Origin: a virus
IMG/VR virus record: IMGVR_UViG_3300023174_000057
Span: 62,001-126,000 of that record
Reading direction: 5' to 3' (one strand)
DNA: 64,000 nucleotides
Made by a program: the position numbers and the translations under genes. Within the stretch, counting starts at the first letter, position 1. The number at the start of each line of letters is the position of its first letter. Positions 1 to 64,000 of this stretch are shown here, one piece after another. The notes beneath the pieces were generated by a model. The model had not been told where the DNA came from. It saw only the letters and a list, made by a program, of their open reading frames with translations, and ran no database searches.

Positions 1-384
1 GCTCTTGTCTGCGACGAGTGCTACGACGGGCTGGAGCGCGCCGCGCAGTGTCCCGCGTTTGAATGCGCCCACACCAAGGACGGGGTGAAGGCCGACTTCA
101 CCGATTTCTTGCGGGGGTCCGACGTGGCGACCATCGCCGCCCAGTACCCGGACCTCGCGGCCCTTCTCTGGACGCTGGACGACGCCGACCCCGTACCCAT
201 CGACGTGGGCACGGACCCCGACCCGCCGAAAGCCCCGGAACCCCCCGCCCCTCCGTACCAGATCCTCTACCTGCACCAAGATGGTGGCGCGGTCCCCGTC
301 CCGATCATCCCCAACACCTTCCACCGGGCCGTGGTCCACAACCCGGTCACCTTCACGCTTCCCGCCGTCGAGGGTGACAAGTGA
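1..384 (+). CDS. Hypothetical protein, 5' end cut by window edge
   Basis: The reading frame is open from the first base, so the gene starts outside the window. The visible part begins with a Cys-rich stretch (CDECYDG, then a second Cys pair within about 15 residues), which suggests a small zinc-binding segment. A Pro-rich linker and a beta-rich tail follow. The stop overlaps the GTG start of the next gene, indicating translational coupling. An internal ATG at 85 gives a 99-residue product, but the Cys-rich lead argues for the longer form. No family is recognised. Confidence 0.6.
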   Translation, partial: ALVCDECYDGLERAAQCPAFECAHTKDGVKADFTDFLRGSDVATIAAQYPDLAALLWTLDDADPVPIDVGTDPDPPKAPEPPAPPYQILYLHQDGGAVPVPIIPNTFHRAVVHNPVTFTLPAVEGDK

Positions 385-872
385 GCCTCCTCCAATCGGT
401 CAAGATGACGGGGGCGGCAAAGGGCGTCCCGCTGTTCGTCGAGGTGCCCGTCCACCCGGAGACCTCCCCCTACCTCGTGACGAGCAACAAGGGGCTGCTG
501 TGGATCGACAGCAGCTTCAACGGGGTCTTGCGATCCGCCGTGCTGCGCTCGCCGTGGTCCACCGTCGCGGGCGACACCTCTGCGGCGGTGGTACGGGCCA
601 TCCGTCAGCGGGGCACAGAACTGTCGTGGGGCAACGCCTTCCCGTTCACCGACGCGGGGGTGCGCGCGGCCCGTGAGTACCTCAAGACCTACGATCTCAA
701 CGAGTGTGACCTACTTCACCGACCAGCGGCACCGTGGGTTCCCGAAGGCTGCGCCGTGCTGGTCCCGAAGGACCGTTCGTACCTTGGCATCGTCGGTGAG
801 CTTGGGGAGGGCGCGCACACCGTGGTGATACACAACCCATCGCGCGGGATGGCCGTGCTGGGTGCGTGGTGA
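381..872 (+). CDS. Hypothetical protein (163 aa)
   Basis: The GTG start overlaps the stop of the preceding gene. The protein is compact and mixed alpha/beta with no transmembrane segment; I recognise no family. Its residues around PWSTVAGDTSAAVVRA recur as a short degraded fragment at 1529-1579, so part of this gene, or of a relative, was copied downstream. Confidence 0.65.
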   Translation: MSLLQSVKMTGAAKGVPLFVEVPVHPETSPYLVTSNKGLLWIDSSFNGVLRSAVLRSPWSTVAGDTSAAVVRAIRQRGTELSWGNAFPFTDAGVRAAREYLKTYDLNECDLLHRPAAPWVPEGCAVLVPKDRSYLGIVGELGEGAHTVVIHNPSRGMAVLGAW

Positions 873-902
873 CGTTCTTTTGGCTATTCCCTTCCTACGC
901 CC

Positions 903-1526
903 ATGGACACCCTGCGATCCAAGGTAATCCGGTTGGCCCACGAGAACCCAGAACTACGTCCTCACCTTCTCCCTCTTCTCAAGACGGCCAGTAGATCCTT
1001 GGATCAACTGCGGGCGGACTTGGAAAAGGTGAGTCAGGTTTCGTTCGCTCGGAACGTGCAAAACAATCGCCGCTACACCCCGGAGCAGAAGGCGAAGGCG
1101 GTGGAGAAGGCCGATGCCATTCTTCAGTCCGGGGAGGTGGACTACCTCCTCAAGATTTCCAACCGTGATACGGACCGCTTGACGGACATCTTGACCTTGA
1201 TCCGTTCGGGGGGGCCGAGGATCGGCACGGCGCATAGCAAGGCTGAAGATGACGCCGAGCGATACGTCCGCGAATTGGAGTTCTTGTCCAAGTTCAGCAC
1301 CCTTCCCGAGATGGTCCCCGTGGACCGTCAATTGATGACGGGCAAGTTCCACACGCGGGATTTCGGGGGTCTGGATACGCTGGCTCAACGGATTCAGTCG
1401 GTCAACACCGAGAATCAACTCAGCCGCGAAGATTCCGAGAGGCTCTTGGCCGAATGGCGTTCCCGCACCTTCGGTCCCGACAGGGGCAGCGACCCCCTCA
1501 ATTTCGGGGATCGTTACCGGGATTGA
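903..1526 (+). CDS. LRSKVIRLAH-motif protein (207 aa)
   Basis: This is the first of five proteins that open with the same roughly 25-residue segment (here LRSKVIRLAHENPELRPHLL). The rest is charged and helix-rich with no recognised enzyme motif and is not alike between members. The N-terminal block therefore looks like a detachable module: a tag, a targeting segment or a processed propeptide. The ATG is chosen because the motif starts three residues after it, as in the other members. The downstream gap holds a degraded gene fragment. Confidence 0.7.
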   Translation: MDTLRSKVIRLAHENPELRPHLLPLLKTASRSLDQLRADLEKVSQVSFARNVQNNRRYTPEQKAKAVEKADAILQSGEVDYLLKISNRDTDRLTDILTLIRSGGPRIGTAHSKAEDDAERYVRELEFLSKFSTLPEMVPVDRQLMTGKFHTRDFGGLDTLAQRIQSVNTENQLSREDSERLLAEWRSRTFGPDRGSDPLNFGDRYRD

Positions 1527-1528
1527 TG

Positions 1529-1579
1529 CCGTGGTCCACCGTCGCGCGGGACACCTCCGCTGATGTCGTGCGGGCGTAA
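1529..1579 (+). pseudogene. Fragment related to the gene at 381-872
   Basis: Read in frame this gives PWSTVARDTSADVVRA and a stop. It matches residues of the 381-872 product at 552-599 with few changes. It has no start and is only 17 codons long. Its stop codon is part of the GGGCGTAA element that precedes the TOPRIM gene. Confidence 0.6.
1572..1579 (+). promoter_or_regulatory. Class I start-proximal element GGGCGTAA
   Basis: GGGCGTAACGT lies just before the GTG at 1588, giving a TAACGT hexamer that ends five bases before the start codon. Eleven copies of GGGCGTAA sit at starts in this window. The spacing suits a -10-like element of a leaderless transcript (inference). Confidence 0.5.
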
Positions 1580-1587
1580 CGTCCCCC

Positions 1588-2310
1588 GTGAACTCCCCCA
1601 TCGGTGAGTGGCTGGAAGCCCATCTCACCACCCTCCCCCTCTCCGAAGACTGCGAAGGCTACCTGCTGGGGCGAGGCGCGAGCCCCGACACCATCGAGCG
1701 GTTGGGCATCCGCGAGTGGGAGCCAGCATCTACCCCCGCTCCCAGCGAGCACTTCACGTCCCGCTACGGTCGGCACGGCGAGAAGCTGACCGAGATGGTC
1801 ACGATCCCCCTGCGTGGCCCCACGGGCACGCTCACGGGGATCGAAGCCCGTTCGTGGCACGAGAAGCGGGTGACGGACTTCCGGGTACCCGAGGCCGAGT
1901 GGAACCCCGTCGCTCTCGGCCTACCGAGGGCGGCGGAAGCCATGTGGGCGGGCGGGTCCGTGTGGGTGGTCGAGGGCGTGTACGACCTGTGCGCCTTGGA
2001 TTGGTGCATCCCCAAGACCGACGCGGTGATCTCGACCCTGCGAGCGGGTCTGGGCAAAGACGTGCTGGAGTTCTTGGCCCGGTTCTGCACCAACACCGTG
2101 TACATGGTGTACGACAACGACGAGACGGGACGCAAAGCCACCCACGGCTGGAAAGACCCCGCCACGGGGAAGTACCGCCCCGGCGCTCTCGACCTCCTCA
2201 AGCGGTCGGGCGTCCGTGCCGTGGACTACCGCTACCGGGGGAAGGACCCCGGCGAGGTGTGGCGGGCCGGGGGACTTGCCAAGTTACGGGAGACGTTCAC
2301 CGGGCTATAG
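1588..2310 (+). CDS. TOPRIM-domain primase-like protein
   Basis: The 240-residue protein resembles the TOPRIM part of DnaG-type primases or primase-helicases. The TOPRIM glutamate lies in VWVVEGVYDL (about residue 130) and the Asp pair in VYMVYDNDETG (about residue 175). These motifs bind the catalytic metal in primases, topoisomerases and related nucleases. No N-terminal CHC2 zinc finger and no helicase domain are visible, so it is a stand-alone unit, shorter than full DnaG. It likely acts in phage DNA replication. The GTG start is favoured by the class I element upstream. Confidence 0.75.
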   Translation: MNSPIGEWLEAHLTTLPLSEDCEGYLLGRGASPDTIERLGIREWEPASTPAPSEHFTSRYGRHGEKLTEMVTIPLRGPTGTLTGIEARSWHEKRVTDFRVPEAEWNPVALGLPRAAEAMWAGGSVWVVEGVYDLCALDWCIPKTDAVISTLRAGLGKDVLEFLARFCTNTVYMVYDNDETGRKATHGWKDPATGKYRPGALDLLKRSGVRAVDYRYRGKDPGEVWRAGGLAKLRETFTGL

Positions 2311-2336
2311 GCAAGGCAGGGATGAGGTCTACCACC

Positions 2337-2792
2337 ATGTCCAACGATCTTCGTTCCAAGGTTATCCGTCTGGCACACCAGAACCCGGCCCTTCGCCCAC
2401 ACCTTCTGCCCCTCCTCAAGGGTGGTAACAAGGTCGCATCCGCCGAGAGCGACTTCATCGACGGGTACATCGAAGGTCTGTTGCATACGTCCGACGACGA
2501 GGATGGTCGGCCTCTCAACCGCAGCTACAACGCCCGTGACCTTGACTCTGCATCTCTCCACAACATTCAGCAGCGGTGTCGGAAGTTCCTGTCCATGCCG
2601 GGTGTCGAGGAACTGATTGATGGTCGCGAGGAAGAAGCCGGGACAGACTTCTGGCTCACTCACAACGGCCACGGGGCTGGGTTCTGGGACGGGGATTGGG
2701 AGGATGACGCCGGGAAGATCCTCACGGCTGCTTCCAAGAAGTTTTCCGAGAGCTACGTCTACGTTGAAGACGGATCAGTCTTCGTAGACTGA
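2337..2792 (+). CDS. LRSKVIRLAH-motif protein (151 aa)
   Basis: It opens with LRSKVIRLAHQNPALRPHLL, nearly identical to the starts at 903 and 61989. It is followed by KVAS and an acidic, aromatic-rich domain without a recognised fold. The ATG at 2337 is chosen because it places the motif at the N-terminus; an in-frame ATG at 2322 would add five residues. The gene sits between the primase and the transglycosylase-like gene. Confidence 0.7.
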   Translation: MSNDLRSKVIRLAHQNPALRPHLLPLLKGGNKVASAESDFIDGYIEGLLHTSDDEDGRPLNRSYNARDLDSASLHNIQQRCRKFLSMPGVEELIDGREEEAGTDFWLTHNGHGAGFWDGDWEDDAGKILTAASKKFSESYVYVEDGSVFVD

Positions 2793-2800
2793 CACTCTGC

Positions 2801-2808
2801 GGGCGTAA
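2801..2808 (+). promoter_or_regulatory. Class I start-proximal element GGGCGTAA
   Basis: The element lies in a perfect inverted repeat (GCGGGC at 2799-2804, GCCCGC at 2811-2816) whose loop contains GTAATA. The ATG of the transglycosylase-like gene follows directly at 2817. Confidence 0.5.
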
Positions 2809-2816
2809 TAGCCCGC

Positions 2817-3290
2817 ATGAGCCCCGAAGCTATCGTCATCGCCATCCTCGCCCTGTTCCCCCACATGAGCGGGAACAACCGCCGCTGCATCGAGACGCAG
2901 CAAGACCGCATCGTCCAACAGCTTCGTGAGGTATCCCAGCCCTACGAGCCCGGTGCGCCTGTCCCCCCGGTGGAGCTCACCGCTGCCGTTGCCTTCGCGG
3001 AGACGCACCTTGGGTGCGACATCCACGAAGGGGGCAACTGGGGTGCGCCCATCGACCCGCAGCACCGTCACACCGCCGGGACGCATATGCACGCCGTTCG
3101 TGCCCTCTCCCGCGGCTACCAGCAGTGCGGGGATTGGGACGGGGCCATCATGCGGTTCCGCACCGGGCTGTGTAACCCCCGGCGCAGCCCGTCGGAGCGG
3201 GTCCGCCAGCAGGGGGCGCACTACCTACGGGTGATCCACCGCATCGTGGAGCGGGTTCGTCGGCACGCCGAAGAAGTACACGGCGAATGA
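2817..3290 (+). CDS. Lytic-transglycosylase-like protein
   Basis: The 157-residue product has the layout of a small SLT/lysozyme-like fold. A Glu in FAETHLG (about residue 62) could be the catalytic acid, and a later block with ALSRGYQQC and RFRTGLC recalls the GYNxG region of transglycosylases. Four Cys residues, three near these blocks, could form disulfides, which fits an exported or virion-borne muralytic enzyme. The first residues are hydrophobic (AIVIAILALF), a possible short signal or anchor. It may degrade peptidoglycan at entry or lysis. The assignment rests on motif spacing only. Confidence 0.5.
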   Translation: MSPEAIVIAILALFPHMSGNNRRCIETQQDRIVQQLREVSQPYEPGAPVPPVELTAAVAFAETHLGCDIHEGGNWGAPIDPQHRHTAGTHMHAVRALSRGYQQCGDWDGAIMRFRTGLCNPRRSPSERVRQQGAHYLRVIHRIVERVRRHAEEVHGE

Positions 3291-3317
3291 TCTGTGAGGA
3301 GAGCGATTGGGAGCCGA

Positions 3318-3476
3318 ATGAAGACGCTTGGCTCCGCCCCCTTCGTGGTGGGCGGGTGGTACGGCTTCGATTCAAGGGCGGGTACCGCCGCCCGTTCGGT
3401 TGGGAACATCCCCTCTGGGCGGGGGAGCGATCTCGGTTTTCGGTGCTCTCTGCCCGCCCGTCCGCCACGGGCGTAA
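3318..3476 (+). CDS. Array unit 0: divergent FGE-like mini-protein (52 aa)
   Basis: The product contains VGGWYGFDS and ends DLGFRCSLPARPPRA, the same frame of conserved Trp, Gly and GFRC residues as the following units but with many more differences. The ATG is placed by analogy with the other heads; there is no clear ribosome-binding site. Its last bases (CCACGGGCGTAA) are identical to those of unit 6, so the two ends of the array share a terminus. It may be the oldest, degraded member. Confidence 0.55.
   Translation: MKTLGSAPFVVGGWYGFDSRAGTAARSVGNIPSGRGSDLGFRCSLPARPPRA
3469..3476 (+). promoter_or_regulatory. Class I start-proximal element before array unit 1
   Basis: GGGCGTAAGTA lies in ACGGG...CCCGT, an inverted repeat. 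The ATG of unit 1 is at 3485. The TAA is also the stop of unit 0. Units 1-6 could be expressed as one message from here (inference). Confidence 0.5.
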
Positions 3477-3484
3477 GTACCCGT

Positions 3485-3667
3485 ATGAACCCCCCTACCA
3501 AGCCCAAGCCCACGGACACCCGTTACCTCGTCGTTAGCGGCGGCGGTTGGGACAGCTTCGTTCCGTCTTGGGTGCCCGTCGCGTCTCGCGGCTCGAACGT
3601 GCCTGCGAACCGTTACTTCAGCTTGGGGTTTCGGTGCGCGTTGCGGGGAAGGGAACCCCGAGTATGA
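3485..3667 (+). CDS. Array unit 1: FGE/C-type-lectin-like mini-protein (60 aa)
   Basis: The head MNPPTKPKPTDTRYL is followed by the core GGGWDSFVPSW, ASRGSNVPANRYFSLGFRCAL and the tail RGREPRV. The three codons after the core Trp are GAC AGC TTC, and the three after the later Arg are TAC TTC AGC. All end in C, as expected if A residues of AAC codons were randomised. The stop overlaps the next ATG (ATGA). Confidence 0.8.
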   Translation: MNPPTKPKPTDTRYLVVSGGGWDSFVPSWVPVASRGSNVPANRYFSLGFRCALRGREPRV

Positions 3668-3834
3668 ACCCCCCCACCACCAAGCCCACCGACACCGTCT
3701 TTCGCGGCGGCTGTTGGAACTTCAGCGGACCGTCGTGGGTGCGCGCCGCGTCTCGCAACGCGCTCGTGCCTGCTTACCGTGGCAGCGCCTTGGGGTTTCG
3801 GTGCGCGTTGCGGGGAAGGGAACCCCGAACGTGA
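3664..3834 (+). CDS. Array unit 2: FGE/C-type-lectin-like mini-protein (56 aa)
   Basis: Same layout as unit 1 with core RGGCWNFSGPSW and AASRNALVPAYRGSALGF. The variable codons are AAC TTC AGC after Trp and GGC AGC GCC after the late Arg. The start overlaps the stop of unit 1 and the stop overlaps the GTG of unit 3, so translation is coupled along the array. Confidence 0.8.
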   Translation: MNPPTTKPTDTVFRGGCWNFSGPSWVRAASRNALVPAYRGSALGFRCALRGREPRT

Positions 3835-4004
3835 AGCCCACCACCAAGCCCACCGCCGACACCCGTTACCTCGTCATCCGCGGCGGCAGTTGGAACATCC
3901 CGTGGTGGGTGAGCGCCGCGTCTCGCGGCACGCGCGTGCCTGCGTTCCGTGTCTACCTCATCGGGTTTCGGTGCGCGTTGCGGGGAAGGGAACCCCGAGT
4001 ATGA
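3831..4004 (+). CDS. Array unit 3: FGE/C-type-lectin-like mini-protein (57 aa)
   Basis: It starts with GTG in a GTGA overlap. The core RGGSWNIPWWVSAASR is one codon shorter after Trp than its neighbours, a small deletion. Variable codons include AAC ATC, GGC ACG CGC and GTC TAC CTC ATC. The constant tail GFRCALRGREPRV is intact. Confidence 0.8.
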   Translation: MKPTTKPTADTRYLVIRGGSWNIPWWVSAASRGTRVPAFRVYLIGFRCALRGREPRV

Positions 4005-4180
4005 ACCCCCCCACCACCAAGCCCTCCGACACCCTCCTCCGCGTCTTTCGAGGCGGCAGTTGGCTCCACAGCGTACCGTCGAGGGGGCGCGCCGCGTCTC
4101 GCGACACGGACGTGCCTGCGTACCGTCTCAACTACCTCGGTTTTCGGTGCGCCCTTCGGGGAAGGGAACCCCGAGTATGA
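4001..4180 (+). CDS. Array unit 4: FGE/C-type-lectin-like mini-protein (59 aa)
   Basis: The core is RGGSWLHSVPSRGRAASR and then DTDVPAYRLNYLGFRCAL. Variable codons after Trp are CTC CAC AGC; after SR they are GAC ACG GAC; after the late Arg, CTC AAC TAC CTC. The usual Trp-Val of SWV is replaced by Arg-Gly, a change outside the adenine rule. Confidence 0.8.
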   Translation: MNPPTTKPSDTLLRVFRGGSWLHSVPSRGRAASRDTDVPAYRLNYLGFRCALRGREPRV

Positions 4181-4353
4181 ACCCTCCTACCAAGCCCTCC
4201 GACACCCGTCTCCGCGTCTACCGCGGCGGCGGTTGGAGCTTCAACGTGCCGTCGTGGGTGCGCGCCGCGTCTCGCAACGCGAACGGGCCTGCGTACCGTG
4301 GCAGCTTCATCGGGTTCCGGTGCGCGTTGCGGGCGAGGGAACCCCGAGTATGA
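4177..4353 (+). CDS. Array unit 5: FGE/C-type-lectin-like mini-protein (58 aa)
   Basis: The core is RGGGWSFNVPSWVRAASR, then NANGPAYRGSFIGFRCAL. Variable codons are AGC TTC AAC, AAC GCG AAC GGG and GGC AGC TTC ATC. The tail reads RAREPRV instead of RGREPRV. ATGA overlaps join it to both neighbours. Confidence 0.8.
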   Translation: MNPPTKPSDTRLRVYRGGGWSFNVPSWVRAASRNANGPAYRGSFIGFRCALRAREPRV

Positions 4354-4556
4354 AGCCCCCTACCAAGCCCAAGCCCAAGCCCAAGCCCAAGCCCAAGCCC
4401 ACGGACACCCGTCTCCGCGTCTTCCGCGGCGGCAGTTGGATCAGCGACGTACCGTCGTGGGTGCGCGCCGCGTCTCGCAACGCGGACGAGCCTGCGTACC
4501 GTAACATCAACTTGGGGTTTCGGTGCGCGCTGCGGGGAAGGGAACCACGGGCGTAA
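4350..4556 (+). CDS. Array unit 6: FGE/C-type-lectin-like mini-protein (68 aa)
   Basis: The head is longer because the hexamer AAGCCC is repeated six times (4365-4400), adding Lys-Pro pairs in frame. The core is RGGSWISDVPSWVRAASR, then NADEPAYRNINLGFRCAL. Variable codons are ATC AGC GAC, AAC GCG GAC GAG and AAC ATC AAC, the most adenine-rich set in the array and so perhaps the least mutated copy. It ends REPRA with the class I element as its stop. Confidence 0.8.
   Translation: MKPPTKPKPKPKPKPKPTDTRLRVFRGGSWISDVPSWVRAASRNADEPAYRNINLGFRCALRGREPRA
4365..4400 (+). repeat. Hexanucleotide repeat (AAGCCC)x6 in array unit 6
   Basis: Six perfect AAGCCC units encode (Lys-Pro)6 in the head of unit 6. 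Unit 1 has two units and the other heads one or none. The difference suggests replication slippage that keeps the reading frame. Confidence 0.9.
4549..4556 (+). promoter_or_regulatory. Class I start-proximal element GGGCGTAA
   Basis: CCACGGGCGTAAGTACC is the same string as at the end of array unit 0. It provides the stop of unit 6 and lies nine bases before the ATG at 4565. Confidence 0.5.
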
Positions 4557-4564
4557 GTACCTAT

Positions 4565-4984
4565 ATGGACGACGACACACTCAAGCAGTTCCTCCGATGG
4601 CGCGGTGTCCGCAACCCATGCCCCAAGTGCAGTGGTCGCGGCTGCTACCCGTACAGCAGCGGGGCGACGTGGCGGGGAGGGATGGGCACGGCGTCGATGG
4701 CTTGGGACGTGTGCGACGTGTGCTGGGGCACGGGCGACGAGCACCGTCACGGCGTGGACCTCCGCAAGCAGCGGGACGAGTTCAACGCCACCGTGGCCTT
4801 GGAAGCCGGGAAGCACCTTTCCCTAGCCGTGGGCGGTATCACCGTAACGCGCCCTGCCATCGAGGCCATCGCGGACGAACTGGACCGCCTTGCACGGGGC
4901 CGGAAGGACCGCCCCCGGCACTTTTACACGTTGGTGGGCTACCTCGCGGACAAGGTGCGGGACATGGCGAAGGTGCCGACGTGA
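4565..4984 (+). CDS. DnaJ-type zinc-finger-like small protein (139 aa)
   Basis: Two Cys clusters, CPKCSGRGC and CDVCWGTG, match the CxxCxGxG repeats of the DnaJ cysteine-rich region and probably bind one zinc ion. There is no J domain, so it is not a full co-chaperone. The remainder is helical. The ATG at 4565 is chosen because it follows the class I element. The stop overlaps the next GTG start. Confidence 0.6.
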   Translation: MDDDTLKQFLRWRGVRNPCPKCSGRGCYPYSSGATWRGGMGTASMAWDVCDVCWGTGDEHRHGVDLRKQRDEFNATVALEAGKHLSLAVGGITVTRPAIEAIADELDRLARGRKDRPRHFYTLVGYLADKVRDMAKVPT

Positions 4985-5199
4985 GCGAGCCCCGGTACGA
5001 GTATGTGAACGTTGGGGTCTCGACGGGCCACCGTTGCGATTTCTGCGGAGAAGAGATACGGGACCCAAGTTGGGGTCTGCGCCGCGTGTGCAGCCTCCCC
5101 CCGGAGCACAAGGGGCACCCGTTGGGGCCGTGCCCCATGACGTGCGTGCAGACGTATGCGTGCCGCTCTTGTGCGCTGGCGGCGGGAAAGCATCCCTAG
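4981..5199 (+). CDS. Small Cys-rich (zinc-finger-like) protein (72 aa)
   Basis: A GTG start overlaps the previous stop (GTGA). The product carries CDFCGEE, then further Cys residues and a final CRSCALAAGKHP, spaced as two possible zinc knuckles. It may be a nucleic-acid-binding or protein-binding adaptor; no family is recognised. Confidence 0.5.
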   Translation: MSEPRYEYVNVGVSTGHRCDFCGEEIRDPSWGLRRVCSLPPEHKGHPLGPCPMTCVQTYACRSCALAAGKHP

Positions 5200-5201
5200 T
5201 C

Positions 5202-5414
5202 GTGAACGGCGACAACGAAGCGGCCTACCGCGCCGAGATCGCGGGTGCCCGGAAGGCCCTCGCCGCCGTGGTCGCGATGCTGGAGTCCTGCAACGACCGT
5301 ATCGTGCCCATCGGGTGGGACAGGACGGCATGGGAAGGTTTCTGCCTTCACCGCTACAATGCGGCTGACGACGTGCGGGCGATGAAGCCCGAGGACATTC
5401 TGACGGAACGCTGA
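5202..5414 (+). CDS. Hypothetical small protein (70 aa)
   Basis: The GTG start lies two bases after the previous stop. The protein is helical and acidic, with an Ala-rich first half (ARKALAAVVAML) and no metal or enzyme motif. The next gene follows after about 15 bases containing AAGGACAG, a plausible ribosome-binding site. Function unknown. Confidence 0.5.
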   Translation: MNGDNEAAYRAEIAGARKALAAVVAMLESCNDRIVPIGWDRTAWEGFCLHRYNAADDVRAMKPEDILTER

Positions 5415-5428
5415 AAGGACAGACGACG

Positions 5429-5917
5429 ATGGCAACGGATACATGGGAAGCTGGCAAGGACGTGTGGGAGCTCGTGCAGCACCACATCTCTCACAATCAC
5501 CCCAACCTCGCGCTGGTGGACAAGGAGATCGCCGTGATCTTCCGGGGCAAGGCTAGCAAGTCGGGCGGGCAGGTGGTGCTGGGCAAGTCCCGCAAGGCCA
5601 GCGCCCTGTTCAAGGTGCTGGGCAAGGCGGACTACAAGTTCATCTTGGAGATCGCCGGGGACGAGTGGGGCAAGCTGGGCAACGAGCAGCGCAGCGCCCT
5701 GATCGACCACCTCCTGTGCGCGTGCAAGGTGGAGGAGGACGAGAAGACGGGCGACCTCAAGTTCTCTATCGCCTCGCCCGAGGTGAGCTTCTTCTGGGAC
5801 GAGCTCAAGCGCCACGGTGATTGGCGTCCGCGCCCGCAGCAGGAAGCGGGCGACAGCACCAACGTCGAAGGGGTGCTGGGCATGATGGGCGGGGACAAGG
5901 CCGACGACGAAGCCTAG
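5429..5917 (+). CDS. Phage putative metallopeptidase-like protein, motif degenerate
   Basis: The 162-residue product resembles the phage putative-metallopeptidase family: 'DKEIAVIF', a Gly/Lys strand, 'YKFILEIAGDEWGKL' and an alpha-helix with a zincin-like site. In family members that helix reads DHELCH or HELLH; here it reads IDHLLCAC, so the catalytic Glu and the second His are missing. It is therefore probably inactive as a protease, or has become a binding protein. The C-terminal tail is acidic. A large stem-loop follows the stop. Confidence 0.55.
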   Translation: MATDTWEAGKDVWELVQHHISHNHPNLALVDKEIAVIFRGKASKSGGQVVLGKSRKASALFKVLGKADYKFILEIAGDEWGKLGNEQRSALIDHLLCACKVEEDEKTGDLKFSIASPEVSFFWDELKRHGDWRPRPQQEAGDSTNVEGVLGMMGGDKADDEA

Positions 5918-5924
5918 CCCCCCC

Positions 5925-5966
5925 CGGTAGGGCACCTATCCCCCACCGGGGGTAGGAGCCCTACCG
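5925..5966 (+). promoter_or_regulatory. Class II stem-loop before the gene at 5966
   Basis: An outer inverted repeat CGGTAGGGC (5925-5933) / GCCCTACCG (5958-5966) encloses an inner one, CCTATCCCCC / GGGGGTAGG. The whole forms a long hairpin whose last base is the first base of the GTG start codon. It is the clearest example of the CCTATC...GGTAGG class. It may be a promoter with a stem-loop, or a terminator-like boundary with a start-masking role (inference). Confidence 0.6.
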
Positions 5967-6472
5967 TGACGTCTCTCCGTTCCAGCGTCATCCGCCTCGC
6001 CCACGCACAACCGGCCCTGCGCCCGCACCTCCTACCCCTCCTCAAGACGGCAGACGACGACGGCGACTACACCGACGAGGAGTACGCCTTCCTCCTGTGG
6101 ACGCGGAAGTACGAGCGCCGACAAGAGGCCGTGCTTCGCAAGTGGGAGGACAAGTACGAGCGGGAACTGAACGCCGTGGGTGACGGGTTGATCGCTGACC
6201 TCGAAGCCCTCAAGGCGCTGGTGCGCTTCTGGTTCTGGCAGCGCAAGGGCAACTACCGGGACACCCCCGGCGAGGAGGCCCCCAACTTCAAGGGGGCCGT
6301 GGACGCGATGTTCCACCGCCGCCGCAAGGCCCTTGTGGAAGTGAAGGACATCACGGATCGCATGGTCGCACGGGTCGCGGCGATCTCGGGTTCCGCCCTC
6401 TTTGGGGACGACTTCCTTGATGACCTGAACCGATTGGTGTCCGAGTACGAGCGGGAGTTCCAATCCCGGTAG
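5966..6472 (+). CDS. LRSxVIRLAH-motif protein (168 aa)
   Basis: It begins LRSSVIRLAHAQPALRPHLL, the third member of the N-terminal-motif set. The remainder is strongly charged and mostly helical, with a coiled-coil-like segment of Glu/Arg/Lys. No enzyme motif is visible. The GTG start is fixed by the stem-loop immediately upstream and by the motif position. Confidence 0.65.
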   Translation: MTSLRSSVIRLAHAQPALRPHLLPLLKTADDDGDYTDEEYAFLLWTRKYERRQEAVLRKWEDKYERELNAVGDGLIADLEALKALVRFWFWQRKGNYRDTPGEEAPNFKGAVDAMFHRRRKALVEVKDITDRMVARVAAISGSALFGDDFLDDLNRLVSEYEREFQSR

Positions 6473-6481
6473 CGTCTGCCC

Positions 6482-6787
6482 GTGCCCCCTCCCACCGTCT
6501 ACTTCGTCCAGTCTGACTTCCCCGACGGCCCGGTGAAGATCGGGTACACGGGAAGGAGGGTGCGGCAACGGTTGGCTGAAGGCCAGACCTTCGCCCACCA
6601 AGAACTCACCCTGTTGGCCGAGACCTACGGCACGATGGCCGACGAGGCCAAGCTACACCGTCTGTTCGCCCACCAGCGGGTGCGGGGGGAGTGGTTCCGC
6701 TACGAGGGGGGGCTCCAAGAGCTCGTCATGATGCTCGCCCTTGAGGAAGGCACGCTCCAAGCGTGGCTGGACGCGCACGACCTGTGA
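6482..6787 (+). CDS. T5orf172/GIY-YIG-superfamily small protein (101 aa)
   Basis: The sequence VYFVQSDFPDGPVKIGYT near the N-terminus corresponds to the paired Tyr strands of the T5orf172 (MUG113-like) branch of GIY-YIG domains. An Arg in RVRQRL and a Glu in TMADEAKLHRLFAHQRVRGEWF follow at the usual spacing. Such domains cut or bind DNA in other phages. No NUMOD DNA-binding repeats are attached, so it is unlikely to be a typical homing endonuclease. Confidence 0.65.
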   Translation: MPPPTVYFVQSDFPDGPVKIGYTGRRVRQRLAEGQTFAHQELTLLAETYGTMADEAKLHRLFAHQRVRGEWFRYEGGLQELVMMLALEEGTLQAWLDAHDL

Positions 6788-6818
6788 CGCGGTATCCCGT
6801 CTCTACGGAGCGCCCTGT

Positions 6819-7112
6819 GTGAGCAAGGTCATCAACACCGCCGGGATGACCCCCTTTGAGGTGGTCGTTGACGGCACGGTCCCGGCCACCACCCGGTTCG
6901 TGCGTGCCCTCATCCGCACCAATGCCAAAGTCGGCAACTCGCAGACGCACGCCAAGAGCCAGATGAAGTTCTTGGTGTGGATCGCCCCCACGATGATCGC
7001 CACCTTTGAGGCGTTCTGCGTCCCGCTTTCCTTCCAGTTCGTGAGCGCCACCGTGATCCGTCCCGATGGCACTCTCGACCCTGCGAAGGCCGGGGCGGGC
7101 AAGCCCCGCTAG
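6819..7112 (+). CDS. Hypothetical protein (97 aa)
   Basis: The GTG at 6819 is preferred because an earlier in-frame ATG overlaps the previous gene. The product is mixed beta/alpha with a hydrophobic centre (FLVWIAPTMIATFEAF) that could be buried or membrane-associated. No family is recognised. It ends just before the convergent minus-strand gene at 7114. Confidence 0.45.
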   Translation: MSKVINTAGMTPFEVVVDGTVPATTRFVRALIRTNAKVGNSQTHAKSQMKFLVWIAPTMIATFEAFCVPLSFQFVSATVIRPDGTLDPAKAGAGKPR

Positions 7113-7113
7113 C

Positions 7114-7431
7114 TCACCCGATCATCTCCCCGACCCGGGCGGCGAGCGCGGCGACGTGCTTGCACGCGACCTTGCGCTGCGTGCAGTCCGGGCAGGTGCA
7201 GTGGAACCCTCGCCGGGGGCCGAGGGTGATTCGGGTGGCGTACTTGCCACCCTCGCCCGTGCGGGCGGTGACCCCGTTGAGGGTCGCGCCGTTGAGGGAG
7301 AGCTTCACGCTCTCCACCGTGACGGTCGCCGCCCGGACGGCGCGGGCGGGGTCGGTCACGCCCGCGAGAGCGCGGAGGGCGGCGGACACGGTGGAGGCGG
7401 CGGGGGCGACGGCGGTGGTCATCGTGTTCAT
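7114..7431 (-). CDS. SWIM zinc-finger protein (105 aa)
   Basis: The C-terminus carries FHCTCPDC...ACKHVAAL, the CxC...CxH pattern of SWIM zinc fingers, which bind DNA or proteins. The N-terminal half is Ala/Val-rich and beta-prone. The ATG at 7431 begins a product with the zinc finger in its last third. It is divergent from thyX and is one of the few minus-strand genes. A second SWIM domain is found at 43117-44670. Confidence 0.65.
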   Translation of the reverse strand: MNTMTTAVAPAASTVSAALRALAGVTDPARAVRAATVTVESVKLSLNGATLNGVTARTGEGGKYATRITLGPRRGFHCTCPDCTQRKVACKHVAALAARVGEMIG

Positions 7432-7501
7432 AAACCCACCACGGAGCACCCCCCGTCCCTGTAACCGAGAATCGACATGGGGCCATAGGTAGGGTGGCGG
7501 C

Positions 7502-9334
7502 ATGACTCGACCCGTGACTGCCCTCTTCCAGCCCACCGTCATCCTCCTTGCAGAAATGTCTCTCGTCCCTCAAGGTCTCGATGACCTCGTGGAGTGGGTC
7601 GGGGACTACCGCCCGGAGTGCCTCCCCGGTGAGAGCCCCACGGGCATGGACCTGTTCCCCCACGGTGGTGCGCGCGACGACGGGGGTGTGCTCACGGGCA
7701 ATGAGCTCTTGGTCGAGCTCGCGGGCCGAAATTGTTATGACAAGGAGACCGAGGTACTCACGGAAACTGGGTGGGTGAAGTTCCCGGACCTCCCCCAAGG
7801 TGTGCCCATCGCCACGTACAACCAAGGTACCGGGATGGTCGAGTATCAAGTACCGACGGACTACATCCAGAAGAAGTACACCGGGGCGATGTATCGGGTG
7901 GATTCCCGGTCAGTCTCTCTTCGTGTGACCGAAGACCATGACATCTGGCATGGGGATCGGAGCCGCTGGTGGAGCTTCTCACCGGCTCGCGAGGTGGCTG
8001 GCCATTCCTACAGGCTCCTCCGTACGGCACCCTATGCAGGGGATGGGTTCGTGGAGCCCTTCTGGGAGGTTCCCACTGACAAGTCTCTGGCATGGGCTAC
8101 GTTTCTCGGGTATCTCGTGACCGAGGGTTATGTGTTCGACGGGCGCGGGAGGGGCACTGGATCAAGGGTCACTCTTTTCCAGAAGCCTGCGAAGGCAGGT
8201 CCCATTCTCGCGTGTCTGGCAGAACTGGGTTTCACCCCCCGTGTCCAGACCGATGCGCGGAATGGTGTTCTCCAGATCACTGTGGGGAACACCAAACTCG
8301 CACAGGCACTCCTCCCTTGGGCGGGGGTGCCGTCTCATCACAAGCGTCTCCCCAACCATGTTTTCAACTGGCCGATGGGTGTTCGGGCTGCGCTGGTCAA
8401 CGCCATGATGGCTGGTGATGGGACCGTCACCAATGGGCACCGGGTCTTCTACACGTCTTCACCGGGGCTCGCTGAAGACATGCAGCGCCTCATCACTCTC
8501 TCCGGGAAACCGGGGTCTCTGCACAACGTCCAGAGGGTGCAACGGGAGACCGGGTTCTCGTCGCGTCACCCGAGCTACACTGTTCGGGAGTGTGGACGGA
8601 ACGAAGTCACCATCAACAAGCACGGTGTGGCCCATGACGGGTGGGAGGAGACATCAGATGAGGATGTCTACTGCGTGACGGTGCCCAATCGAACCCTTCT
8701 CGTCCGCCGTGACCGGAAGGTGGTGGTGTGTGCAAATTGCTACCACTCCTACGGGGCCAAGGCGGGCAAGAAGTCCAACGCCCAGTACATCGCCCACACC
8801 CAGAGCGGGGCCGTCCCGCACCGCTCGATCATGTACCACGCCAAGATGACCTTCTTCGTCGGCGGCATCTCTCGGCGGGTCAGTCACGAGCTCATCCGCC
8901 ACTACGTCGGCGCGGACAGGTCCGAGGAAGGTTCACCGTCGCAGGAGTCCACCCGGTACACTCACCACCCGGGGCACTTCGTCGTCCCCCCGAAGATGGC
9001 CGAGGACGGTAACGCCGTGGAGCAGTTCATGGCGTCGATGAGCTCCGCGTACACCGCGTACCACGAGTACATCGAGCGGGAGGTCGAAGCCTATCGTGCG
9101 GCATCGGGCGAGGAGCCCAAGGGGCTGTCCCGCAAGCGCATCTATGAGGCGGCGGCGGGGTTGCTCCCGATGCAAGCTGCCACGTCCCTCGTCTGGACGG
9201 CGAACCCGGTGAGCCTCGCGAAGATGTTTTTGGAGCGTACGGACGAGAGCTCCGACGCGGAGTTCCGGCGTCTCGCCCTGCACTGGCAGAAGTTGTGTGT
9301 CGCCCGGTGGCCCAATCTGTTTCCGAGGGCGTAA
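7502..9334 (+). CDS. thyX: Flavin-dependent thymidylate synthase with in-frame intein
   Basis: The host protein is ThyX, which methylates dUMP to dTMP using methylene-tetrahydrofolate and FAD/NADPH. The C-extein contains RHYVGADRSEEGSPSQESTRY, an enlarged form of the RHRxxSxNExSxRY signature. An intein of 335 residues (78-412) interrupts it after AGRN. Splicing would join 77 and 198 residues to a 275-residue enzyme. A TAGGGT hexamer lies six bases before the ATG. It supplies thymidylate for phage DNA synthesis. Confidence 0.9.
   Translation: MTRPVTALFQPTVILLAEMSLVPQGLDDLVEWVGDYRPECLPGESPTGMDLFPHGGARDDGGVLTGNELLVELAGRNCYDKETEVLTETGWVKFPDLPQGVPIATYNQGTGMVEYQVPTDYIQKKYTGAMYRVDSRSVSLRVTEDHDIWHGDRSRWWSFSPAREVAGHSYRLLRTAPYAGDGFVEPFWEVPTDKSLAWATFLGYLVTEGYVFDGRGRGTGSRVTLFQKPAKAGPILACLAELGFTPRVQTDARNGVLQITVGNTKLAQALLPWAGVPSHHKRLPNHVFNWPMGVRAALVNAMMAGDGTVTNGHRVFYTSSPGLAEDMQRLITLSGKPGSLHNVQRVQRETGFSSRHPSYTVRECGRNEVTINKHGVAHDGWEETSDEDVYCVTVPNRTLLVRRDRKVVVCANCYHSYGAKAGKKSNAQYIAHTQSGAVPHRSIMYHAKMTFFVGGISRRVSHELIRHYVGADRSEEGSPSQESTRYTHHPGHFVVPPKMAEDGNAVEQFMASMSSAYTAYHEYIEREVEAYRAASGEEPKGLSRKRIYEAAAGLLPMQAATSLVWTANPVSLAKMFLERTDESSDAEFRRLALHWQKLCVARWPNLFPRA
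7733..8737 (+). mobile_element. ThyX intein with LAGLIDADG endonuclease
   Basis: The intein starts CYDKETEVLTETGWVKF and ends VVVCAN before a Cys(+1). The TxxH box appears as VTEDHDIWH. Two LAGLIDADG-like helices, LGYLVTEGY and MMAGDGTVT, mark a homing endonuclease. The penultimate residue is Ala where most inteins have His, a known but uncommon variant. The coding sequence is visibly less GC-rich at its edges than the exteins, suggesting later arrival. Confidence 0.88.
9327..9334 (+). promoter_or_regulatory. Class I start-proximal element GGGCGTAA
   Basis: It forms the stop of thyX and lies ten bases before the GTG at 9345. Confidence 0.4.
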
Positions 9335-9344
9335 GGTAGCTCCG

Positions 9345-9731
9345 GTGCCGCAAGGCGTGGAGGTTCGACCCCTCTCGCTCGCACTGGAGACGGCAATGCA
9401 CACCCTGCTTCAAGGCTTCTATCACGTCGGGCGCGACCCTTTCCCCGAGCACCTCTGCACCCTCCCCAACTCTCGGGAGCCCGAGGTCATGGATTCTTCC
9501 GGCGACGCCTACCACGTCGTGGTTCTCGTAGATTGCAGGTTTTCCGTGCATGGTAGGATCGCCAAGATGAAGCCCTACACGGCCCGCGACGACGAAGACG
9601 GTTCGTTGCTATACGGGTGGGTAGACGCGAACGGCAACTTTTCGGACCACGGCGAGAAGTACATCCACGGCGACCATGAGAAGGTGGTCGCTTGGAAGCC
9701 GTGCCCTGCCGACTTCGACCTTCGAGTGTGA
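9345..9731 (+). CDS. Hypothetical protein (128 aa or shorter)
   Basis: The GTG at 9345 lies at class I spacing. An internal ATG at 9567 is preceded by TAGGAT and seven bases, the same spacing seen at other starts. The true product could therefore be only 54 residues (MKPYTARDDEDGSLLYGW...). No family is recognised. The 5' part also contains a tRNA T-arm-like hairpin, so the coding status of 9345-9560 is uncertain. Confidence 0.4.
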   Translation: MPQGVEVRPLSLALETAMHTLLQGFYHVGRDPFPEHLCTLPNSREPEVMDSSGDAYHVVVLVDCRFSVHGRIAKMKPYTARDDEDGSLLYGWVDANGNFSDHGEKYIHGDHEKVVAWKPCPADFDLRV

Positions 9732-9753
9732 CCGAAAACTGAGGGAAAAGCAC

Positions 9754-9972
9754 ATGGCTTGGGACGCGAACGGATCGCCCATCGAGGGCTCTCAACACCA
9801 CACCCCTGCTCCTACCCCCTCCCCCTCCCCGTCGCGTAAGGGAGCCCTCTCCGACCTCTTCGTCGGATACCGGGAGGCGCTTTCGCTTGCCCTGTCGGAC
9901 GGCGACCTGTCGAAGCTGGACGAGGCTCACGAGGCCCTCAAGTCCCGCATCCGTGAGGACCGACTTCGATGA
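9754..9972 (+). CDS. Hypothetical small protein (72 aa)
   Basis: A Pro/Ser/Thr-rich linker (TPAPTPSPSPSRK) joins a short head to a helical tail. The ATG at 9754 follows GAGGGAAAAG, a good ribosome-binding site. The stop overlaps the next start as ATGA. Function unknown. Confidence 0.55.
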   Translation: MAWDANGSPIEGSQHHTPAPTPSPSPSRKGALSDLFVGYREALSLALSDGDLSKLDEAHEALKSRIREDRLR

Positions 9973-10196
9973 TCCGCAACCTTCGCAAGATGTCCTACGC
10001 CCGACTCGCCGCCATCTCACACGCACCCGAGGTCAAGGCGGAGTTGGAACGCCGAAGGCTTCGCCGCTCCGTTCGCAAGCCTTCAGGGCAACCGAGCAAT
10101 GACTACGACCTGATCGTGAGAGACACGGTGGACCGTGTGCGGAGCGCGATCCTTGCGAAGATACTTTCCAATCTCGGCCTCCCCTCGCGGGGGTAG
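9969..10196 (+). CDS. Hypothetical small basic protein (75 aa)
   Basis: ATGA overlap with the previous gene. The N-terminal half is Arg-rich and helical (ELERRRLRRSVRK), the C-terminal half amphipathic. It may bind nucleic acid (inference). The tRNA gene follows. Confidence 0.5.
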   Translation: MIRNLRKMSYARLAAISHAPEVKAELERRRLRRSVRKPSGQPSNDYDLIVRDTVDRVRSAILAKILSNLGLPSRG

Positions 10197-10204
10197 GTCA
10201 ACAC

Positions 10205-10287
10205 GGACGGGTGCCCGAGCGGCCAAAGGGAGCAGACTGTAAATCTGCCGGTTCACGCCTACGTTGGTTCAAATCCAACTCCGTCCA
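10205..10287 (+). tRNA. tRNA-Tyr (anticodon GTA)
   Basis: Acceptor strands GGACGGG and TCCGTCC pair with one G-T. The anticodon arm is GCAGA-CTGTAAA-TCTGC with anticodon GTA. A long class II variable arm precedes the T-arm GTTGG-TTCAAAT-CCAAC. The discriminator base is A and the CCA end is not encoded. GGGGTAGGT lies just upstream and could be its promoter -10. It probably supplements the host pool for phage translation. Confidence 0.93.
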
Positions 10288-10349
10288 CCGCCCGGTACAG
10301 GGACCACCGGGCACCCCCACACTCGGTCCCAGCACACACGGAGACACAC

Positions 10350-10553
10350 ATGAGCACGTCCGGTTATGAGATCCGCCACGCCCTCCTGACCCAAGCGCGG
10401 GAGATGCTGTCCGAGCAGTGGCACGCCGCGATGGAAGTCGAGCGCACCAGCGCCGAGCGGGAGAACCGCAACCCGGTCCTGATCCCCGCCCCCACGGTGG
10501 ACGAGATCAAGGCCACCGCCGAGTCCCTGTACGAGTTCGTGCAGAAGAAGTGA
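10350..10553 (+). CDS. Hypothetical small protein (67 aa)
   Basis: A helical, charged protein preceded by GGAGACACAC as a ribosome-binding site. No family recognised. It lies between the tRNA and a class I element, 60 bases after the tRNA. Confidence 0.55.
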   Translation: MSTSGYEIRHALLTQAREMLSEQWHAAMEVERTSAERENRNPVLIPAPTVDEIKATAESLYEFVQKK

Positions 10554-10566
10554 CCCGCCCCGTGCA

Positions 10567-10574
10567 GGGCGTAA
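10567..10574 (+). promoter_or_regulatory. Class I start-proximal element GGGCGTAA
   Basis: It sits in the loop of a perfect inverted repeat, CCCCGTG (10558-10564) / CACGGGG (10575-10581). The ATG at 10582 follows immediately. Confidence 0.5.
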
Positions 10575-10581
10575 CACGGGG

Positions 10582-11049
10582 ATGCAACCTCTCCCCTGTC
10601 CTGATCTCACCAAGTTCGTGAACACAACCATGTACGAACGCACCCTCACATCCGACGGCTACGAACGCACCCTCACAGCCAAGTTCCTGACTGGACTTCT
10701 TCACAGCCCGGTCTACCGGCGAGCGCACGGCATCGACCGGGTCACGTCGGACATCCATCAGTACCTGTCCCCCCACGACAAGAGAGGGAACGTCCCCACG
10801 GTGTTGCTGCACTATGTGGAGTCTGCCAAGGGAAAGACCCGCCTTGCGGTGAGCGTGCTTCTCAGGAGCGACCCAGAAGGTTCGGTGTCATCCATCCAAG
10901 GGGATCTCACCCGAGGAGCCAACCTCGCAGCGGCAATGTGCGCCAAACTGGGGCTGGTGATGTTCGCTACCGTCCCCATCTCTTACACGACCAATATGTC
11001 TGGGTTGCATATCACATCCGTAGGGGTTCTGGACTTGGGGAGGGCGTAA
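10582..11049 (+). CDS. Hypothetical protein (155 aa)
   Basis: A mixed alpha/beta protein with two copies of YERTLT near the N-terminus (residues 18-23 and 28-33), a small tandem duplication. An ATG at 10630 inside it would remove the first sixteen residues. The upstream class I element favours 10582. No family recognised. Its stop is part of the next class I element. Confidence 0.5.
   Translation: MQPLPCPDLTKFVNTTMYERTLTSDGYERTLTAKFLTGLLHSPVYRRAHGIDRVTSDIHQYLSPHDKRGNVPTVLLHYVESAKGKTRLAVSVLLRSDPEGSVSSIQGDLTRGANLAAAMCAKLGLVMFATVPISYTTNMSGLHITSVGVLDLGRA
11042..11049 (+). promoter_or_regulatory. Class I start-proximal element GGGCGTAA
   Basis: GGGCGTAATAC followed by four bases and the ATG at 11057. 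It also provides the stop of the previous gene. Confidence 0.5.
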
Positions 11050-11056
11050 TACAAAC

Positions 11057-11191
11057 ATGAGCGAGCGCACCGGGACGATTCAGATGATGTGGGACTGTTC
11101 CCACTGCGGCACCCGCAACCCCGGGATGGGGGGCAAAGAGCGGGAGAGCCTCAAGTGCTCCACCTGCCCGTGTCCGTGCAGCACAGCGTAA
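11057..11191 (+). CDS. Zinc-ribbon mini-protein (44 aa)
   Basis: This short gene encodes CSHCGTRNPG, then CSTCPCPC: two CxxC knuckles about 20 residues apart, typical of a zinc ribbon. It follows a class I element and lies just before the clamp-loader gene. A role in transcription or replication is possible but unproven. Confidence 0.6.
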   Translation: MSERTGTIQMMWDCSHCGTRNPGMGGKERESLKCSTCPCPCSTA

Positions 11192-11203
11192 GGGGGGATA
11201 GCC

Positions 11204-12574
11204 ATGTCGCTAGACACGAAGCACCGCCCCCGCACCTACGCCGACGTTCTCGGCCAGCGCGAAACGATCACGATCCTCAAGCAGTACGTCTCGACGGGCG
11301 CGGGCTTTCATCAGTCCTACCTGTTCGCGGGGCCGTTCGGGAGCGGCAAGACGACCCTCGCACGGGTGCTCGCCCGAGCTCTGCTGTGCGCCGCCCCGGT
11401 AGACGGCGAGCCCTGCGACCGTTGCACGTCCTGTACATCCCTCTTGGAGGGTGGCACCTCGCCCGATTTCTCCGAGATCGACGCGGCCACCAACAGCGGC
11501 AAGGACTCCGTCCGTCGCATCGTGGACGAGATTCAGTACAGCACCTTCAGCGGGAAGCGGAAGCTGTACCTGCTGGACGAGTCCCACCGTCTGTCCACGG
11601 ACGCCCTCGACGCGCTTCTCAAGCCTCTGGAGGACACCTACCCCGGCACGCAGGACAAGATGCTCGTGTGCATCTTCTGCACGACCGAGCCCGAGCGGAT
11701 GCGAAACACCATCCTGTCTCGGTGCGCCCCAGCGTTCGTCGTTCGCCCGGTACTCCCTGCTCAAGTGGGGGAGCGTTTGGCGATGGTCTGTGACTCCGAG
11801 GGCATCACCTACGAGCGCCCCGCCCTCGATCTGATCGGTGAGATCACCGAGTGCCACATCCGCGACGCACTCAAGGCCGTGGAAGGCGTGTCGATGCTGG
11901 GGGGGATCACCGTCGCCAACGTGGCCCAGTACCTCCACCTCGACTACGCGAACACGGTGCTGGAGATCCTTGGGGCGCTGAAGACGGACCTCCCGACCGC
12001 CCTCGCTCGCGCCGAGGGGCTCCTCAAGACCATGTCCCCCATCACCCTGTACGAGAAGTTGTCGGACATGGCGATGCTCTGTTACAGGAGCTCCCTTGGC
12101 TCCGTTGCGGTTCCGACCTACCTCGACCGCGCTCTCGTGGAGGACGTGGGCAAGTCCGTGGGGGACTCCCTCCTCGACTACGCCGAGAAGCTCTCTGCCC
12201 GACCCGGTCGGCCTACCGCCGCGATGTTGGTCTGCGACCTGTCGCAGTTGCACCGAGGTCCGAGGTCCGTTACCGTCGAGCCCCCAAAAGCACCGACCCC
12301 CAGCGTTCGCCCCAAGACAGAGGGTAACGTCAAGCCACCCGATGATAAGCCATCTATCGTGGATTCGGTGTACATCAACCCACGCGCGGTCAACGCCCGC
12401 GTGCCTGACGCTTCACCGCCGCCCGTCTCGTCTGCTCCGTCCGCTTACAAGCCGTTGGAGTTCTTTCAACTCGTCAAGCGCAGAGTGACCGAACTCACGA
12501 CGCAGAACGGGTCAGACGTTGGACAAGCGGGACGAAACGACATGGGCGACTTTGGAACTCACCAAGGCGGGTGA
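11204..12574 (+). CDS. dnaX: DNA polymerase III gamma/tau-like clamp loader
   Basis: An AAA+ clamp-loader ATPase. Walker A is GPFGSGKTT (about residues 43-51), a zinc module with CDRCTSC follows, Walker B is LYLLDESH, and the sensor/arginine-finger region is LSRC. The order and 456-residue length match short DnaX proteins; domain III appears degenerate and the C-terminus is a Pro-rich tail. It would load the sliding clamp on phage DNA. The preceding GGGGGGATAGCC is a ribosome-binding site. The 3' end overlaps the NusG-like gene. Confidence 0.85.
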   Translation: MSLDTKHRPRTYADVLGQRETITILKQYVSTGAGFHQSYLFAGPFGSGKTTLARVLARALLCAAPVDGEPCDRCTSCTSLLEGGTSPDFSEIDAATNSGKDSVRRIVDEIQYSTFSGKRKLYLLDESHRLSTDALDALLKPLEDTYPGTQDKMLVCIFCTTEPERMRNTILSRCAPAFVVRPVLPAQVGERLAMVCDSEGITYERPALDLIGEITECHIRDALKAVEGVSMLGGITVANVAQYLHLDYANTVLEILGALKTDLPTALARAEGLLKTMSPITLYEKLSDMAMLCYRSSLGSVAVPTYLDRALVEDVGKSVGDSLLDYAEKLSARPGRPTAAMLVCDLSQLHRGPRSVTVEPPKAPTPSVRPKTEGNVKPPDDKPSIVDSVYINPRAVNARVPDASPPPVSSAPSAYKPLEFFQLVKRRVTELTTQNGSDVGQAGRNDMGDFGTHQGG

Positions 12575-13121
12575 GGGAAAAGCCATTGAGGGGGGTCTGT
12601 CCCGGTCTCTGCGCTCGTTGTTGGGGGTGGACGAGTCCTTCCCGGTCTTCGTGCCCTATGCCAGTTACACCAAGGGGGGCCGCACCGTATCGGTGCGACT
12701 GATCGAGGGCTATGCCTTCGTCGGCACGGGCCTTCCCGAGGTCAAGTACTTCGGGCTGGAGCGGTCTGCTCTGGTGGCGCGGGTCTTCTCGGCCAGCATG
12801 AACGGGATGCGTGTCCTACACACGCTCCCCAACACCGAGATCGAGGGGATGCGGTCGCGCCTCTCGGAGTCCATGAGCGCCGATTTTGAGGTCGGCACGA
12901 GGGTGCGGATCACCGGGGGCAACTATCGCGACCTTGAGGGAACCATCGTTGACCTGTACGACAAGAAGCTCGCGGTCCGGGTGGAGTTCCGTTCGCTCAC
13001 CTCGATTGTCGTCGTCCCTCGCAACTTGGCGGCTTTCATAACCCCCGACGACTCACCCAAGCCCGAGACCGATGAGCCTCTGTCCCTTGACGAACTGATG
13101 GAGAGCGGGGAATGGACATGA
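12519..13121 (+). CDS. NusG/KOW-domain transcription factor-like protein
   Basis: The C-terminal 60 residues hold a KOW-type barrel: FEVGTRVRITGGNYRDLEG with GTIVDLYDKKLAVRVEF. The N-terminal part (FPVFVPYASYTKGGRT...) is beta-rich like the NGN domain, although weaker. NusG/RfaH proteins bind RNA polymerase and control elongation or termination. The TTG start lies within the end of dnaX and is uncertain. The stop overlaps the sigma-like gene, so the two are probably co-translated regulators. Confidence 0.6.
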   Translation: MDKRDETTWATLELTKAGEGKAIEGGLSRSLRSLLGVDESFPVFVPYASYTKGGRTVSVRLIEGYAFVGTGLPEVKYFGLERSALVARVFSASMNGMRVLHTLPNTEIEGMRSRLSESMSADFEVGTRVRITGGNYRDLEGTIVDLYDKKLAVRVEFRSLTSIVVVPRNLAAFITPDDSPKPETDEPLSLDELMESGEWT

Positions 13122-13690
13122 CGTGGTTGCTCAACGTGTCCCCCGAGGACACGATCATGTCTTTCGGCAGCATCTTCACCGACCCCGACGAGGACGACCT
13201 CCAAGTGATCGAGCGGGTCCGCAAGATCCTCGACCGCCTCCCGGTGATCGAGGCGGACTTCGTTGATCTGTATTTCTTCCGGCACATCCGGCAGACGGAC
13301 ATCGCGGCGATCTTCGGGGTGAGCCAGCCCACGGTTTGTTACCGCCTCCAGCGGGCGATCCAGCGGATCAAGTACCTGTTGGAGGTGCCCAAGGTCGAAC
13401 TGGAGCCTCTTCGCGCCGACCTGCGGCGCTTCTTCACGGACCCGGTGGACATCGAGATCCTCGTCCTCATGTACGAGACCACCTGCCAGAGTGAAACTGC
13501 CAAGCGTCTGGGCGTGACCCAAGGGTTCGTGCGGCACAGGTTCATCCGCTCGGCCAAGAGGTTGAACACCCACCCCTCGATGCACTTCTACGGCGAGGTG
13601 TTCGCGACCGTCTCGCGTAACCTCAACCTCCTCCGCGAGGTGCAGCGGACCTTCCCGACGATCCGGTCGGGCTACGTCCTCGACTCTTAG
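13112..13690 (+). CDS. Sigma-70 region-4-like DNA-binding protein
   Basis: The centre has a helix-turn-helix of sigma region 4 type: IRQTDIAAIFGVSQPTVCYR with flanking RLQRAIQRIKYL. A second HTH-like stretch follows (SETAKRLGVTQGFVRHRF). No region 2 is evident, so it is a partial or divergent sigma, or an accessory specificity factor. It overlaps the NusG-like gene, and the next gene starts after a class II motif. It may redirect host polymerase to phage promoters (inference). Confidence 0.6.
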   Translation: MDMTWLLNVSPEDTIMSFGSIFTDPDEDDLQVIERVRKILDRLPVIEADFVDLYFFRHIRQTDIAAIFGVSQPTVCYRLQRAIQRIKYLLEVPKVELEPLRADLRRFFTDPVDIEILVLMYETTCQSETAKRLGVTQGFVRHRFIRSAKRLNTHPSMHFYGEVFATVSRNLNLLREVQRTFPTIRSGYVLDS

Positions 13691-13706
13691 CCCCGGCGCT
13701 ATCTTC

Positions 13707-13730
13707 CCTATCCACCCCCGTGGGGTAGGT
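13707..13730 (+). promoter_or_regulatory. Class II element CCTATC...GGGGTAGG
   Basis: CCTA (13707-13710) and TAGG (13726-13729) flank CCCCC-GT-GGGG, a hairpin-forming arrangement. The GTG of the next gene overlaps its end. A second CTATC lies just upstream at 13699. Confidence 0.5.
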
Positions 13731-14061
13731 GACAACCTTGAAGACCCCTCCTTCGACGGTGCGCGTGGTGATGGCCAAGTCGGTGGCGAACCGATGGCTC
13801 CAAGGGATCACCCGCAGCGAGTACCGCTTCATGATCTTCGGGTTCGCCCATCCGTCGAAGGCCAAGAAGTTTGCCTCGACCCTGCGCTCCATCCGCGACC
13901 GTCAGCACAAGCAAGCCTCTGTGTCCCTCCCAGCCATCTCCGACCTTGGGGTGAAGGATCGCGGCGACATGGTGGAGGTGTGGTCCTCCAACGTCGAAGC
14001 TCTCCGCAAGCTCGCCAAGGTGGCCGAGGCGATGGGGCTCAACACCGACTTCATCTGGTGA
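13729..14061 (+). CDS. Hypothetical protein (110 aa)
   Basis: A basic alpha/beta protein with no recognised family. Later in-frame starts at 13759 (GTG) and 13771 (ATG) are possible. The gene begins the structural block and is separated by six bases from the next. Confidence 0.5.
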   Translation: MTTLKTPPSTVRVVMAKSVANRWLQGITRSEYRFMIFGFAHPSKAKKFASTLRSIRDRQHKQASVSLPAISDLGVKDRGDMVEVWSSNVEALRKLAKVAEAMGLNTDFIW

Positions 14062-14067
14062 CGGACG

Positions 14068-14496
14068 ATGGCTTTCCAGCGCACCAACTTCGACTTCACC
14101 TACCGTAGTGGTGTCTCTCCGAACTACTACTACTTCACGATCAGCATCGACCAAGGCGGGTTGATCTCGGTCAAGAACATCGAGAGCCCACAGGGGCGGA
14201 TCGTTGACTCACAGACTTCCATCCCGCAGTCCGTGACCGACGACATTCAGTCGGCCATCGCCCAAGTGGAGAACTTTGTGGCCCAGACCAGCGCCGTGAA
14301 TGGACAACTGACCTTCGCCGGGGAAACCACCAAGACGGTGACCTTCGTGACGCCGTTCGTGGGCACGTCCTACCGGGTGGTGTTCTCGGTGCAGGACTTC
14401 GTGCCCGTGCGGGTCACGGGGAAAACCACTACCGGGTTTCAAGTCCAAGTCGGCGTGGTTTATACCGGAATTGTGGGATATGATGTCTTTGTCTAG
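14068..14496 (+). CDS. Virion surface/fibre-like protein (142 aa)
   Basis: A beta-rich protein whose last 55 residues (TVTFVTPFVGTSYRVVF..., TGKTTTGFQVQV..., YDVFV) have the strand pattern of small receptor-binding or H-type-lectin-like domains. The same pattern closes the protein at 15140-16324 (TVTFPVARPNANYTVSL...). A role in host binding is likely. The GIY-YIG gene starts inside its 3' end. Confidence 0.55.
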   Translation: MAFQRTNFDFTYRSGVSPNYYYFTISIDQGGLISVKNIESPQGRIVDSQTSIPQSVTDDIQSAIAQVENFVAQTSAVNGQLTFAGETTKTVTFVTPFVGTSYRVVFSVQDFVPVRVTGKTTTGFQVQVGVVYTGIVGYDVFV

Positions 14497-15136
14497 GGCC
14501 AAACTGGGCGGTGTTTACCGCATCAATCTGTCCCCGATCCACTTCTATGTAGGCCGCACCTCTGATCTTTCCCGGAGGGCTCAGACGCATCTGCGGCTTC
14601 TCCGTCAGGGCAAGCATGAGAACGGGTATATGCAGCGGGTGTTCAACCAGTACCTCCAGTTTGAGTGGGAGATTTTGTTGCCCTGCGCGAGCACGGAGGA
14701 TGCTGTAAAAGCCGAGCAGTTCTTGCTCAACAGCTTGTTCAGGACAGATGGTTGCGTGAACCTGAGCCAGAATGCGGTGTACGGCCCCGGAATGACCGGG
14801 AAGCGGCACACCGAAGCCACGAAGAAGCTGATTAGGGAGGCCAGAACCTACCAGACCTTTTCTGATGAAACTCGGCAGAAAATGTCCCGTGCGAATAAGG
14901 GGAACCAGAGAGCCCGAGGGCACCGTCATCAGAAGTCGGATGATCTGCGACGAAGGATGTCGGAGGCCCAAAAGGGGAGGGCCTTCACAGAAGCCCATCG
15001 CCAAGCTCTGTCTCAGGCTTGGAAGAGTAGACCCCCAGTTTCGGATGCAACACGTCAGAAATTATCTACGGCCCAAAAAGCTCGTTGGGAAAAGGTACGT
15101 CTAGGGCAAACCGTTACCAGCCCGAGCGAGGATTGA
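14480..15136 (+). CDS. GIY-YIG homing endonuclease with NUMOD3-like repeats
   Basis: The N-terminus has GGVYRI and FYVGRT (the GIY and YIG strands), a helix with Arg, and a Glu in AVKAEQFLLN. The C-terminal half contains about four NUMOD3-like helices (ETRQKMSRANKGN, DLRRRMSEAQKGR and two more), which contact DNA. The gene is less GC-rich than its neighbours and is wedged between two fibre-like genes, overlapping the first by 17 bases. These are hallmarks of a free-standing homing gene. Confidence 0.85.
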   Translation: MMSLSRAKLGGVYRINLSPIHFYVGRTSDLSRRAQTHLRLLRQGKHENGYMQRVFNQYLQFEWEILLPCASTEDAVKAEQFLLNSLFRTDGCVNLSQNAVYGPGMTGKRHTEATKKLIREARTYQTFSDETRQKMSRANKGNQRARGHRHQKSDDLRRRMSEAQKGRAFTEAHRQALSQAWKSRPPVSDATRQKLSTAQKARWEKVRLGQTVTSPSED

Positions 15137-15139
15137 ACA

Positions 15140-16324
15140 ATGCCGCAACCGAACTTCCAAGTGGACGGGCTGAGGGTCGAGCCCGGATCGGGTCAGACCC
15201 TCACCATCACCCGCGACGCCGCCACGGGCTCCCTGCGGTTCACCGACGCCGTGGTCCCGGGCGGCATCAACCTCGCGTCCCTCGCGGGGCTGGGCACCAT
15301 CGCGGGCGTGTTGGTGGTGGGCGCTTCGGGCACGGGCGCGCAATACACGACCGTCCAGAGCGCGATCAACGCCGTCCCGGCGAATGCCAGCCTCACGAAC
15401 CCCTACGTCGTCCTTGTGATGCCGGGGGTGTACAGCGAGAATCTCACCATCGAGAAGGCCGGGATCACCGTGCAGGGCATCGGGCGCGCGGTGATCCAAG
15501 CCGCGAGCGTGGCGGGGACGGTCACGGTGCAGGAAGCCGTCGCTTCCGTCCCGACCTCCCTCACCCTGCGAAACCTCGTGCTCGTCAACGCCAACAACGG
15601 CGAGGCGTGCGTGGACATCGTCGGCGGCGCGGGTAGCACCGTGGGCGCAGACGGGATCACCCTCGACGGGTGCGATCTCCGTCCCACGGGCGTGGGCGGG
15701 TACACGGTGTACGCCGACACGGTGAACTACGTCACCCTCACGGGGTGCCAAGCCACGGGTGCTCCCGGCACGGCGAGCCTTCGGGTGAACCAGTGTGCGG
15801 GTTTCACCGCCCTCAACAGCACCCTCCCTGCCGTCCAAGCGGACTACACCACGGCGGGCAGCATCCCTTCGGTGGTGGGCAGTGCCTACTACCTGTCGGG
15901 ATGTCCCTCCGTTGGGAACGTCCTTTCGACACTCACCAACGCCGGGTCGCTGGTCATCAGCGGGTGCCCCTCCGTGGGGAATCTGACCCTCAACGGAAAC
16001 CGCACCCTCGCTGTAACCACCTCCAGCGTCGGAAACGTCACGGTCAACGGCACCACGGCTGCGACGCTCCGTAACTCGACGCGAGGTACGGCTGCGGGCG
16101 CGGGCACCCTGCTGGAGTCCCAACTGTCGGGCTCGACGGTGTTCGCGGCAAGCGCCACGGAGACAGTGACCTTCCCTGTCGCCCGACCGAATGCCAACTA
16201 CACGGTGTCGCTGGACACGGGGCTCAACACCGTGTCGCGGGTCACGAACAAGCTCACCACCAGCTTCGACATCGTGTTCACCGCCCCGGTGAGCACCACC
16301 GTCTACTGGACCGTTCTGTCCTAG
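15140..16324 (+). CDS. Right-handed beta-helix tail fibre/tailspike-like protein
   Basis: The 394-residue product has a pectin-lyase-type beginning (YTTVQSAINAVP, VLVMPGVYSENLTIEKAG, ITVQGIGRAVIQ) and then repeated strand turns of Val/Thr/Asn, as in pectinesterase-like beta helices of tailspikes. The last 50 residues match the C-terminal domain at 14068-14496. Catalytic residues of a lyase or esterase cannot be picked with confidence. It probably binds or depolymerises a host surface glycan. Confidence 0.7.
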   Translation: MPQPNFQVDGLRVEPGSGQTLTITRDAATGSLRFTDAVVPGGINLASLAGLGTIAGVLVVGASGTGAQYTTVQSAINAVPANASLTNPYVVLVMPGVYSENLTIEKAGITVQGIGRAVIQAASVAGTVTVQEAVASVPTSLTLRNLVLVNANNGEACVDIVGGAGSTVGADGITLDGCDLRPTGVGGYTVYADTVNYVTLTGCQATGAPGTASLRVNQCAGFTALNSTLPAVQADYTTAGSIPSVVGSAYYLSGCPSVGNVLSTLTNAGSLVISGCPSVGNLTLNGNRTLAVTTSSVGNVTVNGTTAATLRNSTRGTAAGAGTLLESQLSGSTVFAASATETVTFPVARPNANYTVSLDTGLNTVSRVTNKLTTSFDIVFTAPVSTTVYWTVLS

Positions 16325-16333
16325 CTATTTGCT

Positions 16334-16355
16334 CTATCGCGCCCCGTACTCTAGG
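16334..16355 (+). promoter_or_regulatory. Class II-like motif CTATC...CTAGG
   Basis: CTATC (16334-16338) and CTAGG (16351-16355) are separated by 12 bases in the gap before the gene at 16396. The arms pair only at CTA/TAG, weaker than at 5925. Confidence 0.35.
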
Positions 16356-16395
16356 TGGACCCCTGCCCTTGGGGGTTCCCCGTCGAGGTGTGAAG

Positions 16396-16923
16396 GTGAG
16401 CAAGTTCTGGGAAAACGGCGGGTTCTTTGTCCCTGCCACGGCGGGTTCGTTGGACTCCCACCTGTCCGGTGACTCCACGATGCAGGACTATGCCCGGGGC
16501 CGCAAGGCTTCGGGTCCGGTTCCATCGGGCACCCGTGTGGCGTTCTCCGGGGGGCTCTCAGCCCTACTCGCCTACCCCGACCCTCCCGAGCGCGGTGAGA
16601 CCGGCACGGTGGTGATGGTCCGCACGGCGATGGGTGACGCGACCGAGCAGGACGGGATGGTCTTCGTCAAGCTCGACAGCGGTCGCCTCGCCGCCCTTCA
16701 CCGAGAGCACCTCCGACGCGCTCCGACCGTTACCCGCACGGCCAACGCCTACCGGATGAACGTGACGGCGATGGGTGACCTGACGGACTTCATGAAGTCG
16801 GCGGGCGGGGGAGACGAGCTCATCCACAAGGCCACGAAGGACTTGTGGAAGTTGTCGAAGTCCGGTGGTGATTTCGTGATCGAGAGACTCTTCGACGAGA
16901 CGGGCAAGCCCCTCAAGGTGTGA
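16396..16923 (+). CDS. Structural-block hypothetical protein (175 aa)
   Basis: The GTG start follows AAGG; a longer reading to 16369 is possible but lacks a ribosome-binding site. Residues 45-100 form a small beta barrel-like block (GTRVAFSGG, GETGTVVMVR, MVFVKLDSGRLAALHREHL) recalling the one at 32278. The C-terminal part is helical. It is probably a head or connector accessory protein, judged from its neighbours. Confidence 0.5.
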   Translation: MSKFWENGGFFVPATAGSLDSHLSGDSTMQDYARGRKASGPVPSGTRVAFSGGLSALLAYPDPPERGETGTVVMVRTAMGDATEQDGMVFVKLDSGRLAALHREHLRRAPTVTRTANAYRMNVTAMGDLTDFMKSAGGGDELIHKATKDLWKLSKSGGDFVIERLFDETGKPLKV

Positions 16924-16924
16924 C

Positions 16925-17797
16925 ATGACCGACCGCAAGCCCGACCCCAAGAGCATCGCCCGCCGACAGATGATCCGCACGGCGGGAGAAGTCCGCTTCA
17001 TCAAGGACAAGTCCAACGACGCCAACCAGTGGGCGTGGAACGACTCCGGTCCCCAAGAGCGGAAGATCACCCCGGACTTCGCCTTCGACCCGAGGAACAC
17101 CAAGCCCCTCGCCAAGGTGCTGCGGTCCACCAACGCGGCACTGGGCCATGCCATGTCGGCCTACGCCATCTTCACGAAGATCAAGTCGGCGGATGTCTCT
17201 CCCGATGGCAGCTTGGGTGGCAAAGGGTACATCCAGAAGATCGCGGAGATGCGACGGGCTTACATGAACGTGGTGGAAGCCATGAGTGCCCTGTCCGACA
17301 CCCTGTACGACGAGATCCGTGCGCCTCACTGGGCGGCGGTGTCCCGGCAGGAAGATCCCGAGGAGCGCGCCGAGGTCGAGCAGATCGTCGAGGACGCGGT
17401 CGAGATCAAGCAAGACCCCGAGGGCTGGGCCGAGGACCAAGAAGACGAGATGGACGAGGAGAACGAGGAAGAGATGGCTGCGAAGGCCGTCAAACTCGCC
17501 TCCAAGTTCGCCGCAAAGGTCTGGTCTCCCGAGGTAGTGGACGAGATGTTGCCCGACGTAGAACACTCCAACACCATATGGGGGGTGGAGTCTAGCCTCC
17601 GTTCCACAGCCCCCCTCGTACATTTGGCCGAGGATCTCATCTGGCAGATGGGCTACGAAGAGTCCATGACCGGGGCAAAAATGGCGGCGGTTCCGTCCCT
17701 GCTGGCGTGGGCAAAGGCCCGAGGCCACTTGAAGACTATCCGGGGTGAATACGAGAAGGGCAAGAAGGACGGCTTTGAAGCCCGAGGTGACCAATGA
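16925..17797 (+). CDS. Structural-block hypothetical protein (290 aa)
   Basis: A helical protein with a very acidic middle (EDQEDEMDEENEEEM, about residues 164-178) followed by KAVKLASKFAAKVW, which resembles the RVASRYL-type motif. No enzyme motif. It overlaps the next gene (ATGA) and lies in the run leading to the terminase. It may be an internal head or connector protein. Confidence 0.5.
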   Translation: MTDRKPDPKSIARRQMIRTAGEVRFIKDKSNDANQWAWNDSGPQERKITPDFAFDPRNTKPLAKVLRSTNAALGHAMSAYAIFTKIKSADVSPDGSLGGKGYIQKIAEMRRAYMNVVEAMSALSDTLYDEIRAPHWAAVSRQEDPEERAEVEQIVEDAVEIKQDPEGWAEDQEDEMDEENEEEMAAKAVKLASKFAAKVWSPEVVDEMLPDVEHSNTIWGVESSLRSTAPLVHLAEDLIWQMGYEESMTGAKMAAVPSLLAWAKARGHLKTIRGEYEKGKKDGFEARGDQ

Positions 17798-19935
17798 GCT
17801 CCCGCACGCCCGATGGCGGCTATATGCCCACGTTTGCGAGCAACTATATGCTCGACGGCTTCGATTTCTCCGAGGAGTACGGCGAGGGACCGCTGATGAA
17901 CCACAAGATCCCCACCACCTCTCGCACCACCGGGATAGCCGCGCCCCCGCGCTCTGAGAACGGGATGGCCAAGCTCCCCGATGGGATCGTCACCAACCCC
18001 CGTGCAGCGGCGGTGGGCGATGACCTCTTCATGGGCGTGGACGGGACCGACGTGGGCGACCTGTCGGGGATGGTGCGGGAGGCGGCACACCTCTCGGACC
18101 TGTCGTGGCTGGAGCTCGCGGAGCAGGACCCCGACCGTCTCCCCAAGCAACACAACGACAAGGCCCTCCAAGGTCTGGCCGAGGCGTGGGGGACGACCGA
18201 CCGCACGGACGGCGTGGAGATCATCCCGAACGTGGTGGTTCCTCCCCCGCCCCGGTCACAGGTGGCCCTCTTGCCCGGGGACGACACCATGCGTCAACTG
18301 GTGGCGAGCGCCATGCGGAAGTCAGCCTTCGGGGTTCCCTTCCAGAACATCGTGGCGGATCTTGGGGCTCACCTTGGTGTGGCCCTCGCCCGCGTCCACA
18401 CGGACCCCCGGCTCCAGAAGCTCGCGGCGTCCATCCGTTCCGTCAAGGCCGAGCACGGCATCGTCGGCACCGTGTACCTGCGGGACAGCGCGTTCCCGGG
18501 TCTTCTCACGGGCAAGTGGGACCGGGAGATCAAGAAGCGGTGCGCCAGCGCCAAGTACTGGCTGACCCGTCCGGGGTCGAAGTTGGCCGCGTACCAGAAC
18601 TACCTCGGCAAGCAGGTGGTGACGGAGATCCCGTGGGGGGAAGCCCTCTCCCACTACCGCCCGACGCTGGAAGCATCGGGCAAGCGCCTCGCGTCGGGAG
18701 ACCCCAAGACGGTGCTGGTCGCCGCGCTCCGGGCTGATGCCACCCGCGCCAACAGGGACACCCACCACACCTACCACCTCACCCCGGCGCAGCGGGTGTC
18801 TTCGGAACAGGCGTGGAAGGTGTTCGCAAGCGCCCCAGCTTCCGAGCGGGAGGTCGTTCAGAAGAACATCGTGCGGGTCACCCCCGAGCAAGCCCGCCAG
18901 CGGTTCGCTAGCTGGGTGAAGGCCGGGATGCTCTCCGAGGATATGGCGCGGAAGTTTCTGGCTTCCGACCTGTCCGTCGAGGACAAGCTGCGGAACGGCG
19001 CGGCCCTCGTTGCCCGTGCAACAAAATCGTCGAAGTACGACGGGCAGGGTGTCGGCGCGAAGACACCTGAGCGACGCACCCGTAACGCTGATTGGGCGAC
19101 CGAGGAGAGCGAGAAGGTTGTCCGGGCGACCGAGGATCGCGCCGCGAAGTCCGCGAAGGACAAGGTGGCCTCCGTGTTTCGCGCGTGGGTGAAGTCCGGG
19201 ACTCTCACTCAAGACCAATCCGACCAGATCCTCTCTCGCGCATCGGGAGAGAAAGCCATCCGTCTCGGTCAACTCGTCATCAACCGTGCAAAGAAAGTTG
19301 AGTACACGGGGCAGGGTTGGGGTCGAAGCGTCCACACGGGCGGACCGACCAAGAAACTCGCGAGCGCGAACGACCCGAAGGTCAATCAGGTGCTTCGGTA
19401 CGCCAGCGCGCAAATGAACGAGGGCGCGGCGGGCAACGACCTCGATGTCCTTCTCAACTCCCGGTTCTCGCAGGAGTACCTCAAGGGCGCGAGTGAGCAA
19501 CTCGTCCAGCTTCGCAAGAAGCACGAGGGGCTGGCGGGACACGTCTACATCGCGGCAGACGCCTATGCGACCCCCACGGGCACGACGGGCTGCGACAAGG
19601 GCGCGCTGATCCACCGGGCCAACCAAGTGAAGGCCGTCCTCCAGATGGAGCGGTGCGGTAGCTGTGCCCACAACACCAGCGGGCACTGCCAGAAGTACGC
19701 AAAGCAACTGGTGGCCCTCGCTCCGGTGGCGAACCCCGAGAAGTACCAGCGGGAGACCATCCGTCTCGCCAACTCGGACGACAGCGAGCGCACGGCGGCA
19801 ATGTTCAACGCCTACGACCCCGGCGAGTTCGACCTCCAGAACGACTCGCTCGACACCTTCGATTACGACAACCTCCCTGACAACAAAACCCTTCACGGGG
19901 TGCTGTTTGAGGGGATGACCCTTCCCGAGGAGTGA
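17794..19935 (+). CDS. Large structural protein (713 aa)
   Basis: A long Lys/Arg/Ala-rich protein with repeated helical modules such as FRAWVKSGTLTQDQSDQILS and FASWVKAGMLSEDMARKFLA. These two modules are about 110 residues apart and clearly related. A Cys cluster, CGSCAHNTSGHC, near residue 625 could bind a metal. No named family. Position and size suggest a virion protein, perhaps injected or inside the head. Confidence 0.55.
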   Translation: MSSRTPDGGYMPTFASNYMLDGFDFSEEYGEGPLMNHKIPTTSRTTGIAAPPRSENGMAKLPDGIVTNPRAAAVGDDLFMGVDGTDVGDLSGMVREAAHLSDLSWLELAEQDPDRLPKQHNDKALQGLAEAWGTTDRTDGVEIIPNVVVPPPPRSQVALLPGDDTMRQLVASAMRKSAFGVPFQNIVADLGAHLGVALARVHTDPRLQKLAASIRSVKAEHGIVGTVYLRDSAFPGLLTGKWDREIKKRCASAKYWLTRPGSKLAAYQNYLGKQVVTEIPWGEALSHYRPTLEASGKRLASGDPKTVLVAALRADATRANRDTHHTYHLTPAQRVSSEQAWKVFASAPASEREVVQKNIVRVTPEQARQRFASWVKAGMLSEDMARKFLASDLSVEDKLRNGAALVARATKSSKYDGQGVGAKTPERRTRNADWATEESEKVVRATEDRAAKSAKDKVASVFRAWVKSGTLTQDQSDQILSRASGEKAIRLGQLVINRAKKVEYTGQGWGRSVHTGGPTKKLASANDPKVNQVLRYASAQMNEGAAGNDLDVLLNSRFSQEYLKGASEQLVQLRKKHEGLAGHVYIAADAYATPTGTTGCDKGALIHRANQVKAVLQMERCGSCAHNTSGHCQKYAKQLVALAPVANPEKYQRETIRLANSDDSERTAAMFNAYDPGEFDLQNDSLDTFDYDNLPDNKTLHGVLFEGMTLPEE

Positions 19936-19939
19936 GACT

Positions 19940-20569
19940 ATGCGCGTTGCCGCCCCGCCCAAGTTCAAGGTGCTCGTCGCGAACCTCGCTGGGAGTTCCG
20001 ACCCTGCCCGCAACACGGGGGGCAACCCCGTGAAGCTCCGCACGGGCTTCACCCTCCAGATGCTCCACACTCCCAGCGGTGTGGTCCGCACCAATGGGCC
20101 GACGCAGCAGCCCCCTCCCGTCAGCGCGGGGGCGAACATGGCGCGGATCGTGGTGACCTCTGCCCGGTACTGGGACCCTACGGTCGCCGCCCCCGGCCCG
20201 TTCTACTACCAAGAAGAGCTCCGCGCTTTCGATCAGTACCCGCAAGCGGCGACGGACTTCGGCGTGGGCGAGGGCAGCAACACGGGTCCCGTGAACACCA
20301 TCGCCAGCGAGATCGCAAGCTGGTTCAACGCCTCCGTCGCGGGGGTGAGCGCGACTTCGGTCGGCGCGACGGTTTACATGACCACCAACCGGGTAGATGC
20401 CCTGTTCCCGGTGCAAGCCACGAACGATATGTCGGCGCTGCTGGGCGGGCTGATCTTCACCCTGCAAGACGGGGCGGGGAACCCTCTCAATGTGGCGGGG
20501 CAGCGGCGTCGGTCGTTCTACCTCCCCAAGACCGTGAAGAGCCAGAGCGCCCCGGTGATCCTCCCTTGA
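19940..20569 (+). CDS. Virion-associated hypothetical protein (209 aa)
   Basis: Beta-rich, with many Gly/Ala/Thr/Val residues and no charge clusters, as in tail or neck proteins. No family is recognised. It ends 20 bases before the next gene, and GGTAGGATAGGGAC occupies that gap, with TAGGAT seven bases from the ATG. Confidence 0.5.
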   Translation: MRVAAPPKFKVLVANLAGSSDPARNTGGNPVKLRTGFTLQMLHTPSGVVRTNGPTQQPPPVSAGANMARIVVTSARYWDPTVAAPGPFYYQEELRAFDQYPQAATDFGVGEGSNTGPVNTIASEIASWFNASVAGVSATSVGATVYMTTNRVDALFPVQATNDMSALLGGLIFTLQDGAGNPLNVAGQRRRSFYLPKTVKSQSAPVILP

Positions 20570-20589
20570 GGGCGCGGTAGGATAGGGAC

Positions 20590-21351
20590 ATGGCCAATCC
20601 CGTAGACGAAATTCTTGACGAAGAGATCCCGACCACCGTAGTCAAGCGGGACTATCTCACCAAGGTCTCGCCCTACGTCACCGTGGACGAGCACGGCATT
20701 CGGCGCTTCCAGAGCTACGTCATCCCTCACGAGGCCAACCGGGTCAAAGTGGTGGACGACAAGGGCCAGACGAAGCTCCGCAAGATCGAGGACATCCAGC
20801 GCGGGGACACCATTGCTCTCAACGAGAGCGGGCTCCCGGTCTTCGTGGAGGGTCGCATTGGCAAGCCCCCCAAGAAGTTGGACGAGGCCCTCCCCCCGGC
20901 GACCCCGCTGATCGGTGACCTGATCCGCATCAAGACCGGGCACCTCCGCAACGACCCCATCCTCCAAGCCGCTGAGTCCGCGCCCGAGTCCGCCGAGGTG
21001 CTGAACCAAGTGGTGCTGGCCATCGGTGAAGAGGCGGCGTCACTACGGTTTGAAAGGATGGAGGCCGAGCGCAAGGGCGAGGACACGTCTCAGTTGTCCA
21101 TGCGCCGGGTCGCGGCCCTCAAGGCCATCGGTGACACTTGGATCAAGCGCAAGGAGCAGATCCAGAGCCGGGTGATCGACCTTGAGTCACCCGCCTTTCA
21201 AGCTCTGTTTCAGTTCATCTCCGAGACGTTCGTCCGCGCGATGCAGAGCGCCAACGTCCGACAAGAACTCGCGGACAGCGTTCTGGCCCAGTTCGTCAAA
21301 CTCCTTGACGATGCGTGGAAGAACGAAGCCAAGTCGCGCATGAAGGAGTGA
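20590..21351 (+). CDS. Protein preceding terminase; small-terminase candidate
   Basis: A 253-residue helical protein located ten bases before the large terminase gene, the usual place of a small terminase subunit. Middle and C-terminal helices (MRRVAALKAIGDTWIKRKEQ, then FVRAMQSANVRQELADS) could oligomerise. The N-terminal DNA-binding HTH of classical small terminases is not evident, so the call rests mainly on position. Alternatively it is an unrelated head protein. Confidence 0.4.
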   Translation: MANPVDEILDEEIPTTVVKRDYLTKVSPYVTVDEHGIRRFQSYVIPHEANRVKVVDDKGQTKLRKIEDIQRGDTIALNESGLPVFVEGRIGKPPKKLDEALPPATPLIGDLIRIKTGHLRNDPILQAAESAPESAEVLNQVVLAIGEEAASLRFERMEAERKGEDTSQLSMRRVAALKAIGDTWIKRKEQIQSRVIDLESPAFQALFQFISETFVRAMQSANVRQELADSVLAQFVKLLDDAWKNEAKSRMKE

Positions 21352-21361
21352 GGGCACTCCC

Positions 21362-24300
21362 ATGACTCTCGGCAACCTCGTCCTCTCTGGTGCCCGCGCC
21401 GTCGCCCCCGTGGGCAAAGTCCCGATCACGGCGAACATCATCGAGTTCGTCGAGGAGCCGTGGGGGCTGGGGATGCAGTTGTTCCCGATCCAGAAGATCA
21501 TCCTCAAAGCTCACTACGGCCTCCCGCTGGACGACACGCAGACCTTCACGGTGACTGATTGGCGGCGGCAGAACGCTCGCCAGATGACCGAGAAGGAGTA
21601 CCTCGCCTACCTGTACAGCGAGGGACGGTCGAACATCAAAGAGGTGGTGCCGGGGCACGAGCGCCGGGAGATGATTCTTTCCATCGGTCGCCGCAGCGGA
21701 AAGTGCGTGACGGGGGACACCCTCGTCCTCACCGACCGAGGCATTTACCCCATTGTAGAACTGGGCGACCCCAACGGTCCCGAGGTGCAGCCCCTCGCGG
21801 TGAGGGTGGCTCAAGAGGGCGGGGCGTCATCCACCTCTCGGTACTTCTACAACGGGGGCACGAAGCCCACCTACCGGATCACGTCTCACACGGGCGTGTC
21901 CGTGGAGGGTACGGGCAACCACCGGGTGAGGGTGCTGACTCCCGAGGGGGTCATTGACTGGAAGCACTTGGCGGACATCTGTCCGGGTGACGTTCTGGCA
22001 GTCCACCGTTCTACGAACCTCTGGGCTTCCGACCTCGTGGACGTGCGGGCACACCACGTCCGCGCTGTGCGCCGAGGGGCTGTTGTTCAGCCCGACACGT
22101 TCGACGAGCAGTGGGGACTTCTCATGGGCTACTTGGTGGGGGACGGCTCGTGGACCAACCGCACGTCCCTCGCCATTACCGTCGAGCACCCCGAGACCCG
22201 CACCGAGGTCGAGTCCCTCTTTACCGAACTCTGCGGGAAGTGCTCGTTCACGCACGACAAGCGCACGGCCCGCACGGGTGCCGTGAGGGTGTCTGACAAA
22301 GCCCTTCGGGAGTTCATGCACCGTCTGGGTTTCGACTGGGGCTGCGGGTCCCACACCAAGAGAACTCCGTGGGTGGTGCTGCGCTCCCCACGTCCCGTCG
22401 TTCGTGCCTACCTCCAAGGGCTCTTTGAGACGGATGGCACGGTCACGTCGGGCGGGATGTCGGTCTCGTTCTGTTCCGCCTCCCGTGATCTCGCCCGCGA
22501 GACACAGGTGCTCCTGCTCAACTTCGGGGTGGTGTCCCGCCTGCGGGTGAAGCACAACCGCAAGCTGAACCGGGACTACTACGAGGTCACGATCCGAGGG
22601 CTGCGGTCTCGACGCACCTTCGCCCGCGAGATTGGGTTCCGTTCCCGCAAGAAGCAGGAGCCCTTGGAAGCCGGGTTGGTGGCTCCCGTCCGTGAGGGCG
22701 GTGATACCGAGTCCGTGCCGCACCAGACGGGGTGGGTCGCACGACTGTTGGCGTCCATTCCCAAGGCGTTCCCCGGCAAGGGTTGGCAGCGCAGCACTCT
22801 CCGGGCGATTCTCGGCAATGTATGCAAGCCGGGAAGCCGTGAGGACCTCACATACAGCCGCATCCGTGCGTTCATCCCTGTCGCGGAGGGTTTAGGCGCG
22901 GATTCCGTGGTACTGGACCACTTCCGCGAACTGTTGCGGACGGACTACTTCTTTGACCCCGTGGTGTCCGTCACGCCCGGTGAGGCACGGGTCTACGACC
23001 TCAACGTGCCCGAGGGTGAGAGCTTCGTTGCCAACGGGCTGACCAACCACAACACGACCCTGTCAGCGTGCATTGCCGCGTTTGAGGCATACAAGCTCAT
23101 TTCCAAGGGCGACCCGCAAGCGTACTACGGGCTCCCTCAGAGCAACATGATCCAACTGATCTCGGTCGCCACCGACAAAGATCAAGCGGGTCTGCTCTAC
23201 CAAGAGGTGTCCGGGCACTTCCGTAACTGCGCGTTCTTCGGCCCGTACACCGCGAACAACACGATGAGCTATGCGCGGTTCCAGACGCCCAAGGACGTGG
23301 AGCGGTACGGGGCCTACTCGGACGACCCCAGTGCGAAGGCCACTATCAAGGTCACCTTCCGTAGCTGTGTGGCGAAGGGGCTTCGTGGCGCGGGCAACAT
23401 CGTGGTCATTCTCGACGAGGTGGCGCACTTCACCGACGCGGGGCAGTCTTCCGCCGACGCGGTGTACAACGCCGTCGTCCCCAGCACGTCCGCGTACTCA
23501 CCAAAAGACCCCCTTGATCGTCGCAAGCCCATCGGACAGGTAGAGGGCCGGATCATCTTGATCTCCAGCCCCCTTGGCCGTCAGGGGTTGTTCTACAAGA
23601 TGTTCCAGATCGGCATGGGCGGCGGCATGGCGGCGAGCAATATGCTGTGCATCCAAGCGCCGACGTGGGAGGTGAACCCCACGGTCCCCGCCCACGAGTT
23701 TGAGAAGCACTACCTCAAGGACCAAGCGGTCTTCTTCACGGAGTACGGCGGGGAGTTCAGCGACCGCACCCGTGGGTGGATCGAGCGCGGCGAGGACCTC
23801 GTGGCGTGCGTCAATAAAGACGCTCGACCCCAGCAGCGTGGCATCCCTCGCACCCCGTATTTTCTGGGGCTCGACCTTGGGTTGGTGGGTGACGGCACGG
23901 CAGTGTCCATCGGGCATCTCGATCCCGAGGGGCACATCGTGGTGGACCTCGTGGACCAGATCAAAGCGGGCGTGGGGAAGTACCACACCAAAGAGCGCCT
24001 CGACTTCGACGACGTGGCCGATTGGATTCTGGATCTGTCCAAGCGGTTCTACATACAGGAGGGGATGTTCGACCAGTGGGCGGGCATCCCGCTGGAGCAA
24101 GCCCTCTCCAAGCGCGGGCTGGGCCAGATGAAGGCCCAGCAGATGACGAAACAACTCACGTCCCAGATGTTTCAGAACTTCAAGGACATGATGTGGGACA
24201 AGAAGCTCGTCCTGTACGACCACCCCATCGCGCAGAACGAAACCCACTGCCCGTACATCGCGGAGCTCCTTGAGCTACAGGCCCAGTACCACAGCAAGTT

Positions 24301-24559
24301 CGTGACGACCGTCGAAGCGCCCAACATCGACGGGAAGCACGATGACATGAGCGACGCTCTCGTCCGCATGGTGTGGCTGGCATCGAACCGTCTCTCCAAG
24401 AGCGCCCACCTCTCCGGGGCACAGCGCCAGCACGGCCCGGTAATCCCCGGATACGCCCGCATGGCTATGCGCGCAAAGCTGCTCCAGAGTGGGTCTCACG
24501 AGTCCCGACAGGTCCCTCGCCACGGCGCAGGAGGGGTGAAGCGATGGGTGTCCCGGTGA
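21362..24559 (+). CDS. terL: Terminase large subunit with intein in the Walker A loop
   Basis: The packaging motor ATPase/nuclease. The P-loop SIGRRSGK-TTLS is split by an intein between Lys and Thr. After the intein come the ATPase motifs, with Walker B IVVILDEVAHF, and then the nuclease domain LGLDLGLVGDGTAVSIGHLD with the expected Asp. The precursor has 1065 residues; splicing would give about 615, normal for TerL. The gene is the anchor of the packaging module, with the portal gene downstream. Confidence 0.92.
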   Translation: MTLGNLVLSGARAVAPVGKVPITANIIEFVEEPWGLGMQLFPIQKIILKAHYGLPLDDTQTFTVTDWRRQNARQMTEKEYLAYLYSEGRSNIKEVVPGHERREMILSIGRRSGKCVTGDTLVLTDRGIYPIVELGDPNGPEVQPLAVRVAQEGGASSTSRYFYNGGTKPTYRITSHTGVSVEGTGNHRVRVLTPEGVIDWKHLADICPGDVLAVHRSTNLWASDLVDVRAHHVRAVRRGAVVQPDTFDEQWGLLMGYLVGDGSWTNRTSLAITVEHPETRTEVESLFTELCGKCSFTHDKRTARTGAVRVSDKALREFMHRLGFDWGCGSHTKRTPWVVLRSPRPVVRAYLQGLFETDGTVTSGGMSVSFCSASRDLARETQVLLLNFGVVSRLRVKHNRKLNRDYYEVTIRGLRSRRTFAREIGFRSRKKQEPLEAGLVAPVREGGDTESVPHQTGWVARLLASIPKAFPGKGWQRSTLRAILGNVCKPGSREDLTYSRIRAFIPVAEGLGADSVVLDHFRELLRTDYFFDPVVSVTPGEARVYDLNVPEGESFVANGLTNHNTTLSACIAAFEAYKLISKGDPQAYYGLPQSNMIQLISVATDKDQAGLLYQEVSGHFRNCAFFGPYTANNTMSYARFQTPKDVERYGAYSDDPSAKATIKVTFRSCVAKGLRGAGNIVVILDEVAHFTDAGQSSADAVYNAVVPSTSAYSPKDPLDRRKPIGQVEGRIILISSPLGRQGLFYKMFQIGMGGGMAASNMLCIQAPTWEVNPTVPAHEFEKHYLKDQAVFFTEYGGEFSDRTRGWIERGEDLVACVNKDARPQQRGIPRTPYFLGLDLGLVGDGTAVSIGHLDPEGHIVVDLVDQIKAGVGKYHTKERLDFDDVADWILDLSKRFYIQEGMFDQWAGIPLEQALSKRGLGQMKAQQMTKQLTSQMFQNFKDMMWDKKLVLYDHPIAQNETHCPYIAELLELQAQYHSKFVTTVEAPNIDGKHDDMSDALVRMVWLASNRLSKSAHLSGAQRQHGPVIPGYARMAMRAKLLQSGSHESRQVPRHGAGGVKRWVSR
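21704..23053 (+). mobile_element. TerL intein with LAGLIDADG endonuclease (450 aa)
   Basis: It begins CVTGDTLVLTDRGIYPI and ends VANGLTNHN before Thr(+1). The block B TxxH-like site is in VEGTGNHRVRV. Two LAGLIDADG helices are visible, LMGYLVGDGSW and YLQGLFETDGTV. Insertion in a nucleotide-binding loop is typical because the site is highly conserved. GC content appears close to that of the gene, suggesting a longer residence than the ThyX intein. Confidence 0.92.
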
Positions 24560-24816
24560 AGACCGCCAAGCTCGACCCGCTGAAGCCCAGCCGTGCCGAC
24601 TACCGACTGATCCACAAGCTGCTGGACAGTTCCTACTCAGGCAAGGTGCTCCACACCGAGGACACCTACAAGCTCATCGTGCGGGTGTTCCAGCGGGCAG
24701 GGGGCTCGTGGGAGAAGCTATTTCTGGGCTCCCCCTCTCACGTCTCCCTCCTCAAGACGGTGATCAAGGTAGCGTACAAGAATGACTACCTCACCAAGGC
24801 CCCGCAGTGGAGGTGA
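24544..24816 (+). CDS. Small hypothetical protein after TerL (90 aa)
   Basis: It starts inside the 3' end of terL (GAAGCGATGG) and is basic and helical. No family recognised. The position between terminase and portal is typical for small head-assembly proteins. Confidence 0.5.
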   Translation: MGVPVKTAKLDPLKPSRADYRLIHKLLDSSYSGKVLHTEDTYKLIVRVFQRAGGSWEKLFLGSPSHVSLLKTVIKVAYKNDYLTKAPQWR

Positions 24817-24819
24817 CCG

Positions 24820-25131
24820 TTGAGCCGCCTCCGCGCCACCCTGTCCACCGATCCGCTCGACAAGGCCCTCACCGCCAAGATGGACGAGGCGCATCGGGCT
24901 CTGGTGGCTGCGCTGAGGCTGTGTGATGACTCCCAGAAGACCGACGTTGTGACCCGTCGCCGGGTGGCTCACACTCGCCGGGACATCCAACGGGCTCTGG
25001 GAGCCATCACGGGCATCCGTCGTGTCGCTCGCCTCTACGACGTGGCTGATTCCGATCTGTCTGACACCCCCGCCCCCCGCCGGGAGAAACCCGCACCGCC
25101 TCCCGAGGTTGTTGTGGAGCAGGGAGAGTGA
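24820..25131 (+). CDS. Small hypothetical protein before the portal (103 aa)
   Basis: A TTG start four bases after the previous stop. Helical, Arg-rich, with a Pro/Glu tail. No family recognised. Co-transcription with the portal gene is likely from the spacing. Confidence 0.5.
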   Translation: MSRLRATLSTDPLDKALTAKMDEAHRALVAALRLCDDSQKTDVVTRRRVAHTRRDIQRALGAITGIRRVARLYDVADSDLSDTPAPRREKPAPPPEVVVEQGE

Positions 25132-25137
25132 TGACCA

Positions 25138-26823
25138 ATGCCGAAGAACGACGACGCCATTGAGGTCAAGCGGGTCGCGCCCAAGGAAAAGGGCGCGAAG
25201 GTGGGCAAGCCCGGGAAAGTCATCGCGTCGGCCATGAGGTCGAAGGTGGCGTTCCCCTCTACGGGCGGCACGATGGGGGGCACGGGCGGCAACTTCTACT
25301 CGCCCGAGCTCTCGACGGACTTCCTTGAGCTCCCGCAGAGCCTCGACGAGAAGCGCAACTACTTTCGGTTCTTCTACCAGAACGATCCCTTCGTCGGTCA
25401 GGCTATCGACCTTCACACCATCCTCCCGCTGTCAAAGACCCGGCTGACCACGCCGAAGGCGCGAGACCCCGAGCTCGCCAAGCGGTCGCTGGACTTCTGC
25501 ACCCGGTGGTCGCGCGAGATCGGGCTCCTTCACCGTCTTCTCGAAATGGTCCACGAGTACAACCTCCTGGGTGAAGTCTTTGTCTTCGCAGAAGACAACT
25601 CGCCGGATATGCCCGACGAGATCACCCAAGAGGTGATCCGCGAGCTCGACGACAAAGGCCAACCCGTCGAGCGCACGGTGCGCCGGGAGGACGCCGACGT
25701 TCGCGCCGAGAAATGGCTCAAGCGCAACTACAGAGGTTGGACGGCGATCCGTGTGCTCCCGCCCGAGCAGGTCCATATGGAGAGCTTCCCGTTCACCGAC
25801 GAGAAGATGGTCGAGCTCATCCCGGACAGCAAGACCAAGGACGTGGTCAACCGCGCCGACATGGGCGACGAGTCCGCCATGCGGATCGTCAAGTCCATGC
25901 CCGAGGGTGTGGTCAACGCCATCCGAGAAGGCACGAACATCCCGTTGAACACGGACCCCGACGCCGGGTCGTTCGTCCACTACATGGCCCAGAAGAAGTC
26001 GCAGTACGAGCCTCGCGGGCACTCGATTCTGCAAAGGTGCCTCCGCACCCTCGTGTACCGGGACAAGCTGCGTCAAGCGCAGACCAGCATCGCGTCGCGG
26101 CACATGACCCCGATTCGGGTGATCTCGGCGGCGGATATGTCTGCGACGGACACGGACGCCCTCCGCGACCAAGTGGATCTCGCCCTCCAAGATCCCGACT
26201 ACTCGATCATCACCAACTTTGAGATCAACTGGAACGAGATGGGCTCGCAGGGGCGCTTGCTGGAGCTCTCCAGCGAGTACGACATGACCGACCGCCAGAT
26301 GTACGCGGGGTTGGGAGTAACAGAGTCCCTCCTGTCGGGTGAGAGCTCTTACAGTGGCGACCGCATCAACCTAGAGGTCATCAACACCCGGTATATGCTC
26401 CTGCGAGAAGTCTTGCAGGACATGGTCGAGGACAAGATGCTTCGCCCGATGTGCCGCCGCATGGGGTTCATCGAGACCGACGAAGACGGTAACGAGACGG
26501 TCATCTGCCCTTCCCTGTCGTTCACGCGTCTGGCACTGCGAGACAACGCGGACACGTTCGACGCCCTGTTCAACCTCTACCAGAAGGGCTCGCTCGACGT
26601 GGACGTGATCTTGGAGCTCCTCAACATCGACCCGCACACGACGCGAGAGAAGCTCAAGCGCGACGTGCTCACGTTCAACGACAGCAAGTTCAACGACGTG
26701 CTGGGCGGGCTGTACGGGGAGGTGGGCCGCGCCCTCGCGGAGAACAGCGACGCTGCCGAGCGGATCGCGGCGGTGCTGGGTCTCAAGTACGCGAAGCCCC
26801 AGACCGAGGAGGGTCGTTTCTAG
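25138..26823 (+). CDS. Portal protein
   Basis: A 561-residue protein with the features of phage portals: the N-terminal FYQNDPFVGQAIDLHT (first helical hairpin), a central wing with WTAIRVLPPEQVHMES, then RHMTPIRVIS, and a stem/crown region containing LGVTESLLSGESSYSGDR. Portals form the dodecameric ring at the head vertex through which DNA enters and leaves. Its place directly after terL supports the call. Confidence 0.85.
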   Translation: MPKNDDAIEVKRVAPKEKGAKVGKPGKVIASAMRSKVAFPSTGGTMGGTGGNFYSPELSTDFLELPQSLDEKRNYFRFFYQNDPFVGQAIDLHTILPLSKTRLTTPKARDPELAKRSLDFCTRWSREIGLLHRLLEMVHEYNLLGEVFVFAEDNSPDMPDEITQEVIRELDDKGQPVERTVRREDADVRAEKWLKRNYRGWTAIRVLPPEQVHMESFPFTDEKMVELIPDSKTKDVVNRADMGDESAMRIVKSMPEGVVNAIREGTNIPLNTDPDAGSFVHYMAQKKSQYEPRGHSILQRCLRTLVYRDKLRQAQTSIASRHMTPIRVISAADMSATDTDALRDQVDLALQDPDYSIITNFEINWNEMGSQGRLLELSSEYDMTDRQMYAGLGVTESLLSGESSYSGDRINLEVINTRYMLLREVLQDMVEDKMLRPMCRRMGFIETDEDGNETVICPSLSFTRLALRDNADTFDALFNLYQKGSLDVDVILELLNIDPHTTREKLKRDVLTFNDSKFNDVLGGLYGEVGRALAENSDAAERIAAVLGLKYAKPQTEEGRF

Positions 26824-26824
26824 C

Positions 26825-26857
26825 CCTATCCCCCGGCGGTAGGTGGAGCACTCCACC
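26825..26857 (+). promoter_or_regulatory. Class II hairpin and start-flanking inverted repeat
   Basis: CCTATCCCCCGGCGGTAGG forms CCTA/TAGG with CCG/CGG inside. It is followed by GGTGGAG-CA-CTCCACC, a perfect 7-bp inverted repeat directly abutting the ATG at 26858. The second hairpin could mask the start codon region. Confidence 0.55.
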
Positions 26858-27271
26858 ATGAACCGCCGTCGCGCCGACGAGAAGCCCTCCCTCCTCCCGA
26901 TCATGCACCCCCTCTTCAACATGAGGGAGGTGTGCAAGCAGACCGCCCTGTTGGAGGATCACCTCAACAACGAGCGGAAGCGGTGCATGGACTGCATCCG
27001 CAAGCACTTCCTGACCATCGAGGCCCTGCTGGAGGAGGCTGTCAGCCTCGACAACAAGGCCAAGTGGGCCGACCTACTGGACGGCAAGGTGGAGCTCGTG
27101 CGGGAGTGCCAAGAGCGGTGGGTTGACGGTGAGGAGCCCTGTGACATCGCCCAAGATCTCCGGGCGATCCGCAAGGAGCTCACCCCCAAGTGCTTCGACC
27201 TCCGTGAGATGACGCAGGAGTCCCGCCTCGCGAGCCGTGTGGCTTCTCGGTTCCTCCGTAGGGTGGCCTGA
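26858..27271 (+). CDS. Hypothetical protein ending in the RVASRFL motif (137 aa)
   Basis: Helical, with four Cys (one in HFLTIEALL context, CMDC and others) and a C-terminus LASRVASRFLRRVA. The start at 26858 is preferred because two hairpins abut it; a GTG at 26843 is possible. It has no recognised family. The C-terminal motif recurs in at least seven other proteins here, suggesting a shared sorting or processing signal. Confidence 0.6.
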   Translation: MNRRRADEKPSLLPIMHPLFNMREVCKQTALLEDHLNNERKRCMDCIRKHFLTIEALLEEAVSLDNKAKWADLLDGKVELVRECQERWVDGEEPCDIAQDLRAIRKELTPKCFDLREMTQESRLASRVASRFLRRVA

Positions 27272-27272
27272 G

Positions 27273-27815
27273 ATGATCACCAAGCTCGCGATCTACGACT
27301 TCGACGGGACGCTGTTCCGCAGTCCCGAGAAGCCCGATGGTTGGACCGCCGGGTGGTGGGGTAACCTCGCGTCCCTCACGCCGCCCATCGTGCCTGAGAC
27401 CCCCGGCGCGGATTGGTGGAACGGGAGCGTGGTCCAGCGGGCGAAGAGGGACATCAGTGACGGGGACACCATCGCGGTGCTGGTCACCGGGAGGCTCGCC
27501 AAGAAGTTCACCGCTCGCGTGAAGGACTTGCTGGCCCACGCGGGTCTGAAGTTCAACCACGTCTACCTCGCCAGCGGTGGTGACACCGAGTCCTACAAGC
27601 TCCGGGTGATCGGTGACCTCCTCAAGGAGTACCCGACGATCACGGGCGTGGACATCTGGGAGGACCGTGCCCCTCACCTCCAGAAGTTTGCGGACTTCGT
27701 GGAGTCGCAGGGCAAGGCAGCGTTCCCGCACCTCATCACGGTGACCCCCCATGAGCCCGAAGGGCTTCCGAGCCCCGAAAAGGTCGCGAGTCGGTACCTG
27801 ACCCGGAGGCAGTGA
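27273..27815 (+). CDS. HAD-superfamily phosphatase, SAK-like
   Basis: The N-terminus IYDFDGTLFRSP is the HAD motif I with two Asp. LVTGR (motif II) and DIWEDRAPH (motif III region) follow. The Trp-rich insert GWTAGWWGN and the overall order match the 'Swiss army knife' RNA-repair-like HAD group. The 180 residues suit a small Mg-dependent phosphatase acting on nucleotides or RNA ends. The C-terminus ends VASRYLTRRQ, the recurring motif, so the enzyme may be carried in the virion. Confidence 0.75.
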   Translation: MITKLAIYDFDGTLFRSPEKPDGWTAGWWGNLASLTPPIVPETPGADWWNGSVVQRAKRDISDGDTIAVLVTGRLAKKFTARVKDLLAHAGLKFNHVYLASGGDTESYKLRVIGDLLKEYPTITGVDIWEDRAPHLQKFADFVESQGKAAFPHLITVTPHEPEGLPSPEKVASRYLTRRQ

Positions 27816-30800
27816 TGTCGGTCGGTCTGTTCCTGCCCTTGCCGAAGGCCCTCGCGAGAGAGTTCCCGTCGCTGGGTGACCACGACACGTCGCCCCCCCA
27901 CGCGACCCTCGCGTACCTCCCGCCTAACAGCGTGGGAGTCTACGACGGCCCGGTGCCCGAGGGTTCGTGGACCTTCAGTGATGTGGAGGTGTGGGGGCTG
28001 GGGGACGATCCCGTGGTGCTCCCACTGGGTGATTCGTTGTCGGGGCGGGTCGCCGCCCGTTACAAGTCCAAGAAGAAGATCGAGACCAAGGACGGTGGCG
28101 AGGCCACCGTGTACGAGTACGGCCCGAGGCAGATCGCCAACCGTCACCGTGAGAAGGCCGAGCGGGTCGAGCACCTGCGGAACCACATCACGGACCTCCG
28201 GGCGCGGGTGAAGGACGACCTCAAGTCAGACGACCCCATGACCCGGATGACGGCCCTCGCCGTGTCCCTCATGGACCACACCTGTGAGCGGGTGGGCAAC
28301 GACGACAGCGCGAAGAACGGTCACTTCGGGGTGACGGGCTGGAAAGTCGAGCACGTCACGTTTCGTGGTGACACTGCGACCATCGAGTACGTTGGGAAGT
28401 CAGGAGTCGCTCACACCAAGACGGTGGACGACGGTCCCACGGTCAAGGCGCTCCGCGAGGTGTGCAAGGACCGGAAGAAGGGTGACACCATCCTCGACAC
28501 GGACGACGCACGGGTCACCGCCGACGAGGTGAACGACTACCTTGCGGAGTTCGATGTCACCGCCAAGGACATCCGGGGCTACCGGGCCAACGACGAGATG
28601 TGCAAGGCCCTGCGGGACGAGCGCGCCAAGGGGCCGAAAGACCTCCCCCGCTCCCGCAAGGAGAGGGACAAGATCCTCAAGGACGAGTTCAAGGCGGCGC
28701 TGGAGCGGGTGGCCGAGACCGTTGGCCATGAAGCCGCCACCCTGCGTTCGCAGTACCTCGTGCCGGGGCTAGAGGACCAGTACGTCCACGACGGGACGGT
28801 CATCAAGTCCCTCAAGACGGCCACCAAGACGGACGCCGAGCGGGAGGACGAGGCCACCGAGAAGTTGGTGAAGCCGTCGCCCAAGGCGAAGCCTCCGCGC
28901 CACGACCTCCGTAACGAGCGCGTGGAGGCCGAGAGCGATCCCGATCTCGACACCGACGACGACGACCTGTCGCTCAACTTCAAGAAGGTCGCCTCCCGTT
29001 CGCTCATCGCCATGATGGCCGAGCGGGTCGCCTCCCGCTACCTTGACGCCAAGCGCGACCGCCCTTCTCGCAAAGAGCGCAAGAAGGAGAAGATGAAGCA
29101 GCGCGAGGAAGAGGAAGACGAGTTCCTCAAGGATGTCGAGGGCGTCAAGTTCACGAACCCCGAGACCAAGAACGAGGTCGGGTTCCGATCTCTGCCTCTT
29201 GACGAGCAGAAGAAGATCCGCGCCAAGTGGCGTCAAAAGCGAGAGAAGGAAAAGTCCGAGGAGGGCGAGGGGGAAGAGCCCGAGGAAAAGCCCGAGAAGG
29301 ACAAGGGCGAAGGGGGAGCGCCCGCCGCCGACGAGGAGGCCAAGAAGCTGGAGAAGGACTACTCCGAAGGTGAGGAGAAGGACAAGTCCGAGGCTCCTTC
29401 CGAGGAGAGCGCGAAGGCCCCCGCCGACAAGCCCTCTGACGAAGAAGCCAAGAAGCCCGAGGAGTCCCCTTCCGAGGATGCCAAGTCCGACGCCTCTCCC
29501 AAGGCTGAGAAGCCCACCTCCGACGCGAAGCCCGACGCGAAGGCTCCTGAGCCCGAGCTCGACGAAGAGGGCAAGCGGCTGATGGGTGAGTACGAGGCTG
29601 AGAAGGCCCGTGCCCAATCCGAGCTCGACGAGGCCAAAGCCGACGAGGCTGAAGCCGAGAAGGACGAAGCCGATGCCGCGAAGGACAGTGAGAAGGCCAA
29701 GGACGAAGCCGAGGAGTACAAAGTTCCTGCCCCTCGTGAGATCCTCGACAAGGTCACGGAGTCACTCTCTACGAAGGCCAAGATGTCCGACGCTGCCGCC
29801 AAGGGAGTGGGCGGCGTCATCTCCGATGTGACCCGAGGTCAACCCAAAGAGGTGGTCGAAGACTTCTTGAAGCAAGCCCCCGAGGTGGCCAACGGCATCC
29901 TCGACCGCGTGTCGAAGGGCGACGCCAAGGCTCTCAACCTCCCCGACGACTTCAAGGACGCTGGGTTGGGCAAGACGTACAACTCTGAGAAGATGGTCGA
30001 GCACCTGACCAAGGTGACCGAGGAGCGAGACGCCTTCCAAGAGAAGGCGACGAAGGCCAAGGAGAAGGTCGCCGCCGCGAAGACTAAGGTCTCGGATGCG
30101 GCCAAGAAGATCCTCGACAACCGTGCGGAGATCCGCAAGTGCCGTGAGTCCCTCCGCAAAAGCGCCGACGAGACCGCCTCAGCGGAACAGAAGGTCACGG
30201 ACGCCCAGAAAGAGTACAACAAGGCTGACAAAGCCTACAAAGACGCGATCTCTCTCGTGCCTGACGAGAAGAAGATCAAAGATGCTACTCGCACGGTCAG
30301 CCGTGCAGAGGCGAACATCAAGCGTCTGAAGAACCAGTCGGACAGCATCCCGGGAGAAATCGAGGAGGCCGAGGAGGAGCTCAAAAAGGCACAGGCTGCG
30401 CTGGAGGGTGAGAAGAACCCGAAGCGAGACCCGAAGGCCATTGAGAAAGCCAAGGCTGCGTCCATCGAAGCCCTCAAGGCGCTGGACTCTGCCAAGTCTG
30501 ACAAGGCCAAGGTGGGGGCGTCCGGGAAGAAGGCCCAAGAGACCCTCGACAAGGCCACGGCTGAGTCCACCAAGCTGGAGGAAGCCAAGAAGGCCGCAGA
30601 GGAAGCCGTCCCCAGAGCCGAAGAGGCTGCGAAGACTGCCGACGAAGCCTACAAGACCAAGAGCTCCGAGCTCAACCGCCAGACGGCCTACCACGTCGGG
30701 ATGGCTCACTACATGGCCACCCAGACGGACCCCACTGTGGGGTCCAGTGACCCGGCCACCCGTCGCACCGAATCGGCCAAGAAGTACCAGAACCTCACCC

Positions 30801-31558
30801 CCGAGGCTCGTACCGAGGGGCTGGAGCGCGCCGACGCCGAGGTGAAACGTCTCAAGGACGAGGTCAAGAACGCCGAGGGCGAGGAGAAAGAGAAGCTCCA
30901 GAAAGAGCTCGCGGTGGTTGAGGCCGAGCACCAAGCGGCCCGGTTCGCGGACATCGTCAACGGCGAGGGGGGGCGCGACGACGATGCCGCCGTCAAGCTC
31001 ATCCGCAAGTTCGGGAAGGACCTTGGGATCGACAACCCCTACATCCAGACGCTTCTGAAGGTCGGGACCAAGGGCGCGAATGCGCGCAAGGCGTTCTTCA
31101 ACCTCGCCAGCAAGATGTCCAACGAGGAGCTCTCGGACCTCGTGGGGGACATGGCTGGTCCCGCCGGGGATCTCCTCAAGAGTGGCGTGAGCAGCCCCGG
31201 GATTCGGGCAAACGTCCTCCAGATCGCTGCGATCACCATGTCCAAGGGTCTCGTTACGGACGAAGAGCTCGACGAACTGACCAAGGGTGTTTCCGGTGTG
31301 CTGGGGGGCCTGTCAGAATCTTCCAAGGGGTCGAAGGCCAAGAAGAAGCTGAAGGAGACGGCTGAGGGGCTGTTCTCGTGGTTCAAGTCCACGACCAAGA
31401 GCCTCCCGGACAACCTCAAAGCTCGCGCCGAGGCAGCGGTCGGCAAGGTCAAGAGCACCTTGGACGACCTCAAGCTCAACTTCGTGGTGCCGGAAAGCCG
31501 CACGAGTCCCTCCCGCGTCGCAGCCCGTTTTCTCGCCTATTCCACGAGGACTAGGTAG
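27815..31558 (+). CDS. Topoisomerase IB domain fused to a giant coiled-coil protein
   Basis: About 1247 residues. A short N-terminal piece contains PHATLAYL (one HxT motif of 2H phosphoesterases; the second is absent). Residues 80-320 contain a type IB topoisomerase: Arg159 in ERVGN, Lys195 in VGKSG, Arg254 in DIRGYRAN, His305 in GHEAA and Tyr314 in RSQYLVP. The spacing is close to poxvirus topoisomerase IB, including nine residues from His to Tyr. The rest is acidic linker and long coiled coil (to about residue 1000), then a globular end. RVAARYK, RVASRYL and RVAARFL motifs occur at three places. It likely relaxes DNA and sits in or near the head, judged from its neighbours. Confidence 0.85.
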   Translation: MSVGLFLPLPKALAREFPSLGDHDTSPPHATLAYLPPNSVGVYDGPVPEGSWTFSDVEVWGLGDDPVVLPLGDSLSGRVAARYKSKKKIETKDGGEATVYEYGPRQIANRHREKAERVEHLRNHITDLRARVKDDLKSDDPMTRMTALAVSLMDHTCERVGNDDSAKNGHFGVTGWKVEHVTFRGDTATIEYVGKSGVAHTKTVDDGPTVKALREVCKDRKKGDTILDTDDARVTADEVNDYLAEFDVTAKDIRGYRANDEMCKALRDERAKGPKDLPRSRKERDKILKDEFKAALERVAETVGHEAATLRSQYLVPGLEDQYVHDGTVIKSLKTATKTDAEREDEATEKLVKPSPKAKPPRHDLRNERVEAESDPDLDTDDDDLSLNFKKVASRSLIAMMAERVASRYLDAKRDRPSRKERKKEKMKQREEEEDEFLKDVEGVKFTNPETKNEVGFRSLPLDEQKKIRAKWRQKREKEKSEEGEGEEPEEKPEKDKGEGGAPAADEEAKKLEKDYSEGEEKDKSEAPSEESAKAPADKPSDEEAKKPEESPSEDAKSDASPKAEKPTSDAKPDAKAPEPELDEEGKRLMGEYEAEKARAQSELDEAKADEAEAEKDEADAAKDSEKAKDEAEEYKVPAPREILDKVTESLSTKAKMSDAAAKGVGGVISDVTRGQPKEVVEDFLKQAPEVANGILDRVSKGDAKALNLPDDFKDAGLGKTYNSEKMVEHLTKVTEERDAFQEKATKAKEKVAAAKTKVSDAAKKILDNRAEIRKCRESLRKSADETASAEQKVTDAQKEYNKADKAYKDAISLVPDEKKIKDATRTVSRAEANIKRLKNQSDSIPGEIEEAEEELKKAQAALEGEKNPKRDPKAIEKAKAASIEALKALDSAKSDKAKVGASGKKAQETLDKATAESTKLEEAKKAAEEAVPRAEEAAKTADEAYKTKSSELNRQTAYHVGMAHYMATQTDPTVGSSDPATRRTESAKKYQNLTPEARTEGLERADAEVKRLKDEVKNAEGEEKEKLQKELAVVEAEHQAARFADIVNGEGGRDDDAAVKLIRKFGKDLGIDNPYIQTLLKVGTKGANARKAFFNLASKMSNEELSDLVGDMAGPAGDLLKSGVSSPGIRANVLQIAAITMSKGLVTDEELDELTKGVSGVLGGLSESSKGSKAKKKLKETAEGLFSWFKSTTKSLPDNLKARAEAAVGKVKSTLDDLKLNFVVPESRTSPSRVAARFLAYSTRTR

Positions 31559-31641
31559 TGGGTGCATCCCGCCGGGAGCCCCTTGTTTCGTACCACAGCG
31601 CCCACGGTGACCCCGGCGGGACCAGAAGGAGACCCCCTCTC

Positions 31642-32265
31642 ATGACCACCACGAAGAAGGCTTCCAAGGCGGGTGTCCGCCGCGTGACGGCGAACCTCGA
31701 CGCCCTCGCGTCTCTGTTCCAGAACCACCACGCCTCGCTGGGCATCCCCAGCAAGGTGGCGATGGACTTCGCCTACCGCTGCGACCTCCTGTCGGACAGC
31801 ATCGACCGCCGCAAGCAAGCGGGCTACTTCAACCCCGCCGAGATCGGTGAGGAGGAGCCGGGTCCGCTGGTGTTCGACGAGAACAACCCCTTCATGGAGG
31901 GTGAGTTCACGCAGGAGGAGAAGCGCACCCTGAGCGAGAAGCAGATGGCGGGCGAGCTCGCGGCGAACGCCGCCGCCCACGTTGCGGACCCCAAGCTCGC
32001 GTCGGTGATCCGCAAGGCCGCGTACAGCGCCGCGATCAACGCCCTTCGCCTCGCCAAGAAGTCCGAGGAGGCTTCCGAGGAAGTGGCCGAGGAAGTGGCC
32101 GAGGAAGAGCCCAAGGCCGAGGAGAAGGCCAAGGCCGAGAAGCTGGCGCGGGCTCGTCGCGCGGCCAAGAAGTCGGAAGAGGTCAAGGCTGAGGAAGCCA
32201 AGGCCGAGGAAGCCAAGGCCGAGGAAGCCAAGAAGACGGCCAGCATTTTCGGTCTGTTCCGCTGA
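31642..32265 (+). CDS. Capsid-block protein with acidic repeats (207 aa)
   Basis: An N-terminal globular region (FQNHHASLGIPSKVAMDFAY) is followed by a tail of AKKSEE and KAEEA repeats, the same low-complexity style as the scaffold-like protein at 34260. The ATG at 31642 follows AAGGAGACC; no closer start is credible. It could be a scaffold or internal head protein. Confidence 0.55.
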   Translation: MTTTKKASKAGVRRVTANLDALASLFQNHHASLGIPSKVAMDFAYRCDLLSDSIDRRKQAGYFNPAEIGEEEPGPLVFDENNPFMEGEFTQEEKRTLSEKQMAGELAANAAAHVADPKLASVIRKAAYSAAINALRLAKKSEEASEEVAEEVAEEEPKAEEKAKAEKLARARRAAKKSEEVKAEEAKAEEAKAEEAKKTASIFGLFR

Positions 32266-32277
32266 ACGGTGACCGCC

Positions 32278-32832
32278 ATGAGCACGTCCCGTAGGGGTAA
32301 CTACGTCAACTACCAAGCCCGCGCGACCGCTTTCAAAGTGGGCGACCGGGTGTACCCGATTCTCAAGGGTAACCCGTCGAACGGTGGAACCGTTGTCGCC
32401 GTGTGGCCCGCCATCGGGATGGTGGACGTGCAGTACCCCCACGGGACGGCTCGTGCCGCCGTGGAGGACATCCTGATCGACCGGGGCAACTCCATCGAGT
32501 CCGAGGTGGACATCCGGTCGGATACGGTGCCCGGAGGCACGCACACGGTGCCTGTGTCGGGAGGCCCTCCTCTTGAGGAGCGGGAGAGGTCGTCACACCG
32601 CGTGGCGTCCCGGTACGTCAAGCAAGCCATCTACTGGGCGGCAAAGGGCCGTCAGTACAGGCCCAGCCAGACCGAGTTGGAAACGGGCAACCTCTGCTGC
32701 CCCCGGTGCGAGGAAGCCTACCTTCGCAAGACGATCTACAAGCGCGAGGACGGCGCGAGCACGAAGCTCTACTGCTGCCCCGACTGCCTGTTCCTCATCC
32801 GGCGCGACGACATTCTCGGCTTTGAGGAGTGA
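32278..32832 (+). CDS. Zinc-knuckle protein with RVASRYV motif (184 aa)
   Basis: Residues 20-60 form a small beta barrel (GDRVYPILKG, GGTVVAVWPAIGMVDVQYP) like the block at 16396. The motif SSHRVASRYVKQ follows. The C-terminus has CCPRC and CCPDC, a likely zinc ribbon. No named family. It lies between two presumed head proteins. A GTG nine bases earlier is possible. Confidence 0.55.
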   Translation: MSTSRRGNYVNYQARATAFKVGDRVYPILKGNPSNGGTVVAVWPAIGMVDVQYPHGTARAAVEDILIDRGNSIESEVDIRSDTVPGGTHTVPVSGGPPLEERERSSHRVASRYVKQAIYWAAKGRQYRPSQTELETGNLCCPRCEEAYLRKTIYKREDGASTKLYCCPDCLFLIRRDDILGFEE

Positions 32833-32835
32833 CCC

Positions 32836-34245
32836 GTGGCATTTTTGCGCTACGCCAACGCCCGTACCCTCCACCCGTACATCACAGGTCAGCGGTGGGA
32901 CAACGTGCGCGTTGCCGCCTCGCAGACCCGGATGGATCGCAACCTCGTCGGGCAAGCGTCCAAGATCCTCAACGAGCAGTTCGACCCGTCGAAGTACCTG
33001 CTGTCCCACGCCACCATCGTGGCGTCCGTGGACTGCCTCGACGTGCCCAACGCCCGAGTGGGGGCCTCGACGGTCAACGGCAAGAAGGTCAACCGCAAGA
33101 CCACGGCCTACCGGATCAAGACCGAGTGCGAGCAGTTCATCAACAACAACTTCGACAGTTGGTCGAGGGATGTACTGCTGAAGTCCTACAAGACCTTCAT
33201 CGGCGCTCACAACTTCTTGGAGCACGTCCAGATCGAGAACCTGTCCAAGGGACGGATTCTCGACGCCGTGGCGCGTGACATCGGTGACTCCGTCTACGTT
33301 GACATCCTGATCGCCACGGACCGCAAGCACCGTGAGCTCATCAAGGACATTGAGAGCGGAGAGATGTCCACCCTGAGCATGGGGTGCTCCATCGACGGGA
33401 GCACTTGTACTCAGTGTGGTCACTGGGCAGCGGACGAGACCGAGTTCTGTGACCACGTCAAGTACACCAAGGGCAACACGTTCTTCGACGAGAAGGGCCA
33501 GCGGCACCGTGTCGCGGAGCTCTGTGGGGACGTGACCCTTGACCCCACGGGCGGGGTGCAGTTCATCGAGGCAAGCTGGGTGAAGGTGCCAGCGTTCAAG
33601 GGCGCTGTGGCGCGGAACCTCATCACCCTGTCCAGCGACGACAAGAGCAAGACCGCCAAGCGCATCCAGAACGTGGTCGGCACCCCGGCCCCGAAGGTTC
33701 CCTCTGACGGGTACCTCAAGGCGGCGCGCACCCTCCTCGCGGAGGAGGGTGACGAAGGTGGTGAAGCACCCCCTGCGGAGAGCCCCGCCCCGGACCCCTT
33801 GAAGGAGCTCACGGACGAGGTGCGGAAGTACGTCCTCGACACCGTGAAGAAGTCTCTCAAGGAGGACCTCACCAAGGCCACCCTCGCCCCGGCCATCCTC
33901 CCGCCCACCGACGCCCCCAACGACACGGTGGTCAAGCAAGCCCGGGCCAAACGGAGCCAGTACATCGCCGGGGTCAACCGCCTCGTCCGTACCGCCTCCA
34001 GTGACAGGGAGCTCGTCCAGAAAATCGCACGGTGGAACCACCAGAACGCGATTTTTGTCCCCGAGATTCTCTATCGCACCGCCCTAAAGGTCGGGAGCTC
34101 GCACAAGTACGCGAGCCTCCGTTCGTTTCTCGGTAAGTGTCAGGAGTCCCTTGGCCGAGCCCCCAGCTTGGGTGAAGCCCGGACGCTGGTACGTCTCGCC
34201 AAACTGATCTCAATCCGCAGTCTCGGCGTCAAGCCGAAGCCCTAA
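32836..34245 (+). CDS. Putative prohead maturation protease
   Basis: The first 200 residues show the order of U35/S78-type prohead proteases: a catalytic His candidate in IGAHNFLEH, a KGRILDAV turn, strand VYVDILIATDRKH, and the Ser candidate in MSTLSMGC preceded by an IESGE helix. A zinc-like insert CTQCGHWAADETEFCDH follows the Ser. The C-terminal half is charged and helical, perhaps scaffold. Proteases of this kind cut scaffold and capsid precursors; position before scaffold and capsid genes fits. Residue assignment is by eye. Confidence 0.55.
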   Translation: MAFLRYANARTLHPYITGQRWDNVRVAASQTRMDRNLVGQASKILNEQFDPSKYLLSHATIVASVDCLDVPNARVGASTVNGKKVNRKTTAYRIKTECEQFINNNFDSWSRDVLLKSYKTFIGAHNFLEHVQIENLSKGRILDAVARDIGDSVYVDILIATDRKHRELIKDIESGEMSTLSMGCSIDGSTCTQCGHWAADETEFCDHVKYTKGNTFFDEKGQRHRVAELCGDVTLDPTGGVQFIEASWVKVPAFKGAVARNLITLSSDDKSKTAKRIQNVVGTPAPKVPSDGYLKAARTLLAEEGDEGGEAPPAESPAPDPLKELTDEVRKYVLDTVKKSLKEDLTKATLAPAILPPTDAPNDTVVKQARAKRSQYIAGVNRLVRTASSDRELVQKIARWNHQNAIFVPEILYRTALKVGSSHKYASLRSFLGKCQESLGRAPSLGEARTLVRLAKLISIRSLGVKPKP

Positions 34246-34259
34246 ACAGGAGAAATGCA

Positions 34260-35843
34260 ATGTCTCGACGCCGTCTGACGTGGAATGGTCGCACCGCTTC
34301 TGCCCCCCCTGCGATGCCGGGGTATCAGGAGCCCAGCATTCACCCCGCCGCGTACCCGGACCCGGAGGCTGATGCCTACGAGAACGGTGACACGAGCTCG
34401 TGGGCCGAAGACCCGCACCCGGGTCCGTACCCGAATTCGTTCCACCCGGCGCTTCCGGGCACCGAGGAGCCGATGGGCCACCCGGCGACGGACCCCGCCC
34501 ACTACTTCCCGGCGGGCGTGACGAAGCAAGCCTCGCGTCAGCTTCGTGCGGCGATGGAGGCGAAGGCCGCGAAGTGCATCCGCATCGCGCAGTCGATGCT
34601 GGGCAAGAGCGCGTCGGTCAGCGCCGTCGAGGACCAAGCTCTCGACCTCATGAACCTCACCGAGCGCCAGATCCAAGCCGCTCTCAAGCGTATCGCTGAG
34701 GACGGGATGGCGCAGGACGTTCCCACCGAGGCGAGCGCGGACCTCCTCGCGGTGGACAACTACACCCTCACCCCGTCGCGCACGAGCGACGAGGCCCTCC
34801 TCGCCAGCATGATGGCCGAGGAGCACGGTGCGGGCCATGACGCCGACGAGGCTCTCCTTGCCAGCATGATGGCTGATGAGCACGGTGCTGGTCACGATGC
34901 CGACGAGGCGCTTCTCGCCAGCATGATGGCCGAGGAAGCCCCCAAGGCTGGCAAGATGTCGGAGGAGGCCAAGGCTGAGGCGCTTCTCTCCAGCATGATG
35001 GCCGAGGAGGCTCCCAAGGCTGGCAAGATGTCGGGCAAGCTCTCGGAGCAGATCGCTTCGCTCGTCGCGGAGCAGGTTGCGAGCATCATGGCGGGTCGCA
35101 AGGCGTCGTCCAAGCGCGCGTTCGGTGTGTACGACAAGATGCCCGGTGACCAGAACGATCCGGCGCACTACAACTTCCGCGCTGAGGGCGTCCTCGCTTC
35201 TGCCAAGAAGTCCGAGGAGAAGGCCGAGGAAGAGCCCAAGGCCGAGGAGACCGCTGCCGAGGAGACCGCTGCCAAGAAGGCGGCGCACTACCAGCGCCTC
35301 GTGGCCCACTACGCTCGCATCGCCAAGAAGTCCGAGGAGACCAAGGCCGACGAGGTCGAGGCCGAGGAGGCCGCTGACGAGGAGCCCAAGGCTGGCAAGA
35401 AGGCTGGCATGACGGCGGACATCAAGGCCGCTATCGCGGAGCTCCTCGCGGAGGAGACCGCCCCGGCGGCGGGCATGGTCGCGGAGGAATTCGCTGAGGA
35501 AGACCCGATGGCCGACGACCTCATGGGCGACCTCATGGGCGACGAGGCCCCGGTGGCCGACGACCTCATGGCCCTCTACAGCATGAAGCTGGCGGGCAAG
35601 AAGTCGGAAGAGGCCGAGGAAGCCGACGAGGCGACTGCCGAGGAGGCCGACGAGGTCGAGGCCGAGGAGGCCGCTGACGAGGAGCCCAAGGCTGGCAAGA
35701 AGGCGGCGGTTCGCCCGCAAGCCCGCAAGGCGTCGAACGGCGTCCGCACTCTCGGCGCGGTGTCCAAGGTCGCGTCGAGCGACGTGAACGACCTGTCGAA
35801 GCTCTGGGAGAGCGCCCCCGACGTGTCCAAGGTCTTCGGCTGA
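34260..35843 (+). CDS. Acidic repeat scaffold-like protein (527 aa)
   Basis: The centre contains near-identical blocks DEALLASMMAEEHGAGHDA (three in a row) and LLSSMMAEEAPKAGKMS, then long AEEA/KKSEE stretches. The composition is acidic, Ala/Met-rich, helical. Such proteins act as scaffolds or core components in phage heads. It precedes the capsid genes and is followed by a strong terminator. The C-terminus reads VSKVASSDVNDLSKLW. Confidence 0.6.
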   Translation: MSRRRLTWNGRTASAPPAMPGYQEPSIHPAAYPDPEADAYENGDTSSWAEDPHPGPYPNSFHPALPGTEEPMGHPATDPAHYFPAGVTKQASRQLRAAMEAKAAKCIRIAQSMLGKSASVSAVEDQALDLMNLTERQIQAALKRIAEDGMAQDVPTEASADLLAVDNYTLTPSRTSDEALLASMMAEEHGAGHDADEALLASMMADEHGAGHDADEALLASMMAEEAPKAGKMSEEAKAEALLSSMMAEEAPKAGKMSGKLSEQIASLVAEQVASIMAGRKASSKRAFGVYDKMPGDQNDPAHYNFRAEGVLASAKKSEEKAEEEPKAEETAAEETAAKKAAHYQRLVAHYARIAKKSEETKADEVEAEEAADEEPKAGKKAGMTADIKAAIAELLAEETAPAAGMVAEEFAEEDPMADDLMGDLMGDEAPVADDLMALYSMKLAGKKSEEAEEADEATAEEADEVEAEEAADEEPKAGKKAAVRPQARKASNGVRTLGAVSKVASSDVNDLSKLWESAPDVSKVFG

Positions 35844-35872
35844 TCCCCGGCTGACCGACCCCAACAACGGAG

Positions 35873-35902
35873 CGCCCGTGAGAGAAATCTCACGGGCGTT
35901 TT
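35873..35902 (+). terminator. Rho-independent terminator
   Basis: A perfect 11-bp stem CGCCCGTGAGA / TCTCACGGGCG with loop GAAA is followed by TTTT. It closes the packaging-to-scaffold transcript 30 bases after the stop at 35843. Confidence 0.9.
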
Positions 35903-36004
35903 CGTTTGTCTGCCAATACCACCGTCCGTAGTACGGGAGCTTTGCTTCCTCACTTGTGGTTATTCCGGCATGGTGTCGGGAGGGCTGCAAGGGTAGACCA
36001 CACG

Positions 36005-36020
36005 CCCCTGTAAACAGGGG
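36005..36020 (+). promoter_or_regulatory. Hairpin in leader of the decoration gene
   Basis: CCCCTG-TAAA-CAGGGG, a 6-bp stem, lies a few bases before AAAGGAG and the ATG at 36036. The rest of the 192-base gap between 35843 and 36036 shows no gene and no convincing -35/-10 pair. The hairpin may stabilise the mRNA or shape initiation. Confidence 0.5.
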
Positions 36021-36035
36021 TCAAAGGAGTGCATC

Positions 36036-36734
36036 ATGCCTTTGGCTGGACAGGCGAGCGGTGGCTGGACGGAGTCCTCGTCGGCTCTTCGGATTCTCCA
36101 CGTTGGTGTTCGCAACACCGTGGGCGTCCTGACCGACGACAGCTTCACCCAGACCAACCCTCCGATCATCACCACTGCCGGGACGGTTTCGACCGCTCCC
36201 GGCGCTCTCACCGAAGTTCTCGGCATCCTCTCGGGCTCCGTGGCCTTCACCCGCCCGGACGCGGGGAGCAACTTCATCGGTGGACCGACCAAGACCGCGA
36301 TGGCCCTCCCGGCCAGCGTGACTCAGGTCCTCCCGCTGGGCTGCTTCATCAACTCGGCGGCGGGCAACCCCTACGAGAACCTCCCGGCGGTCGCGTCGGG
36401 CAAGGGTCCGTATGTCGCTGCGATGGGCACCTACGGCAACCGCCTCTACGAGACGCAGCTTCTCGTTGCCACCACGGGCACCGTGGTCGCGGCGGGCACG
36501 GCGCTCACCTACGTCGCGGGCATGAAGCTCGTGGCGTCGCAGAACGGCTACCTGATGCCCAGCGTCGTGTTCAACGGCGCGGCTCTCGTCGCCGTGGACA
36601 ACACCGCTGGTGGCGGTGCGTACAACACGCTGGAAAGCGTGAACGCGGGCGCTGTTGTGGCGACCACGGTCGGCATCCTCAAGATGCCCCCGGATTCGGT
36701 CATGACCGAAATCGTGTTCGATCAGCGCATCTGA
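36036..36734 (+). CDS. Capsid decoration/stabilisation-like protein (232 aa)
   Basis: Gly/Ala/Thr/Val-rich beta protein lying directly before the major capsid gene, the usual place of head decoration proteins. Strong codon-use bias and the AAAGGAG site suggest high expression. No named family could be fixed from the sequence. Confidence 0.55.
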   Translation: MPLAGQASGGWTESSSALRILHVGVRNTVGVLTDDSFTQTNPPIITTAGTVSTAPGALTEVLGILSGSVAFTRPDAGSNFIGGPTKTAMALPASVTQVLPLGCFINSAAGNPYENLPAVASGKGPYVAAMGTYGNRLYETQLLVATTGTVVAAGTALTYVAGMKLVASQNGYLMPSVVFNGAALVAVDNTAGGGAYNTLESVNAGAVVATTVGILKMPPDSVMTEIVFDQRI

Positions 36735-36756
36735 CAGGAAGGGAAGGAACACGAAC

Positions 36757-37638
36757 ATGACTACGCCCAACGTCAGCACCGCGATCAAGCAGAAGATCAT
36801 CGGTGACTACATCAAGACCGCCGCTGGCCGCGCGAAGCTCGCCGCTTCGATGACCCAGCCGCTCCGCACCCGCCGCGACTACATGAGCGTCGGTCGCAAG
36901 ACCTTCCTCGTGGAGCAGTTGCCGGATGGTGCGCTGCCGATCTACGACAAGGACCCGGACGTGACTGCGTTCGTGGTTGGTGAGGAAGGCGAGAACATCC
37001 TCGCGATCACCAAGCCCCGCCGCGTGATCTTCCCCCTCTTCGAGATCGCCAGCAACCCCGAGATCCCGCTGACGCAGATCAAGGAGCGTCGCTTCGACCT
37101 GATCGAGCGCGCTCAGGATCTCGCCCGCGCGATGATTCAGGCGGCGGAAGACGAGCGCGTCTTCGCGGTCCTCGACGCCATCGCCGTCAACGGGTTCGAC
37201 AGCATCCCCGGCGGCACCAACCCGGACATCCCCGTGGTCGCCCCGCTCAACGGCGCGGTTCTCGCGGATGCCTACGCCCTCATCGAGCGTCACGACCTCC
37301 GCGTCGCCCGCGTGTACATGAACGCGCGTGACTACGCGGACGTTCGCAAGTTCGGTCGGGACATCCTCGACATCGAGTCTCAGGCGACCCTGCTCAAGAC
37401 CGGCCTTCAGGCGACCCTCTGGGGCGCTCAGGTCATCACGAGCCGTCTCGTCCCCGCTGGCACGGTGTACGTTTGCTGCGAACCGGAAATGTTCGGTCGG
37501 ATTCCGGTCCGTACCGAGCTCACGGTCCTCAGCGCCGACGACCCCAAGGCCCGCACCATCGGCTTCTCGGTGTTTGAGAACCTCGGCATCGGGGCGTACA
37601 ACCCCCGTGGCCTCACCCGCCTCACGATCACCCGCTGA
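36757..37638 (+). CDS. Major capsid protein, HK97-like
   Basis: 293 residues. The N-terminal helix, an E-loop-like stretch (YMSVGRKTFLVEQLPDGALP), the long spine helix (RRFDLIERAQDLARAMIQAA) and a late A-domain (VYMNARDYADVRKFG, LWGAQVITSRLVPAGTVYV) have the HK97-fold layout. It follows the scaffold- and decoration-like genes and is closed by a strong terminator, as expected for the most expressed virion gene. It builds the icosahedral shell. Confidence 0.8.
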   Translation: MTTPNVSTAIKQKIIGDYIKTAAGRAKLAASMTQPLRTRRDYMSVGRKTFLVEQLPDGALPIYDKDPDVTAFVVGEEGENILAITKPRRVIFPLFEIASNPEIPLTQIKERRFDLIERAQDLARAMIQAAEDERVFAVLDAIAVNGFDSIPGGTNPDIPVVAPLNGAVLADAYALIERHDLRVARVYMNARDYADVRKFGRDILDIESQATLLKTGLQATLWGAQVITSRLVPAGTVYVCCEPEMFGRIPVRTELTVLSADDPKARTIGFSVFENLGIGAYNPRGLTRLTITR

Positions 37639-37669
37639 TCGCTCGTAACTCTGCGTAAAAGCAGCGATT

Positions 37670-37705
37670 TTCGCCCTCCCGGTCACAACAGACCGGGAGG
37701 GCGAA
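37670..37705 (+). terminator. Terminator hairpin after the major capsid gene
   Basis: A perfect 15-bp stem TTCGCCCTCCCGGTC / GACCGGGAGGGCGAA with loop ACAACA. The T-run after it is weak (TCGTTTAT). The 90 bases that follow show nothing else before the promoter at 37795. Confidence 0.85.
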
Positions 37706-37794
37706 GTCGTTTATGGGTGTTGGGATTTTTGGGTGGTGGTACTTTCCACACGCGGTTCACCACTCACCACTCGCTCCCCGGTCTGCGCTCTCAC

Positions 37795-37822
37795 TTGACG
37801 GTCTGTTTTCGTCTGTTATGAT
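37795..37822 (+). promoter_or_regulatory. Sigma70-like promoter of the endonuclease-methyltransferase gene
   Basis: TTGACG (37795-37800), a 16-base spacer, TATGAT (37817-37822), then nine bases to the ATG at 37832. No ribosome-binding site fits in that gap, so the message is probably leaderless. A similar arrangement precedes the gene at 54689. Confidence 0.75.
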
Positions 37823-37831
37823 ATCTTCGCG

Positions 37832-39775
37832 ATGGAACGAACAGACCTGACGCCCGAGATTCTCCGTGACCTGTACCTCACCCAGCGGTTGACCGAGGGG
37901 GAGATCGCAGAGCGGTTCGGCACCTATCAGGTGAGGGTCAACCGTCTGCGGAAGCAGTGGGGCATCCCCACGGTGAGCAAAGCCGAGAGGCTGGACCTCC
38001 CGCCGTTGACCCCCGAGCAGCACCAGCTTCTCATCGGGTCACTTCTTGGGGACGGTCACATGGCGGCGACGAGCGCCACGTCAGCCCGGTTCAACGAGAG
38101 CCACTGCGCCGACCAAGAGGAGTACCTCCTCTGGAAGTCCAGCATCTTGGGCGTCTATGTGTCCTCGACCACGGCGACCCGAAAGGCGAACAAGACTTCG
38201 GGCGGCACCTATCACGGCAAGGCGTTCACCACGCACAGTTGCACGCAGCTTCGCCCCTACTATGACCTGTTCTATCCCGCCCCAGATAGGAAGCGCGTGT
38301 TCCCGTGGACTCTCCCCAAGGAGATGACGCCGCTGGTGTTGGCGGTGTGGTACATGGATGATGGGGGTCTAGCGAACAGGTATCACCCTCGTATCGCCTT
38401 CGGGCTCAGTGACTTGAGTCTGGACCGGGCCATGAGGGCGCTCCGAAAGCTGGGTCTGAAGGCCACTCTGACGGGGGACACCTCGCAGGACATGATGATC
38501 GGGTTCCCCGGTCAGTCTGACAAGTTCTTTGACCTCATCCGCCCGCACGTCCCCCCGTGCATGGCGCGAAAGCTCCCCGTGGAGTCCGAGCGTCGGGAGC
38601 TCGACCGGAACGCCCGGAGGCTCACCCCGGAGAGGGTGGCCGAGTTGTACACCGGGGGGATGTCGCTCACGGACATCAGCGTCGTCCACGACGTGGGGCG
38701 GGGGACGGTTCTGCGACGGCTGCGAAGCTCTGGGGTCTCGTCGCGGCCTATGGGCAGACCCCGGAAGGAGTACACCGTCAGGACGGCGCGGATAGCCCTT
38801 GGGAACTACACCCCCAAGGTGTGGGCGACGCTATCCGACGAGGACAAGGCGCGATGGGTGGACGAGATCTACGCCATCTTGGTTCACGCGCCCTTCCCCT
38901 ACCCGGAGATCCCAGATAACCACCAGCGGGAGCTCGCGCGGACCCGTGACCACAAGCTCTCTGTCGTGGACGGCTGGCTTCGACCGTGGTCGCCCGTGGG
39001 GAACAACCTGTGCTCGCCGTTCTTCCCCAACAGGTACAAGGCCCAATGGAAAGGGGCGAGGTCAGCCTTTGAGGCGTGGCATCGTGAGAAGACCCTCCGG
39101 TGGGCTATTCGCTTCCAGCTTGACCAAGGTGACCCCGTGCTGCCTCACCGGGTGCTGCGCGCCATCACGATGCAGCACCGGACGCCTTCGGTGTTTCGCC
39201 CCACGGTGGCCCGATGGGTCTACCAGACGTACTGCCCACCGGGTGGCGCGGTGTGGGACCCTTGTTCCGGCTACGGGGGCCGTCTCATGGGGGCTCATCT
39301 CGCGGGGGTGAAGTACACGGGCACGGATGTGGACCCCGAGACCGTGGCAGGGAATCAGCGTCTTGCCAAGTTCTTGGGCTCTGACGCGACGGTGGTTCAG
39401 TGCCCTGCTGAAGCGTTCACTCCACCCAGTGACCTCGACCTCGTGTTCACATCCCCGCCCTACTTCGACCGCGAGAGGTACTCGCAGGAGGAGGGTCAAT
39501 CGTGGAAGCAGCACGGGAGCTCGCTGGACGTGTGGCTCGACGGGTTTTTGGTGCCCGTGGTCCGCTCCGCTTTGAAGTCTCTCAAGCCGGGGTGCCCGTT
39601 GATCCTCAACGTGGCAGACTTGAAAGAGCGCAGTGGGATCGTGCCCCTTGTCGAGGGCGTGATTCGTACCGCCGTCCGTGAGGGCTTCACGCACGACCAC
39701 ACGGTCCAGATGCCGCTGGCGAAGCTCAATCGAGGTGATGCGTCGGAGCCCATGCTGGTCTTTCGCTCTCGGTAG
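37832..39775 (+). CDS. LAGLIDADG endonuclease fused to DNA methyltransferase
   Basis: 647 residues. An N-terminal HTH (EGEIAERFGTYQVRVNRLRK) precedes two LAGLIDADG-type helices, LLIGSLLGDGHM (about residue 70) and VLAVWYMDDGGL (about 170). A second HTH lies near residue 290. The C-terminal third has DPCSGYGGRLMGA (SAM-binding motif I) and TSPPYFDRERY (motif IV of the N6-Ade/N4-Cyt class). It may cut a target and protect its own site by methylation. It sits alone behind the capsid terminator with its own promoter. Confidence 0.85.
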   Translation: MERTDLTPEILRDLYLTQRLTEGEIAERFGTYQVRVNRLRKQWGIPTVSKAERLDLPPLTPEQHQLLIGSLLGDGHMAATSATSARFNESHCADQEEYLLWKSSILGVYVSSTTATRKANKTSGGTYHGKAFTTHSCTQLRPYYDLFYPAPDRKRVFPWTLPKEMTPLVLAVWYMDDGGLANRYHPRIAFGLSDLSLDRAMRALRKLGLKATLTGDTSQDMMIGFPGQSDKFFDLIRPHVPPCMARKLPVESERRELDRNARRLTPERVAELYTGGMSLTDISVVHDVGRGTVLRRLRSSGVSSRPMGRPRKEYTVRTARIALGNYTPKVWATLSDEDKARWVDEIYAILVHAPFPYPEIPDNHQRELARTRDHKLSVVDGWLRPWSPVGNNLCSPFFPNRYKAQWKGARSAFEAWHREKTLRWAIRFQLDQGDPVLPHRVLRAITMQHRTPSVFRPTVARWVYQTYCPPGGAVWDPCSGYGGRLMGAHLAGVKYTGTDVDPETVAGNQRLAKFLGSDATVVQCPAEAFTPPSDLDLVFTSPPYFDRERYSQEEGQSWKQHGSSLDVWLDGFLVPVVRSALKSLKPGCPLILNVADLKERSGIVPLVEGVIRTAVREGFTHDHTVQMPLAKLNRGDASEPMLVFRSR

Positions 39776-39804
39776 CGGTGAGTTGCCTATAGGTGCCCAC
39801 GGGC

Positions 39805-40119
39805 ATGAAGCACCTCCTTGCCGTTCTCTTCGTTCTCGCCGCTGGTTGTGGGGACACTACACCCCCCGCCGACGCCACGCTCGACCAGACCGTCGAGGCG
39901 TCCGTGGACGCGACCTCCGAGGCGTCCGTGGACGCCCCCGTGGTTGACGTGACCGCTGATGCCCCCGTGGTGGTGGACGCCGCTGGTATGGACGTTGTCG
40001 AGGCATCCGTGGACGCTGCTGTCGTCGAAGCGTCCGTCGAAGCGTCCGTAGACGTGGCGGTTGATGTGGCTACGGATTCCCGTTCTGACACGTCCGTCAA
40101 TTCCGACGCTCGTGACTGA
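39805..40119 (+). CDS. Lipoprotein with Val/Asp/Ser/Ala repeats (104 aa)
   Basis: MKHLLAVLFVLAAGCGDTT has a signal peptide with lipobox LAAGC; Cys at residue 15. The mature part is repeats of VEASVDA and VVDVTADAP, a low-complexity style common in lipoproteins of Myxococcota. As a membrane-anchored phage lipoprotein it could block superinfection or act in lysis, but neither is shown. The ATG at 39805 is chosen over the GTG at 39793 for the signal peptide. CCTATAGG lies just upstream. Confidence 0.65.
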   Translation: MKHLLAVLFVLAAGCGDTTPPADATLDQTVEASVDATSEASVDAPVVDVTADAPVVVDAAGMDVVEASVDAAVVEASVEASVDVAVDVATDSRSDTSVNSDARD

Positions 40120-40143
40120 GTCCTGTCTTTCTGGAGAGCTCCA

Positions 40144-40503
40144 ATGCGCGTCCCGAGAAACTCACACGTCGCTGCCGTCCGAGCCGCCCGGGCAACGTCG
40201 TTCAACCGCCCCCTGATGACCCCTTCCGTGGTCGAAGCCCCGGTGGCCGTCGTCGCCGTTGAGGCCCCCGTCGTCGAGGCTCCGGTGGTAGTCGATGCCC
40301 CCGTCGTCGAAGCTCCGGTGGTGGTTGAGGTGCCTCCTGTCGAGGCACCCGTGGTCGAGGAAGCGCCCGTGGTCGAAGCCGCTCCCGAGGCACCCGTGGC
40401 CGAAGAGGCCCCCGCCCCGGTAAAGAAGACCCGCAAGCGCAAGACCGAGGTGGTCGAGGCTCCCGTCGAGGAGACCCCTGCCTCTTTTCTTGAATTTACC
40501 TGA
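40144..40503 (+). CDS. Low-complexity VEAPVV repeat protein (119 aa)
   Basis: After a basic N-terminus the protein is almost entirely VEAPVV-type repeats, then KKTRKRKTE and a short end. Such sequences form extended, unstructured arms. Codon use is strongly G/C at third positions. The stop overlaps an ATG of the next reading frame. Confidence 0.5.
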   Translation: MRVPRNSHVAAVRAARATSFNRPLMTPSVVEAPVAVVAVEAPVVEAPVVVDAPVVEAPVVVEVPPVEAPVVEEAPVVEAAPEAPVAEEAPAPVKKTRKRKTEVVEAPVEETPASFLEFT

Positions 40504-40541
40504 TGGCTCTTGGGCGGTACGGTATCGCCCGAGGAGTCACT

Positions 40542-41786
40542 ATGGCTGAGTTTCAACTGGTCGCGGGCAACTTCCACTCGTTCCGCGCCACCGTGCGCTT
40601 CCATCTTGGGAAGATCCAACAGGACGTTCACAAGGATGATGTCGTCGAGTTCGACGGCACCACCTTGAAGCTGGGTGGTGTGTCCCACGCCCTTCCCGAG
40701 CTCCGCAGCGCGATCAAGGCCGGGTGGCTCTCCCCTGTCGCATCGAGCGTTGCTGACTACGTCCCGCAGTCCGCGAACGTGAAGGTTCGCGCCGCGATGG
40801 ACAAGGACAAGGGCAAGACTGTCTCCACCGAGGTCCAGCAGGACGAGACGTTCGTCGGAAGTGCCCGCAAAGCGAGCACCACGGACGGGGTGAAGATCGA
40901 GTCCAAGAAGTTCAACGCGACGGTCGTGAAGGACACCGAGGGTGACGGTCGCACGGTGGGTCCGTCCACCAAGAAGACTGTCCCCACGGGCGGGGAGTCC
41001 TCCGAGGGGGAGACTGTCGCCAAGCTCAAGACCGCCGCTAAGAAGAGCTTCACGCTGGATGGCAGCACCAGCATGAACGCGGACAGCGACGCGGGCACTG
41101 ACGTGACGGGCGTGGTCGAGCACCTCAAGGGGGTCACCCCCAAGGTTACTTCCAGCGCCGACGACGATGAGATTTCCCGTGAGGGTCAGTCCAGCGATGG
41201 TGGCAAGGTCATCGCCAACGTGAAGACCGCCGCGAAGCGGAAGGTCACCCTCACGGACGTGAACTCCGTGGACCGAGAGATCAACAACCTCGACAACCGC
41301 ACGAGGGCGGCACTCGCCCCCAAGGGCAAGCGAGACATCGCGGCCCTTGCGGGGGACACCCTTGAGGAAGTGGTCCCGGCGAATGAGCCCGAGAACCGTG
41401 GGCGGATGCTGGCCGAGCAAGCCAAGGCGCAGCGTCTCGCGGCCCTCAAGGCCAAGGAGGCCCTTCCCGTCGCGGAGATCGAAGCTGATGCTCCCGAGGA
41501 GGGTGACATCCCCGAGAACCACTGGAAGGCCCCCGTGAAGGCGGCGAACGCGACCCCCCCGGCGAAGGTGGCGGCGAAGCCCCCCAAGTCGGTCGAGGAT
41601 TTCGCCGTGAACGGCGACGAACTGGAGCTCGCCCCGGGCGTGAGGTGGAACAAGAAGCTCCACTGGAAGACCCGTGTGAAGGAAGCCCTCCAGTACAGGG
41701 ACCGTCCCGAGGTGCTCAACCTCATCCGGGGTTACGAGGTGCCGTCTGTGACCAAGGCCATCGACGACGCCCTCGTGGCGAAGTGA
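40542..41786 (+). CDS. Structural-block hypothetical protein (414 aa)
   Basis: The first 80 residues look globular (FRATVRFHLGKIQQDVHK, DDVVEFDGTTLKLGG), followed by a long Lys/Thr/Ser-rich region, and a C-terminal helical region (NKKLHWKTRVKEALQYRDR). The ATG at 40542 has GAGGAG upstream; one at 40503 in a TGATG overlap is an alternative. No named family. It may be a head-associated protein. Confidence 0.5.
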   Translation: MAEFQLVAGNFHSFRATVRFHLGKIQQDVHKDDVVEFDGTTLKLGGVSHALPELRSAIKAGWLSPVASSVADYVPQSANVKVRAAMDKDKGKTVSTEVQQDETFVGSARKASTTDGVKIESKKFNATVVKDTEGDGRTVGPSTKKTVPTGGESSEGETVAKLKTAAKKSFTLDGSTSMNADSDAGTDVTGVVEHLKGVTPKVTSSADDDEISREGQSSDGGKVIANVKTAAKRKVTLTDVNSVDREINNLDNRTRAALAPKGKRDIAALAGDTLEEVVPANEPENRGRMLAEQAKAQRLAALKAKEALPVAEIEADAPEEGDIPENHWKAPVKAANATPPAKVAAKPPKSVEDFAVNGDELELAPGVRWNKKLHWKTRVKEALQYRDRPEVLNLIRGYEVPSVTKAIDDALVAK

Positions 41787-41822
41787 TCACCGTTTTCTAG
41801 CCTTTCACGCGGGGGTTGAGAG

Positions 41823-42548
41823 ATGTCCTCCCCTCGCAAAGCCTCCAGCCAAGTGTCGTGGTCGCTCCTCACCGAAGGGGTGACGCAAGCCCGCATCGAG
41901 GCGCACCGGGTCCGCCTGTTGGTGGACCGTGCGATGACCCTCGTGGAGACTTCTGTTGCCAAGGATCACCTCTGGCAGGTGGGAGGGGACATCATCCAAG
42001 GGCTCCCGCAGCGCCTCTCCGAGCTTGAGCGCGCCCTCGACCGCACGAACTACGCCCTCGTCGTGATGGGCGAGGAGTTCTTGCGGGGGCGCATCGGCAT
42101 CGACGACCGCACCGAGGTGGACGAGGCCATCAAGACGCACCCCTACGCGGGCGTTCGTGAGAAGCAGGACTCCGTCGCGGCCCGTGTCGCCACCCGCTAC
42201 CTCCGGGCGCAGTTCGGTGCCGGGGCGGCTCCGAGCGCCGAGCACTGGTTCTTCGACAACCCCGAGAAGCGTGAGACTCGCGAGTTCGCGGAGACCGGGG
42301 CGCTCTCCAACCTCCCCCCCACGGCTGCGAAGGCCGTGAAGGAGTTCGCGGCTCCCGACCGTTCGGTGAGCGAGGCCAAGCAGGAGGCCAAGATCGCCCC
42401 GCCGCCGCCCCTCAAGATCGAGAAGAAGCCGGGGGGGAAACAGTTCAGCACCCTCAACCGTTTCCTCGTCGAGACCGAGCAGCCCAAGGCGGGCAAGAAG
42501 GTCCCGCAGGGGCGTGAGGACATCCCCAAGGCCAAGAAGGTGCTCTGA
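41823..42548 (+). CDS. Hypothetical protein with ARVATRYL motif (241 aa)
   Basis: A helical N-terminal half, then AARVATRYLRAQFG (about residue 120) and a Pro/Lys-rich tail. This is another bearer of the recurring heptad, here in the middle. The stop overlaps the next ATG (TGATG). Unknown function. Confidence 0.55.
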   Translation: MSSPRKASSQVSWSLLTEGVTQARIEAHRVRLLVDRAMTLVETSVAKDHLWQVGGDIIQGLPQRLSELERALDRTNYALVVMGEEFLRGRIGIDDRTEVDEAIKTHPYAGVREKQDSVAARVATRYLRAQFGAGAAPSAEHWFFDNPEKRETREFAETGALSNLPPTAAKAVKEFAAPDRSVSEAKQEAKIAPPPPLKIEKKPGGKQFSTLNRFLVETEQPKAGKKVPQGREDIPKAKKVL

Positions 42549-43117
42549 TGCCCTCCTCGTCTGGCGAGCCCGATGACCTGTACGTCATCAAAGCTGGGGA
42601 CAAGCTCACGGCCACGGCGGGACCGCTCATGCGTGCGTCCGGGTGGCGCGCGGGGCAGTGGGTCCGTTACGTCGAGCCCCAAGTCCCGCCCGTGTCCGAG
42701 TACACCGTCGAGAAGTCGGACGGGGTGATGGCGGCTGGGATTCTCATGTACGGGTCGGAAAACTACTCCAACCCCCGCGTCTCGACCTACCGCAACTACA
42801 CCAGCTACCAGAACGCCTCGTCGTTCATGGCGGTGAGCGCGGGCTCCAGCGTGGTGACGATCCTCGTGAACGGTGGGCGTTACCTCACGCTCATGTACGA
42901 GACGATCTCTCTCGACGCCTTCGGTGTGAGGGCTGGGCCTCCAGCGGTGTACACGATCAACGAGTTCCTCAAGGTCAGCGAGAACGGGCTCCTGTGCAAC
43001 GACCCCGACGCGCTGCTACTCATTGCCACAGGGGGAACCGACGTGATCACGGCGGGCGTGTGCTCGCGCATCCCAACCCCCAACAACGCCCAACTGGGTC
43101 TGGACCTCAAGTTCTGA
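42548..43117 (+). CDS. Structural-block beta-rich protein (189 aa)
   Basis: A beta protein with Tyr/Ser/Gly-rich strands (SEYTVEKSDG, RVSTYRNYTSYQNASS) and no charge clusters, typical of virion surface proteins. No family is recognised. It sits between tag-bearing and SWIM proteins with overlapping starts. Confidence 0.5.
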   Translation: MPSSSGEPDDLYVIKAGDKLTATAGPLMRASGWRAGQWVRYVEPQVPPVSEYTVEKSDGVMAAGILMYGSENYSNPRVSTYRNYTSYQNASSFMAVSAGSSVVTILVNGGRYLTLMYETISLDAFGVRAGPPAVYTINEFLKVSENGLLCNDPDALLLIATGGTDVITAGVCSRIPTPNNAQLGLDLKF

Positions 43118-44670
43118 TGGCACGCACCCCGGACACCACAGAGCTCGTTGACCGAATCCTCGCCCGTGCGCGGATCGCGGACTACCGCGCTCCCGTGAAC
43201 GAGTTGTCGGGTGTTCGCACCTACCCGAGCGAGAAGCCCAGCAAGGGGATCGAGACGCCCAGCGGGGACTCGATCCATCACTCTCCCGGTGAGTCCCCAA
43301 GGGCCGACCGCGACCGTGCGGCCCCGATGCGCCCCGGCCAGAAGGACGAGCTCCTCCAGAAGACCCCCGCCAACGTGGTCTTCAACACCCCCGGCCCGTC
43401 GAGCCAGAACGACGGGCAGAAGATCCACGTCCGCACCCCCGGCGAGCGCGGTGAGGACTACGGCCACCCCTTCAAGCTGAACGTCACCCCTCGACGGACG
43501 GCATCTGGGATCTACCCCTCCTACAGCGAGAAGCAGCGCGATCAGAGGGGCAAGGCCAAGGTCTACTACAAGCGGTACTACAAGCGCAACCGTGGGAAAA
43601 TCAAGGCTCGCGCCAAGCGCAACTACCTCCACAAGAAGAACAGCCCGAGCTTCAAGCGGAACAAGAAGTACCGCAACAGCAAGCAGTACGGCTGGCGGTT
43701 CAATCGCATCCCGTCCCGTGGGTACCGAGACCCTGCTGACCGCTCGCGGGACTACCGGGAGGTCAAGCGGGCTACGGTGGCCATCCCGTTCTACCACCCA
43801 AACTACGGGGAGGGCTTGGTCCTCGACGTGAGGGACCAAGACGTTCTCATTGAGCAGACGGACTCGATGGGCGGGGTGTATCTTGGAATCGGCACGGTGC
43901 CGTTCTTCACGTTCCTGCGCGGCGTTGAGTTCGACGACGAGGCGTCCATTGATGCCTTCTTCGACCTCGCAGACGCGGACTTCGACCGTGACGGCGGGGA
44001 CGACGGTGAGTCTCAGCGCCTCGCGACGTTCTACCGGGAGACGTTCCGGCCCGGGGACAACCTCGACCCGGGGCAGGGCGCTCAGAACTTGGGCGAGCCG
44101 TCTCCCGTGAACCCCTCCCTCCCGTACTACGACACGGATCACAACAGCCGCAAACCGGGCGAGGTGATGAACAACATCGGCCCGACCGACAACAACCCGG
44201 GCTCTGCCAAGGTGATCCCAGAGGGCCACGACTTTGAGAACCGCAAGGCCAGCGCCGTGCGTGTCGCCGCGAAGATGGCCGAGATCCTCCAAGGGATGGA
44301 CCCGGGTATTCGGTCACGCGCGCGAGGTGTCACACCCAAGATCAAGCGCAGTGATCCGGGCAACGTAGTCTACTCGTTCACGGTGCCGGGGAGCAAGGGG
44401 GAGTCCTACACCGTGAAGGTGAAGGGCGTCCCTTCGGGCAACGTGCGGACAATCAGCAAGATGGACTTGCGCCTGTCCTGCACCTGTAATTTCTGGCAGT
44501 GGCAGGGACCGGAGCACTGGGCCAAGGCGGGCGACTACCTGTTTGGCAAGCCCCTTGGAACGGCTTCGCGCCCCACGGAGAAAGACCCGGACGGTCGCAA
44601 CCGCCTGTGCAAGCACGCCGTGGCGGTGCTGGACCTGATCGGTCGCTGGCCCGCAGCGGGGAAGCGGTAA
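43117..44670 (+). CDS. SWIM zinc-finger protein with basic core (517 aa)
   Basis: Residues 125-205 are extremely basic (YYKRYYKRNRGKIKARAKRN), as in nucleic-acid-packing proteins. The C-terminus has LSCTCNFWQW...RLCKHAVAVL, a SWIM zinc finger (CxC...CxH). The middle is acidic. It may bind packaged DNA or host nucleic acids. The ATG at 43117 overlaps the previous stop (TGATGG). Confidence 0.6.
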   Translation: MARTPDTTELVDRILARARIADYRAPVNELSGVRTYPSEKPSKGIETPSGDSIHHSPGESPRADRDRAAPMRPGQKDELLQKTPANVVFNTPGPSSQNDGQKIHVRTPGERGEDYGHPFKLNVTPRRTASGIYPSYSEKQRDQRGKAKVYYKRYYKRNRGKIKARAKRNYLHKKNSPSFKRNKKYRNSKQYGWRFNRIPSRGYRDPADRSRDYREVKRATVAIPFYHPNYGEGLVLDVRDQDVLIEQTDSMGGVYLGIGTVPFFTFLRGVEFDDEASIDAFFDLADADFDRDGGDDGESQRLATFYRETFRPGDNLDPGQGAQNLGEPSPVNPSLPYYDTDHNSRKPGEVMNNIGPTDNNPGSAKVIPEGHDFENRKASAVRVAAKMAEILQGMDPGIRSRARGVTPKIKRSDPGNVVYSFTVPGSKGESYTVKVKGVPSGNVRTISKMDLRLSCTCNFWQWQGPEHWAKAGDYLFGKPLGTASRPTEKDPDGRNRLCKHAVAVLDLIGRWPAAGKR

Positions 44671-44679
44671 GGTCGCACC

Positions 44680-45060
44680 ATGCCAACGTACACCTACGTC
44701 TGCACGTCCTGCGAGAGCCCCTTTGAGCGGTTTCTCTCCATTACCCGATGCGACGAAGCACAGTCCTGTGAGTCGTGCGGCGCACCGGGGCGGAAGACCA
44801 TCTCGATGCCCAACTTCATCTTGAAGGGGGATGGCTGGACGGGCAAGAACATCAAGGTCGCGGGTCAGATGGCCGCGAAGAACCGTATCCTCGACAAGAA
44901 GCAGGAAGAGCGCAAGCGGGACGCTCCCGGTGTGCGCCTCGCGCCCAACGTGGACGGAGAGCGGGTGGACAACTGGGCCGACGCCCAGAAGCTCGCGGCG
45001 TCGAAGGGCAAGAACACCGAGAGCTACGACGCCAAGGTGCGTGAGGAGAAGGCCAAGTGA
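44680..45060 (+). CDS. FmdB-type zinc-ribbon protein (126 aa)
   Basis: The start MPTYTYVCTSCESPFERF and CESCG give the CxxC...CxxC zinc ribbon of the FmdB/CxxC_CxxC_SSSS group. The C-terminal half is helical and charged. FmdB-like ribbons are found in phages without known role. ATGC follows AAGGTCGCACC, a weak ribosome-binding site. Confidence 0.75.
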   Translation: MPTYTYVCTSCESPFERFLSITRCDEAQSCESCGAPGRKTISMPNFILKGDGWTGKNIKVAGQMAAKNRILDKKQEERKRDAPGVRLAPNVDGERVDNWADAQKLAASKGKNTESYDAKVREEKAK

Positions 45061-45806
45061 CCCGTCAGCGAGAAATCCCTTCGGTCCTGTACCGACAGCC
45101 CAACTACATCAACATGACCTACCCGATCCTCCCCGGGGTGCCCAAGATCCGGGTGTCTGGGGCGGCGCGTCTGAACGACGCCTACGGGAACGTCGCTGGC
45201 GTCGGCGGTGGCGGTGCCCTCCCCATGTTCGAGGTTCTCTCGGGAGCCACCTTCGCTTCGCCCAGCGTGCGCGCCAAGAAGGTCCCGTTTGAGGACACGA
45301 ACCGGGGCGTGACCCGGATGATCTTCGACCCGGATGACTTCGCCACCCCGGCACAACCACCCGGCACGAGCTACCTCCCCACGGACGACCAGACGCTCTT
45401 CCTACGGGTCGAGACGTGGAACCCGGCACTGGGCGTGTGGAACCCGCCCGGTCCGATCACGATCATCCCCCCCTACGACTTCTTCACCACCAAGGAGCCC
45501 GTGTTCACCGTGACAGGGTTGGCTCCCAACATGGCCCTCGGCGCGTGGCCCGCTGGACTGCCCGACTTCATGCCCCCCTTGGTGATGAACTTCATGCTCC
45601 CGGCGTACAGCCAGACCATCTCGGTCGGCAACCTAGACGCGGGAAAGGTGCTGTTCACGGCGTTCCATCCCGGTATGCCCCCCACGGTGATCCTGCCCAG
45701 TACGGACATGGGTCTCACCGGGTCGGGCGTGCCTGAGTTCTTCGTCGGGTGCCCGGACGGGAACATCTGGTTCACGATCCGCATCGCCGTGGTCAACAGC
45801 GCCTAA
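45057..45806 (+). CDS. Structural-block protein (249 aa)
   Basis: Pro/Gly/Thr-rich, beta-prone, without enzyme motifs. GTG start in a GTGA overlap with the previous stop. Length and composition suit a virion collar, tail or decoration protein; no family is recognised. Confidence 0.5.
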   Translation: MTRQREIPSVLYRQPNYINMTYPILPGVPKIRVSGAARLNDAYGNVAGVGGGGALPMFEVLSGATFASPSVRAKKVPFEDTNRGVTRMIFDPDDFATPAQPPGTSYLPTDDQTLFLRVETWNPALGVWNPPGPITIIPPYDFFTTKEPVFTVTGLAPNMALGAWPAGLPDFMPPLVMNFMLPAYSQTISVGNLDAGKVLFTAFHPGMPPTVILPSTDMGLTGSGVPEFFVGCPDGNIWFTIRIAVVNSA

Positions 45807-45866
45807 GCCTCGGGGGCGGACCTCACCGTCATCTACGAGTGACCGTTCGCCCGCCCGTTTTCTCTT

Positions 45867-45884
45867 CTATCCCGTCACCGTAGG
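45867..45884 (+). promoter_or_regulatory. Class II-like motif CTATC...GTAGG
   Basis: CTATCCCGTCACCGTAGG lies in the 155-base gap between 45806 and 45962, followed by another TAGGG. The gap shows no gene; AACAGGAG serves the next start. Confidence 0.4.
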
Positions 45885-45961
45885 TAGGGCGGATTTCGTT
45901 CCCCCGCATGGATTGATCCCCGCCATGACAGGCGGAAACGAAACGAAACAGGAGACTCCCA

Positions 45962-46642
45962 ATGCCGTTCATCTGCCTCGCCCGTACCGACATCCCCGAC
46001 AGCACCCTTCAGGTCACGGACCTCTGGCCCAACAAGAGCCAGACCAACCCCGTGATCGACCCCCCGGCGGTCGGCCCGCTGTACATCAACGCGGTGACGA
46101 CCGCGACCGTGACCCTTAGCGGCGCGTTCGCCTTCACCAAGGCCATCGCGGGTCTCGCCGCTTACCTCGTCGCCAACGTGCAAGCGTTGGGCGCGGGCGG
46201 CGCGGCCCTCACCCCGACGCAAGCCAACGCGGCGGCGGCGGCGATCATCACCCGGATGCGCTCGGGTCTCCCCCTTGCTCTCGCGAACATCAACACCGTC
46301 CTCGTGGCGGCGGCGGGCGCGCTCACGGAGCTCACCGATGCGGGCGGCTCCGCCTCGACGGGTGTCGTGTCGGATGTCCTTCGCATCCTCGCGGGCATCG
46401 CCTACACCGTCCCGGCGGGCACCGACGTTGAGACGGCGGGCGTGTTCGCTCCGCAAGCGGGTGCGGCGGCGTGGAACGCGGCGAACTTCGCGGACCACAA
46501 GGACATCCTTCCGACGGACTCGTCGTTCTACCAGAGCCTCGCCTACGGCAAGATCGCTGGCTTCAAGGCCGCGACCTTCTCGTACGTCGGCGTGACGGGT
46601 GCGGCGATCACCGTGTATGACGACGCGGGCGGCGCGTACTAA
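45962..46642 (+). CDS. Structural protein, Ala/Thr-rich (226 aa)
   Basis: A helical and beta-mixed protein with high Ala content (AFTKAIAGLAAYLVANVQAL) and strongly biased codons, signs of high expression. AACAGGAG lies before the ATG. It may be a major tail or decoration subunit; no family is recognised. Confidence 0.5.
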   Translation: MPFICLARTDIPDSTLQVTDLWPNKSQTNPVIDPPAVGPLYINAVTTATVTLSGAFAFTKAIAGLAAYLVANVQALGAGGAALTPTQANAAAAAIITRMRSGLPLALANINTVLVAAAGALTELTDAGGSASTGVVSDVLRILAGIAYTVPAGTDVETAGVFAPQAGAAAWNAANFADHKDILPTDSSFYQSLAYGKIAGFKAATFSYVGVTGAAITVYDDAGGAY

Positions 46643-46654
46643 GGAAACAAGACC

Positions 46655-47134
46655 ATGACCGTCTACGCAGCCATCGGGGCTACAACCGCTTCCGCGCTCG
46701 GTTCCGCCGGGGCCTCCCCCGTAGCGGGACCCCGCGAGCTCCTTCACTTCGGACAGCCCAACATCGCGTTTGGTGACAACGCCACCCCCGCGCTCTCCAC
46801 CCCGGTGCAGATCCCGTTCTGCGGCGTCGCCGCCGTGACGGTGGGCGTCGCGGCGCTCCGTCCGGGTTCGCTGGTGGGCCTCTCGGTCAACCTCTCGGGT
46901 GCCGCTGCGGGTAGCAGCGCCATCTTCGGCGTGTACAAGAACGGCGTGATCTTCAACGCCGCCACCATCGTGACCCTCATCGCCACGGACACCAAGGAGC
47001 ACATCGCCTTCGAGGCGGGCTCCTACCCATTCGTGGCGGGTGACGTGATCGACGTTCGCGTCCGCACGGGCTCGGGCTGGTCGGCCACCACGGTGGACGC
47101 CGCCGTCCTCGTCGAGATCCAGACCTCCACCTGA
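46655..47134 (+). CDS. Structural protein, head-decoration-like (159 aa)
   Basis: A Gly/Ala/Val-rich beta protein (VTVGVAALRPGSLVGLSVNL, FGVYKNGVIFN), similar in style to phage head fibres or decoration domains and to the end of the protein at 48467. AAGGAAACAAG precedes the start. Function is inferred from composition and place. Confidence 0.5.
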   Translation: MTVYAAIGATTASALGSAGASPVAGPRELLHFGQPNIAFGDNATPALSTPVQIPFCGVAAVTVGVAALRPGSLVGLSVNLSGAAAGSSAIFGVYKNGVIFNAATIVTLIATDTKEHIAFEAGSYPFVAGDVIDVRVRTGSGWSATTVDAAVLVEIQTST

Positions 47135-47156
47135 GATCCCCCGCCCCGCGCCATCA

Positions 47157-47184
47157 CGGTAGGAAGGCTTTTACCCGCCTACCG
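47157..47184 (+). promoter_or_regulatory. Class II hairpin CGGTAGG...CCTACCG
   Basis: A 7-bp inverted repeat with an inner GG/CC pair sits two bases before the ATG at 47187. Same CGGTAGG core as at 5925, 20573 and 26837. Confidence 0.55.
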
Positions 47185-47186
47185 CG

Positions 47187-47543
47187 ATGTCCACCGATGC
47201 CTACATCGGGAGCCCTTTCGTGTTCCAAGTTGGGTACTTGGACGACGCGGGTCAACCCATCACCGTTACGGGCGTGAACCTCACCCTGTTCGTGTTCGAC
47301 GCGAACACAGGCGTTCGCACCACTCTGGTTTCGGCGGCACCTATGGCTCCTATCGTGCCGCCGATGCCCAGCCGCTACTACTACGCCTATACGATCCCGC
47401 CTACGTTGGAAGACGGCACCCCGCTCTACGCGGAGTACCGAGCTACGAGCGTTCTCACGGGATTCGACGTGGTGGTTTCAGATACGCTGAACCTACACGC
47501 GAAGCCATCAGACCTCGGCCTACGCTCCCGGTTCGTGAGGTGA
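47187..47543 (+). CDS. Ig-like structural protein (118 aa)
   Basis: A beta protein with the pattern FVFQVGYLDDAGQPI, TLFVFDANTG, YYYAYTIPPTLEDG, like the N-terminal half of the product at 52244. This resembles adaptor or tail-tip domains of phages. The stop overlaps the next GTG. Confidence 0.5.
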   Translation: MSTDAYIGSPFVFQVGYLDDAGQPITVTGVNLTLFVFDANTGVRTTLVSAAPMAPIVPPMPSRYYYAYTIPPTLEDGTPLYAEYRATSVLTGFDVVVSDTLNLHAKPSDLGLRSRFVR

Positions 47544-47779
47544 ACCCCGTGATCTGGCTCAAAGACTTTCGTATGGCAGGGTTTCTCATTTCTCGCGGGT
47601 TCCCCATGTCCGACATGAGGCTGGACGCGCGTGGGGACGTTGAGATTTCCTTCAACGACGAGGACCGCAAGGTTTCCGACTCCCTTCGCGAGTATCCGCA
47701 ATCCGTGGAGTTCAAGTACGATACGTCTTGCAAGGTCGTCCACGACCTCATTCGTCTCAAACTCAGGAATGGGCGATGA
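47540..47779 (+). CDS. Hypothetical small protein (79 aa)
   Basis: GTG start overlapping the previous stop. Charged, mixed alpha/beta. No family. ATGA overlap with the next gene. Confidence 0.5.
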   Translation: MNPVIWLKDFRMAGFLISRGFPMSDMRLDARGDVEISFNDEDRKVSDSLREYPQSVEFKYDTSCKVVHDLIRLKLRNGR

Positions 47780-48294
47780 ACCGCAAACAGCGCCGCGCGG
47801 CGGAAAAGTCCGCTCGCCGGTATCCATTCAAAACGCAACGCACAGGGGAAAGAAAAGTCATGTCTCTCGCTCGCATCGAAGCCGACATCCTCGCCGCTCA
47901 AGAAGAGGGCAAAGCCGCCATCGCCAAGTACAACGACTACGCGAAGTCGGTGACCGAAGAAGTACACAACCTGCTTCGCCAAGCGGGCCTGTTCGATGCG
48001 ATCAATGCCCTTGAGATGGATCGACTGGAAGTCCGCAAAGAACTTCAAGCCAAGATCGAAGGGGTCAACGCGAAGATCTCAGAGCTTCAGAAGGTACGTT
48101 CTTACCTCGCGGCCCCCGCTCCCGAAGCCCCCGCCCGCGAGGAAGTCTCCGAGGAAGCCCACGAGGACGCCCCGGAAGTCACCCTCGTCGAAGAGCCCGC
48201 CGCCGAGAAGAAGACCCGCAAGAAGAAGACGGCACCCGCTCCCGAGGCACCCGCCCCTGTCGTCGCCCGAAAGCTCGAACGCCCCCAGTTCTGA
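47776..48294 (+). CDS. Coiled-coil protein with Pro/Glu/Lys tail (172 aa)
   Basis: A basic head (RKQRRAAEKSARRYPFK), a coiled coil (LARIEADILAAQEEGKAAIA and on), then a tail of PAPEAP and KKTRKKKT. A second ATG at 47860 preceded by GGGGAAAG is a good alternative start. No named family. Confidence 0.5.
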   Translation: MNRKQRRAAEKSARRYPFKTQRTGERKVMSLARIEADILAAQEEGKAAIAKYNDYAKSVTEEVHNLLRQAGLFDAINALEMDRLEVRKELQAKIEGVNAKISELQKVRSYLAAPAPEAPAREEVSEEAHEDAPEVTLVEEPAAEKKTRKKKTAPAPEAPAPVVARKLERPQF

Positions 48295-48369
48295 TTCTTT
48301 CGGTTCCGCGCCTATACGAGCCCCCCTAGTGTAGATCCGACCCCCCGCGCCTCTTCTCCTATCAGGCCG

Positions 48370-48463
48370 GGACCATCCTATCAGTATCCCCCATCGCCCG
48401 AATGCTTCGGGTGGGGCTGGTAACTGATCCGACTACGACCCCTTCGCGGGTCTAGGATGGTCC
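48370..48463 (+). promoter_or_regulatory. Structured leader with long-range inverted repeat
   Basis: GGACCATCCTA (48370-48380) and TAGGATGGTCC (48453-48463) are exact inverse complements. Between them lie two further hairpins (CCCGAA-TGC-TTCGGG and GACCC-CTTCGC-GGGTC). The right arm ends three bases before the ATG at 48467 and contains TAGGAT at the usual spacing. It may be a regulatory RNA fold or a promoter with operator. Confidence 0.55.
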
Positions 48464-48466
48464 ATC

Positions 48467-50926
48467 ATGGCCTCGATTCAGTACAACAAGATCCTCGCAG
48501 TTCCCTCTTCGGGCCTCAAGAACCCGGCGGCTCCCAAGGCCGTTGACAGCCTCGCCCTGTCTCTCGCTGAGACGAGCATTCAGCTCGGCGCGAGCGGCTT
48601 CTTCAAGCTGCTCGACAGCGCGGGCGACAGCCTCCTCAACGCCCAGAACTCGGCCATCTCGTTCGCCCCGGACGCGAGCTTCTCGCAGGACCTCACGGTC
48701 AGCGGCGACACCATCCTCGCGGCCCTCTCGGCCACGAACGCCTCGTTCTCGGGCACGCTCGGCGTGACCGGGGCGTCCACCCTCGGCGTGCTCCACGCGG
48801 GCGCGACGGACGTGGACAGCCTCTCGGTGGACGTGGACGCCTCGGTGGGCGGCGAGCTCACGGTCAGCGGCGACTCGAACCTCGCGGACCTGTACGCGGC
48901 GGCGGCTTCGTTCTCGGGTGACGTGTCCGTCTCGGGCAACCTGACGGTCAACGGCAAGGTCACCACGATCAACTCGGACCAGATCATGGTCCACGATCCG
49001 ATCATGGTGCTGGCCGACGGCAACACGGCGGACACCTTCGACATCGGTTTCGTGGGCAAGCGCAAGAACGGCGCGGCCTTCGAGAACGTGTCGTTCTTCT
49101 ACGACCAGTCGGCGGGCGAGTTCGCCGTCGCCAACGTCGGCACGACCTACGGTCAGGACGGCAGCAACAACTACCAGTCCCTCACCGTGGCGTCCTACAT
49201 GGACCTCCACATCGCGGACCTCGCTGCGGCCAGCGCGGACTTCTCTGCGAACGTGGCGATCTCGGGCACCCTCTCGGCGGGCAACACCACCGTTGCCGAC
49301 CTGACGGCTGAGGACGGCACGTTCTCGGGCGACATCGCAGCGGTCAACGCGACCCTCTCGGGCAACATCTCCGCGGTGGACGGCACGTTCTCGGGCGACA
49401 TCTCGGCGGACGACATCTCGGCGGCGACGGCGACCCTCTCGGGTGCCCTCTCGGCGGCTTCGGCCTCGATCTCTGGCGCGGCCACCATCGGCTCTACGCT
49501 CGACGTGACGGGTGCCCTCTCGGCGGCTTCGGCCAGCATCACGGGCGCGATGTCTTCGGGCTCCGTCTCGACGGGGAACATCAGCGCCACGGGCTCGGCC
49601 ACCGTTGCCGGTGCGCTCTCGGCGGGCGCGACGGACGTGGACAGCCTCGCCGTGGACGGCAACGCCTCGGTGGGTGGGAACATCACCGCCGTCGATGCGA
49701 CCCTCTCGGGTGACCTCGCCGCCGTGGACGCGGCCCTCTCGGGCGACCTCTCGGCGGTTGACGCCACCCTCTCGGGTGACCTCGCCGCCGTGGACGGCAC
49801 GTTCTCGGGCAACCTCGCCGCTGTGGATGCGACCCTCTCGGGTGACCTCGCTGCGGTGGACGCCACCCTCTCGGGCGACCTCGCCGCCGTCGATGCGACC
49901 CTCTCGGGTGACCTCTCGGCTGTGGACGCGGCCCTCTCGGGCAACGCCACCATCGCGGGTACGCTCGGCGTGACGGGAGCCCTCTCGGGCTCTTCGGCCT
50001 CGTTCAGCGCCAACATCGCTGCGGTTGACGCCACCCTCTCGGGCGACCTCGCTGCGGTTGACGCCACCCTCTCGGGCGACCTCACGGTCGCGGGTGCGGC
50101 GGACCTCGACGCCCTCACCGCTTCGGGCGCGGTTCACTTCACGGCGACTGACGATGTCCTCTCCATCACCATCCCCGCGATGGCGGTCACCGAGAACTAC
50201 GCTCTCGAAGTCGAGGGCGGCGTCCACATGGACGGCCACCTCTACCTCGCCAAGACGGGCGGCTCGCTCAACCTGAGCAGTTCTCCCGTCACCCCCGACT
50301 TCATGGTCGATGGCAAGTCGGTCTTCGCCGCGCGTCTGCAATCGGGCTCGGCGTCGAACCCCGACTTCATGGTGAACGGTCACGCCCGGTTCAACTCGGG
50401 CTTCGCGGTGGACAGCGAGGAAGTGGCCTCGATCCGCGTCGGCAACGTGGCGGGCGACGCCATCTCGTTCTCGACGGGCACGGACGGCCACATCCACCTC
50501 GACGCTGCCAAGATCCTCCGTCTCTCGGCGGATCAGGGCATCGCGACGAACCACACCGCGAACGCCTCGGGCGCGGTGGCGGCGAACCTCGCCGTCTCGG
50601 TCAACGCCACGGGGGACTTCGTCGCCGTGCGCGCCAACGAGAAGAACGCCATCGTCCTCGGCGTGTCGCTCGCCAGCATCGCTGGTGCGTCGTCGGCCAA
50701 GGGCAAGGTTGCCGAGTTCGGCAAGGTGGAGATCGCCGTCGAAGGCGGGGCCAGCATCGCCATTGGCGACCTCCTGTACCTGTCGGCCAGCGAGGCGGGC
50801 AAGGTCACGAACGTCGTCCCGGTTGACGCGGACAGCACCGCGTACCTCATGGGCAAGGCCCTCCAAGCCCCCGTCGCGGGCAAGGTCAGCATCGCGCTGC
50901 ACCGCCAGTTCCTCTACAACAACTGA
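48467..50926 (+). CDS. Long repeat-containing tail-fibre-like protein (819 aa)
   Basis: The N-terminal third carries phage-fibre blocks (DVSVSGNLTVNGKVTTINSD, IMVHDPIMVLAD). Residues about 280-545 consist mainly of an 11-residue repeat of the type AAVDATLSGDL, predicted to build a trimeric beta-roll or helix. The C-terminal 120 residues (GDFVAVRANEKN, ASIAIGDLLYLS) form a globular tip like other virion proteins here. A strong terminator follows. It is probably a fibre or head fibre. Confidence 0.7.
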   Translation: MASIQYNKILAVPSSGLKNPAAPKAVDSLALSLAETSIQLGASGFFKLLDSAGDSLLNAQNSAISFAPDASFSQDLTVSGDTILAALSATNASFSGTLGVTGASTLGVLHAGATDVDSLSVDVDASVGGELTVSGDSNLADLYAAAASFSGDVSVSGNLTVNGKVTTINSDQIMVHDPIMVLADGNTADTFDIGFVGKRKNGAAFENVSFFYDQSAGEFAVANVGTTYGQDGSNNYQSLTVASYMDLHIADLAAASADFSANVAISGTLSAGNTTVADLTAEDGTFSGDIAAVNATLSGNISAVDGTFSGDISADDISAATATLSGALSAASASISGAATIGSTLDVTGALSAASASITGAMSSGSVSTGNISATGSATVAGALSAGATDVDSLAVDGNASVGGNITAVDATLSGDLAAVDAALSGDLSAVDATLSGDLAAVDGTFSGNLAAVDATLSGDLAAVDATLSGDLAAVDATLSGDLSAVDAALSGNATIAGTLGVTGALSGSSASFSANIAAVDATLSGDLAAVDATLSGDLTVAGAADLDALTASGAVHFTATDDVLSITIPAMAVTENYALEVEGGVHMDGHLYLAKTGGSLNLSSSPVTPDFMVDGKSVFAARLQSGSASNPDFMVNGHARFNSGFAVDSEEVASIRVGNVAGDAISFSTGTDGHIHLDAAKILRLSADQGIATNHTANASGAVAANLAVSVNATGDFVAVRANEKNAIVLGVSLASIAGASSAKGKVAEFGKVEIAVEGGASIAIGDLLYLSASEAGKVTNVVPVDADSTAYLMGKALQAPVAGKVSIALHRQFLYNN
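49684..50085 (+). repeat. 33-base coding repeats of the fibre
   Basis: At least eight consecutive 33-base units (GCC GTC GAT GCG ACC CTC TCG GGT GAC CTC GCC type) differ mostly at synonymous positions, with related units upstream to about 49320. Near-identical units invite slippage and length variation. Confidence 0.85.
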
Positions 50927-50967
50927 GTGACCCGGTAGCCCTCGCGCTACCGACACTCCCCTGCCGG

Positions 50968-51009
50968 AAAACCTCCCAGAGGCATCGCCCTCTGGGGGGT
51001 TTTCTTTTT
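50968..51009 (+). terminator. Rho-independent terminator after the fibre gene
   Basis: A 15-bp stem AAAACCTCCCAGAGG / CCTCTGGGGGGTTTT with one T-G pair and loop CATCGC, followed by CTTTTTA. Confidence 0.92.
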
Positions 51010-51026
51010 ATAGGGCGGGGTGTTCG

Positions 51027-51437
51027 ATGTCCGACGAGAGCGCCCCGCAAGTCAACAAGTACCTTCACATGGGCCTCGGGGAAGCCGTGCGTAGGCTCCT
51101 CGACGTTGAGATCCAGTACCGGCACGGCCAGCGGGGGGAAGCCCTCGTGAAAGAACGCGACCTGATTCTATCGGCCCTGAACCGGGTCGAGCTTCAGCTA
51201 GGGTTCGATTGCAACTCCGATGGGGTGCCCGACACCGTGGAGATTTTTCAGCAAGCTGCGGAAACCTCCTGCTGCCGTATCACCTCGTTCGACCCTCCCG
51301 CCGCGCCCGCCCCCAAGGGGGAGTCCCTCATCGTTCTCGATTCCTCGCGGTCGCCCGACCCCCCCGCGACGGTCGAAACCGTCGCGGAGTCTGAAGGTCT
51401 ATTCGCCCGACTGTTCGGAACAGGTAAGAAGAAATGA
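51027..51437 (+). CDS. Hypothetical protein (136 aa)
   Basis: A helical N-terminal half (LGEAVRRLLDVEIQYRHG) with a possible EF-hand-like CNSDGVPDTVE, then a Pro-rich linker and a basic end. The next gene's ATG overlaps its stop (ATGA). No family. Confidence 0.5.
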   Translation: MSDESAPQVNKYLHMGLGEAVRRLLDVEIQYRHGQRGEALVKERDLILSALNRVELQLGFDCNSDGVPDTVEIFQQAAETSCCRITSFDPPAAPAPKGESLIVLDSSRSPDPPATVETVAESEGLFARLFGTGKKK

Positions 51438-51718
51438 CCCCCTCGATCCCCTACCTCCTCGCAGCCTACGGGCTCACGTTCGGCCTGCAAAACAAGGCTC
51501 CGTTCCTTCGCGGGAAGTTTCGGTTCACCGATGCTCTGCTGAAGTGCAGCTATTGCACGGGGTTCCACGCAGGGTGGGTCACCTACCTCGCGTCCGTCCC
51601 GCTAGAACACTCGCACCTGACAAGGTGGTCCCTCGTCGCCGCCTTGGTGTGGGCGTTCGCCTCGTCGGCCTTCAGCTACTCCGTGGACACCGCCGTGCGA
51701 CGCTTGGAGACTAAGTAG
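51434..51718 (+). CDS. Membrane protein, DUF1360-like (94 aa)
   Basis: LLKCSYCTGFHAGWVTYLA matches the Cys-pair motif of small DUF1360-type phage/bacterial membrane proteins. Hydrophobic stretches lie at the N-terminus and near residues 50-80 (WSLVAALVWAFASSAFSY). Likely inserted in the host inner membrane; role unknown. Confidence 0.6.
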   Translation: MTPSIPYLLAAYGLTFGLQNKAPFLRGKFRFTDALLKCSYCTGFHAGWVTYLASVPLEHSHLTRWSLVAALVWAFASSAFSYSVDTAVRRLETK

Positions 51719-51722
51719 CCTC

Positions 51723-52193
51723 GTGCCCCTCGTCGTCATCCCCCGTAACCCGTCTACGTCTACCTCGACGAACGTCGTCATCGACGGGGCCGTGTTCACG
51801 CCCCCCGGCGAACCCCCTATCTCGGGCGGCACGGGAACCCTTCGGTATCTGGGGATGGCCGTCGGTGCCCTCATGGACCCCGCAACGGGACAACTCAACC
51901 TGTTCCCCGTGAGCTCCCGCACGGAAGACAACCCGCAGATGTTCTACGGGTTCCTCACGGGCATGGGCGGGTCGGGAATCATCGTCGCCACGGGGCGGGG
52001 TTCCATCGTCACCCCGCTGTCCGAGGACGAAGGACCCCTTGAACCGGGGAAAGACGTGTTTCTGTCTCTCGTACCCGGCTACGTCACCCAAGGGTACGAG
52101 ATGGAAACCGAAGGCGGGGCGTACCTGCGGATCGGATACGCCCTCGACGGAACCCGCATCGTCCTCGCCACCGACACCCGCATTCAGTTCTGA
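51723..52193 (+). CDS. Virion tip/decoration-like protein (156 aa)
   Basis: A beta-rich protein (GTLRYLGMAVGALMDPATG, KDVFLSLVPGYV, GAYLRIGYALDGTRIVLA) whose pattern resembles the C-terminal tip at 48467. Start five bases after the previous stop. Probably a fibre partner. Confidence 0.5.
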   Translation: MPLVVIPRNPSTSTSTNVVIDGAVFTPPGEPPISGGTGTLRYLGMAVGALMDPATGQLNLFPVSSRTEDNPQMFYGFLTGMGGSGIIVATGRGSIVTPLSEDEGPLEPGKDVFLSLVPGYVTQGYEMETEGGAYLRIGYALDGTRIVLATDTRIQF

Positions 52194-52243
52194 GAGACTG
52201 CCATGACCCCCAGAACACCGCAGAGCCCCTGTAGGAGGAACCC

Positions 52244-53014
52244 ATGTCAGTAGTCTTCAACCCCGGACAGACCATCGGGCAGGGTGATCTAGACATCTTC
52301 CTGACCAACGCGGGCGGGTTCCCGGCGAACGCCTACAGCATCACCTACGCCATCTACTACGTCTCCCCCGGACCGCCTGAGACGGAGGTGCTCATCGGGT
52401 CCGCCACCCGCACGCCCGTCAACCCCACGGTGGGCGAGTACTACGCCTCCCTCACCGTGCCCGCGATGGCGACGCCCGGTGACTATCGCATCCGGTGGAC
52501 GTTCCAGCAGTTCGCGGGTTCGCCCCCGCAACAAGTGGTGATGGAGTGGGGCGTCGTCTCGGCAGGGCTCATCGCCGTGGGTGCGTACAGCACCCTCACC
52601 CAAGGGATGATCGACAAGTTGCGGATTTTACTCCGCGACAACGCTCCAGATCGCAACTACCACTTCAGACCCCCGGAGGCCGAAGGCAACATTGGCGCTT
52701 ACAACCGCGTCTTCGGTTACGTCTGGCAGGACAACGAGCTCTTCGAGTACCTAGAGCGCGGCATGGACTGGTGGAACATGATGCCGCCCTCTACGGGCGG
52801 CTTCACCCTCGACCAGATGGTCCAGCAGAAGCCCGAGTGGCGCACGGCGGTCCTCTGGGACGCCATCACCCACGCTTGCTTCGCCCTCGCGTGCAACTGG
52901 GTCGTTGACGAGTTCTCGGTGAGTTCTGTTACACTACTTCACCTATCCCTGCCCGATGGTAGGAAGGTCGAGGTACCCATTGGCGAGCTCTACGACATCT
53001 GCACCGACGAGTGA
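52244..53014 (+). CDS. N-half of a fractured virion gene with N-intein
   Basis: Residues 1-224 are a phage structural protein (Ig-like N-terminus; later FEYLERGMDWWNMMPPSTGG and AITHACFALACNWVVDEF). From Ser225 (52916) the sequence SVSSVTLLHLSLPDGRKVEV has intein block A character and ends after 32 residues. The chain would be joined to the C-half at 53950 by trans-splicing, giving a 297-residue protein WVVDEF-SYSIGG. GGAGGAACCC precedes the ATG. Ser is the first intein residue. Confidence 0.8.
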   Translation: MSVVFNPGQTIGQGDLDIFLTNAGGFPANAYSITYAIYYVSPGPPETEVLIGSATRTPVNPTVGEYYASLTVPAMATPGDYRIRWTFQQFAGSPPQQVVMEWGVVSAGLIAVGAYSTLTQGMIDKLRILLRDNAPDRNYHFRPPEAEGNIGAYNRVFGYVWQDNELFEYLERGMDWWNMMPPSTGGFTLDQMVQQKPEWRTAVLWDAITHACFALACNWVVDEFSVSSVTLLHLSLPDGRKVEVPIGELYDICTDE

Positions 53015-53960
53015 CCTGTCTCCCCGTCAAGTGTCCGTTCGGTACGGGTTCAACACCCGCGCCGTGATGGAGCTCATCTATGACGGGGAGCTCGTCCTAC
53101 AGGGCCGCAAGATCACCGCTGCGAGCCTCGCCTCCCTCGTCGAAGGGGAGCACTACGTTCGGTGCCGGGAGTGTGGGGCGTCCGCCGCGATGATCCACTC
53201 GGCACACCTGAAGGCGTGTTCCGGCTTGGTTTCGCTGGGCGAGTACCTAGCGAAGCATCCCGGTGCGCCCGTAATGTCGGAGCGGAACAAGGCCCGGAAA
53301 GCCAAGACCCCGGCACAGCGGGTGGCTCAATCACAGAAGCTCAAGGCCCGGTTCCAGACCGACGAGGGTGAACGCACCCGCCGACAAATTGCAGACGCCT
53401 CGCGGCAGATGCAGTCGTCGGAGTCCGGGCAACGCTGCAAGGACCACCTCCGCAAGATGAACGCGGACCCCGCCGTCAAAGCGCAACGTAGGGCCGACAC
53501 CAAAGCCCGGTGGGAGTCGGGCAACCTTCGTGAGACGGTCGAAGGGTGGCATCGCGAGCACCGCGACGAGTCCCTGTCGTCGGCCCTCCACGCTAGGCGC
53601 TACATCCAGCGAAAGCGTACCAAGCTCCACCTTGGGTTCAAGGCCCTCATGGAGAGCAACGGCCTCACCGGGTTCATCACCGAGCACGAGGTCGGGTACT
53701 ACGCCCTCGACGAAGCCCGCCCCGACTTGAAGATCGCTGTCGAGGTAGACGGCTGCTACTATCACTCTTGTCTCCAATGCGGGCTCAAGGGTCCGGGAGG
53801 CACGCTCCGCACGGACAAGGCCAAGACCACCTACCTGACCCCTCGCGGGTGGACGGTGATCCGCATTTGGGAGCACGACATCAACCGCGACCCTATGGCG
53901 TGCCTAGAACGTATCCGCCGACACATCGCGGACAAGGGACGTGAGAACCATGCTGGATGA
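52956..53960 (+). CDS. Vsr-like homing endonuclease between split-intein halves
   Basis: 334 residues from the first ATG; the true start may be later (for example 53066). A Cys pair zinc-like motif (VRCRECG), a region of KARF/ARW-type repeats that resemble DNA-binding NUMOD helices, and a C-terminal Vsr-like nuclease: VEVDGCYYHSCLQCG (Asp and His), then TDKAKTTYLTPRGWTVIRIW. It lies between the two intein halves and overlaps both. Such endonucleases occur in 'fractured genes' with split inteins and spread the insertion. Confidence 0.85.
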   Translation: MVGRSRYPLASSTTSAPTSDLSPRQVSVRYGFNTRAVMELIYDGELVLQGRKITAASLASLVEGEHYVRCRECGASAAMIHSAHLKACSGLVSLGEYLAKHPGAPVMSERNKARKAKTPAQRVAQSQKLKARFQTDEGERTRRQIADASRQMQSSESGQRCKDHLRKMNADPAVKAQRRADTKARWESGNLRETVEGWHREHRDESLSSALHARRYIQRKRTKLHLGFKALMESNGLTGFITEHEVGYYALDEARPDLKIAVEVDGCYYHSCLQCGLKGPGGTLRTDKAKTTYLTPRGWTVIRIWEHDINRDPMACLERIRRHIADKGRENHAG

Positions 53961-54579
53961 AGCAACCCGAGCCGCAATCCGCGAAGCCTACCGAGCGGGC
54001 ACCCTCAAGGTCGAAGCCGTGGACCCCGCGACGGGCGCGGCCTCCCTACAGACCGTCACCGCCGTCCTGAAACACAACACCCACCACAAAGACATGGTGC
54101 GGGTGACGCTGGCGGACGGTCGCTGGGTGGAATGCACCGTGGACCACAGCCTCTTCGCGATGGCCGGGGAAGGCGTCACGCCCGTCCTCGCCGGGGAACT
54201 CCGCGTCGGGTCTGTCATCGCCACGGTGTCCCAAGGGGTAGCCGCGGGCGTCGGAGTCGCTTCGGTGGTAGCCCTACCCCCCGAGGAACACACCTACGAC
54301 CTGTCCGTGCCGGGACCGCAGAACTTCGTCCTCGCCAATGGAATCCTCGCCCACAACTCGTACTCCATCGGTGGCGTCTCGTTGGACATCGAGAAGAGCT
54401 CCAAGTACGAGAGCCTGAAGCAGAACGCTGAGTCACAGTTCGACAAAGCGGCGGAAGCCAAGGCCCGCACCGTCAAGTTCATCCGTGGCATCCAGCAGCC
54501 CAAGTACGGCATCGGTATCCGCTCCAGTTTCGGACCGTTTGTAGGTAGAGGGGTGTTGAGCCCCCGTAATTTCCTTTGA
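53950..54579 (+). CDS. C-half of the fractured virion gene with C-intein
   Basis: ATG at 53950 (GTG 53941 also possible). Residues 1-136 are the C-intein: TVTAVLKHNTHH, the CTVDHSLF block B, TYDLSVPGPQNFVLANG and the end ILAHN. Ser(+1) starts the C-extein SYSIGGVSLDIEKSSKYESL (73 residues to 54576). Block A is missing here and present at 52916-53011. After trans-splicing a 297-residue virion protein results. The end GPFVGRGVLSPRNFL is duplicated just downstream. Confidence 0.88.
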   Translation: MLDEATRAAIREAYRAGTLKVEAVDPATGAASLQTVTAVLKHNTHHKDMVRVTLADGRWVECTVDHSLFAMAGEGVTPVLAGELRVGSVIATVSQGVAAGVGVASVVALPPEEHTYDLSVPGPQNFVLANGILAHNSYSIGGVSLDIEKSSKYESLKQNAESQFDKAAEAKARTVKFIRGIQQPKYGIGIRSSFGPFVGRGVLSPRNFL

Positions 54580-54625
54580 ACCGTTCGTAGGCAGCGGGGT
54601 ATTGACTCCTCGAATCAGAGCCCCC
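54529..54625 (+). repeat. Recoded duplication of the C-extein 3' end
   Basis: The codons for FGPFVGRGVLSPR (54529-54567) recur as FEPFVGSGVLTPR at 54577-54615 with many synonymous differences. The first copy ends the gene; the second is followed by the endonuclease promoter. This suggests that the endonuclease arrived with an altered copy of the target-gene end. Confidence 0.7.
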
Positions 54626-54644
54626 GCCCTCAACGAAAAGTATG

Positions 54645-54681
54645 GTATCGGGGTTGACTTCCCCGATACGGGGCTTACGAT
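54645..54681 (+). promoter_or_regulatory. Promoter with -35 in a hairpin loop before the second Vsr gene
   Basis: TTGACT (54654-54659), 16-base spacer, TACGAT (54676-54681), seven bases to ATG at 54689. The -35 lies in the loop of a perfect 9-bp inverted repeat GTATCGGGG (54645-54653) / CCCCGATAC (54661-54669). It may act as an operator. Confidence 0.7.
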
Positions 54682-54688
54682 TCGGGTC

Positions 54689-56170
54689 ATGGAAGACCGA
54701 CCCGAAGCCCCGTGCCCCGCCTGTAAACAATCCGTTCCCCTCAAGGGCCTCGCGAAGCACGCCTCGGGGTGTTCGCAATGGGGCACGCTAGGCGTGCCCG
54801 CGCTCCAGTTCAACTGGGACAGGTACTTCAAGCGCGGCGTCTACGCGGACGGGTTGACGGAGGGCACCGACTACGTTCGGTGCCTAGAGTGCCCGGACGG
54901 GGCGCGGGGAGACCGGGGCCTTCGCTTGATGGATCACGTCAAGAAGGTCCACGGCTTGACGAAAGAGGCGTACATCGAACGGCATCCGGGGGCTCTTCTC
55001 AACGTCCCCGGCACCCTAGAGCGCCGCAAGGCTACAGTATCGGAGCGGTACGACGGGGCGACCAACGTGTTCCAAGTGCCCGACGTGAAGGATCGCATTC
55101 GGGACGTGATGGCCGAGAAGTACGGGGGCATGGGGGTGGGTTCCCCAGAGCTCCGAGCGAGGGTTGAGCAGACGAACGAGGTCCGGTATGGGAGTGCCAA
55201 CCCGTTCGGGTCTGACAAGGTGCAGGAGAAGATTCGGGCGACGTGGCGGGAGAAGTACCAGTGCGACAACCCCAACCAGTCTCCAGAGATCATGGCGAAG
55301 CGTATTGCCACGAACCGCAAGACGCACGGCGCGGATCACTACGTCGAGACCGCCGAGTTCAAGGGGAAGTTCAAGGCGGCGAGCCAAGAGCGGTTCAAGG
55401 CGGACCATCCGATGCAATCGAAAGAGGGGCGCGAGTTGTGGGGTGCCGGATGCGTCGAGAAGCTGGGAGTAGATAACCCTCTCAAAGACCCGGACATCTA
55501 TCAGAAGTCCTACGAGTCCAACCTCACCAACCACGGCGGGAAGCACTCGCAGCAGTGCCCGGAGGTGCTGGAGAAGGCACGGGCGACGTGGCGGGAGAAG
55601 TACAACACGGACAACCCGTCGAAGGTCGAAGCTGTCAAGCAGAAGATCAAGGACGTGTGGGAGGGGAAGTACGGGGTTCCGTTTCCGCCGCAGAGCTTGT
55701 GGCTGAACCAGACGCACTCGTCTCCCAACGGGCTGGAGCGGAAGGTTCAAGCGATGCTGCCCGTGTACGTCCTCTACACGGGTGACAAGACGTACAACGT
55801 GCGGTTGCCCGGTACGGCACGGGACAAGTACCCGGACTTCGTGGTGCTGGCCCCGGATCAGTTGCAAGCCTACCAGTCGGGGACGCCCTTGAAGTCCCTT
55901 CGGATTGAAGCCGCCATCGAGGCGTTTGGTTCGTACTGGCACGGCCCGGAGATGACCGGGGTATCTCGCGAGGACCACTACAACGGGGTCATGGATTACT
56001 ACGCCCGGTGCGGCCTTCGGTGTCTGATCCTGTGGGAGCACGACGTGGACAAGCGACCGGGCGAGGTGGCCGACCGGCTTCGGCGGTTCCTATCCGACGT
56101 GGCGGGGTCTGTAACCCATTCGGGCGTCGGGGCCGACCCGTCTGTTCTGGATTTTTTCCGAGGAGCTTGA
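54689..56170 (+). CDS. Vsr/EDxHD-like homing endonuclease with NUMOD repeats
   Basis: 493 residues. N-terminal Cys/His clusters (CPACKQSVPLKGLAKHASGC; CLECPDG...HVKKVHG) may bind zinc. The centre has at least eight repeats of the type KIRATWREKYG/KDRIRDVMAEKYGG that recognise DNA. The nuclease end has IEAAIEAFGSYWHG with Glu and His, and LRCLILWEHDV. The ATG at 54689 is preferred to 54602 for the promoter. The gene stands behind a duplicated target gene end. Confidence 0.85.
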   Translation: MEDRPEAPCPACKQSVPLKGLAKHASGCSQWGTLGVPALQFNWDRYFKRGVYADGLTEGTDYVRCLECPDGARGDRGLRLMDHVKKVHGLTKEAYIERHPGALLNVPGTLERRKATVSERYDGATNVFQVPDVKDRIRDVMAEKYGGMGVGSPELRARVEQTNEVRYGSANPFGSDKVQEKIRATWREKYQCDNPNQSPEIMAKRIATNRKTHGADHYVETAEFKGKFKAASQERFKADHPMQSKEGRELWGAGCVEKLGVDNPLKDPDIYQKSYESNLTNHGGKHSQQCPEVLEKARATWREKYNTDNPSKVEAVKQKIKDVWEGKYGVPFPPQSLWLNQTHSSPNGLERKVQAMLPVYVLYTGDKTYNVRLPGTARDKYPDFVVLAPDQLQAYQSGTPLKSLRIEAAIEAFGSYWHGPEMTGVSREDHYNGVMDYYARCGLRCLILWEHDVDKRPGEVADRLRRFLSDVAGSVTHSGVGADPSVLDFFRGA

Positions 56171-56173
56171 GAC

Positions 56174-56746
56174 ATGGATTCATTCATCCGTCCGTCACCA
56201 ATTCGCGCGGTTCACTTCGCCAAGCAGAACGTCACCGAGACGCTTCGGGAGGTGTGGGACGAGGAGGGGGTGATGTACCAAGGGCAAATTCCATCCGGCG
56301 TCAAGGTGGGCGACCCGTTGGTGGTGCGACCCAGTGAGAGGGAGACGTGGTGGTTGGTCGTCGGGGGCACCGAGAGCGACCTCCGGGCTCGAAGGTGCCG
56401 CGCCCGGATCACCTTGATCCGTGACCGGGACGAGGTGGAGTACCTTCAGGGGGAGGTTGAGACGGCCCTGTTGCGGTTTGCTTCCCGCGAGTTCCCGTCG
56501 TATCGGGTAACGGTCGAACGGGACCGGGCTCCGCAGCGCGGGGCCACCCTGTTCGCCGTAGGCCCGGAGAAGCCTTTGCACTACGGGTCTGGGGGGAAGC
56601 TGTCGAAGGGGTGGGCGAACCTCGTTCTTGGGGACATCCCTCACGAGCGGGACGCGAAGCACCCTTACGTCAGTTCGATCAAAGTGGCCGACGTGGGCAC
56701 CGAGGACGGTCTTCGGAAGTACCGGATTCGGGCCGATGTTCTCTGA
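56174..56746 (+). CDS. Hypothetical protein after the endonuclease (190 aa)
   Basis: A beta-rich protein (GVMYQGQIPSGVKVGDPLVV, WWLVVGGTESDLRARRCRA) with Arg-rich patches. Similar blocks are common in phage tail or neck proteins, but no family is recognised. AGACATG serves the start. Confidence 0.5.
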   Translation: MDSFIRPSPIRAVHFAKQNVTETLREVWDEEGVMYQGQIPSGVKVGDPLVVRPSERETWWLVVGGTESDLRARRCRARITLIRDRDEVEYLQGEVETALLRFASREFPSYRVTVERDRAPQRGATLFAVGPEKPLHYGSGGKLSKGWANLVLGDIPHERDAKHPYVSSIKVADVGTEDGLRKYRIRADVL

Positions 56747-56842
56747 CATCGGCATCCAGTGTTTGATCCTGTGGGAGTCCGAGGTGAAGACCGACCCCGA
56801 GGGTGTGGGCGATGGTCCAACCCTGTACGCCCGTGGGCGTAA
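56736..56842 (+). pseudogene. Remnant of a Vsr-like endonuclease 3' end
   Basis: In-frame codons read IGIQCLILWESEVKTDPEGV, close to LRCLILWEHDV of the gene at 54689. The rest of the gene is absent. It runs into the class I element of the next gene. Confidence 0.6.
56835..56842 (+). promoter_or_regulatory. Class I start-proximal element GGGCGTAA
   Basis: GGGCGTAACGT, then six bases to the ATG at 56852. Confidence 0.5.
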
Positions 56843-56851
56843 CGTCTACCG

Positions 56852-57379
56852 ATGCCCACAAGGTTCCCAACTGGTGTCACGGTGTCCGAGGCGTGGTGGG
56901 GCACCCTCCCCGACTCATCTCGAAAGAACTGGCGGAGGGTGTTTCGGGCGTATGCTCGGTACGGGGTCAAGGTCATTGCGGACCCCTCCCACCGTGTTAA
57001 TTTTCAGGGTTACGTCTACTCAGAGGGTGAGGCATCGCTCTTCACCGACGTGAAGGGCAACGACCCCGCTCTCGCCCTCCACGATTTAGCACACTGGCGG
57101 GTGGCCCCCGTTGAGCGTAGGAACCTCCCCAACTGGGGTCTGGGGGATTTCCCCAACTACGACGACAAAGCCCCCCGCACGGTGGACTATGAAGTCGCCT
57201 TAGAGGAGGAGTCTCTCGCATCCACATTGGGTGGTTTCATGGCGGGGGAGATCCTCGGTCTGGAATACCGACGCTATGTGATGCGCGCCCTTGATGGGGG
57301 TGACACGGAGAGCATCCACATCTTGACTCAGCGGGGTCTGCTTGTGAAGCGGCCACGGAGTTACCGGGTGGTGTGGTAG
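56852..57379 (+). CDS. EpmC/HDxxHW-type metalloenzyme-like protein (175 aa)
   Basis: The block ALALHDLAHWRVAPVERRNL resembles the metal-binding site of elongation-factor-P hydroxylase (EpmC)-like proteins, which have HExxHW. Other residues of that fold cannot be fixed by eye. If right, it may hydroxylate or modify a host or phage protein. Its neighbours on both sides are endonuclease remnants. Confidence 0.4.
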   Translation: MPTRFPTGVTVSEAWWGTLPDSSRKNWRRVFRAYARYGVKVIADPSHRVNFQGYVYSEGEASLFTDVKGNDPALALHDLAHWRVAPVERRNLPNWGLGDFPNYDDKAPRTVDYEVALEEESLASTLGGFMAGEILGLEYRRYVMRALDGGDTESIHILTQRGLLVKRPRSYRVVW

Positions 57380-57422
57380 AGGGTCACGTCGGGTTGTGGG
57401 TCCCTCCGGGTGCGGGCTGTAG

Positions 57423-57482
57423 GTGAAGACCGACCCGGAGGGTGTGCGGGCACTTCTCGCGGCGCACCTCGCCGGGGCGTAA
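57423..57482 (+). pseudogene. Second endonuclease 3' remnant
   Basis: The frame reads VKTDPEGVRALLAAHLAGA then stop, and its DNA matches the remnant at 56784 (GTGAAGACCGACCC then GAGGGTGTG). The stop is part of a class I element. Confidence 0.55.
57475..57482 (+). promoter_or_regulatory. Class I start-proximal element GGGCGTAA
   Basis: Within a perfect inverted repeat CCGGGGC / GCCCCGG (57472-57478 and 57486-57492); the GTG at 57492 follows. Confidence 0.5.
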
Positions 57483-57491
57483 CGTGCCCCG

Positions 57492-57842
57492 GTGAACCTC
57501 CTTCACGTCGCCGCGCGCATCGCCACGGACCTTCGCGGGAAGCAGCGTCAGGGCTACTACCTCGCCGCCGTGGGCGTGCGTCGGGACGGTGCCCTCGTGC
57601 GCGCTACCAACAAAGCGAGGTTCGCGAACGGGTACCTCCCGGTGCCGTCTACTCACGCGGAGGCGCGACTGTGCCGCAAGCTCGACGCGAGTGCGGAGGT
57701 CTACGTTGCAAGGGTGGTGGGGGACGGATCTTGGGCGATGTCTCGCCCGTGTGAGCGATGCCGTCTGGCGCTGGGGGCTCGCCGGGTGCGGCGGGTCTAC
57801 TACACCATCGGCCCCGGCGAGTACGGGGTGATGGACCTTTAG
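57492..57842 (+). CDS. Cytidine/dCMP-deaminase-like protein (116 aa)
   Basis: HAEARLCRKL (His and catalytic Glu) and RPCERCRLAL (two Cys) form the zinc site of the cytidine-deaminase superfamily at about 40 residues' spacing. It may convert a cytosine nucleotide or act on nucleic acid. Short length places it among the compact phage/bacterial members. GTG start. Its last 89 bases recur at 58096-58184. Confidence 0.75.
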   Translation: MNLLHVAARIATDLRGKQRQGYYLAAVGVRRDGALVRATNKARFANGYLPVPSTHAEARLCRKLDASAEVYVARVVGDGSWAMSRPCERCRLALGARRVRRVYYTIGPGEYGVMDL

Positions 57843-58048
57843 ATTCGGTCACCGTTCCCGTTGACGTGGAACGTCTCGGTGATCGTGACGGTGAATCCGT
57901 TAGTTCGGCGGTGGATGCGGACGGCCTTACCGGGGCACCGGGCTTTCCACGTCTCGGACATCTTGTCGATGTCGCTCTGTATGTAGTGCGAAGGCAGCAG
58001 GGACAGGTCGGGACGGAGGGCGTCCGCGGGGACGGTGGTGATCTTCAT
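57839..58048 (-). CDS. Small hypothetical protein on minus strand (69 aa)
   Basis: Convergent with the deaminase (stops overlap). Basic, mixed beta/alpha (KAVRIHRRTNGFTVTITETF). A class I element on the minus strand precedes its ATG. It sits between the deaminase and a second copy of the deaminase 3' end, as if inserted. Confidence 0.6.
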   Translation of the reverse strand: MKITTVPADALRPDLSLLPSHYIQSDIDKMSETWKARCPGKAVRIHRRTNGFTVTITETFHVNGNGDRI

Positions 58049-58056
58049 GCGGGGTG

Positions 58057-58064
58057 TTACGCCC
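58057..58064 (-). promoter_or_regulatory. Class I element on the minus strand
   Basis: Reads GGGCGTAA on the minus strand, nested in GCGGG/CCCGC, eight bases before the minus-strand ATG at 58048. It shows that the element follows gene orientation. Confidence 0.55.
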
Positions 58065-58095
58065 GCACTGTGGGGGAGAACCTCTAGCGGGGCGT

Positions 58096-58184
58096 AGCGA
58101 TGCCGTCTGGCGCTGGTGGCTCGTCGGGTGCGGCGCGTCTACTACACCATCGGCCCCGGCGAGTACGGGGTGATGGACCTGTGA
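58096..58184 (+). pseudogene. Duplicated 3' end of the deaminase gene
   Basis: 89 bases match 57754-57842 with only a handful of differences and keep the reading frame to the stop (MDL). No start precedes it. The 250 bases between the copies hold the minus-strand gene. Confidence 0.8.
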
Positions 58185-58185
58185 C

Positions 58186-58530
58186 TCAGAGCGAGGAGTC
58201 CTCGTCGGGGTCGTAGGGGCGCATCGGGAACGTCACCACGGCATCGGTGCCCCGGACAGAGAACATGGGGAGTCCGTCGATCTGGTAGTTCTCCATGTCG
58301 AGCGCCTCCGTCAGTCGCCTCTCAAAGGAGTACCGCTTGGCTTCCATGACGGTTCGCTCCAGATCCCTCGCGGTTCCCGTCCAGTTCGGGAAGGTGAAGG
58401 TGAGGGCCGTGGGCGTGTAGGTCACTTCTGGGGTCCCCTTCAACCCGTGGTCGGCCATGAACTTTTTGGCTACCACAGAGACAGTCGCCGGGACGCTCAG
58501 GGCTCGTTTGATCAGTGTTGCGATGGTCAT
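58186..58530 (-). CDS. Hypothetical protein (114 aa)
   Basis: An alpha/beta protein (MTIATLIKRALSVPATVSVV...). ATG at 58530 overlaps the stop of the upstream gene on the same strand (TGATG). No family is recognised. It forms a two-gene minus-strand operon with 58530-58844. Confidence 0.55.
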   Translation of the reverse strand: MTIATLIKRALSVPATVSVVAKKFMADHGLKGTPEVTYTPTALTFTFPNWTGTARDLERTVMEAKRYSFERRLTEALDMENYQIDGLPMFSVRGTDAVVTFPMRPYDPDEDSSL

Positions 58531-58844
58531 CACGTCCTCCCGACGATGGCCTTCTTCATGGCGTCGTTCCACTCGCCCCAGATGGCGTCTCGGGAATCCG
58601 AGTCGGTGGTCCCGTAGTCGGAGTTCTTGGCAATCAGCCGCCCGATGGCCTGATAGGCGCTCGCCACGTTCACAGCGGTCATCGCGATCTCGGCTTGGAT
58701 CTGCTCCGTGACCTCCTCGTGACCTTCGTAGAGGCTGTAGGGGTTGTCGTCCATCGCCGTCTTGGTGACCAGCGGGAGGAGTTGGGCGCGGAGTTCCGGG
58801 CGTTGGTGGGCCAGACGGATGATTTTGGAACGGAGGTCGCTCAT
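58530..58844 (-). CDS. LRSKIIRLAH-motif protein, minus strand (104 aa)
   Basis: Starts LRSKIIRLAHQRPELRAQLL, the fourth member of the N-terminal-motif set and the only one on the minus strand. The remainder is helical. The ATG at 58844 lies in one arm of a 67-bp palindrome. Confidence 0.7.
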   Translation of the reverse strand: MSDLRSKIIRLAHQRPELRAQLLPLVTKTAMDDNPYSLYEGHEEVTEQIQAEIAMTAVNVASAYQAIGRLIAKNSDYGTTDSDSRDAIWGEWNDAMKKAIVGRT

Positions 58845-58908
58845 GTCCTGTGCCGTGGATAGGGAAGCTACCGTGACGGTGGCTTCTCTATCCACGGCAC
58901 AGGGCATG
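58842..58908. promoter_or_regulatory. 67-bp palindrome containing two divergent start codons
   Basis: Arms 58842-58874 and 58876-58908 pair over their full length with three G-T positions and one central base. Each arm ends in the ATG of one divergent gene, so both genes have virtually the same upstream sequence (CTATCCACGGCACAGG before CATG). Confidence 0.9.
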
Positions 58909-60033
58909 ACCCCTTGTGCTGTCCGTGTCGCCACCCGGTACCTCTCGGCCAAAGTGTGGGGCGACCCCTCGGGGATGATCTCCGACTACCGGGGGGCGCT
59001 CACAGCCTTCCAGACGGGCCTCACCCGGGTCACCGAGTCCGCCACACAAACTTTCAGCCGCTACACTCCCTCGACCCCACGAGAGCAGGAGATGGTACAG
59101 AAGGCGGTGGCGAAGGCGACCCGTGGCGCTCTCTCTCACACGATGGTCCCGCTTATCCAGACGGCACGTCAGTTGTCCGAGTGGGTGCTCCAGACCCGTG
59201 TGATCCCCGCTGGCAAGGCCAAGGCGGTCGAGATGGCGGCACGCTCCGTTCAGAGCATGGCGCGGCTCCCGCAGGACATCCCCGATTGGTACGAGAAGAA
59301 CGCTGCCCGTCTCAATCTCCTGCTGGAGGCGGCGTCGTGGCCAGAGAAGTCGGGGGAGGGGGATGCCGCGTCACAGGTGGTGACCGTGGGGCCGTTCAAG
59401 GTCCACAACACCATCGGCGCGGACGCGAAGCAGTTCAAGGAGATCCAAGGGCTCGTCGAGAACGCGACTCGCGCTTTGTCCACCACGTTGGACTTCAAGA
59501 AAGTTCTCTACGGAGACGTGTACGTCGTCGGGCAACTGCGGCAGTCCCACACCCTCGCTTGGTACAAGATTCAGTCGGACGACGTGTACGTTCGGTCCCT
59601 CGCCAAGAAGGGCGGGGACGATCTTCACTCTCTCGTCCACGAGCTCGGGCACCGCTACTGGTTCAAGTCCGCCACGAGCGACCAGAAGCGGAACATCAAC
59701 ATGCTCTTCATGGACCTCGGGACGGCACCCGCGCCGTCCGTGACACGTCCCACGGTCGGTGACGAGCTCCCTGTGTCCGTGAAGGGTGCCAAAGGCACCA
59801 AGTTCATCATCGTGAAGGACGACGGGATGTACTTCACGACGGAGCCCAAGGGCACCTTCCCTGTCCGTGAGGTCATGCGGCTCATCACCGAGAGGGCCAA
59901 GGGCACGGAGACTTTTCCCTCGCAGTACTCGATGACGGACAGTTCAGAGTTCTTTGCGGAGTGCTTCGCGTTCTACACCCTCGGGCGTCTCAAGCCCGAC
60001 CTCGCCAAGAGGTTTGAGGAGGCTCTGTCGTGA
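58906..60033 (+). CDS. Zinc metalloprotease with HELGH motif (375 aa)
   Basis: An HExxH zinc site in LVHELGHRYW (about residue 248) and a third ligand Glu candidate in SSEFFAECFAFY about 100 residues later give a gluzincin-like layout. RVATRYLSAK follows the start. The first 200 residues are helical. It may cleave virion or host proteins. GTG start of the next gene overlaps. Confidence 0.75.
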   Translation: MTPCAVRVATRYLSAKVWGDPSGMISDYRGALTAFQTGLTRVTESATQTFSRYTPSTPREQEMVQKAVAKATRGALSHTMVPLIQTARQLSEWVLQTRVIPAGKAKAVEMAARSVQSMARLPQDIPDWYEKNAARLNLLLEAASWPEKSGEGDAASQVVTVGPFKVHNTIGADAKQFKEIQGLVENATRALSTTLDFKKVLYGDVYVVGQLRQSHTLAWYKIQSDDVYVRSLAKKGGDDLHSLVHELGHRYWFKSATSDQKRNINMLFMDLGTAPAPSVTRPTVGDELPVSVKGAKGTKFIIVKDDGMYFTTEPKGTFPVREVMRLITERAKGTETFPSQYSMTDSSEFFAECFAFYTLGRLKPDLAKRFEEALS

Positions 60034-60851
60034 GCCCGTCGATCAGCAGGGTCGCCACCCGGCACCTCATCCGCGTCGCGGCTCGGGACGCTTGCCGCGC
60101 CACGTTCCGCACCCGCACGGCGTCGGTGGACCTCACGGAGCGGGTGCTGGTGGCGGTTGCGGAGGGGGCGTACCTGTCTCACGGCGGGAACGTCCGTGTG
60201 GCGAGTCTCCTCTCCAAGCTCGCAGAGCTCGCCACGGCCCTCAAGCGGTTCCCCAACCTCTGGGAGAAATTGAAAGATCTCCTCGGGATCGAGAGCCTGT
60301 CGGACCTCCCGGGCCGGATCAAGGCGCTCCTCCAAGACGCCTACGGGGCGCTCCGCAAGCTCCTCACCAAGGCGTTTGAGACGTGGCCCCTCAAGCTGTT
60401 CACCCTGCCCGAGAGCAAGCTGTTCTCGATCAACAAGCTGCTGGAGGCCCTCATGAAGAGGTACCCGCAGTTCGGCAAGTGGCTGGAGGCCAACGTCAAG
60501 CCCCGGGTCGATCAGTTCGACAAGTGGCTCAAGCAGCACCTCCCCACGGTCAGCAAGGTGCTGATGGTGGGCATCTACGTCTGGCTGTGGATGAACACCA
60601 CGGAGTTTGAGTGGGACATCAACGGCATCCTCGACGCGGCCACGGGGAACCTGTCCCTCGCGGACCTCTTGGCGGGGTTGCCCGGGACCGTCCTCGGCGC
60701 GCTCTTGGGTACGCTCAACCTCGGGACGTTCACACTTCTCCCTGCCGCCCTCGCGGCGCGGGTGCTCTTCCTCCTCGGCAAGCGGTACCTCGTGTGGACG
60801 GGTTCGGGCTTCCAGTTCGACGAGGAAGCCCTCAGCGCCGACTTCGGCTAG
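60030..60851 (+). CDS. Membrane-associated protein with SRVATRHL motif (273 aa)
   Basis: The N-terminus has [15 protein letters not shown]. The middle is amphipathic helical, and hydrophobic stretches [13 protein letters not shown] and [18 protein letters not shown] are probable membrane segments or pore helices. It could be injected with the metalloprotease it overlaps. No named family. Confidence 0.55.
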
Positions 60852-60883
60852 TGCGGTATCACCCCTATCTTTCTCGGGGGGGT

Positions 60884-61390
60884 ATGGCTGACCGCGCCTT
60901 GCTCGTTGGGGTCAACACCCCGGTGCCCCGCTCAACGGGTGCGTCTGATGGTCGCCCTGTCCTGTACTTCGGCTACGGGTCGAACTTGAACGTGCCCATG
61001 ATGATGGGGCGCGTGCCGCACGCCAAGCTCCTCGTCCCTGCGTTTCTCCCCTACCATCGCGTCGGGTTCGCGGGGCACAGTCGTCATTGGGGCGGCGGAA
61101 CGGCGACACTCATCCCAGCGATGAGTGTCGTGCCCGGTGTCCTGTACCTGATGACCCGTGACGACCTTCACGAGCTCGACAGGTCTGAGAACACCCCCAC
61201 GGGCAACCACCGCCACAACGAGTACGTCTACGGCTGGGACGGCACCCGTTACGAGGCGTTCATGTACCGACAGGGGTCGGGCACCCCGGTCAACCCCCCC
61301 GACCCTCGCTATCTCTCGACCGTCATCGAGGGGCGTAGGATGCACGGATTTCGTTACGAAGACATCCTACGAGAGGCACGACGCACATGA
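60884..61390 (+). CDS. Gamma-glutamylcyclotransferase-like protein (168 aa)
   Basis: [13 protein letters not shown] is the substrate-binding loop of the GGCT/AIG2 fold; a Glu in LDRSEN may be the catalytic base. Family members release 5-oxoproline from gamma-glutamyl amines or glutathione fragments. TTTCTCGGGGGGGTATGG precedes the start and resembles a class II motif. Its stop overlaps the dismutase start. Confidence 0.75.
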
Positions 61391-61992
61391 CCCCCGGCAC
61401 CCACAAGCTCCCGCCCCTGCCCTACGCCTACGATGCCCTTGAGCCGTGGATGGGCGCGGAGACGGCGCGGCTGCACCACGGCAAACACCACCAATCTTAC
61501 GTTGACGGGCTGAACGAAGCTGAAGTCGAGCTCGCCAAGGCGCGGGCGTCGGGCGACATCAAGCTCGTCCCGTACTGGCAGACCCGGCGAGCGTTCAATG
61601 AGGGCGGGCACGTTCTGCACTCGATCTTCTGGCATTGTATGTCGCCCGACGGCGGCGGGCTTCCCACGGGCAACCTAGCCACCCTGATTGACCGGGACTT
61701 CGGCGGGTACAAGGCGTTCCGCCGTGAGTTCGTCGCCACGGCCAAGGGCGTCGAGGGGTCGGGCTGGGCGGTTCTCGTACTCAAGCGCGGGATGCGCGGT
61801 GGACGCCTAGAGGTGGCACCCGTTCACAATCACGAGAACCGTGCCCTGTGGCAGTCACAGGTGCTGCTCCCGATGGACGTGTGGGAGCACGCCTACTACC
61901 TCGACCACCAGAACGACCGGGAGGGCTGGGCCAACACCTTCCTCGATCACTTGGTCGATTGGTCCTACATCGAATCAAGGGTAAAAGCATGA
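61387..61992 (+). CDS. Fe/Mn superoxide dismutase
   Basis: 201 residues. Ligand His in LHHGKHHQSYV, then HVLHSIFW, and Asp/His in PMDVWEHAYYLDH match the SodA/SodB family order; length is normal. It would remove superoxide in the host. ATGA overlap with the preceding gene suggests joint expression with the glutathione-related enzyme. Phage-borne dismutases are uncommon. Confidence 0.9.
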   Translation: MTPGTHKLPPLPYAYDALEPWMGAETARLHHGKHHQSYVDGLNEAEVELAKARASGDIKLVPYWQTRRAFNEGGHVLHSIFWHCMSPDGGGLPTGNLATLIDRDFGGYKAFRREFVATAKGVEGSGWAVLVLKRGMRGGRLEVAPVHNHENRALWQSQVLLPMDVWEHAYYLDHQNDREGWANTFLDHLVDWSYIESRVKA

Positions 61993-62699
61993 GCACTCTT
62001 CGTTCTAAGGTCATTCGTCTGGCGCACCAGAACCCCGCCCTCCGTCCGCACCTTCTGCCCCTCCTTCGAGAGAAGCGCGCAGCGGGGCAATGGAGGGAGG
62101 TGTCCCCTCGGGGATTGTCTCAAGAGACCCTAGATAGGGTCTGGGACATGTACAAAAACAGCTACGCCAAGATCGGTCTCAAGGTCTCGTCCATCGGTGA
62201 GATGGTGTCCGAGTATGATGCTTGGCGTCTGGCTTACGATGGAGAGGTGCCCGTAGCCTTTAGCGTGGGGACCAAGACCTCGTTCGGCGTCAAGAGCGGT
62301 CTCTCTGGATCGGATGGGACGCCAGCGGGAAAGGACTCGATCAAGAGCCTCCTTTCTACCATCTACAAGCAGCCGGGTTTCTATTCGGAGGTGTCGCACG
62401 CCGTCGAGCACATCGCGGCTAAAGCGGGAGCCCCGGCAGTTTGCGCGGTCTACGTTCCCAACATCATTAAGAAGCAGATCGAGCCCGCTGACGACGGCAT
62501 TCACTACTCCAGAATTTTGGGGGGTGTGGGCAAGGTCACCAAAATTCTCGTCGGTCGTCCGAGAGGTATTCCTACGACGGACTACGACCATCCCGTTTGC
62601 CCCATCGGGGACCCATCTCTTCGCACCTCTGGAGAGGTAGAGCCCGACGATTCTGCGGACTACGCCGCCCACATCGCGTGCCTTCTCTTTCAAGGCTGA
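61989..62699 (+). CDS. LRSKVIRLAH-motif protein with acyltransferase-like domain (236 aa)
   Basis: Fifth member of the motif set, starting LRSKVIRLAHQNPALRPHLL. The rest (WDMYKNSYAKIG, PVAFSVGTKTSFGVKSG, DGIHYSRILGG) has a pattern like N-acetyltransferase-fold proteins in phages, but no catalytic residues are certain. Overlaps the dismutase stop. Function unproven. Confidence 0.6.
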   Translation: MSTLRSKVIRLAHQNPALRPHLLPLLREKRAAGQWREVSPRGLSQETLDRVWDMYKNSYAKIGLKVSSIGEMVSEYDAWRLAYDGEVPVAFSVGTKTSFGVKSGLSGSDGTPAGKDSIKSLLSTIYKQPGFYSEVSHAVEHIAAKAGAPAVCAVYVPNIIKKQIEPADDGIHYSRILGGVGKVTKILVGRPRGIPTTDYDHPVCPIGDPSLRTSGEVEPDDSADYAAHIACLLFQG

Positions 62700-62705
62700 A
62701 CGCGA

Positions 62706-63074
62706 ATGCCCCCTCGAAAGAAGAAGCCGTCCACCGCCGCGAGAGGCGACTGCTACGAAGCGGCTGGGAAGTATATGTTCGAGAACTGTCTGATGGACCC
62801 CCAGTGCGGGCTGCGGGTCGTTCACGGAGAGGTCGCTGGGCAGGGGCCGCTAGAAGGCGTCACCTTCGGGCACGCTTGGGTTCTGGACGGCGACACGGTG
62901 ATTGACCGCTCGAACGGTCGGAGCTTGCGGATGCCCAAGGTCGTGTACTACGCGCTGGGTTCCATCGAGCGCATCGGGAACCTGCACACCTACACCTGGG
63001 ACGAGGCCAAGAAGAAGATGCTTCAGTTTGGGCACTACGGCCCGTGGGACCTCAAGACCCGGAGCGGGCTATGA
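62706..63074 (+). CDS. Small papain-like/Cys-His hypothetical protein (122 aa)
   Basis: GDCYEAAGKYMF, then FGHAWVLDGDTVIDRSNGR, shows a Cys, a His and an Asp in the order of papain-like hydrolases (NlpC/P60- or transglutaminase-like). The assignment is tentative. ATG is 7 bases after the previous stop. Confidence 0.5.
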   Translation: MPPRKKKPSTAARGDCYEAAGKYMFENCLMDPQCGLRVVHGEVAGQGPLEGVTFGHAWVLDGDTVIDRSNGRSLRMPKVVYYALGSIERIGNLHTYTWDEAKKKMLQFGHYGPWDLKTRSGL

Positions 63075-63199
63075 AGGAACTGTTCACCCTCCCTTCGGTG
63101 AAGCGCGAGCCCGTACCGGCGACGGTGCTGGACGTGCTCCGCGACGGCGGCGGGGAGCCTTCCGCCCGGAGGGTTGCCTCCCGATTTCTGGGGCGGTGA
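63071..63199 (+). CDS. 42-aa peptide ending in RRVASRFL motif
   Basis: ATGA-type overlap with the previous stop. The product MKELFTLPSVKREPVP... ends PSARRVASRFLGR. It is too small for a domain, so the C-terminal motif makes up a fifth of it. It may be a packaging or processing tag carrier. Confidence 0.6.
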   Translation: MKELFTLPSVKREPVPATVLDVLRDGGGEPSARRVASRFLGR

Positions 63200-63207
63200 C
63201 CCCCTCC

Positions 63208-63215
63208 GGGCGTAA
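63208..63215 (+). promoter_or_regulatory. Class I element before the vWA gene
   Basis: CCGGGCGTAATAGCCCCCGG with a GGAGG nearby. The ATG at 63234 is farther (18 bases) than usual, and a ribosome-binding site is present, so this copy differs from the others. Confidence 0.45.
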
Positions 63216-63233
63216 TAGCCCCCGGAGGCCACA

Positions 63234-64000
63234 ATGGCAACGAAGTCAAAGACCCAGACCAACATCACCAAGTTCGCTCTCCGTAACTTCAAGGGCACCC
63301 CCACCCGCTACTTCCGCTGCGAGGCGGAAGACATCACCGCGAAGGCGACCGTCGAGGTTCGCAAGCCTTCGCACCACATCCTCGTGATCGACCGTTCGGG
63401 CTCGATGTACGGGGACATCGGGGACGTGAAGGGCACCGTCGAGAAGCTCCTCACCCTCTCCGAGTTCCGCGATCCGACGCTGAAGGTGTCCCTCATCTCC
63501 TACTCGTCGCAGGGCGACGTGAAGCTGCACTTCAGCAAGGTGACGGTGGAGGACGTGATGCGGGCGGGCTCCCCGTACCTCGGTGAGATCCGCAGCATTC
63601 ACGCCACGGCCCTCACCTGCATCTCGCAGGGCCTCGCGATGGCAGAGACCATCGTGGACGATGCCGATACGACGTGCGTGACGCTTCACACGGACGGTTT
63701 CGCCAACGACCGGAGCCCCACGGCGGAGGCCCGCGACATCAAGGCAGCGGTCGCGAAGCTCAAGACGCACCCCAACCTGTTCGCGAACGCCATCGGGTAC
63801 CGGGACTACTGCGACTACAACCTGCTGGCGAGCATCAGCAACTCCCTCTCGGGCGTGTGCGTGCAAGCCAAGGGCATCAAGGCCGTGTACGAAGCGGTCT
63901 ACAACACCACGAAGCTCCTCGCGGGCACCCTGTCCCCCGCCATCGAGGTGTCTCGTGGCAAGGCCGACTACGCCATGTTCGTGTCCCGCAGCGCCCGCAA
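63234..64000 (+). CDS. vWA-domain protein, cut by window end
   Basis: The frame is open to the window edge. The MIDAS motif is VIDRSGSMYG, with Thr in HATAL and Asp in HTDGFAND. Such proteins bind Mg or other divalent ions and partner proteins; in phages they often assist AAA+ ATPases. The class I element and GGAGG precede the start. Function of this copy is unknown. Confidence 0.85.
   Translation, partial: MATKSKTQTNITKFALRNFKGTPTRYFRCEAEDITAKATVEVRKPSHHILVIDRSGSMYGDIGDVKGTVEKLLTLSEFRDPTLKVSLISYSSQGDVKLHFSKVTVEDVMRAGSPYLGEIRSIHATALTCISQGLAMAETIVDDADTTCVTLHTDGFANDRSPTAEARDIKAAVAKLKTHPNLFANAIGYRDYCDYNLLASISNSLSGVCVQAKGIKAVYEAVYNTTKLLAGTLSPAIEVSRGKADYAMFVSRSAR

Follow-up and report, generated by a model that had tools for sequence, protein, structure and literature searches.

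Phage arrays of split FGE-domain mini-genes carry an adenine-directed signature matching a bacterial DGR template

Split-domain mini-genes at the locus

The window analyzed here is a 64,000-nt stretch of viral DNA, bases 62001–126000 of a 166,764-bp IMG/VR record (G000). Terminase and portal matches indicate that the source record is a tailed phage. Seven small genes, all on the plus strand, lie at 3318–4556: six tight units and one divergent unit (Table 1). The tight units are joined to one another by five 4-nt stop–start overlaps, ATGA or GTGA. All window units point in one direction, and no cassette inversion was seen. The tight units (56–68 aa) are 68–78% identical to the last unit and match the PF03781 (FGE-sulfatase) profile only at about positions 197–254 of 255; each encodes just the C-terminal ~45 residues of an FGE/C-type-lectin (CLec) domain. 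By this profile match the variable region (VR) has the CLec/FGE fold of targets of diversity-generating retroelements (DGRs), and it occupies nearly the whole mini-gene. The initial annotation had proposed the span 3318–4556 and the division into six tight and one divergent C-terminal-only units, which the ORF coordinates and the PF03781 match confirm. The chained, self-standing VR mini-genes that it described are a real layout, recurring in three other phage records.

Table 1. Mini-genes and associated features in the window (plain coordinates) and elsewhere in the same record (L-numbered coordinates)
Feature	Location	Strand	Remarks
Divergent FGE C-terminal mini-gene	3318..3476	+	52 aa; adenine signature absent
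Mini-gene 1	3485..3667	+	60 aa; VR core 3527-3640
Inverted repeat CGGGG-AAGGGAA-CCCCG	3644..3660	+	3 nt past VR core of unit 1
Mini-gene 2	3664..3834	+	56 aa; VR core 3694-3807; variable codons identical to copy L001:9226-9393(-)
Same inverted repeat, CGGGG-AAGGGAA-CCCCG	3811..3827	+	after VR core of unit 2
Mini-gene 3	3831..4004	+	57 aa; VR core 3870-3977, with a 6-nt deletion inside
Mini-gene 4	4001..4180	+	59 aa; VR core 4040-4153
Same inverted repeat, 6-bp stem	4156..4174	+	after VR core of unit 4
Mini-gene 5	4177..4353	+	58 aa; VR core 4213-4326
Mini-gene 6	4350..4556	+	68 aa; VR core 4416-4529
(CCAAGC)6.5 tract	4363..4401	+	encodes KPKPKP linker of mini-gene 6
More divergent mini-gene copies	L001:3434-4058	+	same record
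Further mini-gene copies	L001:9056-9393	-	same record
N-terminal FGE gene	L001:9566-10387	-	273 aa; profile positions 14-192, E = 2e-31, match ends there
Further mini-gene copies	L002:14973-15304	-	same record

The record also carries an N-terminal FGE gene, which the initial annotation missed. Copies at L001:9056-9564 directly follow it, its stop overlapping the next start (TAGTG). With the N-part in one gene and the C-part in mini-genes, the FGE domain is therefore split; a full domain in one chain is not found here, as the two profile matches cover separate ranges. On a single FGE chain (2aft_X) the N-part corresponds to residues 115–218 and the mini-genes to 232–281, adjacent and non-overlapping, and the mini-gene profile also matches residues 249–293 of TvpA (2y3c). 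IMG/VR records G001 (265,895 bp), G002 (55,643 bp) and G003 (105,516 bp) show this split too, there with TGA as stop codon. In G000 and G001 the mini-gene immediately following the N-part shows good conservation and lacks the adenine pattern described below; those further along vary. In G003 one mini-gene runs in frame into the N-part gene downstream of it (L016:10117-11202), giving a circularly permuted full domain, which hints that the halves belong together. AF2 structure prediction gave low-confidence models from alignments that were too shallow (mini-protein, pLDDT 46; N-part, about 82 for the first 110 residues and mostly <55 for the FGE portion). Foldseek matched these models weakly to FGE/EgtB folds, and they may be read only as consistent with an incomplete fold.

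Divergent mini-genes at L001:3434-4058(+) and L012:4089-4220 have GFRTHL in place of GFRCAL, are chained stop-on-start and lack the adenine pattern. The mini-gene layout thus extends wider than the DGR signature. A search with the N-terminal FGE gene returned only ordinary 45–57% relatives, in most Polyangiales, and did not single out the bacterial genome KT_bin-2017 discussed below. One unit searched against GenBank phages had no match, and against plasmids a single match, to an ordinary FGE gene. A conserved 17-mer hit 43 stretches in IMG/VR, with units only in the three phages already known.

Other features of these records include several unrelated ORFs (window 903-1526, 2338-2792 and 5966-6472) that share the initial motif LRSKVIRLAHENPELRPHLLPLLK, which may act as a signal for targeting or cleavage. 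Repeats of 33 bp at window 49323-50083 encode SGDLAAVDATL-type repeats, perhaps of a tail fibre. Inteins lie in a ThyX-like gene (by reading; window 7502-9334), the terminase large subunit (L005:3362-6556) and a Volactin-family gene (HNH type; L007:10441-12687). A phage-encoded GroEL-type chaperonin (L002:3283-4872) and a large vWA-domain protein (L007:5234-7699) are also present.

Adenine signature and its template

The signature was analyzed in 25 tight units from the four phage records. Their variable codons comprise nine NNC, one NCG, one GNG, one GNN (before CCG) and one NGT. Of 223 NNC-type codons, 215 end in C. Amino acid content and the phages' own codon usage would predict 160.6 (z = 9), and codon bias alone is rejected on this ground. 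Synonymous codons are set by site, not by amino acid: serine is AGC in 23/23 cases at NNC-type (AAC) sites and TCG at the NCG (ACG) site, and the site likewise determines whether glycine is GGC, GGA or GGG and whether valine is GTC, GTA or GTG. Selection alone is therefore rejected as the source of the pattern, and deaminase editing is rejected since A changes to G, T and C. All 24 columns with at least three recurrent bases contain A. DGR-type adenine mutagenesis is the only explanation we found that fits the tight units.

Amino acids at AAC sites are Asn (26%), Tyr (17%), Asp (15%) and Ser (10%), a substitution spectrum resembling that of the BPP-1 enzyme (PMC12875486). At these sites second-position C is nearly absent (2/223) and first-position C is common (29/223); the scarcity may reflect selection or enzyme bias.

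The NNC, NCG and GNG patterns of the initial annotation hold beyond codon bias and extend to all 25 units. The codon before CCG, which it treated as an exception, is instead GNA/GNN and fits a GAA codon present in the bacterial template. Its description of the array as DGR-like is supported for the six tight units; the adenine pattern is absent from the divergent unit 3318-3476.

A template written from the phage units alone has AAC, ACG, GAG, GAA and AGT codons (core TGG AAC AAC AAC GAA CCG TCG). Scanning GTDB genomes gave a match in the MAG KT_bin-2017 (G005), where the predicted template is found at 30/30 bases at a contig end (G005:C145:6208-6237); a reversed-pattern control gave no match. 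KT_bin-2017 is assigned to the Polyangiales because its order also contains Sorangium cellulosum So0157-2 (G169). Contig C145 ends within the template, leaving 42 nt assembled and the 3′ half missing. Compared with these 42 nt, five window units of equal length differ at 36/55 adenines and 9/155 other positions (Fisher p = 2e-18), as expected from the earlier proposal that template adenines are mutated. Across 21 phage units, 131/231 adenines and 31/651 other bases are changed (p = 1e-61), and the bias is present in every phage separately. The full predicted template gives 276/504 adenines versus 79/1638 other positions changed, a partly circular test because adenines beyond the 42 nt were deduced partly from the units themselves. 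Mini-gene 6 is the window unit nearest the template (9/24 adenines and 1/78 other bases changed).

The same MAG holds a corresponding target. On contig C407, a caspase–FGE gene has the same VR as its C-terminus, differing from the phage-derived template at 12/24 adenines and 0/78 other positions (p = 2e-9); this gene was not used in building the template, so the test is independent. Against phage unit G001:261536 it differs at 11/24 adenines and 0/78 other positions. Upstream of the template on C145 are an Avd gene (51% to an Avd beside another DGR) and then a DGR reverse transcriptase (RT) C-terminus. This locus (G005:C145:5547-6237) is degenerate: Avd, about 87 C-terminal RT residues out of frame with the core missing, and the template. 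No intact DGR RT was found in KT_bin-2017, and its two other RTs look retron-like. In about ten genomes of the same order, FGE-type templates lie on the same contig as an RT and have asparagine runs at the same positions.

The phage records contain no such machinery. An RVT_1 search (E <= 10) and an RT motif scan found nothing in the 594 kb of the four array-bearing records (G000–G003), nor did tblastn with DGR RTs and Avd; an RVT_1 search of two more relatives was empty as well. No complete DGR, with RT and Avd in the same genome, is thus found in G000–G003. Template-like copies are missing from the phages as well: no aligned copy shows fewer than 9 changes at the 24 adenines. IMG/VR scans with the all-adenine template pattern and with masked templates of two other Polyangiales DGR types gave no match. 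The initial annotation had seen no RT near the array and asked for a whole-genome search for RT and template. All three RT searches were empty across the entire 166,764-bp record, and a template matching at non-adenine sites is located in the bacterium, not in the phages. Because the template sits there, its absence and that of an RT from the record point to a trans-acting host DGR and not against a DGR.

Proposed action in trans and competing readings

We think it probable that a DGR encoded by the host diversifies the mini-genes in trans, as remote targets located on the phage genome. A bacterial host, a Polyangiales-type myxobacterium, would supply template, Avd and presumably an intact RT. 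During infection, reverse transcription of host template RNA would place random bases at adenine positions. The resulting cDNA would then take the place of VRs in phage mini-genes, in trans, and return every non-adenine position to the template sequence. Each product would be a free C-terminal half of the FGE/CLec domain, which probably pairs with the separately encoded N-half. A single scaffold would then present many exchangeable binding faces, serving to bind the host surface or to blunt the host's own FGE-type sensors.

The LCHDSYC motif of S. coelicolor FGE aligns to variable residues, and the units lack the active-site Cys pair there, after GGS[YW]. Binding is therefore more likely than catalysis. 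Different mini-proteins may complete the phage N-part, each adding another face, or they may interfere with host FGE sensors. In a version of the latter that is compatible with trans diversification, the mini-proteins are decoys or dominant negatives that copy the hypervariable face of host caspase/kinase–FGE sensors. The bacterial gene with this VR is indeed a caspase–FGE fusion, and FGE/DGR host proteins have been proposed as hypervariable effectors against invaders (PMC7159879; PMC10907252). Interference alone leaves the separate phage N-half and the many different faces unaccounted for. We consider the decoy reading possible but unlikely.

Comparison across phages bears on how the VRs came to be alike. 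Only three genes are detectably shared by G000 and G003, at ~47% amino acid identity, and third positions of their N-part genes are 56% identical. Between the two phages, the VRs differ at non-adenine sites by a median of 5% (minimum 0), as much as within G000 (4.5%), and at adenine sites by ~65%. The bacterial VR is just as close to both, differing by a median of 3%. A shared, repeatedly copied template would explain this likeness, the main alternative being repeated capture of host VRs. Some of the non-adenine differences group by array (GCG/CGG/CTG in G001, for example), which suggests copies that were not recently reset or that derive from another template. Units at G001:41779, 252284, ~262900 and 263262-263605 have a head or tail in common, and their middles differ at adenine sites alone; either partial homing or cassette-to-cassette recombination may account for these mixed units.

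Capture would make the arrays static: already diversified host VRs, acquired by recombination and then shuffled with no retrohoming into phage DNA. We regard this as rather improbable. Homing could not be told apart from recombination with host VRs, and the mixed G001 units and the identical variable codons of window unit 2 and L001:9226-9393 suit shuffling, although under trans homing the identical pair means that mutation-free copying also occurs. Against it, units have phage-specific flanks in common on both sides of the VR, and identical non-adenine bases in unrelated phages would require repeated recent capture.

Most units have an inverted repeat, a candidate target hairpin, 1–3 nt past the VR core, with a 5–8 bp stem (up to 8 bp in G001). 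BPP-1 needs a target hairpin at that place, and its IMH plus hairpin are enough to direct the DGR to a foreign gene, even on a replicating phage (PMC3240598). The VR alone suggests the putative phage–host link; a portal-protein search of the bacterial order, run without a positive control, was empty.

It is quite improbable that the phages encode their own DGR, with RT and template, in genome regions missing from fragmentary records. The records are all classed linear and may be incomplete, and known phage DGRs act in cis. The four array-bearing records, including one of 265,895 bp, and two more relatives yielded none, and a matching template and target were located in a bacterium. Lastly, an ordinary duplicated family under positive selection without a DGR would suit the divergent mini-genes (3318-3476; L001:3434-4058), which vary without the adenine pattern, but is refuted for the tight units by site-fixed synonymous codons, A in 24/24 hypervariable columns and the discovery of the predicted template, and its probability overall is negligible.

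With trans diversification as the favoured reading, a broader proposal is plausible at middling confidence: phages of at least two unrelated lineages would exploit a host DGR, with VR half-domain arrays swapped onto a phage N-half and diversified in trans by the host's antigen-sensor mutator.

Relation to known DGRs and implications

DGRs are regarded as serving the genome in which they reside. The closest parallels are remote targets in cyanobacteria (PMC7517822) and Thiohalocapsa PB-PSB1 (PMC10907252), where CLec/FGE VRs also lie away from RT and template, show adenine-only differences and have been proposed to be acted on in trans. There, one cellular genome contains both target and DGR, and the VR forms the end of a full-length gene; in the present case the targets are stand-alone tandem phage genes and the template is bacterial. 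The Mtd DGR of Bordetella phage BPP-1 shares adenine mutagenesis of a phage CLec VR and a hairpin just past the VR, but has its own RT, Avd and template repeat (TR), with a single VR ending a full gene (PMC3240598). Treponema denticola TvpA (2y3c) has an FGE-type CLec fold with a C-terminal VR, in a single chain. FGE-type DGRs of Polyangiales (G134:C164, G086:C102, G108:C228 and others) have the template GGSWNNN..R.A.RNxN.P.NRNNN.GFRC, with the same variable positions as here, but are ordinary cellular DGRs with an RT near the template. Two-target phage DGRs, e.g. tentaclins, similarly have more than one CLec target per phage, but RT and TR are in the phage and the targets are whole proteins (PMC10743442). 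Searches of the open-access literature yielded remote targets within one genome and no case of a bacterial DGR serving VRs on a phage.

Surveys that demand an RT beside the VR would overlook such targets. Tandem split half-domains would be a new route to multiply DGR diversity. If host DGRs serve phage genes, the phages against which a putative bacterial antigen-sensing system may be directed can draw on the diversity it makes, and a bacterial DGR template could predict which phages infect that bacterium.
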